Shown here: in pieces, positions 1 through 64,000 of the stretch
Layout: each line of letters begins with the position of its first letter
How positions within the stretch are numbered: the first letter of the stretch is position 1
Source: Sphingobacteriales bacterium
GTDB lineage: Bacteria; Bacteroidota; Bacteroidia; Chitinophagales; CAIOSU01
Length of the DNA stretch: 64,000 bases
Direction: 5' to 3'
Assembly (NCBI GenBank): GCA_027483645.1
Contig: JAIXUD010000009.1
Location: 614,814-678,813, forward strand
Made by a program: the position numbers and the translations under genes
The notes under the pieces: generated by a model
Database searches by the model: none
The model's input: only the letters and a program-made list of their open reading frames with translations
What the model was told of the DNA's origin: nothing

Positions 1-491
1 TCCATGGTTTGGATGTTTACGGTGCCGCCGAACGCGCCGCTGCCGTTGGTGCTGGTGCCCACGCCGCGCTGTATCTGTATATTGTCCACACTGCTGCCCA
101 GGTCGGGCATGTTTACCCAAAACACCCCTTGGCTCTCGGCATCGTTGTAGGGTATGCCGTTGAGGGTAACGTTGATGCGGGTTTGGTCGCTGCCGCGTAT
201 GCGCAGGCCGGTGTAGCCCACGCCCGCACCGGCATCTGTAGTGCTTACCAGGCTGGGGGTTTGGTCGAGCAAAATGGGTAGGTCTTGCCCGAGGTTGAGC
301 GGCTCAATGTCCTCGCGCTGCACGTTGGTGTGGGTTGTGGGCACCTCCTTACCGGCGCGGGTGGCATTGATAACGGCACCTTCCAAAAAGCCTTGCATAG
401 CAATGCTGTCCACGGCCAAAGAATCGGTTTGCTGCGCCTGCGCAGCCATGGCAATAGCCCCAAAAAAGAGTGAAAGTAAAAAGGACTTCAT
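1..491 (-). CDS. TonB-dependent receptor, N-terminal part (runs off the window), probably for thiamine uptake
   Basis: Reading from the ATG at 491 gives about 163 residues and no stop before the window edge, so only the N-terminus is present. A signal peptide (MKSFLLSLFFGAIAMAAQAQ) is followed at once by a plug domain with VINATRAGKEVP, LDQTPSLVST, GLRIRGSDQTRINVTLNGIP and IQIQRGVGTSTNGSGAFGG. No carboxypeptidase-like N-terminal domain precedes the plug. Such receptors take scarce ligands through the outer membrane using TonB energy. The substrate is inferred from the TPP riboswitch in its leader (591-664), which points to thiamine or a precursor; TPP-controlled TonB receptors are known in Bacteroidetes. 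The family call is certain, the substrate probable. Confidence 0.93.
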   Translation of the reverse strand, partial: MKSFLLSLFFGAIAMAAQAQQTDSLAVDSIAMQGFLEGAVINATRAGKEVPTTHTNVQREDIEPLNLGQDLPILLDQTPSLVSTTDAGAGVGYTGLRIRGSDQTRINVTLNGIPYNDAESQGVFWVNMPDLGSSVDNIQIQRGVGTSTNGSGAFGGTVNIQTM

Positions 492-590
492 AAAACGGTT
501 TTAGGTTAGTTAAAACTTAAAACCGAGGTCTACCATAGGTAGGTAAGCATTACCAAATGCGACAGTGCCGCTCGCGATCGGCGCTGTCAG

Positions 591-664
591 ACTCCCTCCG
601 CCGGTATTACCCGGATCAGGTTCATTGGGTGTAATCTCAGCCCCCGTATTGGCGGGGGCACCCC
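591..664 (-). promoter_or_regulatory. TPP riboswitch (THI element) in the leader of the TonB receptor
   Basis: On the minus strand the conserved thi-box blocks occur in order and at normal spacing: GGGGTGC at the 5' end (664 downward), CTGAGA (640-635), ACCC, then GAACCTGATC (623-614), GGGTAATACC and GGCGGAGGGA (about 603-594). This is the full aptamer core that binds thiamine pyrophosphate. It ends about 100 nt before the receptor ATG at 491. A hairpin with 9-nt arms and one mismatch (588-561) follows and may be the expression platform. It has no U-tract, so translational control is more likely than attenuation. Confidence 0.96.
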
Positions 665-679
665 AGTCATTAACAAAGG

Positions 680-710
680 CAAAGGTAGGGATAATGTGCA
701 AATGTGCAAA
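680..710 (-). promoter_or_regulatory. Consensus Bacteroidota promoter for the riboswitch/TonB receptor transcript
   Basis: The minus strand carries TTTG (710-707), exactly 19 nt, then TACCTTTG (687-680). This matches the Bacteroidota housekeeping consensus TTTG-N19-TAnnTTTG. Transcription would begin near 675, just before the aptamer at 664. Confidence 0.8.
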
Positions 711-1326
711 TGGGTTGATGTGCGAATGGCAGTTTTGTCGTCCACGAAGTGAGTATTGGTGGTGGTTTCAGCGCCAAAAATTACCGTATTAGCGCCGACC
801 ACCCCCAACCCCTCCTTGGCCAAAACGCGCAAATAAGGCTCGGCGAAGGAGGGGAGCTGCTTCAGTGCCGCGGTCAGAGGGTTTTGTCGTCCAGGAAGTG
901 TGTATTGGTGATGGTTTGCGGGGAATAGTCAATTTGATGTCGAGAAGTCGGTAGCTCCCCTCCTTCGCGTGGCTAGGAGCGAAAGGCCAAGGAGGGGCTG
1001 GGGGGTGGTCAGCAGGGTTTTGTCGTGTACTTTTATGTAGTGGCGGTGTGGGTTTGCCACATCTCGCACAAGGCGAGAGCGAGGGGGTTGCGGCTTAGGT
1101 AGGCGCATGGGGTTGCAGAAGATGTAAGTTGCTGATTGTCAGGATATTGGCTTGGTAGCTTGGAGCCTAAAGTGTTGTTTTACAAGGGGTTACATTTACA
1201 GTGTTGCGCTTAGCAGGTAAATATTTACGAAAGATAAGGGAAAAGATAAACGTTAAGTTAGATAAGGCAATAAGAAAATAAGTTATATTGCATCGCATTC
1301 TTTCACTTATCTATTTGAACGCCCAT
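711..1326. repeat. Non-coding stretch with an inverted repeat (797-858 / 953-1010) and direct repeats
   Basis: No credible gene lies between the receptor leader and gajA. Two arms, 797-858 and 953-1010, are largely reverse complements; each joins a block reading ACCCCCAACCCCTCCTTGGC (or its complement) to one reading GCGAAGGAGGGGAGCT (or its complement). A GTTTTGTCGT unit recurs in direct orientation near 731, 883 and 1017; the first two copies continue into a shared tract of about 38 nt. The region from about 1200 to 1326 is AT-rich and probably holds the gajA promoter, but no clean box was found. Confidence 0.75.
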
Positions 1327-3090
1327 ATGTATTTACAAGCATTATCTATTAGGAATTTTAGATGTATTGAAAATTTAGACCTAAACTTCAATAAGGGGTT
1401 AAATATATTAATTGGCGAAAATAATGCTGGAAAAACGGCAATAATAGATGCATTAAGGATATGTTTTGGATATGGGGGGCAGAAGCGGGATTTGTATATT
1501 TCGTTATCTGAGTTTCACATTGTAAGAAACGAGGTAAAGCAAGGGGTAGGCGAAATTGAATTCCATTTAACTTTCTGCATAGAGGATGAGAAAGAGGTAG
1601 CATGGTTTAATGATTTGTATTCTGTTGACACAGATGGGAAACAAACTCTTCAGCTTCATTTTAGTTATCATCTTACCGAGGATAATCGGGTTAGATATCA
1701 GGTTTGGGGTGGTTCCAAAAAAGGCCAACCTATAGCCCCTGAAGTGCTTCATCTTATATATTACGTACATCTAGATGCTCTCCGAGATGCTGAACAATAT
1801 TTACGGCCTATCAGAGGCAATAGATTGGGCCAGTTGTACTGTAATATTCAAATAGATAAAGACATTAAAAAGGATTTAGAAAGAAAATCAGAATTAGCTA
1901 AAAAAGTAAGGTCAGCGGTTGACTCAGAACCGGAATGGGTTAGCCATCTTTTGACTGGGAAAAAAAATATTAACGAACACTTAGAACACACAAGTTTCAC
2001 TCATAAAAAGCAAGAAATTGATATATCTTTCTTGCCATTTGACTTTAGTAGGTTAGTTGATAATTTAAAAATACAAATGCCGGTTTATGCAGACGCTATC
2101 TTAAAAGGAGACCCCACAATTCAAAAACACTTTGAATTGTTTCAGAATGGTCTTGGTTACAATAACTTAATATACACAGCGACTATTTTAGGTGATTTGC
2201 AAGAGAGAAAGGCTTTACAAAATGAAGGTTATGCAGCTTTGCTAATTGAAGAACCTGAAGCACATTTGCATCCTCAGCTTCAGAATTTATTCTTTAGTTA
2301 TCTCAATAAATTTGATACTGAAAAAGGATTTCAAATTTTCGTCACCTCACATTCGCCGACTATCACAGCCAAAGCAAAATTGGAAACGGTTATCGTTTTA
2401 CAAAATCCATCCGGTAGCATAAATGCCTTATCAATATCTAAATCTGGCTTAGAGGAGAAAAATCGAAAATTCCTCCACAAATTTTTAGATGTTACTAAAT
2501 CCCAAATGTTTTTTGCAAATGGGATTATTCTCGTCGAAGGAATATCGGAAGCTTTACTTCTACCGATATTCAGCGATATGATGGGTGAAGAGTTTAATGT
2601 TGAAAAGGCAGGGATTGAGCTCGTCAATATTAACGGGGTTGCATTTTCTCATTTTGCAAATCTTTTCAATAGTGAGGATGATAGTAAAAATTTGTCTTCA
2701 CGATGCTCCTTAATTACAGATGATGATAGGGGTTCAGAATCTGATGAAATAGATTCTCGAGCAAAAATCGCCAAAGATTTAGAAAGAAAGAATCTCAAAG
2801 TGTATTTAGCGGAAAGGACTTTTGAGTTTGAATTGTTTATTGCAGGTAACAAGGATGTTTTAATATCAATTTTCACTGAAATGCATCCAGTAGCGGCATC
2901 ACGAATCGGTGTCGACATTGATTTAAAGAAACATGCGGAAAATTTCTTAAAAAAAGTTACTGATAACAAAGCTAAATCTGAGTTGGCTCATAGATTGGCT
3001 GTTAAGCTTGGTGAAGATAAAATTGTAAGAGATGCATTTAAGATACCTCAATATCTTCAAAATGCAATTAAATACGCTGTAAAAGGATAG
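1327..3090 (+). CDS. gajA: Gabija anti-phage protein GajA (class 2 OLD-family ATPase/TOPRIM endonuclease)
   Basis: The protein has 587 residues from ATG 1327; an upstream TTG at 1288 is in frame but less likely because MYLQALSIRNFRCIENL is the usual ATPase N-terminus. The ABC-like ATPase shows Walker A GENNAGKT (about residues 30-37), Walker B LLIEEPEAHLHPQ (near 308) and switch VTSHSP (near 340). A C-terminal TOPRIM nuclease domain follows with ILVEGISEALLLP (Glu near 404) and ITDDDRG (Asp near 465-467). In characterised Gabija, GajA nicks DNA and is held off by normal nucleotide levels. GajB starts 3 nt after the stop. Base composition is clearly more AT-rich than the flanking genes, as expected for a transferred defence module. 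The OLD-plus-UvrD pair makes the call strong. Confidence 0.9.
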   Translation: MYLQALSIRNFRCIENLDLNFNKGLNILIGENNAGKTAIIDALRICFGYGGQKRDLYISLSEFHIVRNEVKQGVGEIEFHLTFCIEDEKEVAWFNDLYSVDTDGKQTLQLHFSYHLTEDNRVRYQVWGGSKKGQPIAPEVLHLIYYVHLDALRDAEQYLRPIRGNRLGQLYCNIQIDKDIKKDLERKSELAKKVRSAVDSEPEWVSHLLTGKKNINEHLEHTSFTHKKQEIDISFLPFDFSRLVDNLKIQMPVYADAILKGDPTIQKHFELFQNGLGYNNLIYTATILGDLQERKALQNEGYAALLIEEPEAHLHPQLQNLFFSYLNKFDTEKGFQIFVTSHSPTITAKAKLETVIVLQNPSGSINALSISKSGLEEKNRKFLHKFLDVTKSQMFFANGIILVEGISEALLLPIFSDMMGEEFNVEKAGIELVNINGVAFSHFANLFNSEDDSKNLSSRCSLITDDDRGSESDEIDSRAKIAKDLERKNLKVYLAERTFEFELFIAGNKDVLISIFTEMHPVAASRIGVDIDLKKHAENFLKKVTDNKAKSELAHRLAVKLGEDKIVRDAFKIPQYLQNAIKYAVKG

Positions 3091-3093
3091 CAT

Positions 3094-4797
3094 ATGTTCA
3101 ATGCACTATCTGATGCGCAAAGGGAAATTGTGTTAACAAAAAGTGGCAACTTTGTAGTAAGGGCATGTCCCGGAAGTGGAAAAACTTTTTGTGTTGCGGC
3201 AAGATTAGCACGATTAATTGAAAACTGGCCTTTGAAATATTCTGGAGTGGCAGCTTTGTCATTTACGAATGTCGCATGGCAGGAAATTGAAAAGAAGTAT
3301 CGTGATGCTTTTAATATGGGTGATGATATACCCTTTCCTCATTTCCTAGGTACTATAGACAGTTTTATTAATCGGTTTATATTTTTGCCTCATGGCCACT
3401 TAATTTTAAAATGCCCTGATAGACCTATCTTGGTTGGTCAACCACATGGTATATGGACAGGCAAATTTTTTGCGCAAAGCTTTTTTGATAACCTCACCTA
3501 TAATATTGAGGGTAATATTGTCGCAATTTCCGAAAGAAAAATGCCGTTAAATTGGAAAACAAACCAGTATATTTTAAATGCAAAAAAGGAACTTCTTAAA
3601 GCTGGTTATGCAACCCAATCAGATGCGAACTATTTTGCCATGAAAGTTTTAGAGGCTTTTCCACAAATAGCTAAATCTATTGCAAGAAGATTTCCTTACC
3701 TTATTGTTGACGAGGCGCAAGATACATCTGATATTCAAATGAGAATTATTGACCTATTAATTGAAAATGGGCTTTCCGAGGTCATGCTCGTTGGTGATCC
3801 TGATCAAGCAATTTTTGAATGGAATGATGCGAGGCCTGACTTGTTGATAAAGAAGTTTGATGAATGGCCCGCATCAATTTTATTGAATGAAAACAGAAGA
3901 AGTTCTCAGCACATTTGTAATGCAACATTTAGCACCTCATCTTTAGTTAAACCTTCCCTAGCTGTAAGTATTGACGTTAAGGACTTTACACACAAACCAT
4001 CAATAATCACTTATAACGATAATAATTTACCTCAAATCGTTGCTGATTTTATAAAAGAATGTGAAAGTAATGGAATTGCGGTTTCTGAAAAAACTACATC
4101 AATAGTATATCGCAGTAAAGGGCTAATAAATGATATAACTGGTATCGAAGAGTTAAAAATTGATAAACCAGCTTGGGTTACTCATGATAATTATTCCAAG
4201 GATTTTGCGCGCGGTAAGTTTTTATATGATCATGGTGATTATAGAAATGGATTTAAGTCAATTGAAAAAGCCCTTATTAAACAAATGCTTGGACTTAGGC
4301 ACTGCAGTGAAGAAGATATTAAAAAATTTATCAATAAAAATGGCTTCATAAAATTCAAGTCCGCTGTTTATAAGGTTATTAAATCATTGCCGAAAACTGA
4401 TCGCGCAATAGGAGTATGGATAGCAGAAGCAAATGTATCTTTAAAGACATTAGGCGCACGATTTCATTTAAGCATAAATTCTGGGGGGCAGAATTATACT
4501 TTTGAACAGCTCTTTATTAATGATTCTAATATTCCTGTTAATCGCGGGTATCGATTAGGAACAGTTCACAGTGTAAAAGGAGAAACCTTTGATGCAACCC
4601 TTTTAATACTAAAAACAAGAGGTATAGGAAAAGCATATAAAACCTTACTCAAGGAGAATGTTATGATTGCTGATAGTGAAGAATTGAGAATAGCATATGT
4701 CGGCATGACCAGACCCCGAAAAATTCTTGTCCTAGCAGTTCCAAAAGTTGATAGAACAGCTTGGCAAATTAAATTTTCGAGTATTAAAGTTTTGTGA
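3094..4797 (+). CDS. gajB: Gabija anti-phage protein GajB (UvrD/PcrA-like SF1 helicase)
   Basis: The protein has 567 residues. SF1A motifs in order are Walker A ACPGSGKT (residues 24-31), motif Ia ALSFTNVA, Walker B IVDEAQDTSD (about 204-213), motif III GDPDQAIFEWNDA (about 234-246), ENRRS (near 265), motif V TVHSVKGETFDA (near 490-501) and motif VI YVGMTRPRK (near 535). In known Gabija, GajB binds the GajA tetramer and hydrolyses nucleotide, sensing DNA ends made during infection. The 3-nt gap to gajA implies one transcript. It is shorter than housekeeping UvrD, in line with the reduced GajB type, though longer than the best-studied GajB. Low GC matches gajA. Confidence 0.88.
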   Translation: MFNALSDAQREIVLTKSGNFVVRACPGSGKTFCVAARLARLIENWPLKYSGVAALSFTNVAWQEIEKKYRDAFNMGDDIPFPHFLGTIDSFINRFIFLPHGHLILKCPDRPILVGQPHGIWTGKFFAQSFFDNLTYNIEGNIVAISERKMPLNWKTNQYILNAKKELLKAGYATQSDANYFAMKVLEAFPQIAKSIARRFPYLIVDEAQDTSDIQMRIIDLLIENGLSEVMLVGDPDQAIFEWNDARPDLLIKKFDEWPASILLNENRRSSQHICNATFSTSSLVKPSLAVSIDVKDFTHKPSIITYNDNNLPQIVADFIKECESNGIAVSEKTTSIVYRSKGLINDITGIEELKIDKPAWVTHDNYSKDFARGKFLYDHGDYRNGFKSIEKALIKQMLGLRHCSEEDIKKFINKNGFIKFKSAVYKVIKSLPKTDRAIGVWIAEANVSLKTLGARFHLSINSGGQNYTFEQLFINDSNIPVNRGYRLGTVHSVKGETFDATLLILKTRGIGKAYKTLLKENVMIADSEELRIAYVGMTRPRKILVLAVPKVDRTAWQIKFSSIKVL

Positions 4798-4876
4798 GAC
4801 TGGAAGTCTACTTCCGGCGCAGTCTTTTGCTCATATTTACCCTTTCCTCTGCGGAAGCTGTGCTTCTGTAGTTACC

Positions 4877-5857
4877 CTAAAAAAACATCGGATGGAACTT
4901 CACCTTATCCACGGGGTTGAACTCCAGCGTGGGTGCGGGGATTTTTACAATATTGAACACGCCGAAGAGGGCGCGTAGGGCTTTGCTGCGGGTTTTGATG
5001 CGGGTGAGGTCGATGTCGAGTGAGAGGTAGAACTGCGGGTAGCGGCGCACGTCGGTACGTACTACCTGCTGGGCGGGGTCGCAGTCGCAAAACTCCACGT
5101 CGCGCTGTAGGCACCACTGGTTGCTGAAGCCGCCGTACATGCCGTTGGCGCCGTAGCCCACGGCCACGTTGAGCCACTTGGGGAAGTTGTTTTCGCGCTT
5201 GATGAACGACGATACGTTGAACGATGCCCAAGTGGTGATGGCGTTGTAATCTTTCAGCAGCACTTCGGGCGCGGTGGTGCCGTAGAGGCTGGCGGCGCGG
5301 GCCTCAAGGTCGGCGGGGTACGATGGGCGGTGCGCGGATATTTTGAGCACGATGCGCTGTTCGCCCCAGGTGAGCTCTTGCCCGATAACGAGCGCCGAGC
5401 CGAGCATGTTGGCCCCGAAATCGTAATAGCTAAAGCCCCACTTGTCGCTAAACCCGTCGAGCACCTCGATGCTGCTTTGCAGGAAGGTGCCGGTGAGGCC
5501 GCCCACCCACACGGCGGTGTGGTTTTTTACGCCCGTCCACCGGTACATGCCCATGGCCCAGCGGCTCTGGTAGTAGCTGTTGAAGATGTGGCCTGCCTTG
5601 TCCACGCCCATCCATTCGCGGCTATCATTGAAGCTGTGGAAGGTGCTGCGGGGGTAGTCTTTGTACCAATAGTAGTTGAGCCCGCCAAGGGCGAGGCCGT
5701 AGGTGCCGAGGATGCCGCCGGAAACGAGGCCTACTTTGAGGGGGTTCTTGATGGTATCGGGCTGGGTGAACCGCACACGTTGCTGGGCTTGGGCGGCGAG
5801 GGCGCTGCACCAAAGCAAAAGGGTAATGAGGATGATTTTATGGAGGGTTGTGGGCAT
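4877..5857 (-). CDS. DUF2279 family protein (predicted exported)
   Basis: The protein has about 326 residues from ATG 5857, with a signal peptide (HKIILITLLLWCSALAAQAQ). Motifs such as HSFNDSREWMGVDKAGHIF, YYQSRWAMGMYRWTG and FSDKWGFSYYDFGANMLGS fit DUF2279, a family of exported or membrane-associated proteins of unknown function in Bacteroidota. The chosen start overlaps the stop of the mini-ORF at 5857-6000 (TAATG), implying translational coupling. An upstream in-frame start at 5884 lies inside that ORF and is less likely. It faces gajB tail to tail and is much GC-richer, so it probably belongs to the host backbone. No function can be assigned. Confidence 0.75.
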   Translation of the reverse strand: MPTTLHKIILITLLLWCSALAAQAQQRVRFTQPDTIKNPLKVGLVSGGILGTYGLALGGLNYYWYKDYPRSTFHSFNDSREWMGVDKAGHIFNSYYQSRWAMGMYRWTGVKNHTAVWVGGLTGTFLQSSIEVLDGFSDKWGFSYYDFGANMLGSALVIGQELTWGEQRIVLKISAHRPSYPADLEARAASLYGTTAPEVLLKDYNAITTWASFNVSSFIKRENNFPKWLNVAVGYGANGMYGGFSNQWCLQRDVEFCDCDPAQQVVRTDVRRYPQFYLSLDIDLTRIKTRSKALRALFGVFNIVKIPAPTLEFNPVDKVKFHPMFF

Positions 5858-6000
5858 TAGGGTTTGTCTAGTTGGTCCCACCAATCGGGTGTTTCTTCTT
5901 CTTTGTCTTTTAGCTTTTCGTATACCTGCAGCAGCAAAGCATTGTCTTCAGTACTTTCTACTAAGCGGTGCAATTCCTCCTTCAGTACTTTAGTAGTCAT
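5857..6000 (-). CDS. 47-residue antitoxin-like protein (possibly truncated)
   Basis: ATG 6000 opens a 47-residue ORF beginning MTTKVLKEELHRLVES and ending DWWDQLDKP. An acidic/basic N-terminal helix and a DWWD-type motif resemble the small antitoxin or addiction-module component proteins found before RelE/ParE toxins. Those are usually about 70-80 residues long, so this may be a shortened relic. No toxin gene follows; its TAA overlaps the ATG of the DUF2279 gene. The family match is from memory of the motif and is uncertain. Confidence 0.5.
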   Translation of the reverse strand: MTTKVLKEELHRLVESTEDNALLLQVYEKLKDKEEETPDWWDQLDKP

Positions 6001-6075
6001 AATCACAATTTCAATACTAAGTTAGGTAAAAAATTCGCTTCGGGGATTGCAATTACACTAGGTGTTTCGTGACTG

Positions 6076-6250
6076 GTGTTATGTGTCCCTCACCTAGCCT
6101 CTCCCAGGGGGAGAGGGACTTTATACACCTCGTCTTTCGACTCGTTGTAAATGTTTTTTTTGAATAAAATTTAGCACAAGGTTCTTGCCGGAGGCAAGGA
6201 GGCATGGGTCCCTCTCCCTCTGGGAGAGGCTAGGTGATGGCACATAACAC
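6076..6250. repeat. Inverted repeat (6076-6119 / 6208-6250) ahead of vapBC
   Basis: The left arm runs GTGTTATGTG-CCCTCACCTAGCCTCTCCC and the right arm is its near-perfect reverse complement. Each arm is about 43 nt, with about 88 nt between them. Each arm also contains its own small palindrome (CTCTCCC with GGGAGAG). It lies in the intergenic region before vapB and codes for nothing recognisable. Confidence 0.8.
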
Positions 6251-6278
6251 TGTAAACACTCTTCCTTAAATTAATCAT

Positions 6279-6326
6279 TTTCCCCCTATCCGAACCTACA
6301 TTTCTCCGAAAGGGTTAGTACATTTA
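6279..6326 (+). repeat. Direct repeat, left copy, flanking vapBC
   Basis: A 48-nt sequence including CGAACCTACATTTCTCCG and GGGTTAGTACATTTA recurs with only a few differences at 6963-7011. The two copies bracket the vapBC module exactly. Confidence 0.85.
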
Positions 6327-6360
6327 TCAGTATGTGATTGCCAACGTTGCCTAATTTATC

Positions 6361-6368
6361 TATCTTAG
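6361..6368 (+). promoter_or_regulatory. Candidate -7 box for vapB (TATCTTAG)
   Basis: TATCTTAG differs at one position from TAnnTTTG and lies exactly 4 nt before the vapB ATG at 6373. This suggests a leaderless or nearly leaderless transcript. Confidence 0.4.
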
Positions 6369-6372
6369 GATT

Positions 6373-6561
6373 ATGAAAGTTCGTATCGAAATAGACGATA
6401 GCATTTTGAAAAAGGCTGCCAGCCTCACCGGCATTTCCGATAACCTGGAGTTAATTAACCTTGCGCTGCAAAAACTCATACAGCAGGCGCATGCCCAAGC
6501 TATGCTAGATTTGAAAGGCAAGGTGAAGTGGGAAGGGGATTTGGGTGAAATGCGTTCGTAA
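6373..6561 (+). CDS. vapB: VapB-family antitoxin
   Basis: The 62-residue protein starts MKVRIEIDDSILKKAASLTG and contains LINLALQKLIQQA, the ribbon-helix-helix-like N-terminus of the DUF2191/VapB family. The tail (KVKWEGDLGEMRS) is the part expected to wrap and inhibit the toxin. Its TAA overlaps the vapC ATG by one base, giving the usual antitoxin-first coupled pair. Such pairs autorepress through the antitoxin, so an operator probably sits near the repeat and the -7 box at 6361. Confidence 0.85.
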   Translation: MKVRIEIDDSILKKAASLTGISDNLELINLALQKLIQQAHAQAMLDLKGKVKWEGDLGEMRS

Positions 6562-6962
6562 TGGAAGGGCCTTTTTTGGTTGACACTTCTGTATGGATTG
6601 ATTTCCTAAATGGCCGGGAAAGTACCCAAGTGGTATACCTAACCAAGTATTTAAATGAAGAGGGCTTGGTTTACATCACCCCCACAATTCTTCAAGAGGT
6701 ATTGCAAGGTATTCGGGACGATAAGCAATACTTAGCGGTAAAGCAGACGCTTTTAAATTTTCTGATGCTAGATTGGCAGCCAGTAGAAGCGGCAATAGCC
6801 GCAGCGGATTTGTATCGGAAGCTTAGAAAAAGCGGTGTTACCATAAAAAAAGCCAATGATTGTTTGATAGCAGCTTATGCACTACAATTTAATGTGGCTT
6901 TATTGTGCTCCGATGCGGATTTCAACCTCATCGCTTCTAAAAGCGAGTTAAAAGTAATATAA
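6561..6962 (+). CDS. vapC: VapC-family PIN-domain ribonuclease toxin
   Basis: The 133-residue protein is a single PIN domain. Acidic metal-binding residues are visible in FLVDTSVWIDFL (Asp near residue 8), PTILQEVLQGI (Glu), KKANDCLIAAYA (Asp) and LLCSDADFNLIA (Asp). VapC toxins cleave RNA, often tRNA, when freed from VapB. The gene is intact, with all four acidic sites present. Just after its stop a repeat copy begins that matches the sequence before vapB. Confidence 0.9.
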   Translation: MEGPFLVDTSVWIDFLNGRESTQVVYLTKYLNEEGLVYITPTILQEVLQGIRDDKQYLAVKQTLLNFLMLDWQPVEAAIAAADLYRKLRKSGVTIKKANDCLIAAYALQFNVALLCSDADFNLIASKSELKVI

Positions 6963-7011
6963 TTTCCCCCCATCCTGAACCTACATTTCTCCGCAAGGGT
7001 TAGTACATTTA
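6963..7011 (+). repeat. Direct repeat, right copy, flanking vapBC
   Basis: This copy matches 6279-6326 with one extra base and about four other changes. It starts right after the vapC stop and lies just upstream of the gene at 7029, so it may carry that gene's original promoter. Confidence 0.85.
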
Positions 7012-7028
7012 CTATAAACCAACTGACC

Positions 7029-7331
7029 ATGCCAAACTATGATACCGTAGTGGATGCCCTGCACGACCTAAAGGCCCGGGGCTTTGATTTCGACTTCAAC
7101 CTAAAAGAAACCTGCCTGCACTGTGCACAGCTTGATAAGGAGCTGAGCCCGGAGGATTTTGATGTGGTGGAAATATACCGCTTTGAAGGTGCCAGCAACC
7201 CCGATGACAACAGCATAGTGTATGCCATAGAAAGTACGGATGGGCTGAAAGGGACGCTGGTAAATGCTTACGGCATCTACTCTGACCCGGTGAGCGATGA
7301 ATTGGTGGCTAAACTCGATATAAAGCGCTAA
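7029..7331 (+). CDS. Conserved 100-residue hypothetical protein (small acidic, Bacteroidota family)
   Basis: The acidic protein includes LHDLKARGFDFDFNL, CLHCAQL, DVVEIYRFEGASNPDD and LVNAYGIYSDPVSDEL. Homologues in Bacteroidota are often labelled 'phosphoribosylpyrophosphate synthetase', but it is far too short and lacks PRPP synthase motifs, so that name should not be copied. It has no signal peptide or membrane segment. Its TAA overlaps the ATG of the kinase at 7331, so the two are co-translated and may work together. The function is unknown. Confidence 0.8.
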   Translation: MPNYDTVVDALHDLKARGFDFDFNLKETCLHCAQLDKELSPEDFDVVEIYRFEGASNPDDNSIVYAIESTDGLKGTLVNAYGIYSDPVSDELVAKLDIKR

Positions 7332-8731
7332 TGGAAACTAAGATTACCAAAGACCACCTGCGGGCTTTCGAAACGTTTGCCGATGTGCCCGATGAAGACC
7401 TACAATGGCTGGTGTGCAACAGCCGCTACTACACCATTATGAAAGATGGCTACCTGTTTAAAGAGGGCGACGCTACTAATGAGATGCACATAGTGCTCTC
7501 TGGCAAGCTGCTGCTGTACTTTAACCAAAACGGCCAGCGCCGCGTGGCGGGCGAATTGGAGCCTGGTGAGGTAACAGGGGTGCTGCCCTACAGCCGCATG
7601 GTGAAGGCAGGCGGCAATGGGTTGGCGCTGGAGCATACGGATATGCTCTCGTTGCACCGCGACAGTTTCCTGGAAATGATACAGCAGCGCCACGCCCTTA
7701 CGCAAAAGCTGGTAACGCTGATGACTAGCCGGGTGCGGGATTTTACGAAAATGCAATCGCAAAACGAAAAGATGATTTCGCTGGGCAAGCTCTCGGCAGG
7801 GCTAGCACACGAGCTTAACAACCCTGCAGCGGCCGTGGTGCGCAGTGCCAGCGAGCTGAAGAAGCACTTGGGTAACGTGCCCGATAAGTTTAAGCGGGTA
7901 ATGCTGATAAAGGTAACCCCCGAGGTGGTGGACTGCGTAAATGACATACTATTTGCCAAGCTGCAAGGTAAAAATGCCCTGAAGCTGAGTATGCTGGAGC
8001 GCAGCGAGAAGGAAGACGATATGACCTATTGGATGGAGGACCACAACATTGATAACGGTGCCGACCTTGCGGAGAACTTTGCGGATTTTGGCTTTGAGCT
8101 GGAGGACTTGGATGTGCTGCTCGAACATGTGGGCGAGCAAGATATCGCCTCTGTGTTGGGCTGGATGGATAGTGTAATGGCTACCGAAAAGCTGGTGGGC
8201 GAAATTGAGGAGGCTAGTAAACGAATATCGGCGTTGGTGAATTCGGTGAAAAGCTACAGCCATATGGACCGCGCCAACGATACCGAGGCGGTGGACATAC
8301 ACGATGGCATACGCAGCACTATTACGCTGCTCAACCATAAGATTAAAAAGAACGGCGTAAAGGTGATTGAGACGTTTGATAGCTCGCTGCCGAAGGTGCC
8401 GATATTTGTGAGCGAGATGAACCAGGTATATACCAACCTGATTGACAACGCTGTAGATGCTATGGAGGGCCGCGAAGGGAATACGCTAGAGATAGCCACC
8501 AAACAGGAGCGCGAATCGGTGGTAATCAGCATTATTGATAACGGCCCCGGTATAGCAGACGACGTGGTAGACCAAATATTCGACCCATTCTTTACTACCA
8601 AAGCCGTGGGCAAAGGCAGTGGCCTGGGGTTGGAGGTGGTGCGCAACATTGTGGAGCAGCATAAAGGCACCATAACGGTTCACAGTAAGCCGGGCAGGAC
8701 GGAGTTTCGGGTGTGTTTGCCGTTGGCTTAG
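7331..8731 (+). CDS. Soluble sensor histidine kinase with N-terminal cyclic-nucleotide-binding domain
   Basis: The 466-residue protein has no membrane segment. Residues about 10-130 form a Crp-type cNMP-binding domain ([21 protein letters not shown] and following). The phospho-acceptor motif is [17 protein letters not shown] (His about 160). The C-terminal ATPase shows [10 protein letters not shown] (N box), [11 protein letters not shown] (G1), FDPFFTTK (F box) and GSGLGLEVV (G2). It should autophosphorylate in the cytoplasm in response to a ligand or redox cue read by the cNMP domain. No response regulator is adjacent. It is coupled to the small gene at 7029. The kinase call is certain and the ligand unknown. 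Confidence 0.93.
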
Positions 8732-8898
8732 ACACAAGATATAAGACACAAGACACAAGACACAAGACATAAGACTTGCTTCAATTTGCTTCCGTGTGTT
8801 TCCGTGTGCTCCGTGGTTGTAACACAAACCACGGTACTTCAAGTTTAGAGCCTATTGCAAAGAGACCCCTCCGAAAAGGTCGGGGTGACAATACCGAC
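8732..8898. repeat. Intergenic low-complexity tract with ACACAAGACACAAG-type repeats
   Basis: Four or five short ACACAAG/ATAAG units follow the kinase stop (8732-8775), then TTCCGTGTG and CCACGG fragments. The same CCACGGA...ACACGGAAA wording occurs at about 48512 and 51077. No gene is seen here. A weak hairpin (GACCCCTCCGAAAAGGTCGGGGT, 8863-8885) may end transcription. Confidence 0.6.
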
Positions 8899-10509
8899 TT
8901 AAGCAACCATCCCTTCCGCCATGCGCCGCTCTAGCGGGTGGTTTATGTTGCCGGGTTTTTCGGGTACTTGTGCCATCGCGTATTCGCTAAGGGCAGTGAT
9001 GCTTAGGCTGGGGTTTACGCCTAGGTTGCAGGGGATGATGGAGCCATCGAGGATGTACATGTTCGGGTAGCCGTGTACTTCAAAGCGCTCGTTTACCACG
9101 CCTTTATCGGTGGTTTCGCCCATGGGGCAGCCGCCTAGTATGTGGGCCGTGGTGCTCATATTGAACATTACTTCTGTTACCGCATTCATCGGCACGCCGC
9201 CCGTTTTGGCAGCATAGCGGTTCATTACCTCCTGCCCGATGGGTATGTAGGCGGGTACTTTTGCCTGCCCGCTGTTATCAATGGCCATACTCCCCCCGCC
9301 AAACCAACTGCGTTTCCATACCATTTTCATGGAGTTATCCAGCGTTTGCATTACGAGGAATATAATGGAGGTGCGGGGCAAGTTGCGGGTAAATAGGAGC
9401 TTCATCATGGCGCCAGGCTTGGTAAGGATATTGCCAATCATTTTGGCTGTGCGGATGATGGGCCGCCCCTCGCCGGTGGCTAGGGTACTGAGCCGTACCA
9501 TAGCATCGGAGCCGTCAGGGAATTTTACAATTTCCACATGCGTATGGTCGTCCGGATTGAATACCGAACTGATGGCCACGCCGTGGTTGAGGGTTTGGTT
9601 GCCGCCAACTACCCCGCACAGCGATTCGCTGTTGGTACGCAGGTTCTCGCCGAGGGTATTGCTCAGGTTGGGCAGGGTTTTGTAGTGGTACTTTTGTTTT
9701 AACAGCAAGTCCATAGTGCCCAGTACACCGCCGCTTACAACTAGTCCTTTGGCTTTATAAACCTGTACTTTCTTCCGAAACCACGAGGTACTGCTCTGGG
9801 TATGCACATGGTAGATGCCGTCGATGTGTTCAATGCGGGTTACCAGCGTTTCGGCTACTATCTCGGCGCCATATTGCTGGGCGAAGTAGAGGTAGTTTTT
9901 ATCGAGTGTATTCTTGGCACCGTGCCTGCAGCCCACCATACAGCCCGCACACTCCACACAGCCCGTGCGCTTGGGGCCCAGGCCGTTGAAGTATGGGTCG
10001 GTAGCGTTCTTGGTATCACCGAAATAAACACCCACGTCTACTGGGGTATAGCTGCTCTCGCGGCCCATTTCGGTAGCGACGTCTTTAAGCAACTTGTCTT
10101 CAGGATATTCTTTAGCTACTTTGGTGCTGCCGAGCATAAACTGCGCCTTGCGGTAGTAAGGCATCAGTGTGGTCTTCCAATCCTTGATATGCGCCCATGC
10201 GGGGTTGCCGAAGAACGCATCCGGCGGCACAAACAGGGTGTTGGCATATACTAGGCTTCCACCGCCCACTCCTACCCCACTCAGTATAAACACATCTTTA
10301 AAAAAGGTCAGTTTTTGAAAGCCGAACCACTTCAGTGCTGGCGCCCATAGGTATTTAGGGGCGTTCCAATTGGTTTTAGGGAAGTCTTTGGCGGCGTAGT
10401 GCTTGCCTTTTTCCAATACGGTTACGTTGTAGCCCTTCTCCGCCAAGCGCATGGCCGAAACGCTTCCCCCGAAACCGGAACCGATGATGATGTAGTCTTT
10501 TAGTATCAA
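8899..10509 (-). CDS. GMC-family oxidoreductase (FAD-dependent)
   Basis: The protein has about 536 residues. An N-terminal FAD Rossmann motif reads DYIIIGSGFGGSVSAMRLAEKG, followed by VLEKGKHY, GVGVGGGSLVYANTLF and a cysteine-rich CVECAGCMVGCRHGAK stretch. The C-terminus has the GMC signature around HILGGCPMG and NMYILDGSIIPCNLGVNPS. It resembles cholesterol-oxidase-like GMC enzymes, but the substrate is unknown. I chose TTG 10509 because DYIIIGSG normally lies within a few residues of the start. The in-frame extension to 10554 is made of repeats such as TATCAAG and looks non-coding. It appears to be monocistronic. Confidence 0.87.
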   Translation of the reverse strand: MILKDYIIIGSGFGGSVSAMRLAEKGYNVTVLEKGKHYAAKDFPKTNWNAPKYLWAPALKWFGFQKLTFFKDVFILSGVGVGGGSLVYANTLFVPPDAFFGNPAWAHIKDWKTTLMPYYRKAQFMLGSTKVAKEYPEDKLLKDVATEMGRESSYTPVDVGVYFGDTKNATDPYFNGLGPKRTGCVECAGCMVGCRHGAKNTLDKNYLYFAQQYGAEIVAETLVTRIEHIDGIYHVHTQSSTSWFRKKVQVYKAKGLVVSGGVLGTMDLLLKQKYHYKTLPNLSNTLGENLRTNSESLCGVVGGNQTLNHGVAISSVFNPDDHTHVEIVKFPDGSDAMVRLSTLATGEGRPIIRTAKMIGNILTKPGAMMKLLFTRNLPRTSIIFLVMQTLDNSMKMVWKRSWFGGGSMAIDNSGQAKVPAYIPIGQEVMNRYAAKTGGVPMNAVTEVMFNMSTTAHILGGCPMGETTDKGVVNERFEVHGYPNMYILDGSIIPCNLGVNPSLSITALSEYAMAQVPEKPGNINHPLERRMAEGMVA

Positions 10510-10643
10510 GGAATGCGTATAAAGTATCAAGTAGTAAGGAAAAATAATAGACAATATAGTGACTAAAAAGCAATTTTTTTAGCGCAATTGTCTGCTATCT
10601 ACTGACTTAATCAATGATTATCAATTACATTAAAGCCCCTAAG

Positions 10644-11399
10644 CTACCAACCCTTACCCTGCATTGCCCACCAAAAAGTGAAAGTGGTAATAAGCAAATA
10701 AATAATGCCAAAACTAATGGCCCATTTTACATCCTTTAATAGGTAAAACGAAACCAGTGGTATTATTTGCAATGCATGCATGCCCAAAAAATGAGCAATG
10801 CGTAAATCGCCATGCTTGCGACTCCAACCAACTATGGGCAATCCTTCGGCTCCATCGGCTGCCCCAACGGTGTGTGCCAGCCTTGCTCCCATCACCAAAC
10901 CCTCCAGGGCAAAAACCACAAATACGATGATGCCTAGGCGGATACCCCATAGATAAGCAGGCTCTAATTGTGGCAAACTTTGGGTAAAAAACAATAAACC
11001 GAAGTATGCCGTCCACAGGGCAATGGCAACGGCACAAAGTCCCATTACCCCAAACATAAACTCATGAAAATGCGTGGTTTTGTTAAAATGTGACAGTGTT
11101 CCTTTAGAGGCTTGAAAGCTAATATAAATGTCCTCAACTAATAAGAGGAAAACCAAACCCCATGAGTACCATTTTATGTTAGGCCCTTGGCCAAGGTAAT
11201 GCAGGTACCAACCCATAGTATAGGCTAATAAGCCTGATGAAATCCAAAACTTAAATGGCTTATACCAAGCACTAGCGCCTTGTAATTTTATTGGATATAG
11301 GTAAACCAGAAAAAAACAGCCCAAAGCCATTAAAAAACTGATACTGCCAAAGTAAAATAGCACTTCGTTTCGATGTCGTAAGGTTTCTAAAAACTGCAT
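10644..11399 (-). CDS. Multi-pass membrane protein of unknown function
   Basis: The 251-residue protein has about seven hydrophobic segments, for example VLFYFGSISFLMALGCFFLV, WGLVFLLLVEDIYISF and IIVFVVFALEGLVMGARLA. Conserved-looking polar residues fall at membrane edges (WYKPFKFW, HFHEFMFG, HGDLRIAHFLGMHALQ). Several histidines near the membrane could bind metal or haem, but no family was recognised. It begins one base after the SDR stop and is almost certainly in the same TetR-controlled transcript. It may act on the same lipid-like substrate, which is inference only. Confidence 0.8.
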   Translation of the reverse strand: MQFLETLRHRNEVLFYFGSISFLMALGCFFLVYLYPIKLQGASAWYKPFKFWISSGLLAYTMGWYLHYLGQGPNIKWYSWGLVFLLLVEDIYISFQASKGTLSHFNKTTHFHEFMFGVMGLCAVAIALWTAYFGLLFFTQSLPQLEPAYLWGIRLGIIVFVVFALEGLVMGARLAHTVGAADGAEGLPIVGWSRKHGDLRIAHFLGMHALQIIPLVSFYLLKDVKWAISFGIIYLLITTFTFWWAMQGKGW

Positions 11400-11400
11400 A

Positions 11401-12183
11401 TTACTTACTTGATTGGCTGGCTAAATGCTTCTTAATTTTCATCATGATAATATCAGGCGTTATTCGGGGCAGGTTCGAAATAAACCAATTATTGAAACCA
11501 ATAACTTTATTACCGCTGCCCTCTAACAAGTGCTTTATTGCTAGTTTAGCTACAAACGCTGCCGGTACCGGTTTATTTGCGCTATAAGCATTGGTGGTAA
11601 GCATAGCGGTGCTATTAAAGCCAGTATCTACCGGGCCAGGACAAATAGATGAAACTACCACTCCACTGCCATCAAGTTCGGCAGCTAAGGTTTCGCTAAA
11701 TGCCAAAACAAATGCTTTGGTTGCAGAATATACAGTGTAATACGGAAAAGGCAAAAACGAAAGCAACGATGCCACATTCATTATCTTCCCCTGCCCACGG
11801 CTTTTCATATCTCGCGCAAACAACTTGGTAAGCACCACTAGTGCCGTTATATTTAAGTTGATCATGCTTATCTCCGTATCTAAATCCGTTTCGGTAAAAG
11901 TACCATACAAACCTACACCTGCATTATTGATAAGGATATCTACTCGTAAGCCTTGTTGGGTTACCGAAGCATAAAGGGCTTTTGCCGCATCGGCACTTCC
12001 AATGTCTTGCGCAAATATGTGCACTGATATCCCGTATTGGCCAGCTAGCGCCAATTGCATTTCTATAAGTTTCTCATTGTTTCGGGCCACCAGTACCAAA
12101 TCAATGTTTCGTGCGGCCAACTGCAGGGCCATGGCGTAGCCAATACCCGATGATGCACCCGTAATTAAAGCCAATTGCTTCAT
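11401..12183 (-). CDS. Short-chain dehydrogenase/reductase (SDR)
   Basis: The protein has about 260 residues from ATG 12183; a TTG 6 bases upstream is the only alternative. A classical SDR pattern is visible: cofactor motif TGASSGIGYAMA, LINNAGVGLYG, and catalytic Ser/Tyr/Lys in NVASLLSFLPFPYYTVYSATKA, then CPGPVDTGF. The Arg after the first strands (LVLVARNNEKL) suggests NADP(H). It reduces or oxidises an unknown ketone or alcohol; DltE/YqjQ-like enzymes are the nearest type. An operator and promoter lie directly upstream (12187-12240), and the membrane protein gene follows with a 1-nt gap. Confidence 0.9.
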   Translation of the reverse strand: MKQLALITGASSGIGYAMALQLAARNIDLVLVARNNEKLIEMQLALAGQYGISVHIFAQDIGSADAAKALYASVTQQGLRVDILINNAGVGLYGTFTETDLDTEISMINLNITALVVLTKLFARDMKSRGQGKIMNVASLLSFLPFPYYTVYSATKAFVLAFSETLAAELDGSGVVVSSICPGPVDTGFNSTAMLTTNAYSANKPVPAAFVAKLAIKHLLEGSGNKVIGFNNWFISNLPRITPDIIMMKIKKHLASQSSK

Positions 12184-12186
12184 ACA

Positions 12187-12216
12187 CAAAATTAGTTTTT
12201 ATAAACAAACGTCAAA
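12187..12216 (-). promoter_or_regulatory. Promoter of the SDR/membrane-protein operon
   Basis: On the minus strand TTTG (12216-12213), 18 nt, then TAATTTTG (12194-12187) approach the Bacteroidota consensus. The -7 box ends only 3 nt before the SDR ATG, so the mRNA may be leaderless. Confidence 0.6.
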
Positions 12217-12240
12217 AAATAAACAATGTTCATTTTTTGA
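12212..12240. promoter_or_regulatory. Near-perfect 29-nt palindrome, likely TetR operator
   Basis: The site has arms TCAAAAAAT and ATTTTTTGA around AAACAATGTTC; only the centre and one symmetric pair break symmetry. It covers the -33 element of the SDR promoter and sits just after the end of the TetR gene. Size, symmetry and place fit an operator bound by the TetR protein encoded next to it. Confidence 0.75.
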
Positions 12241-12248
12241 TAAAAAAA

Positions 12249-12863
12249 TTATCCTTCCATCATCTTTACCAATTCTGCGTAGGCATTTTCCAAAATAGTA
12301 TCTGGCTGCTTTAGGTTTACTCCATTAGCACGATTGCTTAAATGCAGGGAGCACATGCCATGTACCGACCCCCAAAACATATAAGCTAAAGGTTCAGCCT
12401 TATGACCCTTAAAATATCCTGCCTCAATACAAGCCTCCACTGTTTGTAGTAACATAGCAAAAGTAGCTTTGCCCTCGTTCCAATCCTTTGCCTGCATTTC
12501 ATCCAGATAGGCAATAGGTGCAGGCAAACTAAACATCAAGGTATACATGTCAGGGTTAGCAATCGCAAAATCTATATAGGCTTTTCCTAATCCTTCAAGG
12601 CGCTTTAAAGGACTGTTTAGTAGTGGTAATTCATGCATGGTTCGGGCCAGCTCGGTAAACCCTTGGGCATGTAACGCATGAAAAATGGCATTTTTGTCTT
12701 TAAAATATAAATACACCGTGCCCACACTGTAATCAACCGCTTGGGCTATATTGCGCATAGTAGTGTGCTCAATACCCTTGTGCAAAAATAATTGACGAGC
12801 CGCTGCCAATATTTGCGATTGCAGTGCTAATTTCTCTTTTTCCCGTCGTTCGGCTACCCCCAT
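12249..12863 (-). CDS. TetR/AcrR-family transcriptional regulator
   Basis: The protein has about 204 residues from ATG 12863; the longer frame to 12899 runs into TGTACAATG repeats and is rejected. The N-terminal helix-turn-helix is ARQLFLHKGIEHTTMRNIAQAVDYSVGTVYLYFKDK (split over residues about 20-55), typical of TetR. The C-terminal ligand domain includes FAIANPDMYTLMF and MFWGSVHGMCSLHL. It lies upstream of and co-oriented with the SDR and membrane protein genes, with a palindromic operator between. It therefore probably represses that unit until a small hydrophobic ligand binds. Confidence 0.93.
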   Translation of the reverse strand: MGVAERREKEKLALQSQILAAARQLFLHKGIEHTTMRNIAQAVDYSVGTVYLYFKDKNAIFHALHAQGFTELARTMHELPLLNSPLKRLEGLGKAYIDFAIANPDMYTLMFSLPAPIAYLDEMQAKDWNEGKATFAMLLQTVEACIEAGYFKGHKAEPLAYMFWGSVHGMCSLHLSNRANGVNLKQPDTILENAYAELVKMMEG

Positions 12864-12875
12864 AATGTTTAAAAA

Positions 12876-12911
12876 TGATGTACAATGTACGATGTACAAA
12901 GTACAATGTAA
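12876..12911. repeat. TGTACAATG-type short repeats between divergent genes
   Basis: ATGTACAATGTACGATGTAC and the following AAAGTACAATGTA consist of overlapping near-palindromic GTAC units. They lie in the 134-nt gap between the divergent TetR and nitroreductase genes. They may be regulatory or simple low-complexity spread; nothing decides between these. Confidence 0.5.
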
Positions 12912-12997
12912 AATGGTATGCTGATTTCCGTATAAAAATTACTAAAAAACAACCCTACTCAACTTTTTGCCCCAAGTTAGTGTTTACGCATGTAGTT

Positions 12998-13609
12998 ATG
13001 GAAAATTCGACAATGACCGATTCACAAGAGATTAAGCTGGCGCAAACACAAAACCCAGTTTTGGATATCATCCGTAAGCGTTGGAGCGCACGATCTTTTA
13101 AGCCACAAGCCATCTCGCAGCAAGAGCTCGATACGCTTTTCGAGGCCGCCAGCTGGGCACCCAGCAGCATGAACGAGCAACCTTGGATGTACCTATATGC
13201 ACTCAACGGCTCGCCAGCTTTTGAAGCTATATCGAATACCTTGAGCCCAGGAAACCAGCCGTGGGCCAAAAATGCGGCAGTTCTTATTGCCAGCCTTGCC
13301 CGCCGCACCCATGCCAACAATGGCATGATAAATAAATATGCTTGGTACGATACGGGTTCGGCCAACCAAAACCTGCTATTGCAGGCAGCCAGCCTGGGTA
13401 TCTTGGGGCATGTAATGGGTGGTTTCCACTATGATAAGGCCACCGAAGTATTACAACTGCCGGAGGAAATTGAGCTGGTATGCTTGATTGCCTTGGGCTA
13501 TAATGATGTACCTGAAAACCTAGAAGAACCCTTCCGCACCCGTGAGATAACCCCACGTAGCCGCCGAACGCTGGATACCTTTGTCTTTCAAGATACCCTC
13601 AACCCATAA
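12998..13609 (+). CDS. Nitroreductase-family protein
   Basis: The protein has 203 residues from ATG 12998 (a second ATG is at 13013). Family features are IIRKRWSARSFKP at the N-terminus, the FMN-contacting FEAASWAPSSMNEQPW, and the C-terminal LICLIALGY-type strand (VCLIALGYNDVP). Such dimeric FMN enzymes reduce nitro compounds or quinones with NAD(P)H; the natural substrate here is unknown. The OsmC-like gene begins 2 nt after its stop, implying a joint role in redox or electrophile stress. The extra N-terminal residues in the longer frame are not credible protein. Confidence 0.92.
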   Translation: MENSTMTDSQEIKLAQTQNPVLDIIRKRWSARSFKPQAISQQELDTLFEAASWAPSSMNEQPWMYLYALNGSPAFEAISNTLSPGNQPWAKNAAVLIASLARRTHANNGMINKYAWYDTGSANQNLLLQAASLGILGHVMGGFHYDKATEVLQLPEEIELVCLIALGYNDVPENLEEPFRTREITPRSRRTLDTFVFQDTLNP

Positions 13610-13611
13610 CC

Positions 13612-14007
13612 ATGGTAGTAAAAGGGTCGCTTGGGAAAGAAGGTTACTATTTCCTGCTAGATACTGGCAAACGCACCATATTTGTGGATGAGCCAATAGA
13701 GAAAGGCGGCACTGATTTAGCGCCAAACCCATTGGAACTAATGCTCACCTCTCTGGCATCGTGCACCTGCGTTACGGTACAGATGTATGCCAAAACCAAA
13801 GGTTACCCGCTGGAGAAAATAGACGTGAAAGTAAACGGAACCATAGAAGCAGGTACTGGAAAACTGCTTGCCAACTGTGAGGTAACCCTCCACGGCCCAT
13901 TGGATGAACCCCAGCGAAAGCGGCTACTGGGTATCGCCAACCGCTGCCCGGTCCACCGCATCCTCAGCCCTCAGAATGATATTATGACGAGGTTGATGGC
14001 TTACTAA
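13612..14007 (+). CDS. OsmC/Ohr-family peroxiredoxin-like protein
   Basis: The 131-residue protein has the two cysteines of the OsmC fold in LTSLASCTCVTVQMYA (with an extra Cys two residues on) and IANRCPVHRIL. The motif GGTDLAPNPLELMLTSLASC is classic. OsmC/Ohr proteins reduce organic hydroperoxides through this Cys pair; some members in this subgroup have other thiol roles. It follows the nitroreductase by 2 nt, so the pair is one operon. Confidence 0.92.
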   Translation: MVVKGSLGKEGYYFLLDTGKRTIFVDEPIEKGGTDLAPNPLELMLTSLASCTCVTVQMYAKTKGYPLEKIDVKVNGTIEAGTGKLLANCEVTLHGPLDEPQRKRLLGIANRCPVHRILSPQNDIMTRLMAY

Positions 14008-14008
14008 T

Positions 14009-14061
14009 GTACCGAGGGCGAAAAGGCCCTCGGCTATCATTCTGATGCCCTTTCAGGGCGA
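14009..14061 (+). repeat. REP-like two-hairpin element, copy A
   Basis: Hairpin 1 (14012-14033) is CCGAGGGC-GAAAAG-GCCCTCGG and hairpin 2 (14047-14059) is GCCCTTTCAGGGC, joined by TATCATTCTGAT. It is the same architecture as the repeats around the transposase at 52525, but with different stem bases that still pair. The remaining 100 nt to the next gene hold nothing recognisable. Confidence 0.85.
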
Positions 14062-14164
14062 CCTGTATTATTGATTTCCCTATAGGGTCTTGTACCAATA
14101 GCATAGTGGTGTAGCAAAATCTGAGGCAGATTTTATAAATTTACCTTACACCTACCTTCTTCAT

Positions 14165-14587
14165 ATGAGCACCACCAAAGAATACAGCAACGGTGAGGTA
14201 ACCATTGTTTGGAAACCCGAAGTCTGCATCCACTCTGCCTTTTGCGTGGGCGGCTTGCCAGGCGTGTTTGACAACAAGGCCCGCCCTTGGATAAACGCTC
14301 AAGGTGCCACTACCGATGAAATACGCGCGCAAGTTGGTAAATGCCCATCGGGCGCACTTACTTATTACCTGAACAATGCCGAAGCCGAAGCACCTCAAAT
14401 AGAAGCCGAATCGTTGGTGGAGCTAATGCCTAATGGCCCTGTACTGGTATATGGCAACATCCGCATAAAACACAGCGATGGCCGCGAGGAGCATAAAAAC
14501 AAGGTAACTGCCCTATGCCGTTGCGGAGCCTCAGCCAACAAACCGTTTTGCGATGGCACACATCATAAGATTGGTTTCGAGGGCTAA
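14165..14587 (+). CDS. YjdI-type 4Fe-4S mono-cluster domain fused to a CDGSH iron-sulfur domain
   Basis: The 140-residue protein has two iron-sulfur parts. The first (residues about 8-70) holds CIHSAFC and, further on, GKCPSGALTYY, the divergent mono-cluster ferredoxin of the YjdI family. The second (about 95-137) has CRCGASANKPFCDGTH, a full CDGSH 2Fe-2S site with three Cys and one His. It probably transfers electrons or senses redox state in the cytosol; partners are unknown. It follows the nitroreductase-OsmC pair on the same strand after a 157-nt gap containing a repeat element. Confidence 0.9.
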   Translation: MSTTKEYSNGEVTIVWKPEVCIHSAFCVGGLPGVFDNKARPWINAQGATTDEIRAQVGKCPSGALTYYLNNAEAEAPQIEAESLVELMPNGPVLVYGNIRIKHSDGREEHKNKVTALCRCGASANKPFCDGTHHKIGFEG

Positions 14588-14627
14588 GTTTCCAAATTCT
14601 TTCCCAAGCTTTTCCCTACCTTTTTAC

Positions 14628-14635
14628 TAATTTTG
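14628..14635 (+). promoter_or_regulatory. -7 box TAATTTTG upstream of the carboxylase gene
   Basis: A perfect TAnnTTTG match lies 39 nt before the ATG at 14675. No good -33 partner was seen at N18-20. Confidence 0.45.
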
Positions 14636-14674
14636 GTTTCCGCTAAAGGCGCCTGCCCAAAAGCAGCCAATACT

Positions 14675-16219
14675 ATGAAGAACCCGATTGAACTACTGGA
14701 AAGCAAACGCCAAGAAGCCCTGTTGGGTGGCGGCCAAAAACGCATTGATGCCCAACACGCCAAAGGCCGACTTACCGCCCGCGAGCGAATCCACTTTTTG
14801 CTGGATGAGGGTAGCTTTGAAGAAATAGGCATGCTGGTAACCCACCGCAGCACCGATTTCGGGATGGATAAGCAGGTCTTTCTGGGCGATGGTGTGGTTA
14901 CTGGTTATGGCACCGTGAACGGCCGATTGATTTACGTTTTCTCACAAGATTTTACGGTGTTTGGCGGCTCGCTATCGGAAACCCATGCGGAGAAGATTGT
15001 GAAGATAATGGATATGGCCATGAAGAATGGCGCGCCCCTTATCGGCCTTAATGATAGCGGCGGTGCCCGTATACAGGAAGGTGTAGTTTCGCTGGGTGGC
15101 TATGCGGATATTTTTGTGCGCAACACCAAAGCAAGTGGCGTTATCCCACAGATAAGCGCCATCATGGGTCCATGCGCCGGTGGTGCAGTTTACTCGCCAG
15201 CCATTACCGATTTTACGCTGATGGTGGAGCACAGCAGCTACATGTTTGTAACCGGCCCGAACGTGGTTAAAACCGTTACCCATGAAGAGGTAACCAGCGA
15301 GGAACTTGGCGGTGCACAAGCGCACGCCAGTAAGAGCGGGGTTACGCACTTTAGTTGTGCCAACGAGATTGCCTGCATCAACCACATTAAGCAGTTGCTG
15401 AGCTATATGCCTCAAAACTGCGAGGATGATGCGCCTGTTTACCCTTACGAAGCCCCTGCCAACGAAACCCGCCAGCAATTGGCCGACATCATCCCCGCCA
15501 ACCCACAGCAGCCTTATGATATGCGCGAGGTAATTGAGGGCACCGTGGATGAAGGCAGTTTCTTAGAAGTTCATAAAGATTTCGCAGAGAATATACTGGT
15601 AGGTTTTGCCCGCATTGGTGGCCGCAGCATTGGCGTAGTAGCCAACCAGCCTGCCCACCTAGCTGGGGTGTTGGATATCAACTCATCGCGCAAGGGTGCT
15701 CGTTTTGTGCGCTTTTGCGATGCGTTTAATATTCCGCTACTGGTGTTGGTGGATGTACCGGGCTTTTTGCCTGGTACCGACCAAGAGTGGCATGGTATTA
15801 TTACCAACGGGGCCAAACTATTGTATGCTTTTAGCGAAGCTACCGTACCGAAGGTTACCGTTATTACCCGCAAAGCATACGGTGGTGCTTACGATGTAAT
15901 GAATAGTAAGCACATCGGTGCCGATCTTAACTATGCTTGGCCTGCTGCTGAGATTGCCGTAATGGGTGCCAAAGGCGCTGCTGAAATCATCTTCAAGGGT
16001 GAGATTGCCGCTGCCGAAAACCCAGAGGCCAAACTACAGGAAAAGGTAGAAGACTATACCGAGAAGTTTGCCAACCCATACCGCGCCGCGGCCCGTGGGT
16101 TTATTGATGAGGTTATCCGCCCTGAAGAAACCCGCGCCAAGCTCCTCCGTGCCTTCAAAATGTTGGAGAACAAGGTGGAGGTAATGCCAAAGAAAAAGCA
16201 CGGGAATATACCGTTGTAG
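14675..16219 (+). CDS. Acyl-CoA (propionyl-/methylcrotonyl-CoA) carboxylase, carboxyltransferase beta subunit
   Basis: The 514-residue protein spans both carboxyltransferase halves: [48 protein letters not shown] and [14 protein letters not shown] in the N half; [17 protein letters not shown] and [12 protein letters not shown] in the C half. It moves the carboxyl group from carboxybiotin to propionyl-CoA or a related acyl-CoA, supplying methylmalonyl-CoA. Start ATG 14675 ([11 protein letters not shown]) fits the family; the in-frame extension to 14633 does not. The biotin carboxylase and biotin carrier subunits are not in this window. Biotin synthesis genes occur further along. Confidence 0.92.
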
Positions 16220-16599
16220 GCTAGACACAAGATTGTTAGACGCAAGACACAAGAAATGTCATCCTGAGCTTTTGTCGAAGGACTGCTGCAACACAATACA
16301 TGTCATCGCCAAACATAACATCGTCATTGCGAAGGCCTAATTGATATTGCGATTTGTGATGCCTTACAATGGCCTGTGGCAATCCCCTTAAATAAGGACT
16401 GCATTTACCCTTCCACTAATGTTAACGCATTATGTATATCAGGCCCTGGTCATCGCACATCAGTCTCTGTGGCAGGGGATTGCCACAGGCCATGGAAGTT
16501 TAGCACGGATTTTTAAAATCATGTAGGCCTTCGCAATGACGTACGTTTTGTATCACAATGACGCATATGGTTAACTAGTTTTTTCCTTATTTTTAAGGT
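16220..16599. repeat. Intergenic region with two families of dispersed repeats
   Basis: At 16224-16292 GACACAAG units run into TGTCATCCTGAGCTTTTGTC and GAAGGACTGCTGC; an inverted copy is at 19331-19382. At 16321-16390 and 16471-16541 lie two facing copies of an element bounded by CGTCATTGCGAAGGCC and GGCCTGTGGCAATCCCC; a third copy is at 63189-63263. No gene is present. A TATTTTTA box at 16588-16595 lies exactly 4 nt before the next ATG. Confidence 0.8.
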
Positions 16600-17916
16600 A
16601 TGCGCACCGTCATTGTCATCCTCTTTCTAGCAATAGCAATAAGCCTTCAAGCACAACCGCAATTCAACATTACGGAGCTGGCGCCGATGCCCATACCCAT
16701 TGCGAATAATGCGGTAGTAGCTGCCGAGGTGCAAGGTGTGGAGTATGTATATAGTTTTGGGGGCATTCGCACTGGGCTTACTTATGCACAGCTCACCCTT
16801 AATGCTTACCGCTACCATGTTGCTACCGATACTTGGGATACGCTGCCTCCCCTACCCGATACGCTGGGTAAAATTGCTTCTGGGGCCAGCTATGTAAATG
16901 GCAAAATCTACATCATCGGTGGATACCACGTTTTCCCGAATGGCAATGAAATTAGCTCAAACCGGGTACATATCTTCGACCCAGCAACCAATACCTATCT
17001 GCCCGATGGTGCACCGATACCAGTACCTATTGACGACCAGGTACAAACCGTTTGGCGCGATAGCTTGATATATGTAGTGGCGGGTTGGAGTGATGTGGCA
17101 CACGTAACCAATGTACAAATTTACAACCCTACCACCAACACTTGGAGTATAGGCAGCCCAATACCCAACACGCAGGATTACAAGGCTTTCGGTGCGAGCG
17201 GGGTAATGATTGATGATACCATTTTCTATATGGGCGGTGCCCGCACGGGGCTAAACTTTCCAGTGACACCGGAGTTGCGTAAAGGTATTGTTAACCCAAA
17301 CGACCCTACCCAAATAACTTGGAGCTACAGCATTAAATACAACACCGCCGGCTACCGAATGGGCGCTGCTATTGCGGGCGATTGGGCGGTGTGGGTAGGT
17401 GGCGCGGGCAATACCTACAACTTTAATGCTGCTGCTTATGATGGCAGCGGGCTTGTAAACCCAGAGAACCGCATCATCCTATACAATCCTGCCTTGGACA
17501 GCCTTTTGATTTACACCGACTCTTTGCCGACGGCCTTTATGGACTTGCGGGGTACGGGGCAGTTGGATAGTAAGCGGTTTATTACCTGTGGAGGTTTGCT
17601 AGAAAATGCGGTTGTAAGCAATCGCACCTTTTTGTTTGAAGACATAACGCCAACGAGCATCAATGAGCCTACCAATTACCTTGATATACTTTTGTATCCC
17701 AACCCCACCCAAGGCAAGGTATCGATAGAAGCGCCTATGGATGCACAAGTAGCTGTAACGGATATGATGGGTAAAGTAATAATGCCGACGTTTCACCTTC
17801 AGCCCAGCGTAGCTACCAGCATTGAGTTACCCAGCAGTTTGCCCCAAGGGATGTACTGGATATGCGTTGAAACGGCAACAAACAAAAAAGTGGTGAAGTT
17901 GTTATTGCTGCGGTAG
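16600..17916 (+). CDS. Kelch-repeat protein with T9SS sorting domain
   Basis: The 438-residue secreted protein has a signal peptide (VIVILFLAIAISLQAQ) followed by Kelch-type repeats forming a beta-propeller: VNGKIYIIGGYH, NRVHIFDPATNTY, VTNVQIYNPTTNTW and DDTIFYMGGARTG. From about residue 362 the C-terminal type A sorting domain begins (DILLYPNPTQGKVSIE, ending in a LPQGMYWI-type tail and a basic end). It should cross the outer membrane by the T9SS and become surface-bound or released. The binding partner or enzyme activity is unknown. It lies alone before cinA. Confidence 0.9.
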   Translation: MRTVIVILFLAIAISLQAQPQFNITELAPMPIPIANNAVVAAEVQGVEYVYSFGGIRTGLTYAQLTLNAYRYHVATDTWDTLPPLPDTLGKIASGASYVNGKIYIIGGYHVFPNGNEISSNRVHIFDPATNTYLPDGAPIPVPIDDQVQTVWRDSLIYVVAGWSDVAHVTNVQIYNPTTNTWSIGSPIPNTQDYKAFGASGVMIDDTIFYMGGARTGLNFPVTPELRKGIVNPNDPTQITWSYSIKYNTAGYRMGAAIAGDWAVWVGGAGNTYNFNAAAYDGSGLVNPENRIILYNPALDSLLIYTDSLPTAFMDLRGTGQLDSKRFITCGGLLENAVVSNRTFLFEDITPTSINEPTNYLDILLYPNPTQGKVSIEAPMDAQVAVTDMMGKVIMPTFHLQPSVATSIELPSSLPQGMYWICVETATNKKVVKLLLLR

Positions 17917-17990
17917 TTCAACGCATCCAATTTCCAGTGTTGAATTTCAATTTTAAATTGATAACCTTTACTACCTAACTAATCGATACT

Positions 17991-19235
17991 ATGCAAGCCA
18001 CCATTATTACTATCGGGGATGAATTGTTGTACGGTCAAACGGTGGATACCAACTCGGCATACATGGGCCGAGAGCTGGCATTGTTGGGCATACGTGTGCG
18101 AGAGATTCTCTCTATTAGCGATGATAAAGCGGCCATTCTGGAAGCACTAGCCCGTGCTGAGAATGCCTCCGATTTAGTATTGATTACAGGCGGACTAGGT
18201 CCTACCAAGGATGACATTACCAAGGTTACCCTTGCGGAATATTTCAATACCCCACTTGTAAGCAACCCTGAAATATTGGCTAAGCTAGAGGAGTTTTTTA
18301 CCCGCCGCAACCGCCCGATGCTGCAAAGCAATGCTGACCAAGCCTTAATGCCCGAAGCCTGTATGCCCCTGCGCAACGACCGCGGCACAGCGTGGGGCAT
18401 GTGGTTCGAGAAGAACGGGAAGGTATTTGTATCTATGCCGGGAGTACCTTTCGAAATGGAAGCCTTGATGCAGCAAGAAGTGCTGCCAAAGGCTAAGCAG
18501 TTTTTTAAACTGCCTGCCATCATCCACAAGCATATACTTACCGCTGGTGTGGGAGAATCGTTTTTGGCGGAGCGAATAGCAGCGTTTGAAGATAACTTAC
18601 CAGAGGGTATAAAGCTTGCATACCTGCCTAGCGTAGGGGGCGTAAAACTGCGCCTTACCGCCGCTGGAGCTGAAAGAGAAGTTGTGCAGCAACTGCTGGA
18701 TGCACAACTAGCGAAATTGCAACCGCTAATTGAAGAAGCCATTTACGGCTATGATGACGACACCTTGGAGGAAGTAATTGGAAAGAAATTGATTGAGATG
18801 GGTAAAACCTATTCCACAGCTGAAAGCTGTACAGGTGGGTATATTGCCCACCAGATAACTTTGGCGCCCGGAAGCAGCAAATATTACAATGGCTCCATAG
18901 TGAGCTATACCAACGAGGCCAAAAACGAGATACTGGGTGTAAAACAGGAAACCATTCGGGAACATGGGGCAGTAAGCGAGCAAACCGTTCGCGAAATGGT
19001 TGCTGGCGTTTGCAAAGGAATGCATACCGATTATGGAATTGCTACTTCGGGTATTGCTGGCCCAACCGGCGGAACAGCCGAAAAGCCAGTAGGTACGGTT
19101 TGGATTGCCTACGGCTCGCCAAACGACATCCGCACTAAGAAATACGAGTTTAAAGCCAGCCGTAAAATCAATATACAGCTTACGGGCTTAATGGCTTTGG
19201 AGCTGTTTAGAAAGTATTTGGAGGAGAAGGGGTGA
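17991..19235 (+). CDS. cinA: CinA-family protein (nicotinamide-nucleotide amidase / ADP-ribose pyrophosphatase-type)
   Basis: The 414-residue protein has an N-terminal MoCF-like domain with ATIITIGDELLYGQTVDTNS, VLITGGLGPTKDDITK and MPGVPFEMEALM, a middle KH-like part, and a C-terminal PncC/CinA domain with STAESCTGGYIAH and GIATSGIAGPTGGTAEKPVG. CinA proteins recycle NMN and clear damaged ADP-ribose in the pyridine nucleotide cycle; some are induced with competence. It is full length. The gene is flanked 5' (beyond the Kelch gene) and 3' by inverted copies of the same intergenic repeat. Confidence 0.95.
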   Translation: MQATIITIGDELLYGQTVDTNSAYMGRELALLGIRVREILSISDDKAAILEALARAENASDLVLITGGLGPTKDDITKVTLAEYFNTPLVSNPEILAKLEEFFTRRNRPMLQSNADQALMPEACMPLRNDRGTAWGMWFEKNGKVFVSMPGVPFEMEALMQQEVLPKAKQFFKLPAIIHKHILTAGVGESFLAERIAAFEDNLPEGIKLAYLPSVGGVKLRLTAAGAEREVVQQLLDAQLAKLQPLIEEAIYGYDDDTLEEVIGKKLIEMGKTYSTAESCTGGYIAHQITLAPGSSKYYNGSIVSYTNEAKNEILGVKQETIREHGAVSEQTVREMVAGVCKGMHTDYGIATSGIAGPTGGTAEKPVGTVWIAYGSPNDIRTKKYEFKASRKINIQLTGLMALELFRKYLEEKG

Positions 19236-19330
19236 ATTTGAAGATTCCAGTCAATGAACGTCATTGTGTTTGGCACCCATTTCGGTAACCCCGCAATAAA
19301 CCCTGCAACATTTAAGTTATCCTTTTGAAG

Positions 19331-19382
19331 CAGTCCTTCGACAAAAGCTCAGGCTGACATTTCTTGTGTCTTGTGTCTTGGT
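19331..19382 (-). repeat. Inverted copy of the 16224-16292 intergenic repeat
   Basis: GAAGCAGTCCTTCGACAAAA continues into GCTCAGGCTGACATTTCTTG and TGTCTTGTGTC, the reverse complement of the sequence at 16224-16292 with few changes. The pair brackets the Kelch and cinA genes. Confidence 0.8.
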
Positions 19383-19403
19383 ACTTGTATCTTTAGTAAA
19401 ACG

Positions 19404-19411
19404 TAACTTTG
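19404..19411 (+). promoter_or_regulatory. -7 box TAACTTTG, 4 nt before the start codon
   Basis: A perfect TAnnTTTG match is followed by CCCT and then the ATG at 19416. With transcription starting a few bases after the box, the mRNA would be leaderless. Confidence 0.55.
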
Positions 19412-19415
19412 CCCT

Positions 19416-20396
19416 ATGAAGTACCTTGTTTTGTTGCTGGTATGGTTACCGGTGTTTTCGTTTGCTCAGGGTAAGGGCAAAGGAGGTGCTAAAAGCAAGT
19501 TGCCTGCCTTATCAGAGTCCAATAGGGAGAAGCTGCAAAATGCTGAGTTGGAGCTGAGCCACCTGGCTCTTACCATGTTTATGGACAGTAGCAACTTGGA
19601 GCGTATGCGGGCTTGCTATACCTTCATCCCTAAGTTTGTAGAGGCACTGAAGGTACCGGGTTCTTTTGCTTTCGCCTTTGATTCCGTGCCTATACTATCG
19701 CTGCAGTATCCTTCCGATTCTAGTTTTAGGGTGATTACCTGGCAAGTGGCTCTAGAAGGGGGGTCTTACCGCTACTTCGGCACCATACAAATGAACAAGG
19801 GCAAGGATTTGATGCTGTACCCGCTTATCGACCGCACCGATTCCATCGCCATGCCACAAGATACCTTGTTATCTCCAAGCTGCTGGTACGGAGCGTTTTA
19901 CTACAATTTGATTGAGACCAAGGCGAAGGGCAAAACCTATTACACCCTTTTCGGGTTTGATGGTAATGATTTGTTTAGCCGTGTAAAGGTGATGGATGTG
20001 CTGCACTTTGAGGAGGGCAAGCCTGTATTTGGAGCACTGATTTTTGATATACCCGATACCATTGCAGAGACCTTCCCCTTTGCAGTGCGCAAGCCGCTCA
20101 CGCGGTTCTTGGTTTATTATAAGTTTGATGCTCAGCTTACGCTCAATTACAACCCTGATGATGATATTGTGGTGTTCGATCACATCAAATCGGACCATGA
20201 GCATGGCAAGGATATACCGATTTCGCTAATACCCGATGGCAGCTACGATGCTTTTGAATGGAAAGAAGGCAAATGGAAGTACATCAGCAATGTGTACCAG
20301 TTGACCATAGATAGGGGAAACCCGCCGATGCCCAACCCTTCGCCAAATGTGAACGGCAACATCAACCAAAAACCAGATCCGTCAGAAGCACCTTGA
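19416..20396 (+). CDS. Secreted protein of unknown function
   Basis: The 326-residue protein has a signal peptide (YLVLLLVWLPVFSFAQ) and then a basic GKGKGGAKSK stretch. The body shows patterns such as FAFAFDSVPILSLQYPSD, YRYFGTIQMNKGKDLMLYPL and YYTLFGFDGNDLFSRVKVMDVLHF. These alternating strands suggest a beta-rich fold, and homologues seem confined to Bacteroidota. The tail is Pro/Asn-rich. No catalytic motif, lipobox or sorting domain is visible, so it is probably periplasmic. It meets the OstA-like gene tail to tail with a 4-nt gap. Confidence 0.8.
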   Translation: MKYLVLLLVWLPVFSFAQGKGKGGAKSKLPALSESNREKLQNAELELSHLALTMFMDSSNLERMRACYTFIPKFVEALKVPGSFAFAFDSVPILSLQYPSDSSFRVITWQVALEGGSYRYFGTIQMNKGKDLMLYPLIDRTDSIAMPQDTLLSPSCWYGAFYYNLIETKAKGKTYYTLFGFDGNDLFSRVKVMDVLHFEEGKPVFGALIFDIPDTIAETFPFAVRKPLTRFLVYYKFDAQLTLNYNPDDDIVVFDHIKSDHEHGKDIPISLIPDGSYDAFEWKEGKWKYISNVYQLTIDRGNPPMPNPSPNVNGNINQKPDPSEAP

Positions 20397-20400
20397 TGGT

Positions 20401-22098
20401 TTATGGAGTCGGTGGCTCTTCGCTAACCTTCATTTTGCCTGTTTTGCTTTTGCCAGTTGCTTCCGAGCTGGGCTCTTGTATGGGCTCAGGTTCAGGGTCT
20501 TTTAGGAGGTCTTCCTTGCTTTTGGGGCGTTTATCATAGCGCCAGTTAAAGTTCTCCAGCTTAAACGTTTCAGGGTTTACCAATTGTATCGGGTGGAAGG
20601 TGGCCTGTGGTTTGGTATAGAATTTAATGCGGTTCACCTTATCATCTTTCAAGTAAATCCACATTTCGCTGCACACGGCTTTATTGATGCCGAGGTACGC
20701 ACTGCGAGAATCTTTGCCATAGTAAACGCTCTCGCCATTGCCCACCACGTGCATATTATCCAAGGTGCCATCTTTAAAATAGCCCCAAATATGCCTACCC
20801 TTTATCTGGTCGTATAGCTTGGGGAAAGACTCGTTGATGATAAACCCGTTCGGGAACAACTCTACCCTGTCCATCTTGTTGTTGGCCATGTACAGGTAGA
20901 TAGTATCGCCCGTCATTTGGCTGTTATCACCCCAAAGGATGGGCTTGCGGTACATGCGTATGGTGCTATCGGCAAAGGAGTACAATAGCGAGTCGCAAGC
21001 CCCTTGCATATCGCTCTTGTACAAGCGCACATTATGGAAGGCAAACAGCTCACGCTGTTTTGTAGTATCAGTTTGTATAGCCAAGGTATCATTGCCAAGG
21101 GTATCAATACTCATCGAGTCTACGCGCAAAGCTATCGTTGTATCGATAGGTGCGGCAACCGGCGCAGCTATATGGCTAATTAGCGTATCAGCGGCAATAT
21201 GCAGCGAGTCGCCATCCAATAAATAAGTAAGCAGCGGCTTCTGCGTAGCGATGATCGAATCGTTCAGCTCAAAGAAAATGGCTTTTCCGCCAGTGAGGAT
21301 GATGTTTTGGTTGGTATCCACCCACGTAAATTTATGGTATGCCTCGCCATAGCCTCTTTTCTTTTCGTAGTATAGGCTATCGGCATAGAGTATCTGTGGA
21401 GGGCTGTCTAGTATCGTGTTCTTTCCGAAGGAAGATATCTCTGTTTTGCCGTTGTACCAGCCACTTTCGCAGTATATTTTACTATCGGGCGTGGTAATGT
21501 AGGTAGGGCCGTAAAAGTAGCTTATCTCCCGGTTTAGGTCATAGCCAAGTGTATCGCATTCAAGGGTGTAATTGGGGTTTACCAGCTTCACATTATAGCG
21601 GAAGTAAGCAATCTCCGTTTCGCTATAGTAGTAGCCCACATTGCTAACCAGGTCGGTTCCTTCGCTAACTACATGCCCACCATTACGGTATACGGCCGTT
21701 TTGGTTACCATATTATAGGTAAGGCGCTTGGTAGTGAGGGTCATGCGGGGTTCAATAAGGCGAACATTGCCATATAAGTCGGCAATTTTATCATCGCCGT
21801 TATACTTTAGCGAGTCGGCGTAAATATTCAGTTGGTCTTGGGTAATGTGTACGTTACCGAAGGCATCCACAGCATTGCGGTCTTCATAAAAAAAAGCACT
21901 GTCACAATCCATGTACACATCGCCCTGCTTCATCCGCACGTTGCCTACCAGTTTCCTAACAGGCTGGCCTGCGACTTTCTTCAGGCCGTCGGCATGTAGT
22001 ATCTCTATCTTCTTTTTTTCTACCGATACATTAGTTTGCGACCATGCTGTTACAGCACAGGTAGTCAACAATAAAAAAAGAATTGAAAACCGCGTCAT
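20401..22098 (-). CDS. OstA/LptA-like organic solvent tolerance protein
   Basis: The 565-residue protein has a signal peptide (RFSILFLLLTTCAVTAWSQ) followed by OstA/LptA beta-jellyroll repeats: VSVEKKKIEILHADGLKK, LVGNVRMKQGDVYMDCDSAFFYED, NAVDAFGNVHITQ and ADLYGNVRLIEP. Such proteins bridge the periplasm to carry LPS to the LptD complex. It is longer than proteobacterial LptA, as is usual for OstA-like proteins in Bacteroidota. A charged Lys/Glu/Pro tail ends the protein. The MCE gene, on the same strand, lies 46 nt upstream, and the LptD-like gene lies beyond that, so this is an envelope cluster. Confidence 0.88.
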   Translation of the reverse strand: MTRFSILFLLLTTCAVTAWSQTNVSVEKKKIEILHADGLKKVAGQPVRKLVGNVRMKQGDVYMDCDSAFFYEDRNAVDAFGNVHITQDQLNIYADSLKYNGDDKIADLYGNVRLIEPRMTLTTKRLTYNMVTKTAVYRNGGHVVSEGTDLVSNVGYYYSETEIAYFRYNVKLVNPNYTLECDTLGYDLNREISYFYGPTYITTPDSKIYCESGWYNGKTEISSFGKNTILDSPPQILYADSLYYEKKRGYGEAYHKFTWVDTNQNIILTGGKAIFFELNDSIIATQKPLLTYLLDGDSLHIAADTLISHIAAPVAAPIDTTIALRVDSMSIDTLGNDTLAIQTDTTKQRELFAFHNVRLYKSDMQGACDSLLYSFADSTIRMYRKPILWGDNSQMTGDTIYLYMANNKMDRVELFPNGFIINESFPKLYDQIKGRHIWGYFKDGTLDNMHVVGNGESVYYGKDSRSAYLGINKAVCSEMWIYLKDDKVNRIKFYTKPQATFHPIQLVNPETFKLENFNWRYDKRPKSKEDLLKDPEPEPIQEPSSEATGKSKTGKMKVSEEPPTP

Positions 22099-22144
22099 GG
22101 GTTACAGCTAATGGTGCCCCGCAAGTTCAAAAAGCAAGCCAAAA

Positions 22145-23134
22145 TTACTCCTTAGGTTTTGTGGCAGCATCTTTCTCCTTTTTCTTATCTGATTTACTAA
22201 ATACGGAGAAGTGCACATAGCGTTTCGGGTTTTCCTTAACATCTACCAAGAGGCTATCAAGGCTTTGCGTAGCCGCCTCTAGGTTATCATAAATCTGCCT
22301 ATCATGTAGCAATAAGCCAATGGTACCCTCGCCTTCGTTAATAGTTTTCAATAGTATTTTGGCATGATTAAGTGTACTATCGATGGTGTTCAGCAATTTA
22401 GGTATATCGGCGGCGGCCAACGAACCGGTAAGATGGTTTAGGTTGGTAAAGGTAGAATCCAAGTTTTCGCCATTTCGCTCCACGATGGCCAATACGTCTT
22501 CCAAACCGCGCAAAATACCTTGGATGGTGGCCATTTCGGTAAGCAATAGAGAGTCTATGTGGCTAGCCAACAACGAGAACTTAGCAGTAGCGCTCTCCAC
22601 GTTGTTCAAACTGTTGTTGATGGAATTGTTTTTCAAGATACCTTCTACCACAGCCATCACCGTATCTACCGATGAAATCAACCCTTCTGCTTTCAGCTTC
22701 AGTGGGGCAATCTGCTCGCTCACCATATCTTGCAAGTTCAATTCTGCATCGGCCAATAAAGTATCACCAGTTTCAATAAAGCCTGCAGCTGCATCACCCA
22801 GCTTTATATCCAACGCTTTGGTGCCCATTATATCTAGGCTCACCAGCTTCGCGGTAGAAAATTTAGGTATACGTACATTTTTCTCGCTGATTTTTATTTC
22901 GGCAACCAAATTGCCATCAGCTCGCATTTCTATCTTGCCTACCCGGCCTACGTTGTAGCCGTTTACCACAACAGCGCTTGAAGTGGTAAGGCCGTTTACA
23001 TTGCTATATACAGCATACACCGTTATTGACTTATCAAACAAGTTATTGCCTTTCAAGAAGCTATATCCAATAATTAATATGGCTATGCCGAAGGCAGCCA
23101 TAATGCCTACCTTAGTTTCGTCAGTTATTTTCAC
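22145..23134 (-). CDS. MCE/MlaD-family lipid transport protein
   Basis: The 329-residue protein has one N-terminal membrane anchor (VGIMAAFGIAILIIGYSFLKG) and an MCE domain (VYAVYSNVNGLTTSSAVVVNG, then GTKALDIKLGD). A long helical region follows (residues about 130-300), ending in a Lys-rich tail. MlaD-type proteins form rings that shuttle phospholipid between membranes; the ATPase and permease partners are not in this window. The start is GTG 23134 (MKITDETKVGI) or TTG 23137; no ATG is available. It belongs to the envelope block with the LptA- and LptD-like genes. Confidence 0.9.
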   Translation of the reverse strand: MKITDETKVGIMAAFGIAILIIGYSFLKGNNLFDKSITVYAVYSNVNGLTTSSAVVVNGYNVGRVGKIEMRADGNLVAEIKISEKNVRIPKFSTAKLVSLDIMGTKALDIKLGDAAAGFIETGDTLLADAELNLQDMVSEQIAPLKLKAEGLISSVDTVMAVVEGILKNNSINNSLNNVESATAKFSLLASHIDSLLLTEMATIQGILRGLEDVLAIVERNGENLDSTFTNLNHLTGSLAAADIPKLLNTIDSTLNHAKILLKTINEGEGTIGLLLHDRQIYDNLEAATQSLDSLLVDVKENPKRYVHFSVFSKSDKKKEKDAATKPKE

Positions 23135-23525
23135 CAATAGCGGTTTTAGTCAATTGTAAAATTAAGGAAAACTTTTGGGTAATGGCATTTGCTGGCCTTG
23201 TATTGCAAATAAAGCTTAGCTGTGGCTACCTTATAAGACGGCTGAAATAGGCGAATATTGTATAGATTTAAAATGATTTTTTATTGGGCCGCTATTACAA
23301 CGTATTTCCTAAAACTCATTACTTCCCGAGGGCGAAAAGGCCCTCGACTGTTATTCTTATGCTCATTTGGGGCAATGTCATTAAATTAAGAATCTGTTAC
23401 TGCACATTACCAGAAACTCATTACGTCCCTAGGGCGGAAAGGCCCTAGGCTAACATTCTTATGCCCTTTCAGGGCGTACCATAATACGGGGCTATTGCAA
23501 TATAACATAAGGCTCCCGCCCTGTG
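23135..23525. repeat. Intergenic region with REP-like copies B (23317-23374) and C (23418-23478)
   Basis: Copy B has hairpin CGAGGGC-GAAAAG-GCCCTCG (23327-23346) and a decayed second hairpin. Copy C has CCTAGGGC-GGAAAG-GCCCTAGG (23428-23449) and an intact second hairpin, GCCCTTTCAGGGC (23463-23475). Both are preceded by CTCATTACNTCC, as in the copies around the transposase at 52525. No gene is seen. Confidence 0.85.
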
Positions 23526-26399
23526 CTAAAACGCGCTATCAAACACGTTCTTCTTTCGGCTCAGTTTAAGTTCCTGTAGCACCTGCGATTTTACGTTAAG
23601 CTCGATGGCGTAAGTTTGGCGCTCCAGCGGGAAAGGCACCCAATTAAAACGCAGCACCCAGCAGTGCATATCACGTATCACGTTCATGCTGGCGTATACC
23701 AGTTTGTTTTGGCTGAAGTCGTAAGACGATTGTACGTCCACCTTCCACTTTTCGGTAATGGTAATATCCACGCCCAAGGTAATGCTGTTGCTGCTCACTA
23801 CAAGGGTGTCAGGGTTGCCGCTTGCCCCCCTTCTCATACCGAAGTTATAGTTGAAGTTGAAGCTCCACGGCACATTAAAATCATAGTAGTTATTATAGTT
23901 GGCCATAATAATGTCGCGCTCTTGCTCGCGGCCCGGTTTTACACCTGGCACCTCGCTGCTGCCTTGCTTGGAGCGGAAACTACTGCCCACTGTAAAGTTG
24001 AAGCTGCGCAACTGCATCAATCGGCCGCTTTCTTCCAACAAAAATCTATCCACCCGCACATTTCGCTCATCATATACGTATGGGTCGAGAACCGTGGTAA
24101 AGTTGATGTTCAATTTATCAAATAAGGTAGTGTTCATGTTCATACCGAGCGGTGCCAAGCGCAACGAGTCGGCCGCGAAATTATAGGAAGTACTCAAGCT
24201 AAAGTTATCAATCAGCTTTATCTTTCTTTCATTTTTCACAGTATCCTTGCTACTAAAAACCTTCATCTCCAAGTTGTTGGTAATATTGATGCCTAGGCTC
24301 ATCTGCTCACCTGTGGGCGGCCCCCCGAAGATGCTTTGCACCGGTTCGTATATGGAGTATAGTTGTCGGTCGCCCTCTTGGTTTGTCTGCACCTCTTTAT
24401 AGTACCCCCAGCGCGGCTTACTAAAATCCGGGCGATAGGTAAAGGTAAGCGAGGGTGTCATTACATGGCGAATGGCCTTTAGCTTGCTGTTCTTAAACTG
24501 CAGCATACCAAATAACTTGGTGGTAATGGCGGTTTGGAAGTTAAAATCTCGGGCTGGTTTAAATTTATAAAAAGTATCCGCCTGTACCGTACCATAAAGG
24601 GTATCAATGGTAGTAATAGTGCTATCTCCCACCAATCTAGTAGTGGTTATGTACTGGGTGGTTGGGTCCCATTGCTTGTCAACGTTTTTTACATACCAAG
24701 TTTCGTTGTAATTAAACCTTGGGTTTACGGTAAAGTATTTAAAGATGCGGAAGTTGCTACCAATAGGTATAAAATGTTGCATACCGCTTTTCATGTTCTC
24801 CAACGTTTTTGTGCTGATGAAGTTAGAGTCGGTAGCCTCAATGGTATTGCGCAAGTTTACGGTGTAGCCTACAGTAATGGTTTCGTACCAAGCTTTTTTG
24901 GGTCCGGGTATTTTACGTTGGAACGGGGTAATGGTAGTGATGGCAAAGTTAATATCGGGCACTTGTAGCGTAATGGTACGGTTCAATAAGTTTTGATCGT
25001 GGCGGGCGTTTATGCTAAAGGTGAGGGGTTTACCCGTCCACGATTTGCTATAGCTCACGTTCGAGTTTAAGTTATTGCGCAATACCTGGCTTTGGTCGGT
25101 ATTATTGGTGTTTCTATCGTAGGTAGCGGTACCCAAGTTTGCTTGTGCGGAGAACACGCTGCCTGGGCGGGCCTTGCTATCTTGCCTGTGGCTCCAGGTT
25201 ACCCTAAAATCGTTTTGTACCGTAAAACTAGGTGCTTCCACATCGCCAGTGCGGTTTCGGTTGTAAGCCAGCAGTACGTTGCCATTAAACTTGTATCGCT
25301 TGCTGTAGCGCATGGTGTTGCCCAGGCCCCAGCTACCGTTGGTATATATAGAGCCGGTGAGGGCCATGTCAAAGTAGTCGCTTACATGGAAGTAATATCC
25401 CCCATCCCTAAAAAAGAAACCCCTATTTTGCTCCGCACCATATTGCGGCAGTATGATGCCCGAGCGGCGGTTTTTTTGAATAGGAAAAATACCGAACGGC
25501 GCAAATAGTGGCGTAGGTATATCGTGCACCACCAAGTTCGCGGGGCCTGATACTATTACCTTATCGGGTACCAGCTTTAGCCTTTTTGCGCTGATGTAAA
25601 AGTGTGGATGGTCTAAGTCGCAAGTAGTGTATTTGCCACCTTTGGCGTACCACTCCTCGTATTCGTTGCGCTTAATGGTATCGGCATGTATGTAGCCCTC
25701 GCCTTCTTGCGTACGCGCCTCAATCACTTTACCCTTCTTTGTTTTGAAGTTGTACATAATGGTTTTGGCATAGTACTCACTGGTAGCATCTTTAAATTTG
25801 GCCTTCTCAATCGGGTTGCCTAGCGAGTCTTTTTTCGATTCGGCAATTACTAAGTTGTTGGCCCAGTCCAGTTGTATGTAGTCGGCCTCCAGGGTTAAGT
25901 CTTTGTATATGATCACGGCATTGCCATACAGGTGCACCTTTTCGTCCAGTATATCATAGATAAGGCTATCATTGGCATTATACTGCACATCGGCATCAAA
26001 GGTATCTGCCGATATTTGGTACATCATTTCGTCGGGCGTAAGGGGCCTAATGGTATCCATGGTGCTACGGCTACTATCAGTTTGGAGGCTATCGCTTGGC
26101 AATATTATGCCCGCACTATCCGTTGGATTAGGTGGAAGGCTATCGTTACCGAGTAATTTGTTGCCTTTACGGTTTTTACCAGGGTTGAGGGGTATGGTAT
26201 CAGTAACGGTGATGGTAGTATCACGAGACATTATTTTGCTGCTTTTACGACTTTGGCCCGTATTTGGCTGGGGGGTATCAACAGGCAGCGTTACGTTTGG
26301 GGCGGTATCGTACACCAAACAGGACGAAACACCCATGGCGGGCGTGTTAAATGCCACTGCTAGCGCAAGCAATAATAAAACACCTAGCAGCCTAGCCAA
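23526..26399 (-). CDS. lptD: LptD-like LPS assembly outer membrane protein
   Basis: The 957-residue protein has a signal-like start (LLGVLLLLALAVAFN), a Ser/Thr/Pro-rich linker, then an OstA jellyroll (VHLYGNAVIIYKDLTLEADY, KGKVIEARTQEGEGYIHAD, WYAKGGKYTTCDLDHPHFYI). A large C-terminal beta-barrel follows with GFFFRDGGYYFHVSDYFDM, ITPFQRKIPGPKK and the final barrel strands. It should place LPS in the outer leaflet. The only start that keeps the signal peptide is TTG 26399, since TAA lies two codons upstream. It is divergent from the amidase gene, with a 35-nt gap holding a promoter box. Confidence 0.88.
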   Translation of the reverse strand: MARLLGVLLLLALAVAFNTPAMGVSSCLVYDTAPNVTLPVDTPQPNTGQSRKSSKIMSRDTTITVTDTIPLNPGKNRKGNKLLGNDSLPPNPTDSAGIILPSDSLQTDSSRSTMDTIRPLTPDEMMYQISADTFDADVQYNANDSLIYDILDEKVHLYGNAVIIYKDLTLEADYIQLDWANNLVIAESKKDSLGNPIEKAKFKDATSEYYAKTIMYNFKTKKGKVIEARTQEGEGYIHADTIKRNEYEEWYAKGGKYTTCDLDHPHFYISAKRLKLVPDKVIVSGPANLVVHDIPTPLFAPFGIFPIQKNRRSGIILPQYGAEQNRGFFFRDGGYYFHVSDYFDMALTGSIYTNGSWGLGNTMRYSKRYKFNGNVLLAYNRNRTGDVEAPSFTVQNDFRVTWSHRQDSKARPGSVFSAQANLGTATYDRNTNNTDQSQVLRNNLNSNVSYSKSWTGKPLTFSINARHDQNLLNRTITLQVPDINFAITTITPFQRKIPGPKKAWYETITVGYTVNLRNTIEATDSNFISTKTLENMKSGMQHFIPIGSNFRIFKYFTVNPRFNYNETWYVKNVDKQWDPTTQYITTTRLVGDSTITTIDTLYGTVQADTFYKFKPARDFNFQTAITTKLFGMLQFKNSKLKAIRHVMTPSLTFTYRPDFSKPRWGYYKEVQTNQEGDRQLYSIYEPVQSIFGGPPTGEQMSLGINITNNLEMKVFSSKDTVKNERKIKLIDNFSLSTSYNFAADSLRLAPLGMNMNTTLFDKLNINFTTVLDPYVYDERNVRVDRFLLEESGRLMQLRSFNFTVGSSFRSKQGSSEVPGVKPGREQERDIIMANYNNYYDFNVPWSFNFNYNFGMRRGASGNPDTLVVSSNSITLGVDITITEKWKVDVQSSYDFSQNKLVYASMNVIRDMHCWVLRFNWVPFPLERQTYAIELNVKSQVLQELKLSRKKNVFDSAF

Positions 26400-26408
26400 T
26401 TTTTACGT

Positions 26409-26416
26409 TATTTTTG
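26409..26416 (+). promoter_or_regulatory. -7 box TATTTTTG for the amidase gene
   Basis: A perfect TAnnTTTG match lies 18 nt before ATG 26435, in the gap between divergent lptD and amidase genes. Confidence 0.5.
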
Positions 26417-26434
26417 TAATGTAGTAGTTAAATA

Positions 26435-27700
26435 ATGGGCGCTAAAATACAAAAGCTAAACGACACCCTATTGAACGCAAAAGGCGTAATCATAGTATTG
26501 TGGATTGCGTTGATGGTTTTTTTACCGTCGGCTAATTTCTCGTTGCCACCAGAGCAGGCCGATTTTAAAATTGATGTAGTAGTAATTGATGCCGGCCACG
26601 GTGGCCATGACCCCGGTACCATCGGCTTCAGCAAAACGCACGAAAAGAATATTGCCCTTGCCGTATCGTTAAAGGTGGGTGCTTATATTAAAGAGAATTA
26701 CCCCAACATCAAAGTTATCTATACTCGCGATAAGGATGCTTTCGTAGAGCTACATGAGCGATCTAATATTGCCAATAAAGCCAAGGCTGACCTTTTTATA
26801 TCCATCCATTGCAATGCCTTCTCGTCTAGCACCGTGCATGGTACCGAAGTGTTTGTACTGGGCTTGCACAAGAGTGCGGAGAATTTGGCGGTAGCGCAAC
26901 GGGAAAACTCCGTAATATTAACCGAGGACGACCACGAAGGAAATTATGACGGATTCGACCCTAAATCACCAGAGGCTACTATTTTGATGGTGATGCACCA
27001 AAGTGCCTACATAGACCAAAGCATTAGCCTAGCACAAAAGCTCGATAAACAATTTACTGATAAAGTAAAACGTACCAGCCGGGGCGTAAAGCAGGCGGGA
27101 TTTATTGTGCTGTACAAGAGCGCCATGCCCAGTGTGCTGGTAGAGCTGGGTTTCATTAGCAACAAAAACGAGGAAAGCTTTCTTACTACAGAAGAAGGGC
27201 AATCGTATATGGCATCAGCCATTTACCGAGCCTTTAAGGATTATAAGATAGAGTACGAAAAAAACGGCCCTAGCGGATTGACCAATACCGAGATACCCCC
27301 TGCCGAGGAGCCGGTAACCACTCCCGAGCCGCCAAAACCAGCGGATAAACCGACGCCTGACCCACCAAAAACGGCCGATAAACCAAAAGCTGACCCAACA
27401 AAAACCAACACGCCGCCGGTAGATAAGCCGAATAGCCCACCAAAGGATAAAGTAGTATTTAAAGTACAATTCTTATCATCTGATAAAGAATTGCCGCAAA
27501 GTGCACCTGAATTAAAAAAGGTAGATGGCTGGGAAGTACTAAAAGTGGATAAAAGGTACAAATATATTACCGGTGCGCTTGACACCTATGATGCAGCACT
27601 GAAACTGCAAAAACAGGTACGCACCCACTTTCCCGATGCCTTTATGGTGGCTTTTAAAAACGGTGTGCAAATAACCATTGCTGAGGCTAAGGCGCAATAG
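26435..27700 (+). CDS. N-acetylmuramoyl-L-alanine amidase (Amidase_3) with C-terminal proline-rich extension
   Basis: The 421-residue protein has a membrane anchor (GVIIVLWIALMVFL, residues 17-30), then the zinc amidase domain: DAGHGGHDPG (His 55), HEKNIAL (Glu 70), FISIHCNAFS (His 125) and SVLVELGFISN (Glu 237). These are the metal and catalytic positions of the family. It cuts the stem peptide from MurNAc, for daughter-cell separation. After residue 275 comes a Pro/Thr/Lys linker, then a 95-residue module (VFKVQFLSSDKELP onward) that may be SPOR-like and bind septal glycan. It is divergent from lptD. Confidence 0.93.
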   Translation: MGAKIQKLNDTLLNAKGVIIVLWIALMVFLPSANFSLPPEQADFKIDVVVIDAGHGGHDPGTIGFSKTHEKNIALAVSLKVGAYIKENYPNIKVIYTRDKDAFVELHERSNIANKAKADLFISIHCNAFSSSTVHGTEVFVLGLHKSAENLAVAQRENSVILTEDDHEGNYDGFDPKSPEATILMVMHQSAYIDQSISLAQKLDKQFTDKVKRTSRGVKQAGFIVLYKSAMPSVLVELGFISNKNEESFLTTEEGQSYMASAIYRAFKDYKIEYEKNGPSGLTNTEIPPAEEPVTTPEPPKPADKPTPDPPKTADKPKADPTKTNTPPVDKPNSPPKDKVVFKVQFLSSDKELPQSAPELKKVDGWEVLKVDKRYKYITGALDTYDAALKLQKQVRTHFPDAFMVAFKNGVQITIAEAKAQ

Positions 27701-27807
27701 TTTACACCACGTGCGACAGACTACGGACCACCGTTTTTTCTTAACGTCCATGCTTCAGGAAATCCGCACTCCTTGCATCCCACCCCTAAAACCGTTATCA
27801 TTGCTAT

Positions 27808-28533
27808 ATGCGCATCCTTGGTATCATCCCGTCCCGTTTTGCTTCTACCCGGTTTCCGGGCAAGCCATTAGTTGATATTGGCGGCAAGAGTATGATACAG
27901 CGAGTGTATGAGCAGGTGCTGAAAACAGGGGTGCTTGATGCCGTGGTAGTAGCTACCGATGATGAGCGCATTGCTAGCGAGTTGGAGCAGATTGGGGCAG
28001 CATATGTAATGACCGACCCGGAGCACCTGAACGGTACTATGCGATGTGCGGAGGTGATGAGCTACCCTGCCTTCAAAGATTTTGATGCCGTAATAAACAT
28101 ACAAGGCGACGAGCCTTTTATACACCCAGAGCAAATTGAGCTAGTAGCCGATACGCTAGCGCTTCATACTGATGGTATTGCTACTTTGGTGCGACGGATT
28201 GCAGACGCCGAAATGTACCAAAATCCCAATGTAGTAAAGGCAGTATTGGCCAATACGGGCAGGGCGTTGTACTTTAGCCGCGCACCACTACCCCACTATC
28301 GTGATGGTGGGTTTGAAGCCGCTTGGCAGCATGTGGGCATATATGGCTACCCAAGACAAGTGCTATTGCGACTAGCCAACCTAGACTCTACCCCGCTAGA
28401 AATTGCTGAAGGCTTGGAGCAACTGCGCTGGCTGGAGCACGATATCGACATCTATGCCGCCATTACGGAGTATGATACGCACGCCGTGGATACACCTGAA
28501 GATTTGGAGCGCCTTAAACGGAATTTTTTGTGA
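27808..28533 (+). CDS. kdsB: 3-deoxy-manno-octulosonate cytidylyltransferase (CMP-Kdo synthetase)
   Basis: The 241-residue protein has the usual family length. Family motifs are IIPSRFASTRFPGKPL, VVVATDDERIA, NGTMRCAEV, INIQGDEPFI and LEQLRWLEHD. It activates Kdo with CTP to CMP-Kdo in the cytosol for lipid A-core assembly. It uses CTP, and the CTP synthase gene lies 430 nt downstream. TATCATTG, one mismatch from the -7 consensus, lies exactly 4 nt before the ATG, so the mRNA may be leaderless. Confidence 0.95.
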   Translation: MRILGIIPSRFASTRFPGKPLVDIGGKSMIQRVYEQVLKTGVLDAVVVATDDERIASELEQIGAAYVMTDPEHLNGTMRCAEVMSYPAFKDFDAVINIQGDEPFIHPEQIELVADTLALHTDGIATLVRRIADAEMYQNPNVVKAVLANTGRALYFSRAPLPHYRDGGFEAAWQHVGIYGYPRQVLLRLANLDSTPLEIAEGLEQLRWLEHDIDIYAAITEYDTHAVDTPEDLERLKRNFL

Positions 28534-28571
28534 TTACCGTAAAGGAAAACAAAACCGGAGGTTAACAACCG

Positions 28572-28766
28572 TCACTTACCCCGCCCACAGGTATTGCCCG
28601 CGCTAACGTACAGCGTGTGTAGCATTACGAAATAGCCAGTTATAGCACCGAGTGCACCTTTGCCGATGTGCTAGGCCTAACCCTTGACGAGAAAAAGAAT
28701 GCTGATAGCCTGCTTACGCAGATTGCGGAAACCACCGTAAACCAACATGCGGATAAGAACCACTAA
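28572..28766 (+). pseudogene. Remnant of a DUF892 (YciE/YciF ferritin-like) gene
   Basis: In the frame through 28602 the translation reads ANVQRV, a stop (TAG 28620-28622), then HYEIASYSTECTFADVLGLT, LDEKKNADSLLTQIAE and a TAA at 28764. The HYEIASY and LGLTLDEKK blocks match the C-terminal helices of DUF892 proteins, where Glu follows QRV; GAG to TAG explains the stop. The piece between the last two helices also seems shortened. No start or N-terminal part is found. It is a decayed fragment. Confidence 0.65.
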
Positions 28767-28790
28767 GCAGTAGTAAACTTACCCCTGAGC

Positions 28791-28830
28791 CCCCGGATGG
28801 TTTTAATAATCATTCGGGGTCTTTATTTAT
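28791..28830 (+). terminator. Intrinsic terminator after the DUF892 remnant
   Basis: CCCCGGATG pairs with CATTCGGGG around a short AT-rich loop (28791-28819), then TCTTTATTT follows. It separates kdsB and the remnant from pyrG. Confidence 0.7.
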
Positions 28831-28921
28831 AAATATTTGCGCACAAATCGTTTCCCTACACACGCTTTTATATACCTACCAACAAAATACATTTTCAGAT
28901 AAAGGGTGGAGGAATTTTCCG

Positions 28922-28929
28922 TATCTTTG
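28922..28929 (+). promoter_or_regulatory. -7 box TATCTTTG for pyrG
   Basis: A perfect TAnnTTTG match lies 34 nt before the preferred pyrG ATG (28964) and one base before an in-frame upstream ATG (28931). A transcript starting after the box supports 28964. Confidence 0.55.
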
Positions 28930-28963
28930 AATGCGTTATTCACTAGCGCAATCCCCCCTTGCC

Positions 28964-30622
28964 ATGACCAAGTATATCTTCGTGACCGGCGGCGTAACTT
29001 CCTCTTTAGGGAAGGGTATCTTCGCCGCCTCACTTGCCAAGCTTTTACAAGCACGCGGCTACCGCGTTACCATCCAGAAGTTCGACCCCTACATTAATGT
29101 AGACCCGGGTACGCTCAATCCGTATGAGCATGGCGAGTGCTATGTAACCGAAGATGGTGCCGAAACCGACCTTGACCTTGGTCACTATGAGCGTTTCCTA
29201 AGCGTTCCTACTACTCAGGCAAACAATATTACTACAGGAAGGGTATACCAATACGTTATCAACCAAGAACGGGCGGGGGCTTACTTGGGCAAAACGGTAC
29301 AAGTAATACCGCACATTACCGACGAGATAAAGCGCCGCGCTAAGCTTTTGGGTGAAACCGGTGAATATGATATTGTAATTACCGAACTGGGAGGAACAGT
29401 AGGCGACATTGAATCGCTACCCTATATTGAGAGTCTACGCCAATTGCGCTGGGAACTGGGCAGTACCAACTGCTTGGTAATACACCTTACACTAATACCA
29501 TACCTAAGCGCTGCCAAAGAACTCAAAACCAAGCCCACCCAACACTCCGTAAAGGAACTGCTGAAAAACGGCGTTCAACCCGATATACTAGTTTGCCGTA
29601 CCGAGCACGACATTTCTGCTGACATAAGGGAGAAATTGGCACTGTTCTGCAACGTGGAGCGCAAATCAGTAATACAGGCTATGGACTGCGATAGCATTTA
29701 CGAAGTGCCGCTGCAACAGCTGAAAGAAGATTTAGATATTACCGTGCTCAACAAGCTCAACCTGCCTACTGAAGGTACGCCTGATATGGAAACCTGGCGC
29801 GAGTTTGTACACAAACTATATAACCCCAAGCACCAAGTTCGTATTGGCTTAATTGGCAAATACATTGAACTACAAGATGCCTACAAATCCATTTTAGAAT
29901 CGTTTATACACGCCGGTGTAGCCAACGATTGCAAGGTGAAAGTAGAAAGCGTACACAGTGAGAACATTACCGACGAGAACGCCGCACAGAAGCTCGGCCA
30001 CTTTGATGCCATTTTGGTAGCCCCCGGTTTTGGCCCACGTGGCATTGAAGGCAAGATAAGTGCTATACGCTATGCCCGCGAAAACAACTTGCCATTTTTT
30101 GGTATTTGCCTAGGTATGCAATGTGCCGTAATTGAATATGCACGAAACGTGCTGGGCCTGCAAGATGCCCATAGTAGCGAAATGAACCCCAACGCGCCCC
30201 ACCATGTAATTGATATGATGGAGGAGCAGAAAAAGATAGTAAACAAAGGCGGCACCATGCGCTTGGGCGCATACCCATGCAACCTTACCCCGGGCACCAA
30301 AGCTGCCGAAGCTTATGGCCTCCAACAGATAAGCGAGCGCCACCGCCACCGCTATGAGTTTAACAATACTTATGCCGAAAGTTTTAAGAACGGCGGCATG
30401 GTACTCTCGGGCATAAATCCTGGTAGCAACCTAGTCGAAATAGTCGAATTGCCTGAGCACCCATGGTTTGTGGGCGTGCAGTTCCACCCGGAGTTGAAGA
30501 GCACCGTGAGCAAGCCACACCCCCTATTTGTAGGCCTTGTAAATGCCGCCTTGCAACACAAGCAGGGTCGTGAACTGACCGAAACCGGCTCTACTCAAAA
30601 AAATATCATTTCTTATTCGTAA
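28964..30622 (+). CDS. pyrG: CTP synthase
   Basis: The 552-residue protein starts at ATG 28964 ([18 protein letters not shown]), the family's normal N-terminus. The synthetase half shows [19 protein letters not shown] and [13 protein letters not shown]. The glutaminase half has the nucleophile loop [17 protein letters not shown] (Cys) and the His/Glu pair in [11 protein letters not shown]. It makes CTP from UTP, ATP and glutamine. The longer frame from 28931 adds residues not found in the family. A 38-nt gap separates it from yidC. Confidence 0.97.
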
Positions 30623-30661
30623 AATTGCAGCCCCTTACTACTTCAATAGAATACAATTTAA

Positions 30662-32557
30662 ATGGACAGAAATAATGTAATCGGGCTGGTGCTCATAGCC
30701 ATCATCTTACTTGGCTACTCCCTTTACACCATCAATACCACGCCTGAAAAACCGCCTGTAAAAGCAGGACAGACACAAGCGCCGAGTGATTCGCTGGGAG
30801 TAGCTGAAGTTGATACCCTTGGTGGTGTAGTAGCCAACGACAGCGCCACTGTAGCCGCATTTGGCAACGACAGTACCCTTAACATCGATAGCCTTAAAAA
30901 CGCCGTTGCTACTGCCAAACTAACCCAACAGTATGGCGGATTTGCAACTGCGGTAACTGGCACTGAAGATACCTTTGTGCTGGAAAATGAAGAGCTGCGT
31001 GTAGTAGTATCAAGCCTGGGCGGCAATATTTCAAGCATCGAGTTAAAGAATTTCAAAACCTACGACCAAAAACCGCTGTATCTTACTACACCGGGCAACC
31101 AAAACTTCTCGCTGGTATTAAATACTAACGTAAAAACTAGCGATTTCTACTTCACCAGCACCGGAGTAGCCAAAAACGCCGACAGCCAAAAACTAGTGCT
31201 TACTGCTACGTCTGCCAGCGGCGGCACCCTACAATATATATACACATTGCCTGCAACGGGCTATTTGCTTGATTTTGACTTAGCACTAAGCAACCTTCAA
31301 GCCGATGTGGTAAAAAGTACCTACCTAGAGTTAACTTGGGACCGGAAAGTACAACAAGCCGAAAAAGATATTGAACAAGAGAACCGCAACTCTCGTCTAT
31401 ACTTCCGCGAGGGCGAGGAAGGTGTCGACTACCTGTCGGAAACAGAAGACGATGAGATAAAACCTACTGGCGATGCTGATTGGATAAGCTTTACGCAGCC
31501 GTTTTTCAACACTACCCTCATTAGTAAGGGCGAAGATGTTAAATTCAACGATTTAACGCTAATATCGAAGCTATCCAAACAGAAAGGCTATTTAAAGGAA
31601 TACTCTAGCTCTATGTACGTGCCTTATAATAAGCTAGGCACACAGACGTATGATATGGAGTACTACCTAGGCCCCAACCACTACCAGACCCTGAAGAAGA
31701 TGGATATGGACTTGGAAGAGGTGATTAACCTTGGCAGCGGCATCATGGCTTGGGTAGCTATCTTCAACAAGTACTTCATTATCCCCATCTTCAACTTCTT
31801 GGAGCCTATTGGCAATTACGGGGTTATCATTCTGCTACTCACCTTGCTGGTTAAGCTAGTTTTGTTCCCGCTTACCTACAAATCATACTTATCTCAGGCA
31901 AAAATGAAGGTGTTGAAACCTGAGTTGGATGAGCTGAAAGAAAGGTATAAAGATGACCAAGCCCGCTTCGGACAGGAGCAAATGAAGCTATGGAGCAAAG
32001 CGGGAGTTAATCCACTAGGTGGTTGCCTGCCTACACTATTGCAAATGCCGATATTGGTAGCGATGTACTACTTCTTCCCATCCTCAATAGAGTTGAGGCA
32101 GGAGAAGTTTTTATGGGCTGACGACTTGAGCACTTATGATAGCATTTACAACTTCGGTTTCAATGTGCCCCTTTATGGCGATCACATCAGCTTGTTTACC
32201 TTGTTGATGGCTGTTACCTCTATCATATATGCTGTGAGCAATGCACGCCTTACTGGCCAGCAAGAAGGGCCGCTAAAGTATATGCCTTATGTATTCCCTA
32301 TCATGTTATTGGGCATATTCAATAGTTTCCCTGCAGCCCTTACCTACTACTACTTCTTGGCCAACGTGATTAGTTATGGCCAACAGTGGTTCATTAGGAA
32401 ATTTATTGTTGACGAGGCCGCCTTGCACAAGCAAATGCAAGAGAAAAAAGCTAAGCCATCTAACCCTAACAGCTTTGGTAGCAAGATAAGCCGTGCCATG
32501 GAACAAGCCCAAAAAGCCCAAGCCGACCGGAATAAAACACCTAACAAGAAAAAATAA
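30662..32557 (+). CDS. yidC: Membrane protein insertase YidC
   Basis: The 631-residue protein has an N-terminal membrane helix (VIGLVLIAIILLGYSLYTI), a large periplasmic domain (about 60-360) and a C-terminal five-helix core (GVIILLLTLLVKLVLFPLTY, the QAKMKVLKPELDELKERY hairpin, then NPLGGCLPTLLQMPILVAMY). It inserts and folds inner membrane proteins with or without SecYEG. A Lys-rich tail (QADRNKTPNKKK) may contact ribosomes. It lies downstream of pyrG, as is common in Bacteroidota, and upstream of a DUF6438 lipoprotein. Confidence 0.97.
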   Translation: MDRNNVIGLVLIAIILLGYSLYTINTTPEKPPVKAGQTQAPSDSLGVAEVDTLGGVVANDSATVAAFGNDSTLNIDSLKNAVATAKLTQQYGGFATAVTGTEDTFVLENEELRVVVSSLGGNISSIELKNFKTYDQKPLYLTTPGNQNFSLVLNTNVKTSDFYFTSTGVAKNADSQKLVLTATSASGGTLQYIYTLPATGYLLDFDLALSNLQADVVKSTYLELTWDRKVQQAEKDIEQENRNSRLYFREGEEGVDYLSETEDDEIKPTGDADWISFTQPFFNTTLISKGEDVKFNDLTLISKLSKQKGYLKEYSSSMYVPYNKLGTQTYDMEYYLGPNHYQTLKKMDMDLEEVINLGSGIMAWVAIFNKYFIIPIFNFLEPIGNYGVIILLLTLLVKLVLFPLTYKSYLSQAKMKVLKPELDELKERYKDDQARFGQEQMKLWSKAGVNPLGGCLPTLLQMPILVAMYYFFPSSIELRQEKFLWADDLSTYDSIYNFGFNVPLYGDHISLFTLLMAVTSIIYAVSNARLTGQQEGPLKYMPYVFPIMLLGIFNSFPAALTYYYFLANVISYGQQWFIRKFIVDEAALHKQMQEKKAKPSNPNSFGSKISRAMEQAQKAQADRNKTPNKKK

Positions 32558-32573
32558 AACTTATCTTGTAATA

Positions 32574-33251
32574 ATGGCCCTATCAAGATTTATAGCAGTT
32601 GTAGTATTGGTAATATTGATTGCTGCTTGTAGCCGAAACACTGCAAGTACCAGCGGTAACAGCGGCTATACCTACAACGAGCCGAAAAGTACCGATCCAA
32701 ATGCGTACGATGCCAAGCCCAAAGAGCCCGTTGCACCACCAGTAGCGCAAGATACAACTTGGGAATTGGTTGAATCGCCGCCAGTACCTACTGACGGCCC
32801 TCAGCCTGCAGTGCCTGGAGACGAGTTTGCCAAACATGAGCCCTGGATGACACCCACGCCTGGCACTTACCTAGCAGTTAAGATTAAGAAAACACCTTGC
32901 TACGGTACCTGCCCCAGCTATACGGCCGCCATATATTCCGATGGCAGGGCATTTTTCCATGGTGAACGATTTGTGGAGCAGATAGGGTATTATCAGGGAA
33001 AGATTACCATAGCTCAGGTTGCGGGTTTAATTAAATTGGGCTATCAAAACAATTTTTTCAACCTTGCGAAAGAATATCCACTTGACGGTAACTATATTGT
33101 AGACCTGCCTACTACCGTGCTGCACCTTAACAGTAGCAAGGATAACAAAACAATTGTAGACCGAGGCAACTCTCCAACGGAATTAGATGTCTTAGAAGAA
33201 GCAACCCATAATTTATTGCAAAGTATTCAATGGTTGCCAATTAAGCAGTAA
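32574..33251 (+). CDS. DUF6438 lipoprotein
   Basis: The protein has about 225 residues from ATG 32574. The signal peptide ends in a lipobox (VLVILIAACSRN), so it is lipid-anchored. After a Pro-rich linker comes a DUF6438-like domain: KIKKTPCYGTCPSYTAAIYS, DGRAFFHGERFVEQIGYY and LIKLGYQNNFFNLAKEYP. Two cysteines in CYGTC could bind metal or form a disulfide. The function is unknown. It begins 16 nt after yidC and may share its transcript. Confidence 0.82.
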   Translation: MALSRFIAVVVLVILIAACSRNTASTSGNSGYTYNEPKSTDPNAYDAKPKEPVAPPVAQDTTWELVESPPVPTDGPQPAVPGDEFAKHEPWMTPTPGTYLAVKIKKTPCYGTCPSYTAAIYSDGRAFFHGERFVEQIGYYQGKITIAQVAGLIKLGYQNNFFNLAKEYPLDGNYIVDLPTTVLHLNSSKDNKTIVDRGNSPTELDVLEEATHNLLQSIQWLPIKQ

Positions 33252-33256
33252 TACAC

Positions 33257-33288
33257 GTTGGTAATTCATTATTAAATCGTTATTTTTG
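33257..33288 (+). promoter_or_regulatory. Promoter of the Ig/PKD T9SS protein gene
   Basis: GTTG (33257-33260), 20 nt, then TATTTTTG (33281-33288) is close to the TTTG-N19-TAnnTTTG consensus. The ATG lies 33 nt further on. Confidence 0.6.
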
Positions 33289-33321
33289 ACTCTTCACCAA
33301 AATCCCCAAATCGACAGGCTT

Positions 33322-36300
33322 ATGAAAAGGTTTATTTTTACAGCTCTGCTCGGTAGTATAGTTACCCTGTCATTCGGTCAAAGTACCACTAATTTGGTAC
33401 CGATGAAAATGAAAAGCCCAATTTGCGTGGGCGATGGTTATACTACTACTGGTGCACCAGCATCTACTAACAGTAATACCCACACCAATAATGGCCCCAG
33501 TGCTTCAACTGGCGGATCTCGTGCAGTTACCACCACCACTATCGGTAGCGCTGGTAATTTGCTTACCATATTGGATGGTTCAATTAACCGTATTGCGGCT
33601 AACAATACGCTCAATTCAGTAGTATTTATTCACCGTGCCGATCCAACCGTATTTCCTGCCCTTAACGTGGGTCAGTACTTGTACGATGTATCAGCCGATG
33701 GCGGCGCCACTTGGAACATTAACAACGGTCCATTGAACCCGACAGGTAATAACCAAACAACTGCCGGCCGTTACCCTAACGTGGTAATATACAACCCTCA
33801 AGGCAATACAAACCCTGCCAACGCTTACCTTGGTTATTTGGGTTCTTGGCTACCTTTCGCAGCTAGTGCTGCCGATTGGGATGGTTTGTTTACCGGTGTT
33901 GCCCGATTGAACAACAATGCGAGCACTTTTACTGAAACCATTTCTACCCCAAATAATAGCGACATTAGCATTGCTCGTGGCATGACCAATGGCATACCTG
34001 GCGTGTTTTGGGCAACGGATTGGTCTTTCGATGGCACGCAGAATAGCGATATTTTACTATACCGCGGTGTATGGAATTCATTCACTAATGATATCGATTG
34101 GAGCATTTATACAACCTTTACCCCTAACCATGAAGCAGCATTACTAAACGACGCAGCACCTACTGGCTTGAACATGGCTTTCGACCCAAGCGGCCGATAT
34201 GGCTATGTAGTTTATACTGGCGATTTAGTTGGAGGTAATACAGGTTTCCTTGAGCCGGTAGTATATAGCACCAACGATGGTGGTGTAACCTGGACGGGCC
34301 CTGAGCAAATTTCTTTGGGTAGCATCGATATTATACAAGATAATTTGGTTGATACTACAGGTAACCCGACAACGGCTTTTGATTTGGACGTAGTAGTAGA
34401 TGCTACTGGCAAACCACACATTGCTGTTGTTATTGGTACTTCTGGTGGCACCGACTACTCTATTGGTACTGGCACCGCTGCAGGTTTGGCGCTATATGAC
34501 GTAACTATCGGCAACGACAATTGCGATTGGACTGCCTACCGCCTTTCTAGCATTGCTACTTTCCGTGGCACTTGGGCAGGCGATATAACTGAAGATAACC
34601 GCCCACAAGCCTCCATTTCAGCTGATGGCAATAAAGTTATTTTCAGTTGGTTGGATTCTGACCCAGCGGCTGCTGCAGGCGAAAACTCTCAGCCTAACTT
34701 CCACACCCGTGGTTTGGATATTGTAAGTGGCTTGGCTACTGTAGTTACTAACTGGACTGCTGGCGATGTAACTTGGGATGGTAGCGCATTGTTTGCTTCT
34801 TTGGCACCAACTAGCTTCCAATCAGGTAATACTGTGAAAGTACCTACAGTATTTGCAACTCTTGATCCGTTCACTTTGGATCCAGAGAACCCAGCAACTT
34901 TCCACTATGTACAAGATATACAGTACACGAATGCTGAGTTTACAGAAGACATTACCGCTCCTGAAATCGCTTTGAATGGCAGCAATCCACTTACTATTGT
35001 ACAAAATGGTACTTACAATGAGCCAGGTGCAACCGTATCTGACAACGTAGGTGCTGGTGCCGTAGTAATTTCTGGTACTGTGAACACTGCGGTTGTAGGT
35101 TCTTACTTTGTAACATACACCGTGAGCGATAACGCTGGAAACGAAGCTTGTACAGTAATCCGTCGGGTTAATGTTGTAGCTGCACCAGATAATACTGCTC
35201 CTGTAATAGTAGTACAAGGTGCCAATCCACTTACTGTTGACGTTTGCGGATATTACAATGAGCCAGGTGCTACCGCTACAGATAACGTAGATGGTAACAT
35301 TACCGGAAACATAACCAATGACGCTAACTTGGTACCTTTCGGTACTTTGGGCACGCAGGGCACCCCAGGCCAATATACCATTACCTATACTGTAACTGAT
35401 GGTGCTGGTAATACTGGTACTGCAACTCGCACGGTTAATATTGTTGACCTTGGCCCAACTATCACCGTTGCTGGCGGCTTGGCTCAAACTATCGAGGTGT
35501 GCGATTCCTTCGTAACACCTAGTGCAACTGCTTTCGACAATTGCGATGGTTTTATTACCATTTCTGCTCCAACTGGTGCAGTAAACAATAAAGTAGCTGG
35601 TACTTACAACATTGTTTATACTGCTACTGATGGAAACAACAATACCACCACTTCTACTTTGGTAGTAACGGTGAGCCCTGACCAAACACCACCAGTAATC
35701 ACCATCAGCGGTGCTTCTACCGTGTATGTTTACTTGGGCGATGCCTACAACGATGTGTTGCCTACTGCTGATGATTGTTCAGGTATATTGAGCCTTACCA
35801 GCAATGCCGGCACCTCAGTAAACGTGAGTACTGCAGGTACTTATACTGTTACTTACACAGCAACTGATAGCAACAGCCTAGTTTCAACTGCACAACGCAC
35901 TGTAATAGTAGGTACTGAACCTGATCCACGTTTTACTTGGGCACCGGTTACAGGTTTCCCAGGCCGTATCCGTTTCCAAGATGCATCGTTGTACAACCCA
36001 ACCTCTTGGTTGTGGGAATTTGGCGACCCTCTTGGAACTACCAATAACCAAACTGCTACCCCAACCTTTACCTACCCTGACCAAGGTGAGTATGAAGTTT
36101 GTTTGACTGCCCGCAATTTGTTTAACTCACCTCCTTTCAGCAAGCCTGCAGCAAAATACTGCGAAACTATTAACGTAGCTATCGGTATTAATGATGTAAG
36201 CATCTTGGAAAGGTCCATTAGCGTATACCCGAACCCAACTTCTGGTAACTTAACCATCAATGTAAAAGACCTTACTTTCGAAACAATGAACGTAAAAGTG

Positions 36301-36468
36301 TTTAACATGATTGGCGAGCGCGTATTGGCTGGCGAGTACACTAAAGTACAAGCACAAAGCAATATCAACTTGAACATCAGTGGTAATGCTTCTGGCATGT
36401 ACATGATTCAAATTTCTACCGAACAAGGTGTAATTACTAAACGTATTAACTTGCAGAACGGTTTGTAA
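33322..36468 (+). CDS. Large secreted T9SS protein with BNR-like propeller, Ig-like repeats and PKD domain
   Basis: The 1048-residue protein begins at ATG 33322 (FIFTALLGSIVTLSFGQ signal). The N-terminal half has Asp-box motifs (VSADGGATWN, STNDGGVTWTG) suggesting a sialidase-like beta-propeller without a catalytic signature. From about residue 546 come four bacterial Ig-like (DUF5011-type) repeats, each opening with a PxI-V-GANPLTV-like strand and YNEPGATATDN. A PKD domain follows (about 867-950; WLWEFGDP). The type A sorting domain starts near 966 (ISVYPNPTSGNLTINV). It is exported through the T9SS as an adhesin- or matrix-like protein. A strong promoter and terminator make it a single-gene unit. 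Confidence 0.9.
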   Translation: MKRFIFTALLGSIVTLSFGQSTTNLVPMKMKSPICVGDGYTTTGAPASTNSNTHTNNGPSASTGGSRAVTTTTIGSAGNLLTILDGSINRIAANNTLNSVVFIHRADPTVFPALNVGQYLYDVSADGGATWNINNGPLNPTGNNQTTAGRYPNVVIYNPQGNTNPANAYLGYLGSWLPFAASAADWDGLFTGVARLNNNASTFTETISTPNNSDISIARGMTNGIPGVFWATDWSFDGTQNSDILLYRGVWNSFTNDIDWSIYTTFTPNHEAALLNDAAPTGLNMAFDPSGRYGYVVYTGDLVGGNTGFLEPVVYSTNDGGVTWTGPEQISLGSIDIIQDNLVDTTGNPTTAFDLDVVVDATGKPHIAVVIGTSGGTDYSIGTGTAAGLALYDVTIGNDNCDWTAYRLSSIATFRGTWAGDITEDNRPQASISADGNKVIFSWLDSDPAAAAGENSQPNFHTRGLDIVSGLATVVTNWTAGDVTWDGSALFASLAPTSFQSGNTVKVPTVFATLDPFTLDPENPATFHYVQDIQYTNAEFTEDITAPEIALNGSNPLTIVQNGTYNEPGATVSDNVGAGAVVISGTVNTAVVGSYFVTYTVSDNAGNEACTVIRRVNVVAAPDNTAPVIVVQGANPLTVDVCGYYNEPGATATDNVDGNITGNITNDANLVPFGTLGTQGTPGQYTITYTVTDGAGNTGTATRTVNIVDLGPTITVAGGLAQTIEVCDSFVTPSATAFDNCDGFITISAPTGAVNNKVAGTYNIVYTATDGNNNTTTSTLVVTVSPDQTPPVITISGASTVYVYLGDAYNDVLPTADDCSGILSLTSNAGTSVNVSTAGTYTVTYTATDSNSLVSTAQRTVIVGTEPDPRFTWAPVTGFPGRIRFQDASLYNPTSWLWEFGDPLGTTNNQTATPTFTYPDQGEYEVCLTARNLFNSPPFSKPAAKYCETINVAIGINDVSILERSISVYPNPTSGNLTINVKDLTFETMNVKVFNMIGERVLAGEYTKVQAQSNINLNISGNASGMYMIQISTEQGVITKRINLQNGL

Positions 36469-36491
36469 TCTTGTTTTGATATTATAATACC

Positions 36492-36533
36492 CAAAAGGCC
36501 CTTGTTGAAAAACGAGGGCCTTTTGTTATTTTA
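36492..36533 (+). terminator. Intrinsic terminator of the T9SS gene
   Basis: AAAAGGCCCT pairs with GAGGGCCTTTT around TGTTGAAAAAC (36492-36525), followed by GTTATTTT. It lies 24 nt after the stop. Confidence 0.88.
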
Positions 36534-36544
36534 GGCCTGCCGAT

Positions 36545-38629
36545 ATGAACAGCCACAACCCCAAAGAGCTTGTTTTTGTAAAACTACTGATGCCTTACTT
36601 GGCGGGTATAGTGGTTATTGTACTACTGCCACTTCAACAATTGCTTTGGCCTATTGGCGCCACGTTGGTAGCTATTTCTGCTTTACTGTTCATAGTCCAT
36701 CGTAATTCCAAACCAGTCAGTAAGCCTTCGTACAGCGCGCAATGGGCGATTGTACTATATGGCTGGCTAGCTTTTGCCGGCATGTTGAACACCCAGTGGG
36801 CAAATCCAACTTTATCAACCCACTATTATGGCCACTATGTAGACGAGCCTGGGGCAATACTGCTATCAGTAGAGCATAAGCCAGTAGTAAAGGGGCTATA
36901 CTACCAAACTTTAGCCAAAGTAACTGCTAAAAAACAAGGCGAGAAATTATACGCCATGAATGGCAAAGTAATGCTATACCTACCTATTGATAGCATGGCT
37001 GGCACAATAAAGTATGGCGATATACTTGCCGTAAATACCAGGCCAGAAGTGGTACCCCCGCCCAAAAACCCTTACGAATTTGATTACCAACAATACTTGG
37101 CCAACAAGCGCATCCACTATCAGCTAACCTCCAAAGCCGACCGCTGGTATGCTACCAGCAAAAATGACGGCCACTGGTTTTATAAAGGTTTGGAAACAGT
37201 ACGGGAAAATGCCTTGGCTATTTTGCAAAGCCACCTGCCCGATACGGCGCACTATGGCGTAGCTAGTGCCATGTTGCTAGGCCATAGGGATGGTATTAGC
37301 CAAGAAGTGCTTATGCGATATTCATTAACGGGGGCCATACACGTGCTATCGGTTTCGGGTATGCACATGACGTTGATTTATGGGCTATTGGCCTTTGTGT
37401 TGATTCCGCTAAAGACTGCAAAAAAGCCTTGGTTGAGGCTGGTAGTAATACTGGCTATCATCTGGCTTTATGCCTGCCTTACCGAGCTATCGCCAGCGGT
37501 GGTGCGGGCATCCATTATGTTCAGCCTATTCGCCATCGGGCAAACCATTTACCGCAAACCCAACGCCCTCAACATTACCGCTGCATCGGCCCTGCTTATC
37601 TTGCTGTTCTACCCCATGCAGTTGTTGGATGTTGGCTTTCAACTATCCTATTTGGCCATGGTGGGCATCTTATTTTTGTATGGCCCAATAAGTGATTGGA
37701 TACCTATAAAAAATAAATACCTGCGGCTGGTTTGGGAAGGCACTGCCCTCTCCATAGCTGCGCAGGCCGCTACCCTGCCACTTATTATGTATTACTTCCA
37801 CCAAATGGCTATATATACTTTGCCAGCTAACTTGATTGTAATGCTGCTTGCACCGGTGGTAATGTATGCTGGGGTGGCGTTGCTATTACTGTATTGGATT
37901 CCAGGTTTGGGTTGGTTGATAGGCAAAGGATTGTGGGCGGGGCTGTGGCTAATGGACGAAAGCCTAAGGTACATTGCAGCCCTACCCTTTGCTGCATGGA
38001 AGGCGCTTTACCCAACACTGTTTCAGGTACTGCTATTATTTGGCATGGTAGGAGGTTGGATGCTCTCCACCCAAATGCGGAAGGTGAAACCAGTAATGGC
38101 GATAATGGCGATGCTGATATTGTACCTAGCATCTACTAGTTGGCAGTTGCATGAGCAAAAGCAGCAACAACAACTTGCGGTATACCACTACAACAAACAA
38201 ACTGCCCTAGCAATACTCAATGGACAAGCAGCTACCCTGTGGCTGGACTGTGCCGCCCGCGCCGATACCAACAAACTGGAACGGAGTATCTACCCATTTC
38301 TACATGCTAATGGCATGGCTGCAACCCAAACCCACCTGCTTGATGAACCCAATAATGAATATGGTATGGTAGGTGCGCATCGGTTTGCGCTGTTGCAAAA
38401 TTACCGTCGAAGCAATATACCCGCTGAAAAACTGAAAGTGGATTACTTGATTATTACCAGAAACCCATCGGTAAACATGGAGCAAATCAGGTGGGTTTAC
38501 CAAGCGAAGTACATCATTTTTGATGGTAGCAACAATACCAAAGCAGTATCGAGGTGGATGAAGGAATGCAAAGTATTGGGGCTGGATTGCCAGAGCACCC
38601 GAGATGGGGCGTTTATTGCCAGTTGGTAA
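36545..38629 (+). CDS. comEC: ComEC/Rec2-family DNA uptake channel protein
   Basis: The 694-residue polytopic protein has a DUF4131 region near residues 40-200 (YGDILAVNTRPEVVPPPKNP, FDYQQYLANKRIHY) and the competence core at about 215-510 (ASAMLLGHRDGISQ, HVLSVSGMHMTLIY, LSPAVVRASIMFSLF, DVGFQLSYLAMVGILFLYGP). It should form the inner membrane channel for single-stranded DNA in natural transformation. The C-terminal third lacks the HxHxDH metallo-lactamase motif of longer ComEC proteins, as usual in Bacteroidota. Its last 17 nt overlap the end of bioA on the other strand. Confidence 0.92.
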   Translation: MNSHNPKELVFVKLLMPYLAGIVVIVLLPLQQLLWPIGATLVAISALLFIVHRNSKPVSKPSYSAQWAIVLYGWLAFAGMLNTQWANPTLSTHYYGHYVDEPGAILLSVEHKPVVKGLYYQTLAKVTAKKQGEKLYAMNGKVMLYLPIDSMAGTIKYGDILAVNTRPEVVPPPKNPYEFDYQQYLANKRIHYQLTSKADRWYATSKNDGHWFYKGLETVRENALAILQSHLPDTAHYGVASAMLLGHRDGISQEVLMRYSLTGAIHVLSVSGMHMTLIYGLLAFVLIPLKTAKKPWLRLVVILAIIWLYACLTELSPAVVRASIMFSLFAIGQTIYRKPNALNITAASALLILLFYPMQLLDVGFQLSYLAMVGILFLYGPISDWIPIKNKYLRLVWEGTALSIAAQAATLPLIMYYFHQMAIYTLPANLIVMLLAPVVMYAGVALLLLYWIPGLGWLIGKGLWAGLWLMDESLRYIAALPFAAWKALYPTLFQVLLLFGMVGGWMLSTQMRKVKPVMAIMAMLILYLASTSWQLHEQKQQQQLAVYHYNKQTALAILNGQAATLWLDCAARADTNKLERSIYPFLHANGMAATQTHLLDEPNNEYGMVGAHRFALLQNYRRSNIPAEKLKVDYLIITRNPSVNMEQIRWVYQAKYIIFDGSNNTKAVSRWMKECKVLGLDCQSTRDGAFIASW

Positions 38630-39893
38630 GCTCGCCCAACATACCCTCAATGGCGGCGTACACGGCATCCAATTGTGCATCGGTAATACAGTATGGCGGT
38701 AATATGTATACGGTATTGCCCAGCGGGCGCAGTAACACGCCTTGCTGAATAAAGTAATCATACATCTTATCGCGCAGATTGTGGAAGTAGCTGGTGCCGC
38801 CACCTACCTCAAATGCCAAAACGGTACCCAACACCCGGATACCTGATGTTTGCGGGTGTGCTACTAACCGCTCAGCAAAAGCATCGTGGCGGGCTTGTAT
38901 ATGGGCTATCTTGCTCAAGGTATTTTCTTGCTTAAACACTTCCAAACTGGCCAAGCCCGCGGCGCAGCCCAACGGGTTGGCGGTATAGCTGTGGCCATGA
39001 AAAAAGGTCTTCATCTTATCATCGGAAAGGAAGGCCTCATAAATTACCTCTGTGGCAGCTGTAATACCCATTGGCAAGAAACCGCCGGTAAGCCCTTTAC
39101 TGAAACACATAATATCGGGCTGGGCGGTAAGATAGTCGCTAGCGAACATTTTACCCGTGCGGCCAAACCCTGTGAGCACCTCATCCAGTATCACTAGCGT
39201 ATCGTACTTATGGCAAAGGGAGATAATGCTATCGAGCACTTCAGCGGTATACATCATCATACCAGCCGTGCCAAGCAGCAATGGTTCACCAATAAAGGAG
39301 GCCACGTTGCCACGGCGCAACAAGCCCTCCAATTGGTTGAGAGTCTCCTCCTCCTGGCCCGGCACTGGTACATCTACAAACTCTACCCTAAATAGCAAAT
39401 CTACAAACGGCAGCGTAAACGCACTGCGCGAACTGATGGACATGGCCCCAAACGTATCGCCATGGTAGCTGTCCCTAAAGGCGATGATGGTATGGCGTTC
39501 CTCGCCCAAGTTGTACCAGTATTGCATTGCCATCTTTATGGCTACCTCATTGGCAGTAGAGCCATTATCGGAATAAAATACACGGTTTTGGTTATCGGGC
39601 AACAGGGCTAATAGTTTCTCGGCCAACTCTACCGCCGGGGCATGGGTAAACCCTGCGAATATTACCTGCTCCAGTGTCGCGGCTTGATGGGCTATGCGAG
39701 CGGCAATATGTGGGTGCCCGTGGCCATGCAAGTTGGTCCACCAACTGCTGATGGCATCAACATAAGTATCGCCGGCATCACTAGTCAGCTCCGCCCCCTT
39801 GCCGCTTACGATGGCTATCGGTTCGCCTGCGGTTTGCATTTGGGTATATGGGTGCCAGATGTGGCGCTGGTCGCGCTGGGAGAGGGTTGTCAT
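38613..39893 (-). CDS. bioA: Adenosylmethionine-8-amino-7-oxononanoate aminotransferase
   Basis: The 426-residue PLP enzyme has IWHPYTQMQTAGEP at the N-terminus, YVDAISSWWTNLHGH, DNGSTANEVAIKMA, ILDEVLTGFGRTG and the PLP lysine in CFSKGLTGGFLPMG. It converts KAPA to DAPA with SAM as amino donor, the step between BioF and BioD. The gene ends inside the 3' end of comEC. A perfect -7 box is 4 nt before the ATG. The partner genes bioF-bioD and bioB lie 4-13 kb away on the same strand. Confidence 0.95.
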   Translation of the reverse strand: MTTLSQRDQRHIWHPYTQMQTAGEPIAIVSGKGAELTSDAGDTYVDAISSWWTNLHGHGHPHIAARIAHQAATLEQVIFAGFTHAPAVELAEKLLALLPDNQNRVFYSDNGSTANEVAIKMAMQYWYNLGEERHTIIAFRDSYHGDTFGAMSISSRSAFTLPFVDLLFRVEFVDVPVPGQEEETLNQLEGLLRRGNVASFIGEPLLLGTAGMMMYTAEVLDSIISLCHKYDTLVILDEVLTGFGRTGKMFASDYLTAQPDIMCFSKGLTGGFLPMGITAATEVIYEAFLSDDKMKTFFHGHSYTANPLGCAAGLASLEVFKQENTLSKIAHIQARHDAFAERLVAHPQTSGIRVLGTVLAFEVGGGTSYFHNLRDKMYDYFIQQGVLLRPLGNTVYILPPYCITDAQLDAVYAAIEGMLGELTNWQ

Positions 39894-39897
39894 GTTG

Positions 39898-39905
39898 CAA
39901 AGATA
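39898..39905 (-). promoter_or_regulatory. -7 box TATCTTTG, 4 nt before bioA
   Basis: A perfect TAnnTTTG match on the minus strand is followed by CAAC and the bioA ATG at 39893, suggesting a leaderless mRNA. Confidence 0.55.
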
Positions 39906-40021
39906 AGGCTAGTTATGGCAAATGGTTAAATGACCCCTCCCAAACCCTTTTTCAACTAATGTTTAAATACGATTACGATTATCCGTTTTAAAGCCATTTA
40001 TTTGCGGCATAAAATGAAAAT

Positions 40022-40756
40022 ATGGGCAAATCTCTAGCACTCCTCTTCTTGGCCATTACGCTATATTCCTTTTCACAGGTGAAGGTATTAAAAACAGTTT
40101 CAGCCAACGTGCCTGTAGAGGGTGGCTTTTATACGTTTGAGAACAAGGAAGTAAAAGTGATTTATAACTTTTGGTCGGATCGTGGCATGTTTGCTTTTGC
40201 GCTACAGAACAAGTTGACCACCCCACTATACATCAATTGGGACAAAACGCACTTAATACTCAACGGCAATTTTTTGGATTATAGAGACGACAGACCTGCT
40301 AGTGATTGGTACGGCGATACCATGGGGCGAAGCACAGCCTTCAACTTTAAATGGGCTGAAAGGATCCTCAATACCACCATACAACCATTACTACCAACTG
40401 AAAAGATAACTGAATTGAAACCCAACGCCATACTGGCCACAGCCAAATTCAGGCTACTACAACTGGACTCTTACATGGGCGCGGCCGATTACGTAACCGA
40501 TTGTGAAGAGGAGAAAAATAAAATGAAGATGCTGAAAAGGAGCTATAATGAAGATAACACGCCATTTGCTTTCTCCAATTATCTGTTGTACTCCGGCACA
40601 AACACTTTTGAACAAGCAGATACGCTACAACATCACTTTTGGGTGAACGAGATAATTAGGCCAAATCAGTTTAATGTAAATGCTAGTGCCACCGCCACTT
40701 GCCCGTTTGCACCACATACCAGCTACTATGTTTACATAAACTCGCCTAGATACTGA
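40022..40756 (+). CDS. Exported protein of unknown function
   Basis: The 244-residue protein has a signal peptide (SLALLFLAITLYSFSQ). The body includes YNFWSDRGMFAFALQNKLTTPLYI (split at the membrane-like strand), INWDKTHLILNG and YLLYSGTNTFEQADTLQHHFWV, suggesting a beta-sandwich. The pattern 'strand - N-K-L-T-P-L-Y-I-D/N-W-D-K' occurs in other exported Bacteroidota proteins. No catalytic residues, lipobox or sorting signal is seen. It stands alone between bioA (divergent) and the ATP-grasp gene (convergent). Confidence 0.75.
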   Translation: MGKSLALLFLAITLYSFSQVKVLKTVSANVPVEGGFYTFENKEVKVIYNFWSDRGMFAFALQNKLTTPLYINWDKTHLILNGNFLDYRDDRPASDWYGDTMGRSTAFNFKWAERILNTTIQPLLPTEKITELKPNAILATAKFRLLQLDSYMGAADYVTDCEEEKNKMKMLKRSYNEDNTPFAFSNYLLYSGTNTFEQADTLQHHFWVNEIIRPNQFNVNASATATCPFAPHTSYYVYINSPRY

Positions 40757-40813
40757 TGCCCGAAGAATGTCTATGGAGATGGATACCCTCCAATGGTTAG
40801 GATATCAGAAACC

Positions 40814-41896
40814 TTACTTTACCGCCACATCCCTATAATACTGCAAATATGCTTTCCACTTGGGGTAGGTACCCCAGAAAGTGCCGTAGGGCGCACCTTT
40901 GCGATGGTTGGCTTTGGCAATTTGGTAAATAATGTCCCAATGGAAAATAAGTACTCGCCAAGCGGTAAAGATAGAACAGTTGGGGTCGTAGATATGGCCG
41001 GGCTCAGATGCAGCGCCGTTCACTTCCATTATTTTGATGCCTTCGCCACGGTATAGGGCTTCTATACTTTGGCACTTAATATCGTATCGGCCATAATAAA
41101 CTCCAGGCGTATTTTGATTGATGGTATCAAATACCTCGCGCAACTGGGGGGTAATAAGATGATTACCATCCATAAACTTGGTGCCCCGGCTATGGTTGCC
41201 TATGTGCACCAATACCACATGCTCGCCCAGTGAGGGTATGCGGTATATTTCCTGGCCCAAACGCCCGTACAAGTCAGGCAACTGTAGCGTGCCCCTGTCG
41301 TTTTGCAGCAACAGGCTTTCAATATTATGCACCCCATCACCGGTTACGGAGAGGAAATCCTTCATGATAATGGAACTTACGTGTCCCTGCTTCTCATCAG
41401 GGTGGCGGTAGTAAAATACCCCCAGCTCAATAGGATAGGTGATAAACTCTTGTATTAAGTAGCGCACCTTCACCTTATCAATGTATGTTTGCAACTGCTC
41501 ATCGCTATCAATTTTTTCCACCAACAAGCCACGCTCGCCTACATCGGGCTTGGCCACAATGGGGTAATCAAGCCCCTCTGCAAGCATCAATTGTTTAACG
41601 CTGGCCTGGCTGCTTCTCGGCTCAGGGTATATCGTTTTGGGCTTTAAATGAGCAGGTAACTTCTTAATAGAGGCTATCTTGGTTTCGCCAAATAGGCCAC
41701 CCATATCCATAGCGGGATTTACCGCGCTTACAAATAGCCATGCTCGTGCCTTGAGGGCACAATATAGATAGTAAAAAAACACGGGCGTATAAACCACTTT
41801 AGTAGGCCAATACTCCCACTGCGTAAAGCGGATAAACTTACTGCGCCATTTGATACTAGGCTTAGATGAACCTTCACGCAAAATGGTTGTGGACAT
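40814..41896 (-). CDS. ATP-grasp family protein
   Basis: The 360-residue protein shows ATP-grasp features: LMLAEGLDYPIVAKPDVGERG (lysine-binding and glycine-rich loop), RYLIQEFITYPIELGVFYYR, and the metal-binding C-terminal IKIMEVNGAASEPGHIYDPN. It resembles D-alanine-D-alanine ligase-type enzymes but is not a clear Ddl. It probably joins a carboxylate to an amine or thiol using ATP; the substrate is unknown. An N-terminal YTPVFFYYLYCALKARAWLF stretch could touch the membrane. The DinB-like gene lies 33 nt upstream in the same direction. Confidence 0.82.
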   Translation of the reverse strand: MSTTILREGSSKPSIKWRSKFIRFTQWEYWPTKVVYTPVFFYYLYCALKARAWLFVSAVNPAMDMGGLFGETKIASIKKLPAHLKPKTIYPEPRSSQASVKQLMLAEGLDYPIVAKPDVGERGLLVEKIDSDEQLQTYIDKVKVRYLIQEFITYPIELGVFYYRHPDEKQGHVSSIIMKDFLSVTGDGVHNIESLLLQNDRGTLQLPDLYGRLGQEIYRIPSLGEHVVLVHIGNHSRGTKFMDGNHLITPQLREVFDTINQNTPGVYYGRYDIKCQSIEALYRGEGIKIMEVNGAASEPGHIYDPNCSIFTAWRVLIFHWDIIYQIAKANHRKGAPYGTFWGTYPKWKAYLQYYRDVAVK

Positions 41897-41929
41897 GGAT
41901 GCTGAATGTGAAACGCAAATATGCGAAAA

Positions 41930-42442
41930 TTATGCTGCAGAATGCCCTACCCGCGACCGTAAGGTTGAGGGTGCCACACCAAAATCAGCTGGTAAATGGT
42001 TGTCTGGCAATGCGGTGTGCACGCCAATTTTAATAAGCGCCATATGGTGTATGGCGTGATCAAACACATACAGCAACTCGCGCTCTACAATGGTTGGGAC
42101 TTGTTGTACTACTCCTTGCTGGGTATATGGGTTTACCTCAAGCGTAATCACCCTATCCAGCGGCAGCACAGCCAAGGCTTCCAGCACCTCGTGCAACGCC
42201 TCAATGGCTTTTACCGGTTCTTCTTGTAGCTCCCGGTTGCGTAACCTTAGGTCATAGTTTACCATCCCAATTGCCGAATGGGCAATAAGGCATTGGTAAA
42301 ACTCGATTATATGCCGCGTGTGCTCACCCAACGATGAACCGTTGAAAACCGCCAGCGGCTGCCGATAGTCAACCTCAGTAACTTGCTTCAAAAAATCAAT
42401 AACACTATCTAAAATAACCTTGTTCGCTGCTAATAATGACAT
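41930..42442 (-). CDS. DinB-family protein
   Basis: The 170-residue protein fits the DinB/YfiT four-helix fold. Histidines that usually bind the metal are in SLGEHTRHIIEFY and VFDHAIHHMALIKIG. DinB-like proteins are metal-dependent, some acting as thiol transferases using bacillithiol or similar, and others having no known role. A coupled ATP-grasp gene downstream raises the possibility of a shared small-thiol or amino-acid pathway, which is speculation. Confidence 0.87.
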   Translation of the reverse strand: MSLLAANKVILDSVIDFLKQVTEVDYRQPLAVFNGSSLGEHTRHIIEFYQCLIAHSAIGMVNYDLRLRNRELQEEPVKAIEALHEVLEALAVLPLDRVITLEVNPYTQQGVVQQVPTIVERELLYVFDHAIHHMALIKIGVHTALPDNHLPADFGVAPSTLRSRVGHSAA

Positions 42443-42486
42443 GCTTAATCACCCGCCGTTTGAAACATTTAAAAATCTATACCAGC

Positions 42487-42888
42487 CTATCTACCTGCAA
42501 ATTTAACAACTAGTGGCAACCATTGCCTCCTGCGGATAAATAATATACCCAGACAGCTGAGGAACACCACCAGAGCCAGTATAAATAGACTGCCGCCATC
42601 GTTTTGCACCTCTATGCCCAATATGGCTAGGTGCGATAGTATAGCACCCGACATAGTACCTAGCCCAAGAACTGCGCCAAGCCAGGCGAACCTTGGTGTC
42701 AACAATAAGATGGACGCTATCAGCTCCACCACACCCGAACCGATACGGCCAAAAGGCTCAATACCTAAGGTGCTAAATATGTACACCGACTCGGGCGCGG
42801 CAGTAAACTTAAAAAATAGGGTTTGCAATAGTATTATTGCGGCTGTAAGCTGTAATACCCAGCTTACAATATTCAGTTGCTTGCTCAT
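42487..42888 (-). CDS. DoxX-like membrane protein
   Basis: The 133-residue protein has four hydrophobic segments: VLQLTAAIILLQTLFFKF, GSGVVELIASILLLTP, WLGAVLGLGTMSGAILSHL and SLFILALVVFLSCLGILF. The KFTAAPESVYIF and SGVVELIASILLLTPR features match the DoxX/DoxD-like family. Its start overlaps the YHS gene stop by 4 nt (ATGA), so the two are coupled. DoxX proteins form redox-related membrane complexes in other bacteria; the role here is unknown. Confidence 0.87.
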   Translation of the reverse strand: MSKQLNIVSWVLQLTAAIILLQTLFFKFTAAPESVYIFSTLGIEPFGRIGSGVVELIASILLLTPRFAWLGAVLGLGTMSGAILSHLAILGIEVQNDGGSLFILALVVFLSCLGILFIRRRQWLPLVVKFAGR

Positions 42889-43346
42889 TGTTTGATGATT
42901 TTCTGCCAGTTGGCATCGGCACTAGCTTTTAGTTTAGCTTCGTTGGCGTTCCATTTAGGCAATGTGTTAGTAAAAAAGGCATTGTAAAACAGGTATAGCT
43001 TACCGTTCAATATTTTGTAGGTTTCAGGGTCTACGGATACCTTTTCGGCGTAGTCTCCCATGGCAAAGGCACACCATCCACCATATTGCGGCTCATACTT
43101 GGCAGGGTCTTTTTTGAAGGCTTCCAAGTGTGCGGCAGTAGTAAAGTAATACAATACCCCTTGGTGGCGTATGCTGTACTTGGAAGAGCCTTCAGCGGGC
43201 TTTCCCTCAAAATACGATACTGGGTCGTAGCCCTCTATGGCTAGGCCATTTTTGCCAAGGTTAAAATGTTTGATGCGTAAAGCTTCGGATTGGGCGCTGG
43301 CGGAAAGTGCAATGAACACAGTAAAAACCAGTAGTAAATATCTCAT
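42885..43346 (-). CDS. Exported YHS-domain protein
   Basis: The 153-residue protein has a signal peptide (YLLLVFTVFIALSASAQ) and a YHS domain: GYDPVSYFEGKPAEGSSKYS, YYFTTAAHLEAFKKDPAKYEP and QYGGWCAFAMG. YHS domains are thought to bind metals, and the Cys in GGWCAFAMG is typical. The C-terminus (YLFYNAFFTNTLPKWN) is also conserved in this exported subgroup. It is coupled to the DoxX gene and lies downstream of a Crp-family gene, with a palindrome between. Confidence 0.9.
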   Translation of the reverse strand: MRYLLLVFTVFIALSASAQSEALRIKHFNLGKNGLAIEGYDPVSYFEGKPAEGSSKYSIRHQGVLYYFTTAAHLEAFKKDPAKYEPQYGGWCAFAMGDYAEKVSVDPETYKILNGKLYLFYNAFFTNTLPKWNANEAKLKASADANWQKIIKQ

Positions 43347-43391
43347 AATGATTTCTTTTTTACAAAGTAACCACTAAGCCCAAACTTAAAA

Positions 43392-43407
43392 TGTCGGCTG
43401 CCCGACA
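43392..43407. promoter_or_regulatory. Palindrome between the crp-like and YHS genes
   Basis: TGTCGG-CTGC-CCGACA is a perfect 6-bp inverted repeat in the 77-nt gap. It may be a regulator site for the YHS-DoxX pair or a weak hairpin ending the crp-like transcript. No T-tract follows in either direction. Confidence 0.4.
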
Positions 43408-43423
43408 GTAGTGAAAAGATTTT

Positions 43424-44098
43424 TCACCACTCCTTTTTTACCATTATCTCCTTTCGGTTGTAGGCGATGTTGCCCTGCTGCTCCAGCTCGCCAATTAGTT
43501 GTGCCACGGTTTGGCGGCTAGCGCATACAATGCTAGCGATATCTTGCTGGGTGAGGTAGTTGTGGATGCGGTAGAAGCCATCGGTTTCTTCTCCTTCGGC
43601 TTGGGCCCACTGCAATAAAAAATCGCGAAGGCGCTCCTTCACATCTTTAAAAACAAGGTTGGCGTAGCGGTTGCTGAGCTTTTTGAACTTGAGCCCCACC
43701 ATTTTGGTATAGCTGAGGGCCAGTTTCGGGTCGGATGACAGTACGTTCTCAAAATCGGAGGTTAGGAAGGAGCAGATAATTACCTTATCGGATATTACCT
43801 GCGCAAACTCCGATGCTACCCCATCAGTGCCATTAAGGTCAAGTGCTCCAAAAAGGTCACCGGTTTGCAATATATCCTTTATGTTCTCCTTATCGCCATT
43901 GCGCTCAGAGATTCGAATCATGCCTTTTTTAAGGAAATAGATGCGTGAAGTGCCCTCACTACCAAAGTATATGTATTCCCCCTTGGCTGCGGTTTTATAA
44001 CGGGTAATGATACAGAGCTTATTGATGTCGGAATTGCTGAGGGTGCGAAAGAGCTTGTGCTCGCGCAAATACCAATACTTAACTTCAGTTTGCTCCAC
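43424..44098 (-). CDS. Crp/Fnr-family transcriptional regulator
   Basis: The 224-residue protein has an N-terminal cNMP-like beta-roll (GEYIYFGSEGTSRIYFLKKG, then LFGALDL) and a C-terminal winged helix-turn-helix (LTQQDIASIVCASRQTVAQLIGELEQQG). It lacks the four-Cys cluster of Fnr, so oxygen sensing by Fe-S is unlikely. GTG 44098 is the only plausible start. A TATATTTG box lies 20 nt upstream (44119-44126). It precedes the YHS-DoxX operon on the same strand, which is its likeliest target. Confidence 0.9.
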   Translation of the reverse strand: MEQTEVKYWYLREHKLFRTLSNSDINKLCIITRYKTAAKGEYIYFGSEGTSRIYFLKKGMIRISERNGDKENIKDILQTGDLFGALDLNGTDGVASEFAQVISDKVIICSFLTSDFENVLSSDPKLALSYTKMVGLKFKKLSNRYANLVFKDVKERLRDFLLQWAQAEGEETDGFYRIHNYLTQQDIASIVCASRQTVAQLIGELEQQGNIAYNRKEIMVKKEW

Positions 44099-44118
44099 CG
44101 CAATTACGATTATCTACT

Positions 44119-44126
44119 CAAATATA
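44119..44126 (-). promoter_or_regulatory. -7 box TATATTTG for the Crp-like gene
   Basis: A perfect TAnnTTTG match on the minus strand lies 20 nt before GTG 44098. No clear -33 element was seen. Confidence 0.45.
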
Positions 44127-44164
44127 GGAAAATTGAGCGAGTGTTCCATTATCATATTGCCTTG

Positions 44165-44779
44165 TTACCTTCCCAATCTTACTTCCCCAGCATACTTCAA
44201 AATCACGTCTGCATCCAGCACCTCTTCCTCGTTTACACGGAGGATAACGGGTAGACCAGTATGTTTCAAAATGATACTTTCGGTGGCTGGATTTGAGGGG
44301 CCGTTGAACACGATTCCAGCAATATGGATGTGCCGATTTCGAAGCGCCTCGACTGATAAAAGGGTGTGATTGATGCTGCCGAGATAGATGCTCGACACTA
44401 AAATTACGGGCAGTTCCAAGTGCGCAATCAAGTCGACAATGAGGTCTTTTTCGTTGATGGGAACCATCAATCCACCTGCCCCTTCTACAATGATGGGGTG
44501 CTCGGTTTCGGGTAAACTAAAGTCCTCCAAGGCCATCCTTACTCCATCCACTTCACCAGCTTGGTGAGGCGATGCGGGAGTGTTCAATCGGTACCTTTCC
44601 GCATGCACTTGGCTTACTGGGTTAGATAAATTATTTAGCACAAAATCCGTGTCCGTTTCATTCAAGTTACCTGCCTGTACGGGTTTCCAATAGTCAGCTT
44701 GAAGCGCCTCGGTGAGAATGGTGGACACCACCGTTTTGCCAATACCAGTACCAATACCGGTCACAAAAAATCCTTTCAT
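44165..44779 (-). CDS. bioD: Dethiobiotin synthetase
   Basis: The 204-residue protein starts at ATG 44779. The P-loop is FVTGIGTGIGKTVVS, followed by YWKPVQAG, NTPASPHQA and IIVEGAGGLMVPI. It forms the ureido ring of dethiobiotin from DAPA, CO2 and ATP. Its ATGA overlaps the bioF stop, so the two are coupled. The longer frame upstream lies inside bioF and is not used. Confidence 0.95.
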   Translation of the reverse strand: MKGFFVTGIGTGIGKTVVSTILTEALQADYWKPVQAGNLNETDTDFVLNNLSNPVSQVHAERYRLNTPASPHQAGEVDGVRMALEDFSLPETEHPIIVEGAGGLMVPINEKDLIVDLIAHLELPVILVSSIYLGSINHTLLSVEALRNRHIHIAGIVFNGPSNPATESIILKHTGLPVILRVNEEEVLDADVILKYAGEVRLGR

Positions 44780-45921
44780 GATAGAGATGCTTTTATTGTA
44801 TTGCACAAACCTAATACTTCTTCTTGAGTATTGAACTGGTGAAGGCAAATCCGTATGCGCTCCTTACCTCTGGGCACGGTTGGATATAGAATGGCCTTGG
44901 CATAAAAACCCGCCTCGGCCAACTGCTGCGAAACATGCTTTGCCAGCCCGTTGCCCGGTATAATTAGACTCTGAATTGGGCCTTTATTGAGGGATATCTC
45001 AGCACCTGACAAACCTTTTAAGTTTTGTTGAAGTGAATTTACTAAAATACTCATTTCTATATTTTTATGGTAGCTATTTGACAAAATGTCATACGCATTT
45101 TGTACCCATAAAAGGCTGTGTAGTGGCAGCGCCGTAGTGTAAATGAAGGAACGAGCGTAGTTCACCAAAAACTCCCTGAGTACAGCCGAGCCAAGCACGA
45201 TAGCGCCGTGCCCTCCCAGGGCTTTCCCGAAGGTATGTACCCGGGCATAAACCCTGTTTTGTAACCCCAGATCCACTACCCTACCCTCCCCCTTCGGGCC
45301 GAATATGCCAGTGGCATGTGCCTCATCCACTACCAATTGGGCACTGTATTTTTCAGCTAAGGTTACCAGCTCCAACAGCGGGGCAAAGTCGCCATCCATG
45401 GAGTAGATGCTTTCCACGGCAATAAACTTGTTCCCAGCCGAAGCCTGTAGCTTTTCCTCTAAATCCACTAAGTCGTTATGCAAAAAATATGAGCGACCTG
45501 CTCGAGTCATTTTTAAGCCATCTCTTATGCTGGCATGTACCAGCTCATCGGCGTAAACTATATCGCCTGGCTGGGGTACCGCACCGAAAAATCCGATGTT
45601 GGCATCGTAGCCCGAATTGAAGATTAATCCCGCTTCGGCATCATGATAACCGGCGATGAAATGTTCAAGTTCTTCATACAATTGATGGTTGCCGCTGATA
45701 AGCCGCGAACCCGTTGCGCCTGATGGAAATTGCATGTGTTTTTTATACGCTTCATCCGTTTTTTCGCGAAGCTCTATGGACCTTGCTAAGCCCAAATAAT
45801 CGTTGCTGGCGAAGTCGATCAAATGGCCGTTTTGCTCCAGTCGGCGGAGGGTAAGTTCTTCTTTGCGGGCATCTAAAAGCTGCTTCAATCGCTCGTCGGC
45901 GGATGGGTGGTGGGGTATCAT
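44776..45921 (-). CDS. bioF: 8-amino-7-oxononanoate synthase
   Basis: The 381-residue PLP enzyme of the alpha-oxoamine synthase family has DFASNDYLGLARS, SGATGSRLISGNHQLYEELE, VVDEAHATGIFGPKGEG and the PLP lysine in HTFGKALGGHGAIV. It condenses pimeloyl-ACP/CoA with alanine to give KAPA, the entry to biotin ring assembly. It lies first in the bioF-bioD unit. The 5' region contains TTGACTGGTTGACTAG-type low-complexity repeats instead of a clear operator. Confidence 0.95.
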   Translation of the reverse strand: MIPHHPSADERLKQLLDARKEELTLRRLEQNGHLIDFASNDYLGLARSIELREKTDEAYKKHMQFPSGATGSRLISGNHQLYEELEHFIAGYHDAEAGLIFNSGYDANIGFFGAVPQPGDIVYADELVHASIRDGLKMTRAGRSYFLHNDLVDLEEKLQASAGNKFIAVESIYSMDGDFAPLLELVTLAEKYSAQLVVDEAHATGIFGPKGEGRVVDLGLQNRVYARVHTFGKALGGHGAIVLGSAVLREFLVNYARSFIYTTALPLHSLLWVQNAYDILSNSYHKNIEMSILVNSLQQNLKGLSGAEISLNKGPIQSLIIPGNGLAKHVSQQLAEAGFYAKAILYPTVPRGKERIRICLHQFNTQEEVLGLCNTIKASLS

Positions 45922-46145
45922 AGTAATGGCAAGTTAGGTATTTTGGTTGACTGGTTGACTAGTTGATTAGTTAATTGGTTGATTGGCCAAAAAGGAAGGG
46001 GAGCAATAATATGCCATAGGTCTCTCAAATTCAGGGTTTAGGAAGTGAAACTTTTGAGAACCAGATTTTTCAGCCGAAGTAGGGTTGCAGATATTTTTCT
46101 ATTTAATTTTGTACATTGCAGCAATACAGGAATGGAATCATAATT
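45922..46145. repeat. Intergenic low-complexity tract between bioF and a small membrane protein gene
   Basis: From about 45950 to 45988 short units GGTTGACTAGTTGATTAG repeat imperfectly. A perfect -7 box TAATTTTG (46104-46111) lies 34 nt before ATG 46146 on the plus strand. No gene is visible. Confidence 0.55.
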
Positions 46146-46577
46146 ATGCAAACTAATACTCTTCTACTAATTATACTTCCAGTTATCTCTGCAGTTATTA
46201 GTAGCTATTTCACTACCTTTTATTTTGCCAATAAGCTGAAAAAGAATGAGGCAATACAAAAGTTTAAAGAAGAAAAATACTCCAATTTGATCCTCCATTT
46301 GCAGGGTTTTATTGGAGAAACGGCTAATAGAGAGACTAAAAGAAAGTTTTTTGAGGAACAGTACAAGTCTTGGCTATACAGTTCAGATGAAGTTGTTATT
46401 GCTATTAATGGTTTAATTACGCTTGCTAAAGAAGAGGAAGGTAAAGCACCAAATATTGAAAAAGGCAGACAAGCTATTGGAAATGTAATCCTTTCTATGC
46501 GAAAGGATTTACTAGGCACTACATCATTATCTCACAGAGACTTTGAATATACAGATGTGATTGAGAGAAAAAGGTAA
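46146..46577 (+). CDS. Small membrane-anchored protein of unknown function
   Basis: The 143-residue protein starts at ATG 46146. An N-terminal membrane helix (LLLIILPVISAVISSYFTTFYF) precedes a charged helical cytoplasmic part (KLKKNEAIQKFKEEKYSNLI, TKRKFFEEQYKSWLY, DEVVIAINGLITLAKEEEG). Such anchored coiled-coil proteins of about 140 residues are common in accessory DNA, but no family is recognised. The gene is AT-rich like the Gabija genes and unlike its neighbours, hinting at transfer. Confidence 0.7.
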   Translation: MQTNTLLLIILPVISAVISSYFTTFYFANKLKKNEAIQKFKEEKYSNLILHLQGFIGETANRETKRKFFEEQYKSWLYSSDEVVIAINGLITLAKEEEGKAPNIEKGRQAIGNVILSMRKDLLGTTSLSHRDFEYTDVIERKR

Positions 46578-46589
46578 ATCATTAGCTTT

Positions 46590-46826
46590 CTACCGCATCA
46601 ACCCCGCCACTGAGATATCCTCATCCAATTCTTCCCAGTGGATGCCCATTCCGCGACCTATAAGGCGGAAATTCTCGCGTTCCTTATCTGTGGCATCCCG
46701 TAATTTGGGAAACCAATCCAAAGGGACGGCAATCTCGCGCCCATCGTGCAACTGAACGTTAAGCTTATGGTTAGCAAACCATACTTTAATCGCGAATGCG
46801 GTTTCTTTATTTACCAAAATACTCAT
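46590..46826 (-). CDS. DUF2442-domain protein
   Basis: The 78-residue protein starts at ATG 46826 and includes VWFANHKLNVQLHDGREIAVPL, DWFPKL and IGRGMGIHWEELDEDISVAGL, the DUF2442 signature. It overlaps the end of the DUF4160 gene by 20 nt. DUF4160-DUF2442 pairs recur in bacteria and have been proposed as toxin-antitoxin-like. The role of either partner is unproven here. Confidence 0.85.
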   Translation of the reverse strand: MSILVNKETAFAIKVWFANHKLNVQLHDGREIAVPLDWFPKLRDATDKERENFRLIGRGMGIHWEELDEDISVAGLMR

Positions 46827-47043
46827 CCCACTTCTTAATAAAAAGTTCTCGATTTTCAACAACGATTTTCCGCATTTGGTTTATTTCCGCAGCATTAAAA
46901 CCATACGAATTCGCTAATTCAACAGGTTCGAGCCAAAATTTTGCCGCATCATCGCCTTTTTCTACATGTATGTGCGCGGGTTCGTTTCCTTCATTGCTAT
47001 AAAAGAAAAAACGAAACCCCAGCATCCTTAAAACCGTTGGCAT
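46807..47043 (-). CDS. DUF4160-domain protein
   Basis: The 78-residue protein starts at ATG 47043. MPTVLRMLGFRFFFYSNEGN, EPAHIHVEKGDDAAKFWL and MRKIVVENRELFIKKW are the DUF4160 pattern, with PAHIHV at its heart. It is first in a two-gene unit, its 3' end overlapping the DUF2442 start. The conserved HIH may be catalytic or metal-binding. Together the pair looks like a compact mobile module. Confidence 0.87.
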   Translation of the reverse strand: MPTVLRMLGFRFFFYSNEGNEPAHIHVEKGDDAAKFWLEPVELANSYGFNAAEINQMRKIVVENRELFIKKWDEYFGK

Positions 47044-47098
47044 AACATAAAGATACAAATCTTTAATAACCAATGAACAGCTTGCTTGCTTTCAACTA

Positions 47099-47136
47099 TT
47101 TGCAAATTGCAAAACTTAATCGTAATATTGCAATAT
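47099..47136 (+). promoter_or_regulatory. arsR promoter with overlapping palindromic operator
   Basis: TTTG (47099-47102), 20 nt, then TAATATTG (47123-47130, one mismatch) forms a promoter. A perfect 12-bp palindrome ATATTGCAATAT (47125-47136) covers the -7 box and start site, and TTGCAA occurs twice upstream (47100-47111). This layout fits autorepression by the ArsR protein. Confidence 0.65.
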
Positions 47137-47149
47137 ACAAATAGCAATT

Positions 47150-47482
47150 ATGGGTGCCACCAAAACCGATCACTTTACCGACAGGCAAAATCAATTGGCT
47201 TTGCTTGCCAAAGCCTTGGGCCATCCGGCACGCATTGCCATCATAGACTACTTGCTGAAAGTGGATGCCTGTATTTGCGGCGACATTGTTAACGAATTGC
47301 CCTTGGCGCAGCCTACCGTATCACAACACTTAAAGGAGCTTAAAAACGCTGGGCTCATACAAGGCAATATTGAGGGAAATGCCATCTGTTACTGTATCAA
47401 TGAAAATGCGCTAAACGACCTACAACAGTTTTTTACCAGCATTGCGACCAGTTTGGAAAAGAAAAAATCTGGTTGCTGCTAA
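47150..47482 (+). CDS. arsR: ArsR-family metal-responsive repressor
   Basis: The 110-residue winged helix protein has [20 protein letters not shown], then [27 protein letters not shown] (split), the ArsR DNA-binding helix. CICGDIV supplies a Cys pair at the ELCVCDL position that senses As(III)/Sb(III) in ArsR, and the tail ends SGCC with two more Cys. It should dissociate from its operator when metalloid binds. It heads the DUF6428-small protein-arsC operon. Confidence 0.92.
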
Positions 47483-47493
47483 AAACCCCTATC

Positions 47494-47967
47494 ATGAAAC
47501 TATCGCAAGTAAAGCAATACCTAGAAACGGCCGAAGCTGTTAACTTTCTGCTACCCAGCGGCACCAGCGTGCCCGAGCATTTCCATGTAACGGAAGTAGG
47601 CTCGGTAGGCAAGCACTTTATAGATTGTGGTGGCACCATCCGCAAAGAAAATGTTGTAAGCTTCCAACTATGGAACGCTAACGACATAGAGCACCGCCTA
47701 AAGCCACAAAAGCTATTGAACATCATCGCCCTTTCGGAAAGGAAACTGGGCATCGAGGACTGGGAAGTGGAGGTAGAATACCAAAGTGATACCATTGGTA
47801 AATACGGTTTGGATTTTAACGGCAAAGATTTTATCCTCACTACCAAACAAACGGATTGCCTTGCCAGCGACCAGTGCGGAGTACCCAAAGCCAGCGAAAG
47901 TTTGTTTACAGAAATCAATATCCTCACCACCCAAAACGCTTGCGGCCCTGATGGAAACTGTTGCTAA
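47494..47967 (+). CDS. DUF6428 family protein
   Basis: The 157-residue protein starts at ATG 47494, 11 nt after arsR. It contains VNFLLPSGTSVPEHFHVTEVG, HFIDCGGTIRKENVVSFQLW, QSDTIGKYGLDFNG and a Cys-rich C-terminus ending CGPDGNCC. The DUF6428 family is typically found in ars operons of Bacteroidota. The HFHV and CNCC-type residues suggest metal(loid) binding, but this is inference. Its last 17 nt overlap the small membrane protein gene. Confidence 0.85.
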   Translation: MKLSQVKQYLETAEAVNFLLPSGTSVPEHFHVTEVGSVGKHFIDCGGTIRKENVVSFQLWNANDIEHRLKPQKLLNIIALSERKLGIEDWEVEVEYQSDTIGKYGLDFNGKDFILTTKQTDCLASDQCGVPKASESLFTEINILTTQNACGPDGNCC

Positions 47968-48094
47968 AACCAAAGCCTGGGCGGTAAAGTACCGTAAAGT
48001 AATACTCATAACCACATCGGTAATCGTTTTGAATGTGGTGTTTGGGTTCGACCCGAAGTTTACGATAATCAATATTGTTTGGCTATTTGTATGA
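47951..48094 (+). CDS. 47-residue single-pass membrane protein in the ars operon
   Basis: ATG 47951 opens a 47-residue ORF: a basic head (METVAKTKAWAVKYRKV), then a hydrophobic helix (ILITTSVIVLNVVFGF) and a short tail (PKFTIINIVWLFV). The start overlaps the DUF6428 gene by 17 nt and the stop (TGA) overlaps the arsC ATG, so translation looks coupled at both ends. That, with the membrane profile, supports a real gene in spite of its size. The function is unknown; it may anchor or support an arsenical handler. Confidence 0.65.
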   Translation: METVAKTKAWAVKYRKVILITTSVIVLNVVFGFDPKFTIINIVWLFV

Positions 48095-48504
48095 AGAAGA
48101 TATTGGTACTCTGTACCGGGAACAGTTGCCGTAGCCAAATGGCGGAGGGCTATTTGCGGCATTTTGCCGAGGGTAAGGCCGAGATTTATAGCGCGGGTAT
48201 AGAAACCCATGGTGTAAATCCTAAGGCTATTGCCAGTATGAAGGAAGACGGTATAGATATATCGTGCCACACCTCCAACAATATGGAGGAGTACCGCCGT
48301 ATCGACTTTGACTTTGTGATTACCGTATGCGACCACGCTAAGGAGCATTGCCCGTACTTCCCTACCAACGCCATACAGCTCCACCAAAACTTTCCTGACC
48401 CAGCGAAGGCAAGTGGCACAGCAGCGGAAATTGAGGCGCAGTTTAGGGCCACGCGGGAGTTGATAAAGGATTATTGTGAGCGGTTTGTGGCGGAGTACTT
48501 GTAA
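48091..48504 (+). CDS. arsC: Arsenate reductase / low-molecular-weight phosphatase family protein
   Basis: The 137-residue protein starts at ATG 48091. The P-loop KKILVLCTGNSCRSQMAEGYL (CX5R form CTGNSCR) and the later Cys in VITVCDHAKEHCPYFP match thioredoxin-coupled ArsC of the LMW-PTP fold. The final helix region includes FPDPAKASGTAAEIEAQF. It reduces As(V) to As(III). No ArsB or Acr3 efflux gene follows in the operon, so export must be encoded elsewhere. Confidence 0.93.
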   Translation: MKKILVLCTGNSCRSQMAEGYLRHFAEGKAEIYSAGIETHGVNPKAIASMKEDGIDISCHTSNNMEEYRRIDFDFVITVCDHAKEHCPYFPTNAIQLHQNFPDPAKASGTAAEIEAQFRATRELIKDYCERFVAEYL

Positions 48505-48577
48505 CGGTGTTTAACCACGGAGAACACGGAAAACACAGAAAAAAAATAGCCGTAGCAAAACAGACCCACTAGCACAA

Positions 48578-49975
48578 TTATTGGGTCACTACCACTTTTT
48601 GGATGTAAGTGCGCTGTTGGCTATATAAGCGAACGATATACATCCCATTCTCCAAACCATCCATTTGCAATGCGCTACCAACGCTCTGCTTGCGCGCCAC
48701 TACCTTGCCGCTTAAATCGCTCACTTCCATTTCGAATACTTCGCTGGTGGGCATTTCAATAGTAAACGAACCTTGGTTTGGGTTGGGGTAGATGGTTATG
48801 CTATGGCTATTTTTTGTTTCGGCTATACCTGTTGCACACTCCGTAAGGCCGCCGCCGTTTTCCGTGTAAATGAGTTTGTTGTAGCCGTAAGCGGCAACGC
48901 CGTGGTTAGCGTTGGAGAAGGCAATCTGCATTTCACGTTTGTTATTGAAAGTTGTATCCTCATAAACCAAGCACCAACTTTGGCCTTTATTTGAACTCCT
49001 ATAAATCTGGGTATAAGATTGACTATTACCGTCTTCCAGGAAAGAATAGATGCCGATTGCATAAGCATGGTTGGCATCAGCCCTGCAAATATCATAAGCC
49101 CTAAAACGAGTGGGGATACCAATTGCCTGATGCCAATCAAAACCTGCATTATGGGTATAGTACATTAGCCCTTGCCCAGAAGAGGTGATGCCATCATTTC
49201 GATTATAAAACTCTATGCATTGGTACATGCTACTGGAGTTATCCGTCCAAACACTCCAGGTACGGCCACCATCTTGCGTAACCAACACATAGCCCGACTG
49301 CTCATCGTATATACTGCCGCAAGCCATATAGCCGAGAGAGCTATCAACAAAATGGATGTCGTTGATGTACTCAACATAAACAGGTAAGGGAATTGAATCC
49401 CAGGTTAAAGTGTTTATATCAAAGCGGGCGAAGAATTGTAGCCATAATCCGGATGATGGCTCGGTACTCATTACCAAGCCTAATGTATTATGACTAATAG
49501 GTACTACTTCCTCTAAAAAATAATCTAAAACGAGATTGGAAAGTAACGACTTTGTAAGCTCTAACTCCTTATTGTACATATTTAATTCGTAACCACTTGC
49601 ATAAGGTTGATAGGGGTTCTGTGTTGGATTAGAGGTATTTGATGCAATTCCCTTTATCAAATAAACCGAAGTATCATATTGGGCGATGCGGTAGTTCTCA
49701 CCAACAAAAAAACCACTATTGAAATAATAGCTAGTATCCCAATTTCTGCCCCCATCGATACTCTTTAAATAGCCACCCCTTATTTTGTTTGCTGCTTGGC
49801 TATTGTAATCATGGCTATATCCAGCCAACAGAACGGTACTATCACCTATATACTCAATATCATTAACCAAAAACATTGGCCCGTGTTGCGTATCTACCCC
49901 CACCTCCACCCAATCTTGGGCATTGCTGAACAAAGAAGATGAGGCTAGAAGCAACAGGAGTAAAGCCTTTTTCAT
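48578..49975 (-). CDS. Secreted T9SS protein with BNR/Asp-box repeats
   Basis: The 465-residue protein has a signal peptide (KALLLLLLASSSLFSNAQ). Repeated Asp-box motifs (SIDGGRNWDTS, TQDGGRTWSVW, SSNKGQSWCLV) imply a beta-propeller like Ycf48 or sialidase folds. Catalytic residues of sialidases are not evident. From about residue 385 the T9SS sorting domain begins (SITIYPNPNQGSFTIEM) and ends YIQKVVVTQ. It is secreted or surface-attached; the role is unknown. It is a single-gene unit. Confidence 0.88.
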   Translation of the reverse strand: MKKALLLLLLASSSLFSNAQDWVEVGVDTQHGPMFLVNDIEYIGDSTVLLAGYSHDYNSQAANKIRGGYLKSIDGGRNWDTSYYFNSGFFVGENYRIAQYDTSVYLIKGIASNTSNPTQNPYQPYASGYELNMYNKELELTKSLLSNLVLDYFLEEVVPISHNTLGLVMSTEPSSGLWLQFFARFDINTLTWDSIPLPVYVEYINDIHFVDSSLGYMACGSIYDEQSGYVLVTQDGGRTWSVWTDNSSSMYQCIEFYNRNDGITSSGQGLMYYTHNAGFDWHQAIGIPTRFRAYDICRADANHAYAIGIYSFLEDGNSQSYTQIYRSSNKGQSWCLVYEDTTFNNKREMQIAFSNANHGVAAYGYNKLIYTENGGGLTECATGIAETKNSHSITIYPNPNQGSFTIEMPTSEVFEMEVSDLSGKVVARKQSVGSALQMDGLENGMYIVRLYSQQRTYIQKVVVTQ

Positions 49976-50074
49976 ATAAGTGGTTTATATGAAGATAGGC
50001 AAAATTTTAAATGGGTTGCAATATGGAACAATCTTTACCTCGATTATCGTTATCATTGCAAAACACCCCAGTTT

Positions 50075-50236
50075 ATGTCTTGCACCAATCCCTTCGACCA
50101 GCACCTGAAAGACGCCGCCAAGCGCGATGAGGACCTGCTAAAACGCCGCCTGCCCGCGGATGACCCACAGGCAGACCAAGCAATATTGGATAAAATGAAG
50201 CGTGAACTGGAAAAGCTGCGCCAGCAAAATAGCTAG
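50075..50236 (+). CDS. 53-residue charged small protein
   Basis: ATG 50075 opens MSCTNPFDQHLKDAAKRDED, then LLKRRLPADDPQADQAILDK, and ends in KLRQQNS. It is rich in Asp, Lys and Arg and looks like one or two amphipathic helices. Codon use is like real genes here, with a GC-rich third position. The intergenic TATCATTG (50050-50057) resembles a -7 box. Its stop overlaps the convergent lipoprotein gene by 4 nt. No family is known. Confidence 0.55.
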   Translation: MSCTNPFDQHLKDAAKRDEDLLKRRLPADDPQADQAILDKMKRELEKLRQQNS

Positions 50237-50919
50237 CGAAAGCCGATGCGGCCTGTACCTTTTACATGTAAAGTATCATCCGCTGCGCCTTGCTTAATAA
50301 GTTGAACATCGTACTTAAAACTTGTAGCACAGTAAGGAAAATACGCCCCGCCACCTGGGCTTTGGCTAATGGTGCCATCAATAGAAGTTACTACAAAAGT
50401 AGTGTCGGTAACTGCACTGAGGGATTGCCAAACGCCGCCCAATGTATCTGTATATTCTACAATAAATGCATTGGCGTTGTTATTAACAGCAGCAGCAATA
50501 TAGTTATAGTGTTTACCCAGCTTCATACTACTACAAATACTGCCCGCAGTAACCTCGTAGGTGGTATCCGTAGCATTTATAACAGTATCTACCAGTCCAT
50601 TGGCTACTATTGCGGCTATTGATATCTTAAAAGTGCCCTTTACATCACTTAGGCTATCCACCACGTCGTGTATGGTTTGTAAGATAAAAAGATGTCCACC
50701 ATAGCTTTGATACCTTTGATTAACATCTACTTCATTAAGCCTCAAGTTACCACAGGGCTCACTCGTTACAAAAGTAAAATCACCCGCGATGCCATCCAGC
50801 CATATGGGGCGGGTTTCGGTACAGGTGTTGTCTTCATCTTGAGCTTCTTCATCTTTTTTGCAGGAGGTTGCAAGAAGAATAATAACGATGGTAAGAAACA
50901 AAATTGGTTGAAAGCGCAT
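50233..50919 (-). CDS. Lipoprotein of unknown function
   Basis: The 228-residue protein has a signal ending in a lipobox (LTIVIILLATSCKKDEEAQ), with CKK after the lipidated Cys, a common Bacteroidota outer membrane sorting context. The body contains WLDGIAGDFTFVTSEPCGNL, GTFKISIAAIVANG and YIAAAVNNNANAFIVEYTD, suggesting a beta-rich fold. No enzyme motif is visible. It is alone, upstream of bioB. Confidence 0.8.
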   Translation of the reverse strand: MRFQPILFLTIVIILLATSCKKDEEAQDEDNTCTETRPIWLDGIAGDFTFVTSEPCGNLRLNEVDVNQRYQSYGGHLFILQTIHDVVDSLSDVKGTFKISIAAIVANGLVDTVINATDTTYEVTAGSICSSMKLGKHYNYIAAAVNNNANAFIVEYTDTLGGVWQSLSAVTDTTFVVTSIDGTISQSPGGGAYFPYCATSFKYDVQLIKQGAADDTLHVKGTGRIGFR

Positions 50920-51107
50920 ATTTCTCTTTTGCCCATATAAACTGCTTTGGTGTGCGTTTATTGTATACGGTTGGCAAAAATGATGCGAGTGTAAGGTATG
51001 GCTTACAAAATGTACTTATTGTGTGCTTTAAGCGCAACGAACGCAAAGATTAAACGCAACGTACGTAAACGATTTAACCACGGAAAGCAAGGAAAAACAC
51101 GGAAATA

Positions 51108-52145
51108 TTACGCCTGCACGCTCAGCAATTGCTCTTCATGGTTGTGCTGGTGGTCATGGTCGTGACCGCAGTTATTCGCGTTTTCATTTTTATATGCTTG
51201 GCGGGGGCTTAGGCCTAGCAGCTTAAACATGTCCATATCCTTCTTGAAATCAGGATTAGGGGTAGTGAGCAATGTATCGCCACTGAAAATGGAGTTGGCA
51301 CCGGCCATAAAGCACAGGGCTTGGTCTTCAGTGGTCATCATTTCGCGGCCAGCCGAAAGGCGCACCATGGCATTGGGTATCAAAATACGGGCAGTAGCTA
51401 TCATGCGCACCATTTCCCATACCGATACTCGGGGCTGCTCAGCCAATGGCGTACCTTCCACCGGTACCAAGGCGTTAACCGGCACACTCTCTGGGTGAAT
51501 GGGCAAAGTAGCCAAGGTATACAGCATCCCGATGCGGTCTTCATCCGTTTCGCCCATACCGATAATACCACCACTGCATACGCTTATATTGGCATTGTTG
51601 ATGCTACTGATGGTTTTCAGCCTATCCTTATAAGTACGGGTGGTAATGATATCGTCGTAAAACTCCTCTGATGTATCCAGGTTATGGTTGTATGCGTACA
51701 GGCCGGCTTCTTTGAGCTTTACGGCTTGGTCGTCGTTAAGCATACCAAGGGTACAGCAAACTTCCATACCTAGGTCGCTTACGCCACGCACCATATCCAA
51801 CACCTTGTCGAAATCGCGGTTTTCGCGCACTTCGCGCCAAGCAGCACCCATGCAAAAGCGGGTGGCACCTGCATTCTTGGCCTTTTGGGCAGCATCCAGC
51901 ACCACTTTGGCATCCAGCAGCTTATGCACCTTTACCCCAGTATTGTAGCGGGCCGCTTGCGGGCAGTAAGAACAATCTTCTGGGCAACCACCGGTCTTAA
52001 TGGAAAGCAGTGTGCACACCTGTACTTCGCCGGTGGCGTGGTGCTCCCGGTGCACCGTGGCGGCGCGGTACATCAACTCCAATACTGGCGAGCTGTAAAT
52101 TGCCCGTATCTCATCCAAACTCCAATCGTGCCTTATGGTTGCCAT
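51108..52145 (-). CDS. bioB: Biotin synthase
   Basis: The 345-residue radical SAM enzyme starts at ATG 52145. The 4Fe-4S motif CX3CX2C is in [20 protein letters not shown]. Further family motifs are [38 protein letters not shown] and [10 protein letters not shown]. It inserts sulfur into dethiobiotin, the last step of the pathway. A His/Asp-rich tail ([16 protein letters not shown]) may bind metal. A TATTTTTG box lies 24 nt before the ATG. The longer frame to 52208 is not supported. Confidence 0.96.
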
Positions 52146-52169
52146 AGTGTATGCGTTGTTTCTGTTTTC

Positions 52170-52177
52170 CAAAAATA
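52170..52177 (-). promoter_or_regulatory. -7 box TATTTTTG for bioB
   Basis: A perfect TAnnTTTG match on the minus strand lies 24 nt before the bioB ATG at 52145. Confidence 0.5.
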
Positions 52178-52207
52178 CTACAAAGAATTCAATCTGTGCA
52201 CATGGCA

Positions 52208-52506
52208 TTCATTACGTCCGATGGGCTAAATGGCCCATCGCTAGCATTCTGATGCCCCTTCAGGGCGATGGTGCGAATATGTTTACTTTCCGATGGGCGG
52301 AAAAGCCCATCGCTAGCATTCGCCCGTTAAGACGATGGTTTTATTATGTTACGCCCTGAAGGGGCATAAGAATGATAGCGTCGGGCTTTTCCGCCCGACG
52401 TACGCAATGCGTTTCAATTTTAAATGCTCCAGTAAGCAAAAATCCCTTATCATATTCGATGGGCAAAAAGGCCCATCGCTAGCATTCTTGTGCCCCTTCA
52501 GGGCGT
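52208..52506. repeat. REP-like cluster, 3' side of the transposase (copies D, E, F, G)
   Basis: Four two-hairpin elements lie at 52208-52267 (D, plus), 52283-52335 (E, plus, second hairpin broken), 52350-52404 (F, minus) and 52449-52506 (G, plus). Hairpin 1 is CGATGGGC...GCCCATCG in D, E and G, and CGTCGGGC...GCCCGACG in F. Hairpin 2 is GCCCCTTCAGGGC. A conserved linker, CTAGCATTCTGAT, joins the two. Confidence 0.9.
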
Positions 52507-52524
52507 GAGTGAATAATATAGGCT

Positions 52525-52977
52525 TCAGTCCCAAACATAACGTTCATCGTATGCTACTTTGTGCTCTTTGAAAAACACTCGGCATTCGTCTTGAAAAGAT
52601 TGTGTTTTATGATGTTCGTGTTGATTAGCGATATAGTTACAAACGGCAGGGATTTTAGAGGTGCTAACCGAAAATGCCGCATAACCATCTTGCCAATAGA
52701 AGCCCTTATATGGTTCACCTTGCTTTTTCATCCATAAGCTGGATTGTCCTTTCACTTCCTCCAACAACTTCATTACCGCTATCCTACGCGATAAACCGCA
52801 TAGTATATGCACGTGGTCGTAATATCCACCCACTTTAATTGGGTAGCAATCCAACCCATTGCAAATGCCACCTAAATATTCATGAAGCCTGGGTTCAATC
52901 TCTAAGTCTATAGTTGGTTGCCGAAGCTTTGTACTGAAAATGAGGTGCAAATATATCTGCGAAAGTGATTGTGGCAT
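52525..52977 (-). CDS. IS200-like Y1 (HUH) transposase, REP-associated (RAYT-like)
   Basis: The 150-residue single-domain Y1 protein has QIYLHLIFSTKLRQPTI at the N-terminus, the HUH pair HVH (residues 55-57) in GGYYDHVHILCGL, the catalytic Tyr 115 with Gln 119 in NYIANQHEHH, and ends in ERYVWD. It should nick and join single-stranded DNA at folded palindromes. No tnpB follows. Palindromic elements crowd both sides (52208-52506 and 53048-53246), as for RAYT-REP systems. The ORF is intact, so activity is possible. Confidence 0.92.
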   Translation of the reverse strand: MPQSLSQIYLHLIFSTKLRQPTIDLEIEPRLHEYLGGICNGLDCYPIKVGGYYDHVHILCGLSRRIAVMKLLEEVKGQSSLWMKKQGEPYKGFYWQDGYAAFSVSTSKIPAVCNYIANQHEHHKTQSFQDECRVFFKEHKVAYDERYVWD

Positions 52978-53047
52978 ATATGCATATTTGCCTACAAATA
53001 AGCTTTTAACTCTTTAAAATTCCAAATTGCTGTCACCATTTTTGTTT

Positions 53048-53246
53048 CGCCCCGAAGGGGCATAATAATGATAGCGTCGGGCTTTTCCGCCCGACGTACA
53101 TATTGTATTATAAGGTTAGGATTAGAAAAGCCTGTATTATGTCCGATGGGCGAAAAAGCCCATCGCTAGCATTCTGGTGCCCTTGCAGGGCGGCGTTGCA
53201 AATATCTTTGCATTACGATGGCATTTCAGCCCGACGTAAGTAATGC
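53048..53246. repeat. REP-like cluster, 5' side of the transposase (copies H, I, J)
   Basis: H (53048-53100) is inverted, with stem CGTCGGGC...GCCCGACG at 53075-53096. I (53136-53192) is direct, with stem CGATGGGC...GCCCATCG at 53144-53165. J (53208-53246) is a degraded part-copy. H faces G across the transposase gene, giving an inverted frame. Confidence 0.88.
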
Positions 53247-53262
53247 TAACCACCCCCCACAA

Positions 53263-53298
53263 AGCAAAAAGCCAGTCCGGATCATAACTCCGTCTGGC
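53263..53298 (-). terminator. Candidate terminator for the giant T9SS gene
   Basis: On the minus strand GCCAGACGGA pairs with TCCGGACTGGC around a short loop (53298-53271), followed by TTTTTGC. It lies about 90 nt after the stop at 53388. Confidence 0.65.
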
Positions 53299-53387
53299 AT
53301 ATTTTTGCTCTCAAAACTCAAAACCTCTTATCTCAATCTCTCACTGTTTTAAAATTTACTATTTCTCATTTCACCTTTCTTATTTAC

Positions 53388-56300
53388 CTACTCAATTACC
53401 ATCTGTTTAATATAGGTATCCTTGCCAGAGCCAATTTTCACAAAATAAATACCTGTGGCCAATTTGTCTCCTAGGTCAAGTTGAGTCTTAGTTTTGCCGG
53501 TGGTACCTAAAAGTTCGCTAAAGAATACCATCTGGCCAACGTTATTAAAAACCATCACGTTTACCTCATCAAATTCCGTTTCAAGCTGAATAGTAAAGAC
53601 ACCTTTGTTAGGGTTTGGGTAAATATCGAACGAAGTAACAGCACTACTGGTCATGGTTACTGAAACCATATCATAAGCTTTGCTTTTTCCATCAAAATCA
53701 GTTTGCCTCAACCTATAGTATGTTAGCCCCATTTCTGGGTGCTCGTCGTAGGTAAAGTATTTTTTCTCCGTTGAGTGACTTCCTGCACCTTTAACCGTTG
53801 CCACGGGCTCAAACTCTAACCCATCCAACGAACGCTCAATGGTGAAGTAATCATTGTTAATTTCCATCGAAACTATCCAATCCGCTCGTACTTGCTCCCC
53901 TTCAGGCTTGGCATCAAAACTTACTAAGTCGATAGGCAAACTACCGCCACTGTTTTGGCCTATACCAAAATCGGAAAAGGAAGTAAGCCCAGGTATCTTC
54001 GTTTTGCCAGTAGATGCTAACCTGTCTACCTCATTAAGTAATGAAATAGCCACGTTGCCATTGTTCCATGATTGTTTCCCTGACAGGGTTGGCCGCTTAA
54101 TGAGCCTAAACTGGCCATTAATCAATCCTTGGAAATTTTGAGTATTTACCTCAATAGCGTAAGATCCGGTAATTGGCTGTATGTTTGGGTCTATGGTCCA
54201 TATACCAGCTTGGTTAAGCTCAGTATATAGGTTGCCCTCGTCTTCCACATTTATCGGTTGGCCCTTTTCTTCAAGAGGCAAATCACCAAACTTGGCTGTA
54301 AGGTATGTTGGCCCTAGCATGTAGTTATTGGTAATTTTAGCCCAATAGTACTCATTTACACCACCATACCCCAATGGAAAATCATAACTTGATGCATTGG
54401 AGGCTATATATCTTCTAAGTTGCCCAACTACATAGCTATTAGCACTATGGCCAGTAATGGCACTAGCACTGGTGTTTGTAAGTATCAGCATATTAGCACC
54501 TGTGCCTATATTGCCATCTTGCATAGTTAACGTACCCGATACCGTTACCGGCCCCGCAAGGCTTACTTGTGGCGAAGTGTTTGAAGTGTTTCTTACCACT
54601 ACGTTCAGGTACGTGTTATTATCGGTATTACCAGTGTTACGTTCCCAAAGTTGTGTAGCACTACCATTAAATACCAACGATGAGGTTGCGTTCATTGTAA
54701 TCTTGCCAAACTTACTTGGCGAGGCATTTCGCAATATTGAGCCACCTAGTTCCAAAACACTGCTATTATTCAATATCAATTCCATGTTCTGATCTCTAAC
54801 ACCAGAGAAATTAACGTTGCCTGCAACTATTAACCTACTGCTGCTGCCCATAGTCATAATCATATCTGCATTGCTGGAAGTGTTGTTGTTTTTATACAGA
54901 ACATTGCCATTAACCTGTATTGTATCATTAGCAGCATAAGTATTAATAAGTAAACTGCCCGAGCCGTTAACCATTGTCATATCTAGGTCTCCGTTTACCA
55001 GCAATTTAGCATTCGTGCCATTTAAACTGTTCAGTTTAATGGTAATGTTGGTGCCTCTTGCATGGTTGATTTTAAAGTTTCCATTAACAATAAACTTAGC
55101 CGAACCATCAATTTCTATTTCTATATTATTGCCGCCTGCAATAGTAGTTAAGCTAAAATCTTGCAGGATATTTAGGCTGTTGCTATTGGTGTAAGAAAGC
55201 TTGGTAATTGCAGCGTTTGTCTCTCGCAACAATAACGATTTAACAGTGTGGGTACTGTCAACAACTACCTGGTAACCTCTTATTGTTATGTCATCCAAAT
55301 AACCCGGATATTTACCTCCCCCACCTGAGCATATACCACTCCATGTAGCCGCATTGCTCCAGTTTCCAGAAGCTATACAAGTGCAAGGTTGGGTTACTAC
55401 AATAGACTTAGTAGTTTGGCAGCCTTTTGCATCGGTAACGGTAACACTATATGTTGCTGCTGTTAAAGCTGTTATTGTTTGCGTATTCCTTCCATTGCTC
55501 CACAGGTAAGTGTATGGTGCCGTGCCACCAGTTGGGGTAATAGTTGCGGAGCCATCGCTACCAGCAGGAACGCTCACATTGGTGGCAGTGCCCGTTGATA
55601 CTAGTAAGGTCGGCTGAACAAGTATCTGTGTATCGATTGCCGTGCAGCCGTTTACATCTCTTGTAGTAACCAAATAGCTACCCGCTGGTAAGTTGCTCAC
55701 AACTCTAGCGGTATCGCCATTATTCCACAAATAAGTATATGGGCTAGTACCTCCAGTAGTTGTAGCCGTGATGCTACCATTACTCAAGCCAAAACATGTA
55801 GGGTGAGTTGCTGTTACTGCCTTAGTTGAAACATTAAGCCTACTTGGAGGGGTATTTAGAAATACTACAGGTTGTGCAACGAAAGTCCTACGACCACAAT
55901 TATCGGTTACTATTACGCTTATCACGCATTTGCTTTGTGGTGCCACGTTGCCTGAAGTAAATGTTACGTTTGCTTTATTGGTTTTGTTAAAAGTTCCGGC
56001 ACAATTCGATGTCCACTCATAAGTATATGGTCCACTTCCGGTAGTAGCCGAAGCAGTTAAATTTATTGATTCGCCACTTACCATGGTACTTGGTATATTT
56101 GTTTGTACATCCAATCTTTTATCAATACTTGACATGATGATAAAGTTGAAAAAAGCACGCTGTGCTGCAACTTGGTTAGCTATTGAGCCTTTGCCATTAG
56201 AGGTGTGCCCTGCTTCGTACATTACCGTTCCGTTGGCTGGATTGTTGTAGCCAGGGCCGTATACTAATTTTACGCCTTTGCGGTTTCCTGAGCCATCGGC

Positions 56301-58823
56301 AGTGGTAATGGCTGCAGCGGTATTTGAGTTCCATGCGCCGGTTGTTACGGGTATATACCAATCTTCCGATCCGTTTTCCGTTGAAGGCGTTAAATCACCC
56401 ATAAATTGCATTATTGGGTCGCTATTGTAAGCTGGGTTGTAAGTATATGGGCCAGTTAAATCATTGTGACTCTCGTTAATCAATCCGCCACAGCTACCAC
56501 TTGAATAACATTGCAAGCCATTTGTCGACAAGAAATTCATTCGCTGAGATGGATTGCTAGGATTGAAAATGCCTTCTAACATACTCACTGCATGGCAACC
56601 TGACCAAATGTTACCTTTATATACGGTATTGAAGGTTCGCAAAAATGAGTGCTCAGCCCATGTTGGGTCAGCGTGAGGCAGTACGTATGTATCGTGGCAA
56701 CCATTTAAGTTTGAAGGAAGGCCAACAGAATAAATAGAACTAGGAATGCCCGCATTGGTAAAGTATGGAATTACTAGGCTCTCATTATCTTGATCAACGA
56801 TAAGATTAGAAAAGCCCGTTATGGTTTCAAATACCGGTGCCACAATATCGGCGGTAGTGGTTACACCCACTACACCCTGCGTTTGCCAATAAGCTATGCG
56901 GGCATTAACGGCTGATGAGCGGTACTCGGCCTCAATAATAAATGGCCCACCCCTAAAGCTATAGCCGTTGTATACAAAATCAACTCCGTCTTTTGATTTA
57001 CTTCTGTTTATTATCCATTTTATGGGAATATTATAGTTTAGCACCAAATCGTAAATCATGCCATATGGCTTGAGGCCATTGCCAATGGTTTGAGGTACAA
57101 CACCCATATTAACGATAAATGCACCACTTTTTATTTGATTGACATTATTTACAATAACTACATCGCTTGCAACTACCCCAGCATTATCGGTTACGCTAAC
57201 TGAGTATACCCCAGCCTGTAGATTGGTAATGCTTTTGGCAGTGCTAAAGTTGCTCCATAAGTATGTATATGGTGGTGTACCCCCATATACGTTGGCCGTA
57301 GCAGAACCCAAAACACCTATATCTTGATCGGTAGTGTTAAACAAAACTGACAGGTTGCTGTACTCGGTAATAGGGGAGCATGCCGAAACTGAACAGCCAC
57401 TAGCATCGGAAACCGTAACGCAATAATTGCCCATACAAAGTCCTGATCTATCTTGTGTGGTGGGGCCATCGCTCCAGCTGAATGTAAATGGTTCTTGACC
57501 CTGCAACATGGTAAGGTCAATGGTGCCACTGCAATCGGATATGCAATATACATTGGTACGTGTAAGGGCTACAATTGGACCGTTCGAGGCATTTACCAAG
57601 GTTGTACTTGTGGCAGTACAACCTTGATTATCAGTTACTGTGACGCGGTACTGGCCAGAGCATACATTCGTAATATTTTGTGTTGTTGCGCTGTTGTTCC
57701 AAATATAAGTGTAAGGGCTATTACCACCTTGAGGGGTAGTCTCAACCCTGCCATTGCACTGGTTTATGCAGTTTTCATTAAAGCTTTGTACTGCTAGGCT
57801 AACATTATTAACGCTGCCAATGGTAATTGAATCTGTTTTGGCACATCCCAATGCATCGGTTCCGGTCACCCTATAATTGCCGGCAGTAAGCGCCGCTATT
57901 GAAGTGCCAGTGGCACCCGTGCTCCAAACATAGCTTACACCACCAGTTGCAGTAAGGGTGGTTGATCCGCCTGGGCATACATTTTTAACGCCTGAAATAC
58001 TGATAATTGGTGAGCTGTCGGTAATGGTAGTGCTAGCAGTCATTGTCCTGCCATGGTAATTGGTAGTCGTTACCGAATATACACCCGCTACAAGGCCAGA
58101 AATATCTTGTGTTGTTCGGCCATTGCTCCAAATGTAACTGAAACCCCCAATGGAATCGGGAGTTACAACCAAATTGATTGAACCTAGTACGTTACAAACA
58201 CCATTGGTTTTGTTTATGCTTAAGGCATAATTATCCTTTAGGTTACCTCTTACCAAAATATTATCTACATGATAGTAATCACTACTACCATTGTTGGTGG
58301 CAATAATCTTGATTTTTACCGTGTTTCCGCTTAACCCCGTTTGGGTAGCAACGGCACTGGTAAAATCATCCGCTCTATTACCGTTTGTAGCAAAATTAAT
58401 GTATGTACCTCCATCAATAGAATATAAAACTTGAATCCTATCGCTTGCTGATAGGTTACCTAATTCTGCTAAATCAATGGATATGGAAACGTTGTAATAG
58501 TTGGATATGTTAATGTCGTTTGAATAGAACAGCGCATCACAATCTGTTTCTCGTGCTTCAAGTCTGTTGGATATAACTTTGAAATAACGCGAACTTGATA
58601 CAGGGCAGCCTGTCATGTCCAAATACCAATTAGTGCCGCTAGTGGCATTATTGGCTGCAGTAAAGGTTTCCGAAAGTATAGTGGTTTGTGCACTTCCTTG
58701 CCCAGCAGTTGTTAATAGTAAAAGTACCACCGCTATTATTATATAGCTTTCATTTTTGCAAATCTCCCCAAAGATGTTGCAACTTCTCTTTCCCTTGTTT
58801 AGCAATGCGTAAACAGATGCCAT
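53388..58823 (-). CDS. Giant T9SS surface protein with SprB repeats and an unidentified central domain
   Basis: The 1811-residue protein has a signal segment (YIIIAVVLLLLTTAGQGSAQ, residues about 27-46), then a jelly-roll-like domain. At about 200-560 there are five SprB/Ig-like repeats of the form GGxSPYTYxWxNG...ITNLxAGxYSVTVTDxxGC. Residues about 562-905 form a domain I cannot name, with LPHADPTWAEH, WSGCHAVSML, GSEDWYIPV and MYEAGHTS. An Ig-like segment and two more SprB repeats follow to about 1145, then a G8-like right-handed region (GNWSNAATWSGICSGGGGKY). The sorting domain starts near 1740 (FDIYPNPNKGVFTIQL). It probably acts in adhesion or gliding, with a possible enzyme core. Confidence 0.9.
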   Translation of the reverse strand: MASVYALLNKGKRSCNIFGEICKNESYIIIAVVLLLLTTAGQGSAQTTILSETFTAANNATSGTNWYLDMTGCPVSSSRYFKVISNRLEARETDCDALFYSNDINISNYYNVSISIDLAELGNLSASDRIQVLYSIDGGTYINFATNGNRADDFTSAVATQTGLSGNTVKIKIIATNNGSSDYYHVDNILVRGNLKDNYALSINKTNGVCNVLGSINLVVTPDSIGGFSYIWSNGRTTQDISGLVAGVYSVTTTNYHGRTMTASTTITDSSPIISISGVKNVCPGGSTTLTATGGVSYVWSTGATGTSIAALTAGNYRVTGTDALGCAKTDSITIGSVNNVSLAVQSFNENCINQCNGRVETTPQGGNSPYTYIWNNSATTQNITNVCSGQYRVTVTDNQGCTATSTTLVNASNGPIVALTRTNVYCISDCSGTIDLTMLQGQEPFTFSWSDGPTTQDRSGLCMGNYCVTVSDASGCSVSACSPITEYSNLSVLFNTTDQDIGVLGSATANVYGGTPPYTYLWSNFSTAKSITNLQAGVYSVSVTDNAGVVASDVVIVNNVNQIKSGAFIVNMGVVPQTIGNGLKPYGMIYDLVLNYNIPIKWIINRSKSKDGVDFVYNGYSFRGGPFIIEAEYRSSAVNARIAYWQTQGVVGVTTTADIVAPVFETITGFSNLIVDQDNESLVIPYFTNAGIPSSIYSVGLPSNLNGCHDTYVLPHADPTWAEHSFLRTFNTVYKGNIWSGCHAVSMLEGIFNPSNPSQRMNFLSTNGLQCYSSGSCGGLINESHNDLTGPYTYNPAYNSDPIMQFMGDLTPSTENGSEDWYIPVTTGAWNSNTAAAITTADGSGNRKGVKLVYGPGYNNPANGTVMYEAGHTSNGKGSIANQVAAQRAFFNFIIMSSIDKRLDVQTNIPSTMVSGESINLTASATTGSGPYTYEWTSNCAGTFNKTNKANVTFTSGNVAPQSKCVISVIVTDNCGRRTFVAQPVVFLNTPPSRLNVSTKAVTATHPTCFGLSNGSITATTTGGTSPYTYLWNNGDTARVVSNLPAGSYLVTTRDVNGCTAIDTQILVQPTLLVSTGTATNVSVPAGSDGSATITPTGGTAPYTYLWSNGRNTQTITALTAATYSVTVTDAKGCQTTKSIVVTQPCTCIASGNWSNAATWSGICSGGGGKYPGYLDDITIRGYQVVVDSTHTVKSLLLRETNAAITKLSYTNSNSLNILQDFSLTTIAGGNNIEIEIDGSAKFIVNGNFKINHARGTNITIKLNSLNGTNAKLLVNGDLDMTMVNGSGSLLINTYAANDTIQVNGNVLYKNNNTSSNADMIMTMGSSSRLIVAGNVNFSGVRDQNMELILNNSSVLELGGSILRNASPSKFGKITMNATSSLVFNGSATQLWERNTGNTDNNTYLNVVVRNTSNTSPQVSLAGPVTVSGTLTMQDGNIGTGANMLILTNTSASAITGHSANSYVVGQLRRYIASNASSYDFPLGYGGVNEYYWAKITNNYMLGPTYLTAKFGDLPLEEKGQPINVEDEGNLYTELNQAGIWTIDPNIQPITGSYAIEVNTQNFQGLINGQFRLIKRPTLSGKQSWNNGNVAISLLNEVDRLASTGKTKIPGLTSFSDFGIGQNSGGSLPIDLVSFDAKPEGEQVRADWIVSMEINNDYFTIERSLDGLEFEPVATVKGAGSHSTEKKYFTYDEHPEMGLTYYRLRQTDFDGKSKAYDMVSVTMTSSAVTSFDIYPNPNKGVFTIQLETEFDEVNVMVFNNVGQMVFFSELLGTTGKTKTQLDLGDKLATGIYFVKIGSGKDTYIKQMVIE

Positions 58824-59196
58824 AATTGAAATAGGTTTTGAGTTTTTAGCCTTTCAAGTAGGTTTTGAGACCCTACTTGATGCACTATCACAAACTGTTC
58901 TACGCACTTCTACGTATTATGGTTACACCATTAATAGTAAAAATCAAAATAAAAATTAGCAGTACCTTTACTATACACATTAAGCTGGCCAATAACTTGT
59001 TTATTATTCACCACATTGCCTTTTGCTGGGTTTATAATATTGGTTCATATAAATGCTCTTTTTTCATTTTTTTATTTGAAATTGCAGTGAAGACACATTA
59101 TCTTCCTTTTATCAAGTAAAGGAAAAAATTTATTAGTCGAATACGATTAGGTCAAAATTGGGGACAACTGCTAACCACGTAAAACATTGATTACCT
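58824..59196. promoter_or_regulatory. AT-rich divergent intergenic region with an 8-bp inverted repeat
   Basis: CAAGTAGG (58855-58862) and CCTACTTG (58872-58879) form a perfect inverted repeat 32 nt before the giant gene's ATG. It could be an operator or leader hairpin. Nothing else stands out in the 373 nt, which are strongly AT-rich and without a coding frame. Confidence 0.5.
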
Positions 59197-59853
59197 ATGG
59201 AACAAGTTAAAATCCTAATTGTAGATGACCACCCCATGATACGTTTGGGCATACGCTCAATATTGAACAACGTGGAGCACCTAAACGTAGCTGACGAAGC
59301 TAACAATGGTATAGAAGCACTCGGAAAACTTGAGAATGAGGAGTTCGATTTAGTGATAATGGATATAAAAATGCCTGAAATGAACGGCATTGAAGCGACT
59401 GAGGAAATTGTAAAGCTACACCCCAAAACTAAAGTACTGGCCATATCAATGTTCGATGAGCAACGGTATATTGTGAAGATGTTGCAAGCCGGTGCTATGG
59501 GATATGTTCTTAAAAATACCGGCAAAAACGAAATGGTGAACGCCATAAACTCTGTAATGGCAGGTGAGAGTTACTTCAGCCAAGAAGTAAGTACCATTAT
59601 GATGTCGCAGTTTATGAACCGTAACGGAGCAATACCAACATCAGAACCAAAACATGATGTTGCACTAACCAAACGCGAAACGGAAATCATCCGCATGATT
59701 ACTGAAGAGCTTACCAATGGCGAAATAGCCGAGCGCCTAGGCATCAGTTCTCGAACAGTAGACACGCACCGCCGCAACCTATTACAGAAGCTGGATGTGA
59801 AAAACACGGCTGGCTTGGTAAAATTCGCCATCCAGAATAACTTGTTGGAATAA
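59197..59853 (+). CDS. NarL/FixJ-family response regulator (LuxR HTH)
   Basis: The 218-residue protein has a receiver domain with acidic VDDHPM (Asp 10-11), the phospho-acceptor Asp in DLVIMDIKMPEMNG (about 54), Ser in LAISMF and Lys in YVLKNTGK. The C-terminal LuxR helix-turn-helix is LTKRETEIIRMITEELTNGE followed by IAERLGISSRTVDTHRRNL. No histidine kinase is adjacent, so it is an orphan here. It lies divergent from the giant T9SS gene, which it may control. Confidence 0.94.
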   Translation: MEQVKILIVDDHPMIRLGIRSILNNVEHLNVADEANNGIEALGKLENEEFDLVIMDIKMPEMNGIEATEEIVKLHPKTKVLAISMFDEQRYIVKMLQAGAMGYVLKNTGKNEMVNAINSVMAGESYFSQEVSTIMMSQFMNRNGAIPTSEPKHDVALTKRETEIIRMITEELTNGEIAERLGISSRTVDTHRRNLLQKLDVKNTAGLVKFAIQNNLLE

Positions 59854-59862
59854 AACCCTACC

Positions 59863-60750
59863 ATGGCTCAAGATGGACTAAACGGCCATGACTCGCTCCG
59901 GAATTTCCTTTTCGATACCCTTGAATATGTTCCGCATGTTGATAGCACATCGCCCGTATCGGGCGGATGCATTAACACTTGTCTTAGGCTGGAGACCAAC
60001 TCTGGCACCTTCTTTTTGAAATACAACCATGCTGACGCTTATGCAGGCATGATGGCTGCTGAAGCTTATGGGCTGGAGTTGCTGCGAAACACCAAAACCA
60101 TAGGTATACCCAAAGTAGTAGCCCAAAACGAATCAGGCGGGGTGGATTTTTTGGTATTGGAATGGATTGAACCTGCCGACGAAGTGCCTGATTATTGGCA
60201 GCAGTTCGGGCGCGATATGGCTGCCCTGCACCGCAATAACTCTCGTTATTTTGGTTTGGACAAAGACAATTACATAGGCAGCCTGGCCCAATCGAACACC
60301 TTAATGGAGGACGGTATCGACTTCTTCATTAGTCAACGCTTGCAGCCGCAGCTGCAGCGCGCCATTGATAAAAAGCAACTGCCTCTTGCGGCCATCACGC
60401 AATTCGAGGCACTTTATACCAAACTGCCCTCATTGCTCCCGCTTGAACCGCCCGCACTGCTACACGGCGACTTGTGGAGCGGCAACTACCTAACAGGTCC
60501 CGATGGCAAAGCTTGGTTGGTTGACCCCTCGGTACATTACGGTTTTCGGGAGGCGGAGATTGCCTACACCCAACTCTTCGGTGGGTTTAACATCAACTTT
60601 TACAACGCCTATAACGATGTGTTCCCACTTTTGGAGGGCTTCCATGACCGCAACGAAATCTATAACCTATATCCGCTACTAGTACACGTAAACTTATTTG
60701 GTGGAAATTATGCCAAACAAGTAATGTCTATCTTGGAGGAGTATGGTTAA
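59863..60750 (+). CDS. Fructosamine kinase family protein
   Basis: The 295-residue protein has SPVSGGCINTCLRLETNSGT, FFLKYNHADAY, LVLEWIEP, the catalytic loop LLHGDLWSGNYL, and metal-binding DPSVHYGFREAEIAYTQLFG. This aminoglycoside-kinase-like fold phosphorylates sugar adducts on amines so they can be removed, repairing glycated protein or small molecules. It starts 9 nt after the response regulator stop and may share its transcript. The specific substrate is unknown. Confidence 0.92.
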   Translation: MAQDGLNGHDSLRNFLFDTLEYVPHVDSTSPVSGGCINTCLRLETNSGTFFLKYNHADAYAGMMAAEAYGLELLRNTKTIGIPKVVAQNESGGVDFLVLEWIEPADEVPDYWQQFGRDMAALHRNNSRYFGLDKDNYIGSLAQSNTLMEDGIDFFISQRLQPQLQRAIDKKQLPLAAITQFEALYTKLPSLLPLEPPALLHGDLWSGNYLTGPDGKAWLVDPSVHYGFREAEIAYTQLFGGFNINFYNAYNDVFPLLEGFHDRNEIYNLYPLLVHVNLFGGNYAKQVMSILEEYG

Positions 60751-60874
60751 TTTTGTTGCTTTCGCAAGTAATATGAACTACTTTTATTTCGTTTTGATTG
60801 ATGTACATAGCGTTTAGCGCTTATTTCAATTTGGCATACTAGTTGCTTAAAGGGTAGTAAGAAAAATCGATAAA

Positions 60875-61468
60875 ATGATACGTTTGTTAACCTTTTTGAT
60901 GCTTTTGGTTGCCAGTGCGACCTTACAAGCCCAGGATAGCACCGGGTATATGACCCAGTATATTACCCCTGAAGGTGATACGCTTTATTTAGCCTCATTA
61001 GCCCCAGTTACCATATTAGAAAGGCGCGAGTTTAAAACCGATTTGGAGAGATCAAATTTCCGTAAGCTACAGCGCAACATGGCTATTGTATACCCTTATG
61101 CCGTAATGGCCAGGGAAATATATTTGGATATGCAGGATGACATGGCAGATATTGACAAACGCCGCCAAAAAAAGAAATACAAAAAAGAGCGCGAGGAAGA
61201 ATTGAAGGCCGAATTTGAAGAAAAGCTTAAAAAACTTACCACTACCCAAGGCCGATTGCTGGTAATGATGATAAACCGCTATACTGGCAACAACTGTTAT
61301 GCTTTGATAAAAGAGCTGAAGGGTGGTATGGCCGCATTCGGGTGGAACTTGATAGCCAAGCGCTGGGACTACGACTTGAAAGAACCTTATGTAGCCGCCA
61401 ATAATCCGGATATGGAGTTTATCATCTATAAACTAGAGGAAGCGGAAAAGCTAAAGGCGAATCAATAG
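60875..61468 (+). CDS. DUF4294 protein (exported)
   Basis: The 197-residue protein has a signal peptide (LLTFLMLLVASATLQAQ), then the DUF4294 core: YLASLAPVTILERREFKTDL, RNMAIVYPYAVMAREIYLDM, LMVMMINRYTGNNCYALI-type helix (VMMINRYTGNNCYALIKEL) and GMAAFGWNLIAKRWDYDLK. A Lys/Arg/Glu-rich helix lies between. The family is restricted mainly to Bacteroidota and has no assigned role. Its stop overlaps the end of the convergent glycosyltransferase gene by 7 nt. Confidence 0.88.
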   Translation: MIRLLTFLMLLVASATLQAQDSTGYMTQYITPEGDTLYLASLAPVTILERREFKTDLERSNFRKLQRNMAIVYPYAVMAREIYLDMQDDMADIDKRRQKKKYKKEREEELKAEFEEKLKKLTTTQGRLLVMMINRYTGNNCYALIKELKGGMAAFGWNLIAKRWDYDLKEPYVAANNPDMEFIIYKLEEAEKLKANQ

Positions 61469-62451
61469 CGACTTACTACTTCCCTTACAATATCGGCGGG
61501 GCTTATCTCGCGCATACATTTAAAATGCCCTTCGGGGCATTTTTCATATCCAATTTTCGAGCACGGGCGGCAGTGCAAGCCTTTGGTTTCCATGATTACA
61601 GAAACCAAGCTGCTCGACTTTCCATAATAAGGATGCATCCCAAACTCCGGTATAGTATTGCCCCAAAGAGATATGATAGGCTTTTGAAACGCCGCGGCTA
61701 TGTGCATCAGCCCCGTATCATTGCTTACTACTACCCTACCCTGCCTAACCAGCGATGCAGAACCATTCAGGTTGAACTGCCCGCAAGCATTCCATACCAA
61801 TGGATTAGCACTTGCGGATACAATGGCTTCGCCAGCGGCTTTGTCTTCCGGACCCCCTAATAACACGATGGGGTGTGGTATTGCCTTACAAACTTTTGCG
61901 AGTAAGTCCACCGGGTATTGCTTGGTGGCGTGCTTGGCGCCGATAACGATGGCCACATAACCGTTGCGGTGGGTTTCGGGCAGTTGTTCGGTTGTTACTT
62001 CTTGAACCCGTGGGATGTAATATTCAAGCCCAAGGCCATCATCGGTTACACCCAGCGGTGCTGCGGCGGCTAAATACCTGTCAACTATATGCACGGGTAA
62101 CAGCTTATCCACCTTAAACTTCACCATCAGCCACTTCTCGATGTTCATTTTATAGAACACCGACTCCCTTTTACCAAGCAGCTTGCGTATGGCAAAAGTG
62201 CGCTGGTTGTTGTGCAGGTCGATAATGTAATCGAAACCAAAAGTCTTCAAATACTTTACCGTAGGCAATAACCCATCTTGCAAAAAATGAAACTGATCGA
62301 TATACGGGTTGCCTTCTAGAATAGAGGCAAACAACTTCTTGGTAAGAAAATGCACCTCCGCGCCGGGCACTTGCTGTTTCACGCACCTAACTACGGGCGT
62401 GGTGAGCACAATGTCTCCGATAGAACTAAAGCGGATGATGAGTATTTTCAA
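61462..62451 (-). CDS. Family 9 glycosyltransferase (heptosyltransferase-like)
   Basis: The 329-residue GT-B enzyme has ILIIRFSSIGDIVLTTPVVR, VHFLTKKLF, YIIDLHNNQRTFAIRKL, PIVLLGGPEDK and VVSNDTGLMHIAAAFQKPII with LWGNTIPEFGMHPY. It resembles ADP-heptose:LPS heptosyltransferases, but the sugar donor in Bacteroidota is uncertain. It acts at the cytoplasmic face in LPS or polysaccharide core assembly. A TTG at 62451 is the only start that keeps the N-terminal strand. The C-terminal CRPCSKIGYEKCPEGHFKCM has several Cys. Confidence 0.9.
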   Translation of the reverse strand: MKILIIRFSSIGDIVLTTPVVRCVKQQVPGAEVHFLTKKLFASILEGNPYIDQFHFLQDGLLPTVKYLKTFGFDYIIDLHNNQRTFAIRKLLGKRESVFYKMNIEKWLMVKFKVDKLLPVHIVDRYLAAAAPLGVTDDGLGLEYYIPRVQEVTTEQLPETHRNGYVAIVIGAKHATKQYPVDLLAKVCKAIPHPIVLLGGPEDKAAGEAIVSASANPLVWNACGQFNLNGSASLVRQGRVVVSNDTGLMHIAAAFQKPIISLWGNTIPEFGMHPYYGKSSSLVSVIMETKGLHCRPCSKIGYEKCPEGHFKCMREISPADIVREVVSRY

Positions 62452-62520
62452 ACTGTTTTTTTGCTCCTCTCCTGGAGCCTGCCGTTAGCATGTCGAACGG
62501 GGAGAGGTTGGGTGAGGGGT

Positions 62521-63027
62521 TTACTTCAAATACTTCGCTGCCTCTTCTGCATACACCTTCGCGCTAAACTCCAGCATACCCAGCGTACTCTCGCCCAATT
62601 GGCGTATCACCTTACCTGGAGAGCCTACGAACAACGAATAATCCGGTATCACCTCGCCTTCCTTTACCAAGGCATTGGCACCAATCACACAGCCTTTGCC
62701 AATCACCGCACCATTGAGTACTACGGCTTTTATACCGATAAGTGAATGGTCTCCAACGGTACAGCCGTGCAACACCGCACCGTGGCCAACGGTTACACCT
62801 TTGCCAACGGTAAGCGGCGTACCATGGTCTACATGCATAATCACCGCCTCCTGCACATTGCTATCGTCGCCAATGGTAATGCTGTCAAAATCAGCACGCA
62901 AGGTAGCCCCGTACCAAATGGAAACGCGGTTGCCCAGTGTTACATTGCCCAGCACATAAGCATTCGGCGCGACGAAAACGCCTTCGCCTTTGGTTACTTG
63001 GTTTTGGAGTTGTTGGAGGTAGGACAT
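62521..63027 (-). CDS. Gamma-carbonic-anhydrase-like hexapeptide-repeat protein
   Basis: The 168-residue left-handed beta-helix protein has repeats such as NAYVLGNVTLGNRVSIWYGATL, and metal His in IMHVDHGTPL and VGHGAVLHGC. The C-terminal helix follows PGKVIRQL. Trimeric members bind zinc at subunit interfaces; some have carbonic anhydrase activity and many (YrdA/PaaY-like) are untested. It lies 69 nt upstream of the glycosyltransferase gene. Confidence 0.9.
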   Translation of the reverse strand: MSYLQQLQNQVTKGEGVFVAPNAYVLGNVTLGNRVSIWYGATLRADFDSITIGDDSNVQEAVIMHVDHGTPLTVGKGVTVGHGAVLHGCTVGDHSLIGIKAVVLNGAVIGKGCVIGANALVKEGEVIPDYSLFVGSPGKVIRQLGESTLGMLEFSAKVYAEEAAKYLK

Positions 63028-63329
63028 TGGTAGATTGGTTATTAGTTATTGGTTACTGGTATAAAACTAATCAACTAGAAGGTAATTATCCGCAAATGTT
63101 ATGCATGATAGCATACACGCTGTCATTATCAGCTACGAAAATGTGTAAAAAAGAAGGAGAGGCATTGGTTAATGACCATTAATCTTCGTGGCAGGGGATT
63201 GCCACAGGCCATTGTAGAGCAATGCTCAGCCTCAAAATCATGTAGGCCTTCGCAATGACGTTCGTTTTTATTGGTTTTGTTTGTTTTTTGAAGCATCCAT
63301 GGTCTATCGTCCTTGGTCCATCGTCCAAA
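63028..63329. repeat. Intergenic region with a third CGTCATTGCGAAGGC element (63189-63263)
   Basis: GGCAGGGGATTGCCACAGGC (from 63190) leads to a final TGTAGGCCTTCGCAATGACG (63241-63260). It matches 16471-16541 with changes in the middle. GGTCTATCGTCC/GGTCCATCGTCC units follow near 63301. No gene is seen. Confidence 0.8.
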
Positions 63330-63851
63330 CTATATACTCAACAAGCCTTCCGGAATAATCATCTTGATGCTCTTGGCTTTGTGGTCAACGGATTGCACTA
63401 GCTCATCGGCCAGGGGCAAGAGGACTTCGCGGCCACGGTAAGTTATTTGGGCCAAATCGTGTGCGGGCATGGGCTCTATGCTTTCGATAGTGCCCACAAA
63501 CTCGCCAGTCTCGGAGAATAGCATATAGCCTACTGCAAAATCGTAGGCGCTTTCTTGGATATCGGTAAAGAAGTATTCCTTCACCTTATCATCTTGCATA
63601 TAGATGGCCTTGCCCGGCAACAGGGCGGCTTCCTCGGGGTTGTTCAATTCCTCCAGTTTCAGCAAATACTGGTCGTCGCCAGTGCCGTTCAGTTCTTCGG
63701 GAAAGTAAGGGAGGTTTTTGGCTTCGGTACCAATCAGCAAGGGTGGTAAATCATCCACCCATAAAGCAGTAAGAGGATAGCTGAAAGTAATTTTCAACCA
63801 TCCTCTTATACCGTGTACTTTATGTACTTTGCCAACCTGAATGAGTTCCAT
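63330..63851 (-). CDS. rimM: 16S rRNA processing protein RimM
   Basis: The 173-residue protein has an N-terminal RimM domain with VGKVHKVHGIRGWLKITF and a C-terminal PRC barrel with VGYMLFSETGEFVGTIESI, LLPLADELVQSVD and MIIPEGLLS. It assists maturation of the 30S head by binding S19. It follows the S16 gene by 32 nt on the same strand, the standard rpsP-rimM order. Confidence 0.95.
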   Translation of the reverse strand: MELIQVGKVHKVHGIRGWLKITFSYPLTALWVDDLPPLLIGTEAKNLPYFPEELNGTGDDQYLLKLEELNNPEEAALLPGKAIYMQDDKVKEYFFTDIQESAYDFAVGYMLFSETGEFVGTIESIEPMPAHDLAQITYRGREVLLPLADELVQSVDHKAKSIKMIIPEGLLSI

Positions 63852-63883
63852 TCAAAGGTTTTTATTGAGGCAAAAAATAAATA

Positions 63884-64000
63884 TTATGCTTTCTCTTCGC
63901 CTTCTTCGGCAGCAGGAGCTTCTTCAGCGGCAGGGGCCTCTTCGGCCGCAGGCGCTTCAGCAACTTCGTTGGCTTCTTCAGTAGATGCAGTCTCAGCAGC
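63884..64000 (-). CDS. rpsP: 30S ribosomal protein S16, C-terminal end (partial)
   Basis: Only the last 38 codons are in the window: Ala/Glu-rich EVAEAPAAEEAPAAEEAPAA, then EEGEEKA and TAA. Bacteroidota S16 proteins carry such acidic, repetitive C-terminal extensions, and the position before rimM supports the call. The conserved S16 core lies outside the window, so identity rests on tail and context. Confidence 0.75.
   Translation of the reverse strand, partial: AAETASTEEANEVAEAPAAEEAPAAEEAPAAEEGEEKA

Follow-up and report, generated by a model that had tools for sequence, protein, structure and literature searches.

The window considered here, a stretch of 64,000 nucleotides from a 4.27-Mb Sphingobacteriales genome (G000), contains at positions 6274–7011 a plain vapBC pair flanked on both sides by a 53-nt direct repeat. 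The left copy of the repeat (L, 6274–6326, + strand) is a promoter-like element before vapB; the right copy (R, 6959–7011, + strand) is the same element before a gene that begins at 7029. The cores of the two copies span 35 nt each (6292–6326 and 6977–7011), and that of L comprises two short arms, GAACC (6292–6296) and GGTTA (6313–6317), and a TAnnTTTA box (6319–6326). The antitoxin gene vapB (6373–6561, + strand, 62 aa) has its start codon 46 nt past the end of L and is followed by the toxin gene vapC (6561–6962, + strand, 133 aa). R starts at the vapC stop codon, and 17 nt separate its end from the start codon at 7029 of a gene for a 100-aa protein (7029–7331, + strand) that has no Pfam, NCBIfam or PDB match. 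The next gene (7331–8731, + strand) has the domain matches of a cyclic-nucleotide-binding histidine kinase, and its start codon overlaps the stop codon of the 100-aa gene. The vapBC pair is arranged head-to-tail upstream of this 7029 operon with neither a gene nor an obvious terminator between them.

On the left, a gene for a DUF2279 protein (4877–5884, − strand, domain match) serves as the common anchor of the locus, which was compared with four further genomes of the same genus, designated G001 to G004. Beside it lies the 49-aa antitoxin remnant of a ParE-type pair (5857–6006, − strand). This pair adjoins the locus intact in relatives; in G000 the toxin gene is absent and the antitoxin remnant is all that is kept. 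For the ParE-type pair (loci L083, L084 and L085), identity between the G002 and G003 alleles is only about 40%, against 93–99.7% for the genes beside them, suggesting an exchange of alleles. Between the remnant and L, and ending 33 nt left of L, is a REP/MITE-like inverted repeat (6087–6240) with 33-nt arms (6087–6119 and 6208–6240) that are 94% identical. Elsewhere in the window, at 14004–14089, 23326–23505 and 52208–53221, short REP-like palindromes form families with several members each.

Judged by sequence, the vapBC pair is an ordinary type II toxin-antitoxin module. VapC scores well above the cut-offs for PF01850 (55.9 bits against 23.6) and NF047959 (142 bits against 80) and is similar to VapC11 and VapC15. 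When it is aligned to M. tuberculosis VapC11 (6a7v), the four conserved acidic PIN residues (D, E, D, D) are kept. VapB matches PF09957 (43.6 bits, cut-off 23.4) and is encoded directly upstream of vapC, the vapB stop and vapC start overlapping by one base at 6561. Matches to vapC were found in five of the 99 genomes searched, G000 included, and besides G000 only G004 exceeded 40% identity. Across the class, eight of 396 genomes (again including G000) passed an E-value of 1e-18, and the others were 37–54% identical. No relative of the pair was present in viral contigs and the best plasmid match, from Spartinivicinus, had 43% identity. As a result, a phage or plasmid origin was rejected.

A repeat search of the window aligned L and R over 53 nt at an offset of 685 with 87% ungapped identity; the left part aligns at an offset of 684 after a 1-nt shift, and the cores are identical at 34 of 35 positions. 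The original prediction, made from the DNA letters, of direct repeats of about 48 nt bracketing vapBC is therefore borne out at a slightly greater length, as is its description of a 684-nt unit consisting of the toxin-antitoxin pair alone, since vapB and vapC are the only open reading frames listed between the copies. A core pattern allowing up to three mismatches matched L and R only in the 64 kb, with no match expected from 100 shuffles. A BLAST search of the whole genome for further copies likewise returned L and R; no third copy was present in the 4.27 Mb, and the three other matches were chance 14–17-mers. The repeat contains no stable hairpin and its folding does not go beyond that of shuffled sequences. 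An RNA element was considered and set aside, there being no Rfam match near the cut-off.

Loci encoding PIN domains were also surveyed in seven genomes. Of 26 loci, three (L114, L115 and L125) were left out because their flanks overlap at a contig end, and among the remaining 23 a repeat score of at least 16 was reached only by the G000 locus (L116), the G004 locus (L117) and L120 in G005. Two more, L112 (14.0 against 13.5) and L113 (15.0 against 13.5), came out slightly above their 100 shuffled controls, in each case on a single strand. PIN-domain loci are not generally bracketed by repeats in these 23 loci. L120 (G005:C33), a PIN-toxin locus of another genus, is flanked by a long direct repeat that is probably duplicated coding DNA.

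To find relatives of the locus, 99 genomes were searched at the DNA level and with the protein encoded at 7029, which has homologues in 39 of the 99, G000 included. The element itself is carried by five genomes only, of which G004 is 78% complete and G001 is in 530 contigs. Three of the five species of the genus (G001, G002 and G003) have one copy of the core before the 7029 homologue and no vapBC; the empty site that had been proposed as a check thus exists, and its single copy stands where R stands, in agreement with the earlier placement of R at the promoter of the 7029 gene. G004 also carries vapBC at this position, and its two copies of the core lie upstream of vapB and in the gap that separates vapC from 7029. 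An rpoB tree, which lacks G001 because only a fragment of its rpoB is available, places G000 outside G004, G002 and G003 (support 90/90); the G001 kinase shares 92–93% identity with its G002 and G003 counterparts. Since the two vapBC carriers are not grouped together, their distribution calls for a single old gain with one loss, or for two gains.

The empty sites are not untouched. G004 has an intact permease gene of which G001, G002 and G003 retain a shrunken remnant beside the single copy: its start is recognizable to the left of the element (0 of 1000 shuffles in each genome) and its end is matched more weakly. A remnant of the end of vapC was not supported in these genomes (rank fractions 0.15, 0.28 and 0.54), and vapBC may have been lost together with the permease deletion or may never have been present. 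The locus is unstable. In G001 to G004 the kinase is followed by a response regulator-thioredoxin reductase fusion; in G000 the 84% identical counterpart lies on another contig (L145, G000:C7:78000-94000) without a kinase, so that the kinase in the window stands by itself; the corresponding place in the window is 8731–8899. The 100-aa protein of G000 is 58–63% identical to its homologues in the genus, which are 90–96% identical among themselves; this suggests fast change or replacement in G000.

To avoid circularity, the conserved framework of the element was defined from the genomes that lack vapBC, as the 30 positions that are invariant in G001, G002 and G003 alone. The two best sites for this framework in the window are R (24/30) and L (23/30), the next best site scoring 19; in the G004 locus, R and L score 27/30 and 24/30 and the next best site 17. 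Of the 23 positions that are invariant in all five R copies, L keeps 22 in G000 and 21 in G004. As a plain direct repeat, the G004 pair, with a score of 16, exceeds the shuffle maxima of 13–13.5 in one test but not the maximum of 18 in another, and the case for this pair rests on the framework. Silent divergence between G000 and G004 has reached or nearly reached saturation (pS of 0.86 for vapC, 0.72 for the kinase and 0.63 for vapB), and the leader sequences joining L to vapB can no longer be aligned (974 of 1000 shuffles equally good). The framework has persisted at L and at R as similarity was lost around it, which speaks for a function of each copy.

The framework is also specific to the locus. 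In the five genomes of the genus, the pattern GAACC-N15..18-GTTANTANNTTTR matched the locus 2, 2, 1, 1 and 1 times, with one stray match elsewhere in G002 and none for the reversed control. A related pattern run against a collection of 84,980 species genomes, which may omit that of the window, matched four stretches only, whose contigs agree in length with those of G001 to G004, and the repeat core was absent from viral contigs. A looser pattern, GAACC-N6..22-GGTTAGTA, yielded one additional orthologous pair with the same 16-nt spacing in G001 and G002 and a few others with other spacing; about as many matches came from the reversed control, so these were treated as chance and a wider regulon was not adopted. 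The original prediction had named as evidence against itself a promoter element found widely at unrelated genes, and none emerged from the genome BLAST, the five-genome pattern search or the 84,980-genome scan.

From these data, the repeat is probably a locus-specific promoter/operator that was duplicated before vapBC, so that vapBC and the kinase operon would share a regulator, with recent homogenization of the two copies in G000. Since the element is also retained before 7029 where vapBC is missing, it would have belonged first to the operon of the 100-aa protein and the cyclic-nucleotide-binding histidine kinase, a second copy having been placed before vapBC. The framework would then represent a putative binding site together with a −7 box. 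The GAACC and GGTTA arms, separated by 16 nt, resemble an operator, and the TAnnTTTA box is present in all seven copies of the element. The Bacteroidota primary-sigma promoter is summarized in PMC6847099 as a −33 TTTG and a −7 TAnnTTTG. In the window, TAnnTTTG occurs upstream of 14 of 50 open reading frames compared to 2.4 in shuffles, showing that genes in this genome do use such a −7 box. Against the promoter reading, the box of the element ends in A instead of G, a −33 TTTG is not evident, and the element is carried by five genomes only. The vapBC pair and the kinase operon may answer to the same regulator and would probably be switched on together. As the repeat holds no stable hairpin, transcripts starting at L may run on through vapBC into the kinase operon.

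The likeness of L and R in G000 needs separate consideration. At the 15 core positions that are free of the framework, the two copies agree at 14 in G000 and at 5 in G004, and other comparisons of an L with an R give 3–5. The stretch before the core behaves similarly, with 12 of 18 positions matching (ungapped) between L and R of G000 and 3–8 between a G000 copy and a copy from another genome. Given how far silent sites have diverged between the species, L and R must have become alike after G000 and G004 parted, and their similarity points to recent recombination between the copies (gene conversion or exchange) or to a fresh re-duplication. An alternative is that both copies are old and that selection on the shared operator alone has kept them alike. 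The framework is indeed conserved at L and R in both G000 and G004; however, the free positions agree between L and R in G000 only, and VapB has changed little (dN 0.08), which does not suggest a new operator specificity. We regard this alternative as unlikely.

It is also conceivable that VapB or the VapBC complex binds both copies, repressing or releasing the kinase operon together with its own, while recombination keeps the operators matched and can occasionally delete the module cleanly. The element stands before 7029 in genomes without vapBC, so this VapBC cannot be its sole reader, and we give this reading rather little credence.

The same low probability is assigned to a mobile vapBC cassette, in which the repeat would be a recombination site and a circle of one repeat and vapBC would enter and leave at the lone repeat upstream of 7029. 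A mobile element would be expected to have direct repeats at its two ends and a one-copy empty site, as is the case here, and within one genus two copies accompany vapBC and one its absence. The G000 copies are nearly identical, and by inspection R consists of an L-like left half and a native right flank. Against this, the unit encodes vapB and vapC but no recombinase or transposase, the repeat is found nowhere else in the genome nor outside the genus locus in the 84,980 genomes, and it accompanies none of seven vapC relatives from other families of the class. The divergence of vapBC between G000 and G004 equals that of its neighbours, so no recent transfer between the two took place. An integron cassette was rejected since there are two copies only, and no attC-type hairpin was found by folding beyond shuffles.

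In G004, the left flank of the R copy, directly after the vapC stop, is related to the G003 flank (3 of 1000 shuffles as good) and more weakly to that of G001 (96 of 1000). A native-like flank at this position speaks against a duplicated target site; had integration occurred at the repeat, the flank and R would have been parted. Insertion by duplication, as originally proposed, is further opposed by the G004 copies sharing only the conserved framework (5 of 15 free positions). The possibility that a transposase duplicated its target site was dismissed on the same flank, the lack of a transposase and the length of 48–53 nt; usual target-site duplications are far shorter. As to the companion proposal of excision between the repeats, the likeness of L and R in G000 gives some support for recombination, but no excised form was observed, the single-copy flank in G003 matches the R flank of G004, and G001 to G003 also carry the permease remnant beside it. 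Excision or mobility of vapBC through the repeats is possible. Lastly, a chance or generic intergenic repeat (REP or MITE) is scarcely credible: such repeats do occur in the window, one ending close to L, but the presence of no more than two copies, kept by several species at a single locus, together with the genome-wide count and the framework scores, refutes it.

Taken as a promoter/operator copied from its neighbour, the repeat indicates that a toxin-antitoxin pair appears to have adopted the regulatory element of an adjacent signalling operon and kept it over a long evolutionary time. The locus offers a small and concrete system for studying how chromosomal toxin-antitoxin modules become wired into host regulation, and for asking whether recombination keeps short promoter repeats matched. 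Among the open-licence PMC articles returned by literature searches, none had a title or displayed abstract describing a vapBC pair bracketed by copies of a neighbour's promoter.

In gene order, protein sizes, the one-base overlap and the four acidic residues shared with VapC11, the pair follows other type II VapBC modules; it differs in its upstream element, which is common to the kinase operon and apparently derived from it. Compared to the Bacteroidota primary-sigma promoter as summarized in PMC6847099, the element has its TAnnTTTA at a fitting distance from both vapB and 7029, but the box ends in A, the −33 TTTG is lacking and there is an extra GAACC..CATT..TC..GGTTA framework that is found at no other genes. 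SavRS of Staphylococcus aureus, whose toxin-antitoxin complex also controls other promoters according to the outline in PMC5913840, provides a model for operators shared between a module and further genes. The SavRS targets in that outline are distant virulence genes, whereas the second copy in the window lies before the adjacent operon and the element is kept in genomes without the toxin-antitoxin pair.

Follow-up and report, generated by a model that had tools for sequence, protein, structure and literature searches.

A probable REPtron-like unit formed by a subclass 1.2 Y1 transposase gene and two-hairpin repeats in Bacteroidota

In class-2 REP/TnpAREP (RAYT) REPtrons, such as those of E. 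coli (rayT), Pseudomonas and Stenotrophomonas, a resident Y1 gene lies among inverted and direct palindromic repeats that are dispersed through intergenic DNA, occur in pairs and clusters, and have a foot ending in TAG on the 5' side of the hairpin. Of the GTAG foot of known REPs, the A and the G are believed to pair with a CT site. Experiments on TnpAREP indicate that the GTAG foot matters for cleavage and that foot bases help to pick a CT or CA site (PMC8266576). The insertion sequences of the IS200/IS605 family (IS608, ISDra2) likewise use a 5' foot guide beside a hairpin. Subclass 1.2 of the Y1 transposases is a different case, as Quentin et al. 2018 (PMC6006769) describe it with neither insertion-sequence properties nor REPs, the latter listed as 'no', and with a range mostly in Cyanobacteria and Bacteroidetes. 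Its role has therefore been open, and we found no later paper in the open-licence literature that revises the 'no REPs' entry. The CGTC-tagged REPs (Di Nocera et al. 2013, PMC3733652) are reported to lack a dedicated transposase.

Here we analyse a stretch of 64,000 nucleotides (the window; G000:C10:614814-678813) from the 4.27-Mb genome, in 23 contigs, of a Sphingobacteriales bacterium. We propose, with a probability of roughly 0.7, that it contains a REPtron-like unit, that is, a low-copy, IS200-type single-strand transposase of subclass 1.2 encoded on the chromosome and, as its cognate partners, two-hairpin REP elements. The partnership between gene and element is well supported as an association, and mobilisation of the elements by the protein, which we infer, is moderately supported. 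The locus shares with class-2 REPtrons the arrangement of gene and repeats given above and a foot ending in TAG, but its protein falls in class 1, with Y-x3-Q-x2-HH rather than Y-x3-NP, its element contains a second hairpin, constant and placed about 9 nt 5' of the foot, and the first tag base is free in the Bacteroidota elements, whereas the class-2 criterion is GT[AG]G.

Class of the transposase

The gene (52525..52977, minus strand) is an open, intact reading frame of 150 aa encoding a Y1 (HUH) transposase that matches Pfam Y1_Tnp with 86.5 bits and the NCBIfam IS200/IS605 family with 64.7 bits. The protein carries DHVH at 54-57, WQ at 95-96 and YIANQHEHH starting at the catalytic Tyr115, and no tnpB is seen next to its gene, which agrees with the intact HVH, Tyr 115, tnpB-free Y1 transposase of the preliminary description. 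The neighbours are a biotin-synthase-type gene and a gene whose product has SprB repeats and a T9SS sorting tail.

Several traits point to subclass 1.2. DHVH fits the subclass motif DH[IV]H, Y-x3-Q-x2-HH is found in 84 of 86 relatives and WQ in all 86, and the subclass habit of about 148 aa and a few divergent copies per genome is seen here as 150 aa and three copies, 38-68% identical to each other; the class-2 signature Y-x3-NP is replaced by YIANQ. In the tree, in which several forks are unresolved, class 2 splits off with full support, the IS200/IS605 rows fall together and apart from the subclass 1.2 rows, and the window protein joins those of G003, G000_C1 and G002 in a genus-level clade (support 100/93). 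Our A3 profile matches the TnpA proteins of IS608 and ISDra2 but not TnpAREP 4er8, even at E 10. The AlphaFold2 model of the protein (mean pLDDT 91) gives Z 15.1 and rmsd 2.9 over 108 residues against 2a6m, and Z 15.0 and rmsd 2.1 over 107 against 2xqc, so that IS608/ISDra2 score about 15 compared with 10.5 for TnpAREP 4er8, and Foldseek yields the same order. By sequence, tyrosine motif, tree and predicted fold, then, the protein is classed as an IS200/IS605-like TnpA of subclass 1.2. It is not a RAYT proper: Y-x3-NP is lacking, the tree separates class 2, and the fold lies nearer to IS608 and ISDra2. The reading as a REP-RAYT-like system holds in a looser sense, in that a low-copy Y1 gene is nested in dispersed intergenic repeats, is flanked by them across phyla, is nearly absent from plasmids and phages, and shows presence/absence variation; it fails in that the protein belongs to class 1 and the foot conserved across phyla lies on the other strand.

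The window's genome holds other Y1 genes with repeats of their own. The third subclass 1.2 gene, at 38% identity (L072, G000:C2:176000-181000), has an inverted hairpin family of its own on its flanks (GTCCCCTTGGGGAC ... GGTTGGTAGC). Four further Y1 genes group with class 2 (E. coli RayT) in the tree, and two class-2-like genes of the genome, L004 (G000:C9:70281) and L005 (C5:3604), each have a repeat array, the one on C9 also looking two-hairpin (CATCCGCGC..GCGCGGATG, then GAGCTTCTAGCTC).

Design of the element and its probable active strand

On one flank of the gene lie elements C (52211..52270, plus strand; first hairpin, HP1, 52219-52240, a CTA foot that reads nTAG on the minus strand, and second hairpin, HP2, 52254-52266), D (52286..52345, plus; HP1 52291-52312 intact, HP2 decayed), E (52346..52408, minus; CGTCGGGC stem, HP1 52400-52379, HP2 52365-52353) and F (52449..52513, plus; HP1 52457-52478, HP2 52492-52504). 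The other flank holds G (53040..53104, minus; CGTCGGGC stem, HP1 53096-53075, HP2 53061-53049), H (53136..53200, plus; HP1 53144-53165, HP2 53179-53191) and a decayed remnant without assigned strand (53216..53236), whose arms, read directly, belong to two stem types (CGATGG / GCCCGACG) and which lies close to the right-hand end of the short interval seen in congeners. The count of four elements on one side and three on the other is thus upheld, with the third of the shorter side being this decayed, mixed-arm copy. Farther off are element A (14006..14070, plus; CCGAGGGC stem), element B (23422..23486, plus; CCTAGGGC stem) and B' (23318..23382, plus), a weaker direct repeat of B with a decayed HP2. 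All four stem types originally named are present, except that the one given as CGAGGGC is in fact the 8-bp CCGAGGGC. In predicted folds as single-stranded DNA the elements form two hairpins (z-scores -1.9 to -4.1).

The elements are real but had been drawn too short: information content sets in abruptly at -21 before HP1 and stops at +11 after HP2, so that the unit has sharp edges and measures about 80 nt. Covariation of HP1, an 8-bp stem, is far beyond chance. In 48 wider copies 93% of pairing cells are paired, and two-sided changes number 51, compared with 12 in shuffles and 2-6 in controls with slid partners.

The preliminary description had drawn the strand that reads HP1-CTA-linker-HP2. 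Since the CTA beside HP1 is nearly invariant, the opposite strand reads 5'-HP2, about 9 nt, nTAG, HP1, with a foot resembling the canonical GTAG of REPs, and it is this foot, on the strand opposite to the drawn one, that recurs across phyla. In the window's genome 49 of 60 copies have the nTAG foot (CTAG 25, ATAG 10, TTAG 9, GTAG 5). In this genus the other strand does have a second conserved tag, [CT]GT[CA], whose T is invariant in 59 of 59; it is not conserved in the cross-phylum loci, and the comparison of sequences therefore makes us lean towards the nTAG strand as the active one. The [CT]GT[CA] before HP1 and the 8-bp stem recall the CGTC-tagged REPs, but the window stems begin with C rather than AT, the tail is CTA rather than CCA, and the loop lengths differ; because stem start and tail do not fit, we rejected membership of the elements in that family.

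Related loci in other phyla

Relatives of the transposase were searched in 150 related genomes and among genome contigs. The latter search gave 565 relatives, of which the best 80 loci were kept, a best-scoring rather than a random sample, spread over Bacteroidota, Ignavibacteriota, Chlorobiota, Verrucomicrobiota, Planctomycetota, Acidobacteriota, Sumerlaeota and others. Many of these loci lie on MAG contigs, for which the phylum given may be wrong. Named relatives are mostly Bacteroidota, and together with the T9SS protein beside the window gene they place the host in this phylum. Strong hairpins show an enrichment of about sevenfold in the 250 bp on either side of the gene, and a repeat common to the left and right flanks is found in 62 of 77 testable related loci, compared with 16 of 275 shifted windows and 5 of 87 control genes of 100-400 aa; E. 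coli rayT, the positive control, also scores positive. These 62 loci correct the description of the subclass and leave the assignment standing. REP-type repeats thus appear to be present in subclass 1.2, recorded as having none: among the close relatives examined here flanking repeats are the rule, and the relatives extend to Verrucomicrobiota, Planctomycetota, Acidobacteriota and others, both unlike the subclass as described.

The repeats of the related loci have unrelated stem sequences and one common design. The foot seen most often is TAG (56 of 284 hairpins near the gene compared with 7 of 344 far from it, p ~4e-14), and it was found in 34 of 72 related loci; some close relatives (G077) use another foot, and GTAG itself is found in some loci of Planctomycetota, Verrucomicrobiota and Sumerlaeota. 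A second hairpin lies 5' of TAG in 45 of 55 cases, mostly 7-10 nt away; a strict-stem count of hairpin pairs understates HP2. Nearly all the close orthologues that were examined are accompanied by arrays of a repeat type specific to them, and among 13 tested distant subclass-1.2-like genes of the order (~35% identity) about one third have shared flanking repeats. Within the order, matches to the genus's own element model occur in 7 of 12 genomes that have a close orthologue, compared with 15 of 138 others (p 3e-4). Upstream of the gene of Bacteroides xylanisolvens XB1A (L244, 3700-3935) there are tandem truncated units comprising HP2, TAG and half of HP1.

Could the locus simply be an ordinary IS200/IS605 insertion sequence with hairpin ends, accompanied by short non-autonomous, MITE-like derivatives? 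The sequence and fold are closest to TnpA of IS608 and ISDra2, with which the protein shares the catalytic domain, the hairpins adjoin the gene, and the location of the gene differs between species. We nevertheless hold such an insertion sequence to be very unlikely. The system has no tnpB, its gene copies include no near-identical ones, the elements are far more numerous than the genes, and the flanks consist of arrays of whole elements in either orientation instead of single left and right ends. Moreover, of five plasmid IS200/IS605 genes four have no such flanks and one has a weak 17-bp match (a Salmonella plasmid stretch with an IS200 tnpA, L280, whose neighbours are virulence-plasmid genes, was left out), and only one close relative of the transposase is found in 72,556 plasmid records and none in phages.

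A REPtron-like unit fits these observations better, and for subclass 1.2 one may go further. We would give even odds to the proposal that, in each of several phyla, proteins of subclass 1.2 mobilise a two-hairpin element of their own with an nTAG foot, that the TAG guide and domestication either predate the split of classes 1 and 2 or arose by convergence, and that HP2 is a new functional part. The pairing of the subclass with a defined element provides a testable substrate. It also suggests that REP-type domestication arose on both main Y1 branches or is older than their split, and the conserved second hairpin is the part that known REPs lack. Such elements may account for a common class of GCCC..GGGC palindromes in the intergenic DNA of Bacteroidota.

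Dispersal and turnover within the genus

Scanned with a covariance model made from eight window copies, the 4.27-Mb genome yields 79 places, of which about 70 convince when read. Of 68 tested copies, 56 lie outside ORFs of at least 100 aa, compared with 40 of 300 random window positions. A handful of copies would have been damaging to the preliminary description, which on this point is borne out by some 70 mostly intergenic ones. About 60 lie outside the locus. Clustered copies number 31 of 73, and neighbouring pairs are inverted in 14 cases and direct in 4. The copies form two subtypes: long-loop copies are mostly nearer to the elements flanking the window gene (27 of 30) and short-loop copies to those flanking the second gene, on C1 (21 of 26), so that dispersed subtypes mostly match the flanks of one or the other paralogue.

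Between the same two flanking genes, congeners G001, G002 and G003 have an interval of 83-86 bp with one decayed element and no transposase, compared with about 1,050 bp here, and the genes of G002 and G003 sit at sites that are not orthologous to that of the window gene. Element A is missing from the orthologous site in all four congeners. At site A and at the cluster the intergenic background is too diverged for exact boundaries of an empty site. Twelve G003 sites were compared: four share flanks with element sites of the window's genome (G000) and eight with G002 element sites, at about 94% identity, and between G002 and G003 most element sites are stable. One G003 site with several elements (L298), the single well-conserved site, is missing from G001 and G002 but found in G004, a more distant relative, so elements are also lost. 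Species differ in presence or absence of the cluster and of element A; the variation at L298 fits deletion as well as insertion.

It is possible that the repeats spread or persist by another route, through another transposase, recombination, or an RNA regulatory or terminator role, and that the Y1 gene inserted into an existing cluster. The decayed element at the cluster site of congeners without the gene would fit this, as would the stability of most G002-G003 sites and the elements without a detected gene in G004 (12 copies; genome 78% complete) and in G122 (33 copies; 75% complete), the latter carried in a TIR-bounded unit of about 350 bp. We give this route little credence, since the pairing of gene and element recurs with its architecture in many lineages with unrelated stems, the elements occur in both orientations without a T-run after HP1, and no Rfam 15 family matches them at the gathering score. 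The worry raised at the outset, that such repeats might abound in relatives without the transposase, thus applies in part, to G004 and G122, and G001 keeps only a broken remnant of a subclass-1.2-type gene; these cases also fit later loss of the gene, or incomplete genomes.

Alternatively, the protein may bind the elements for a host function, such as fork or ssDNA processing or control of its own gene, with movement having been lost. The low gene copy number, the genus-level clade noted above and the element of G125, of which only a local array and no dispersed copy was found, would all suit a protein retained in this way. Spread is indeed not universal, with B. xylanisolvens XB1A having about five dispersed copies (G077 has seven). 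Nonetheless, the roughly 70 dispersed copies and the species-specific sites in the window's genome make loss of movement an unlikely reading.

We therefore return to the REPtron-like unit, for which the following mechanism can be envisaged. A dimeric HUH enzyme would recognise HP1 and the TAG foot in single-stranded form, probably on the lagging-strand template, and would cleave through a phosphotyrosine bond at Tyr115 at a site chosen partly by the foot. Occasionally it may copy or move element units, often as inverted pairs. The gene itself would no longer behave as an insertion sequence and would be kept as a resident, at times relocated within its own repeats. Perhaps HP2 serves as a second protein contact or as a boundary, although this is a guess.

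Some further features were seen along the way. In G122 (L193-L195), the elements form inverted pairs within the repeated unit of about 350 bp; this unit has CTAGTTCTAA/TTAGAACTAG at its boundaries and resembles a MITE that has captured elements. In the window, the segment ~23400-27700 is inverted relative to the four congeners, with one breakpoint at elements B'/B. The only Rfam 15 match in the window is a TPP riboswitch aptamer (576-675, minus strand, 69 bits). Short high-identity repeats with many copies in congeners lie at 8729-8780, 12877-12916, ~16239-16290 and 19327-19380, and the last two look like an inverted pair.
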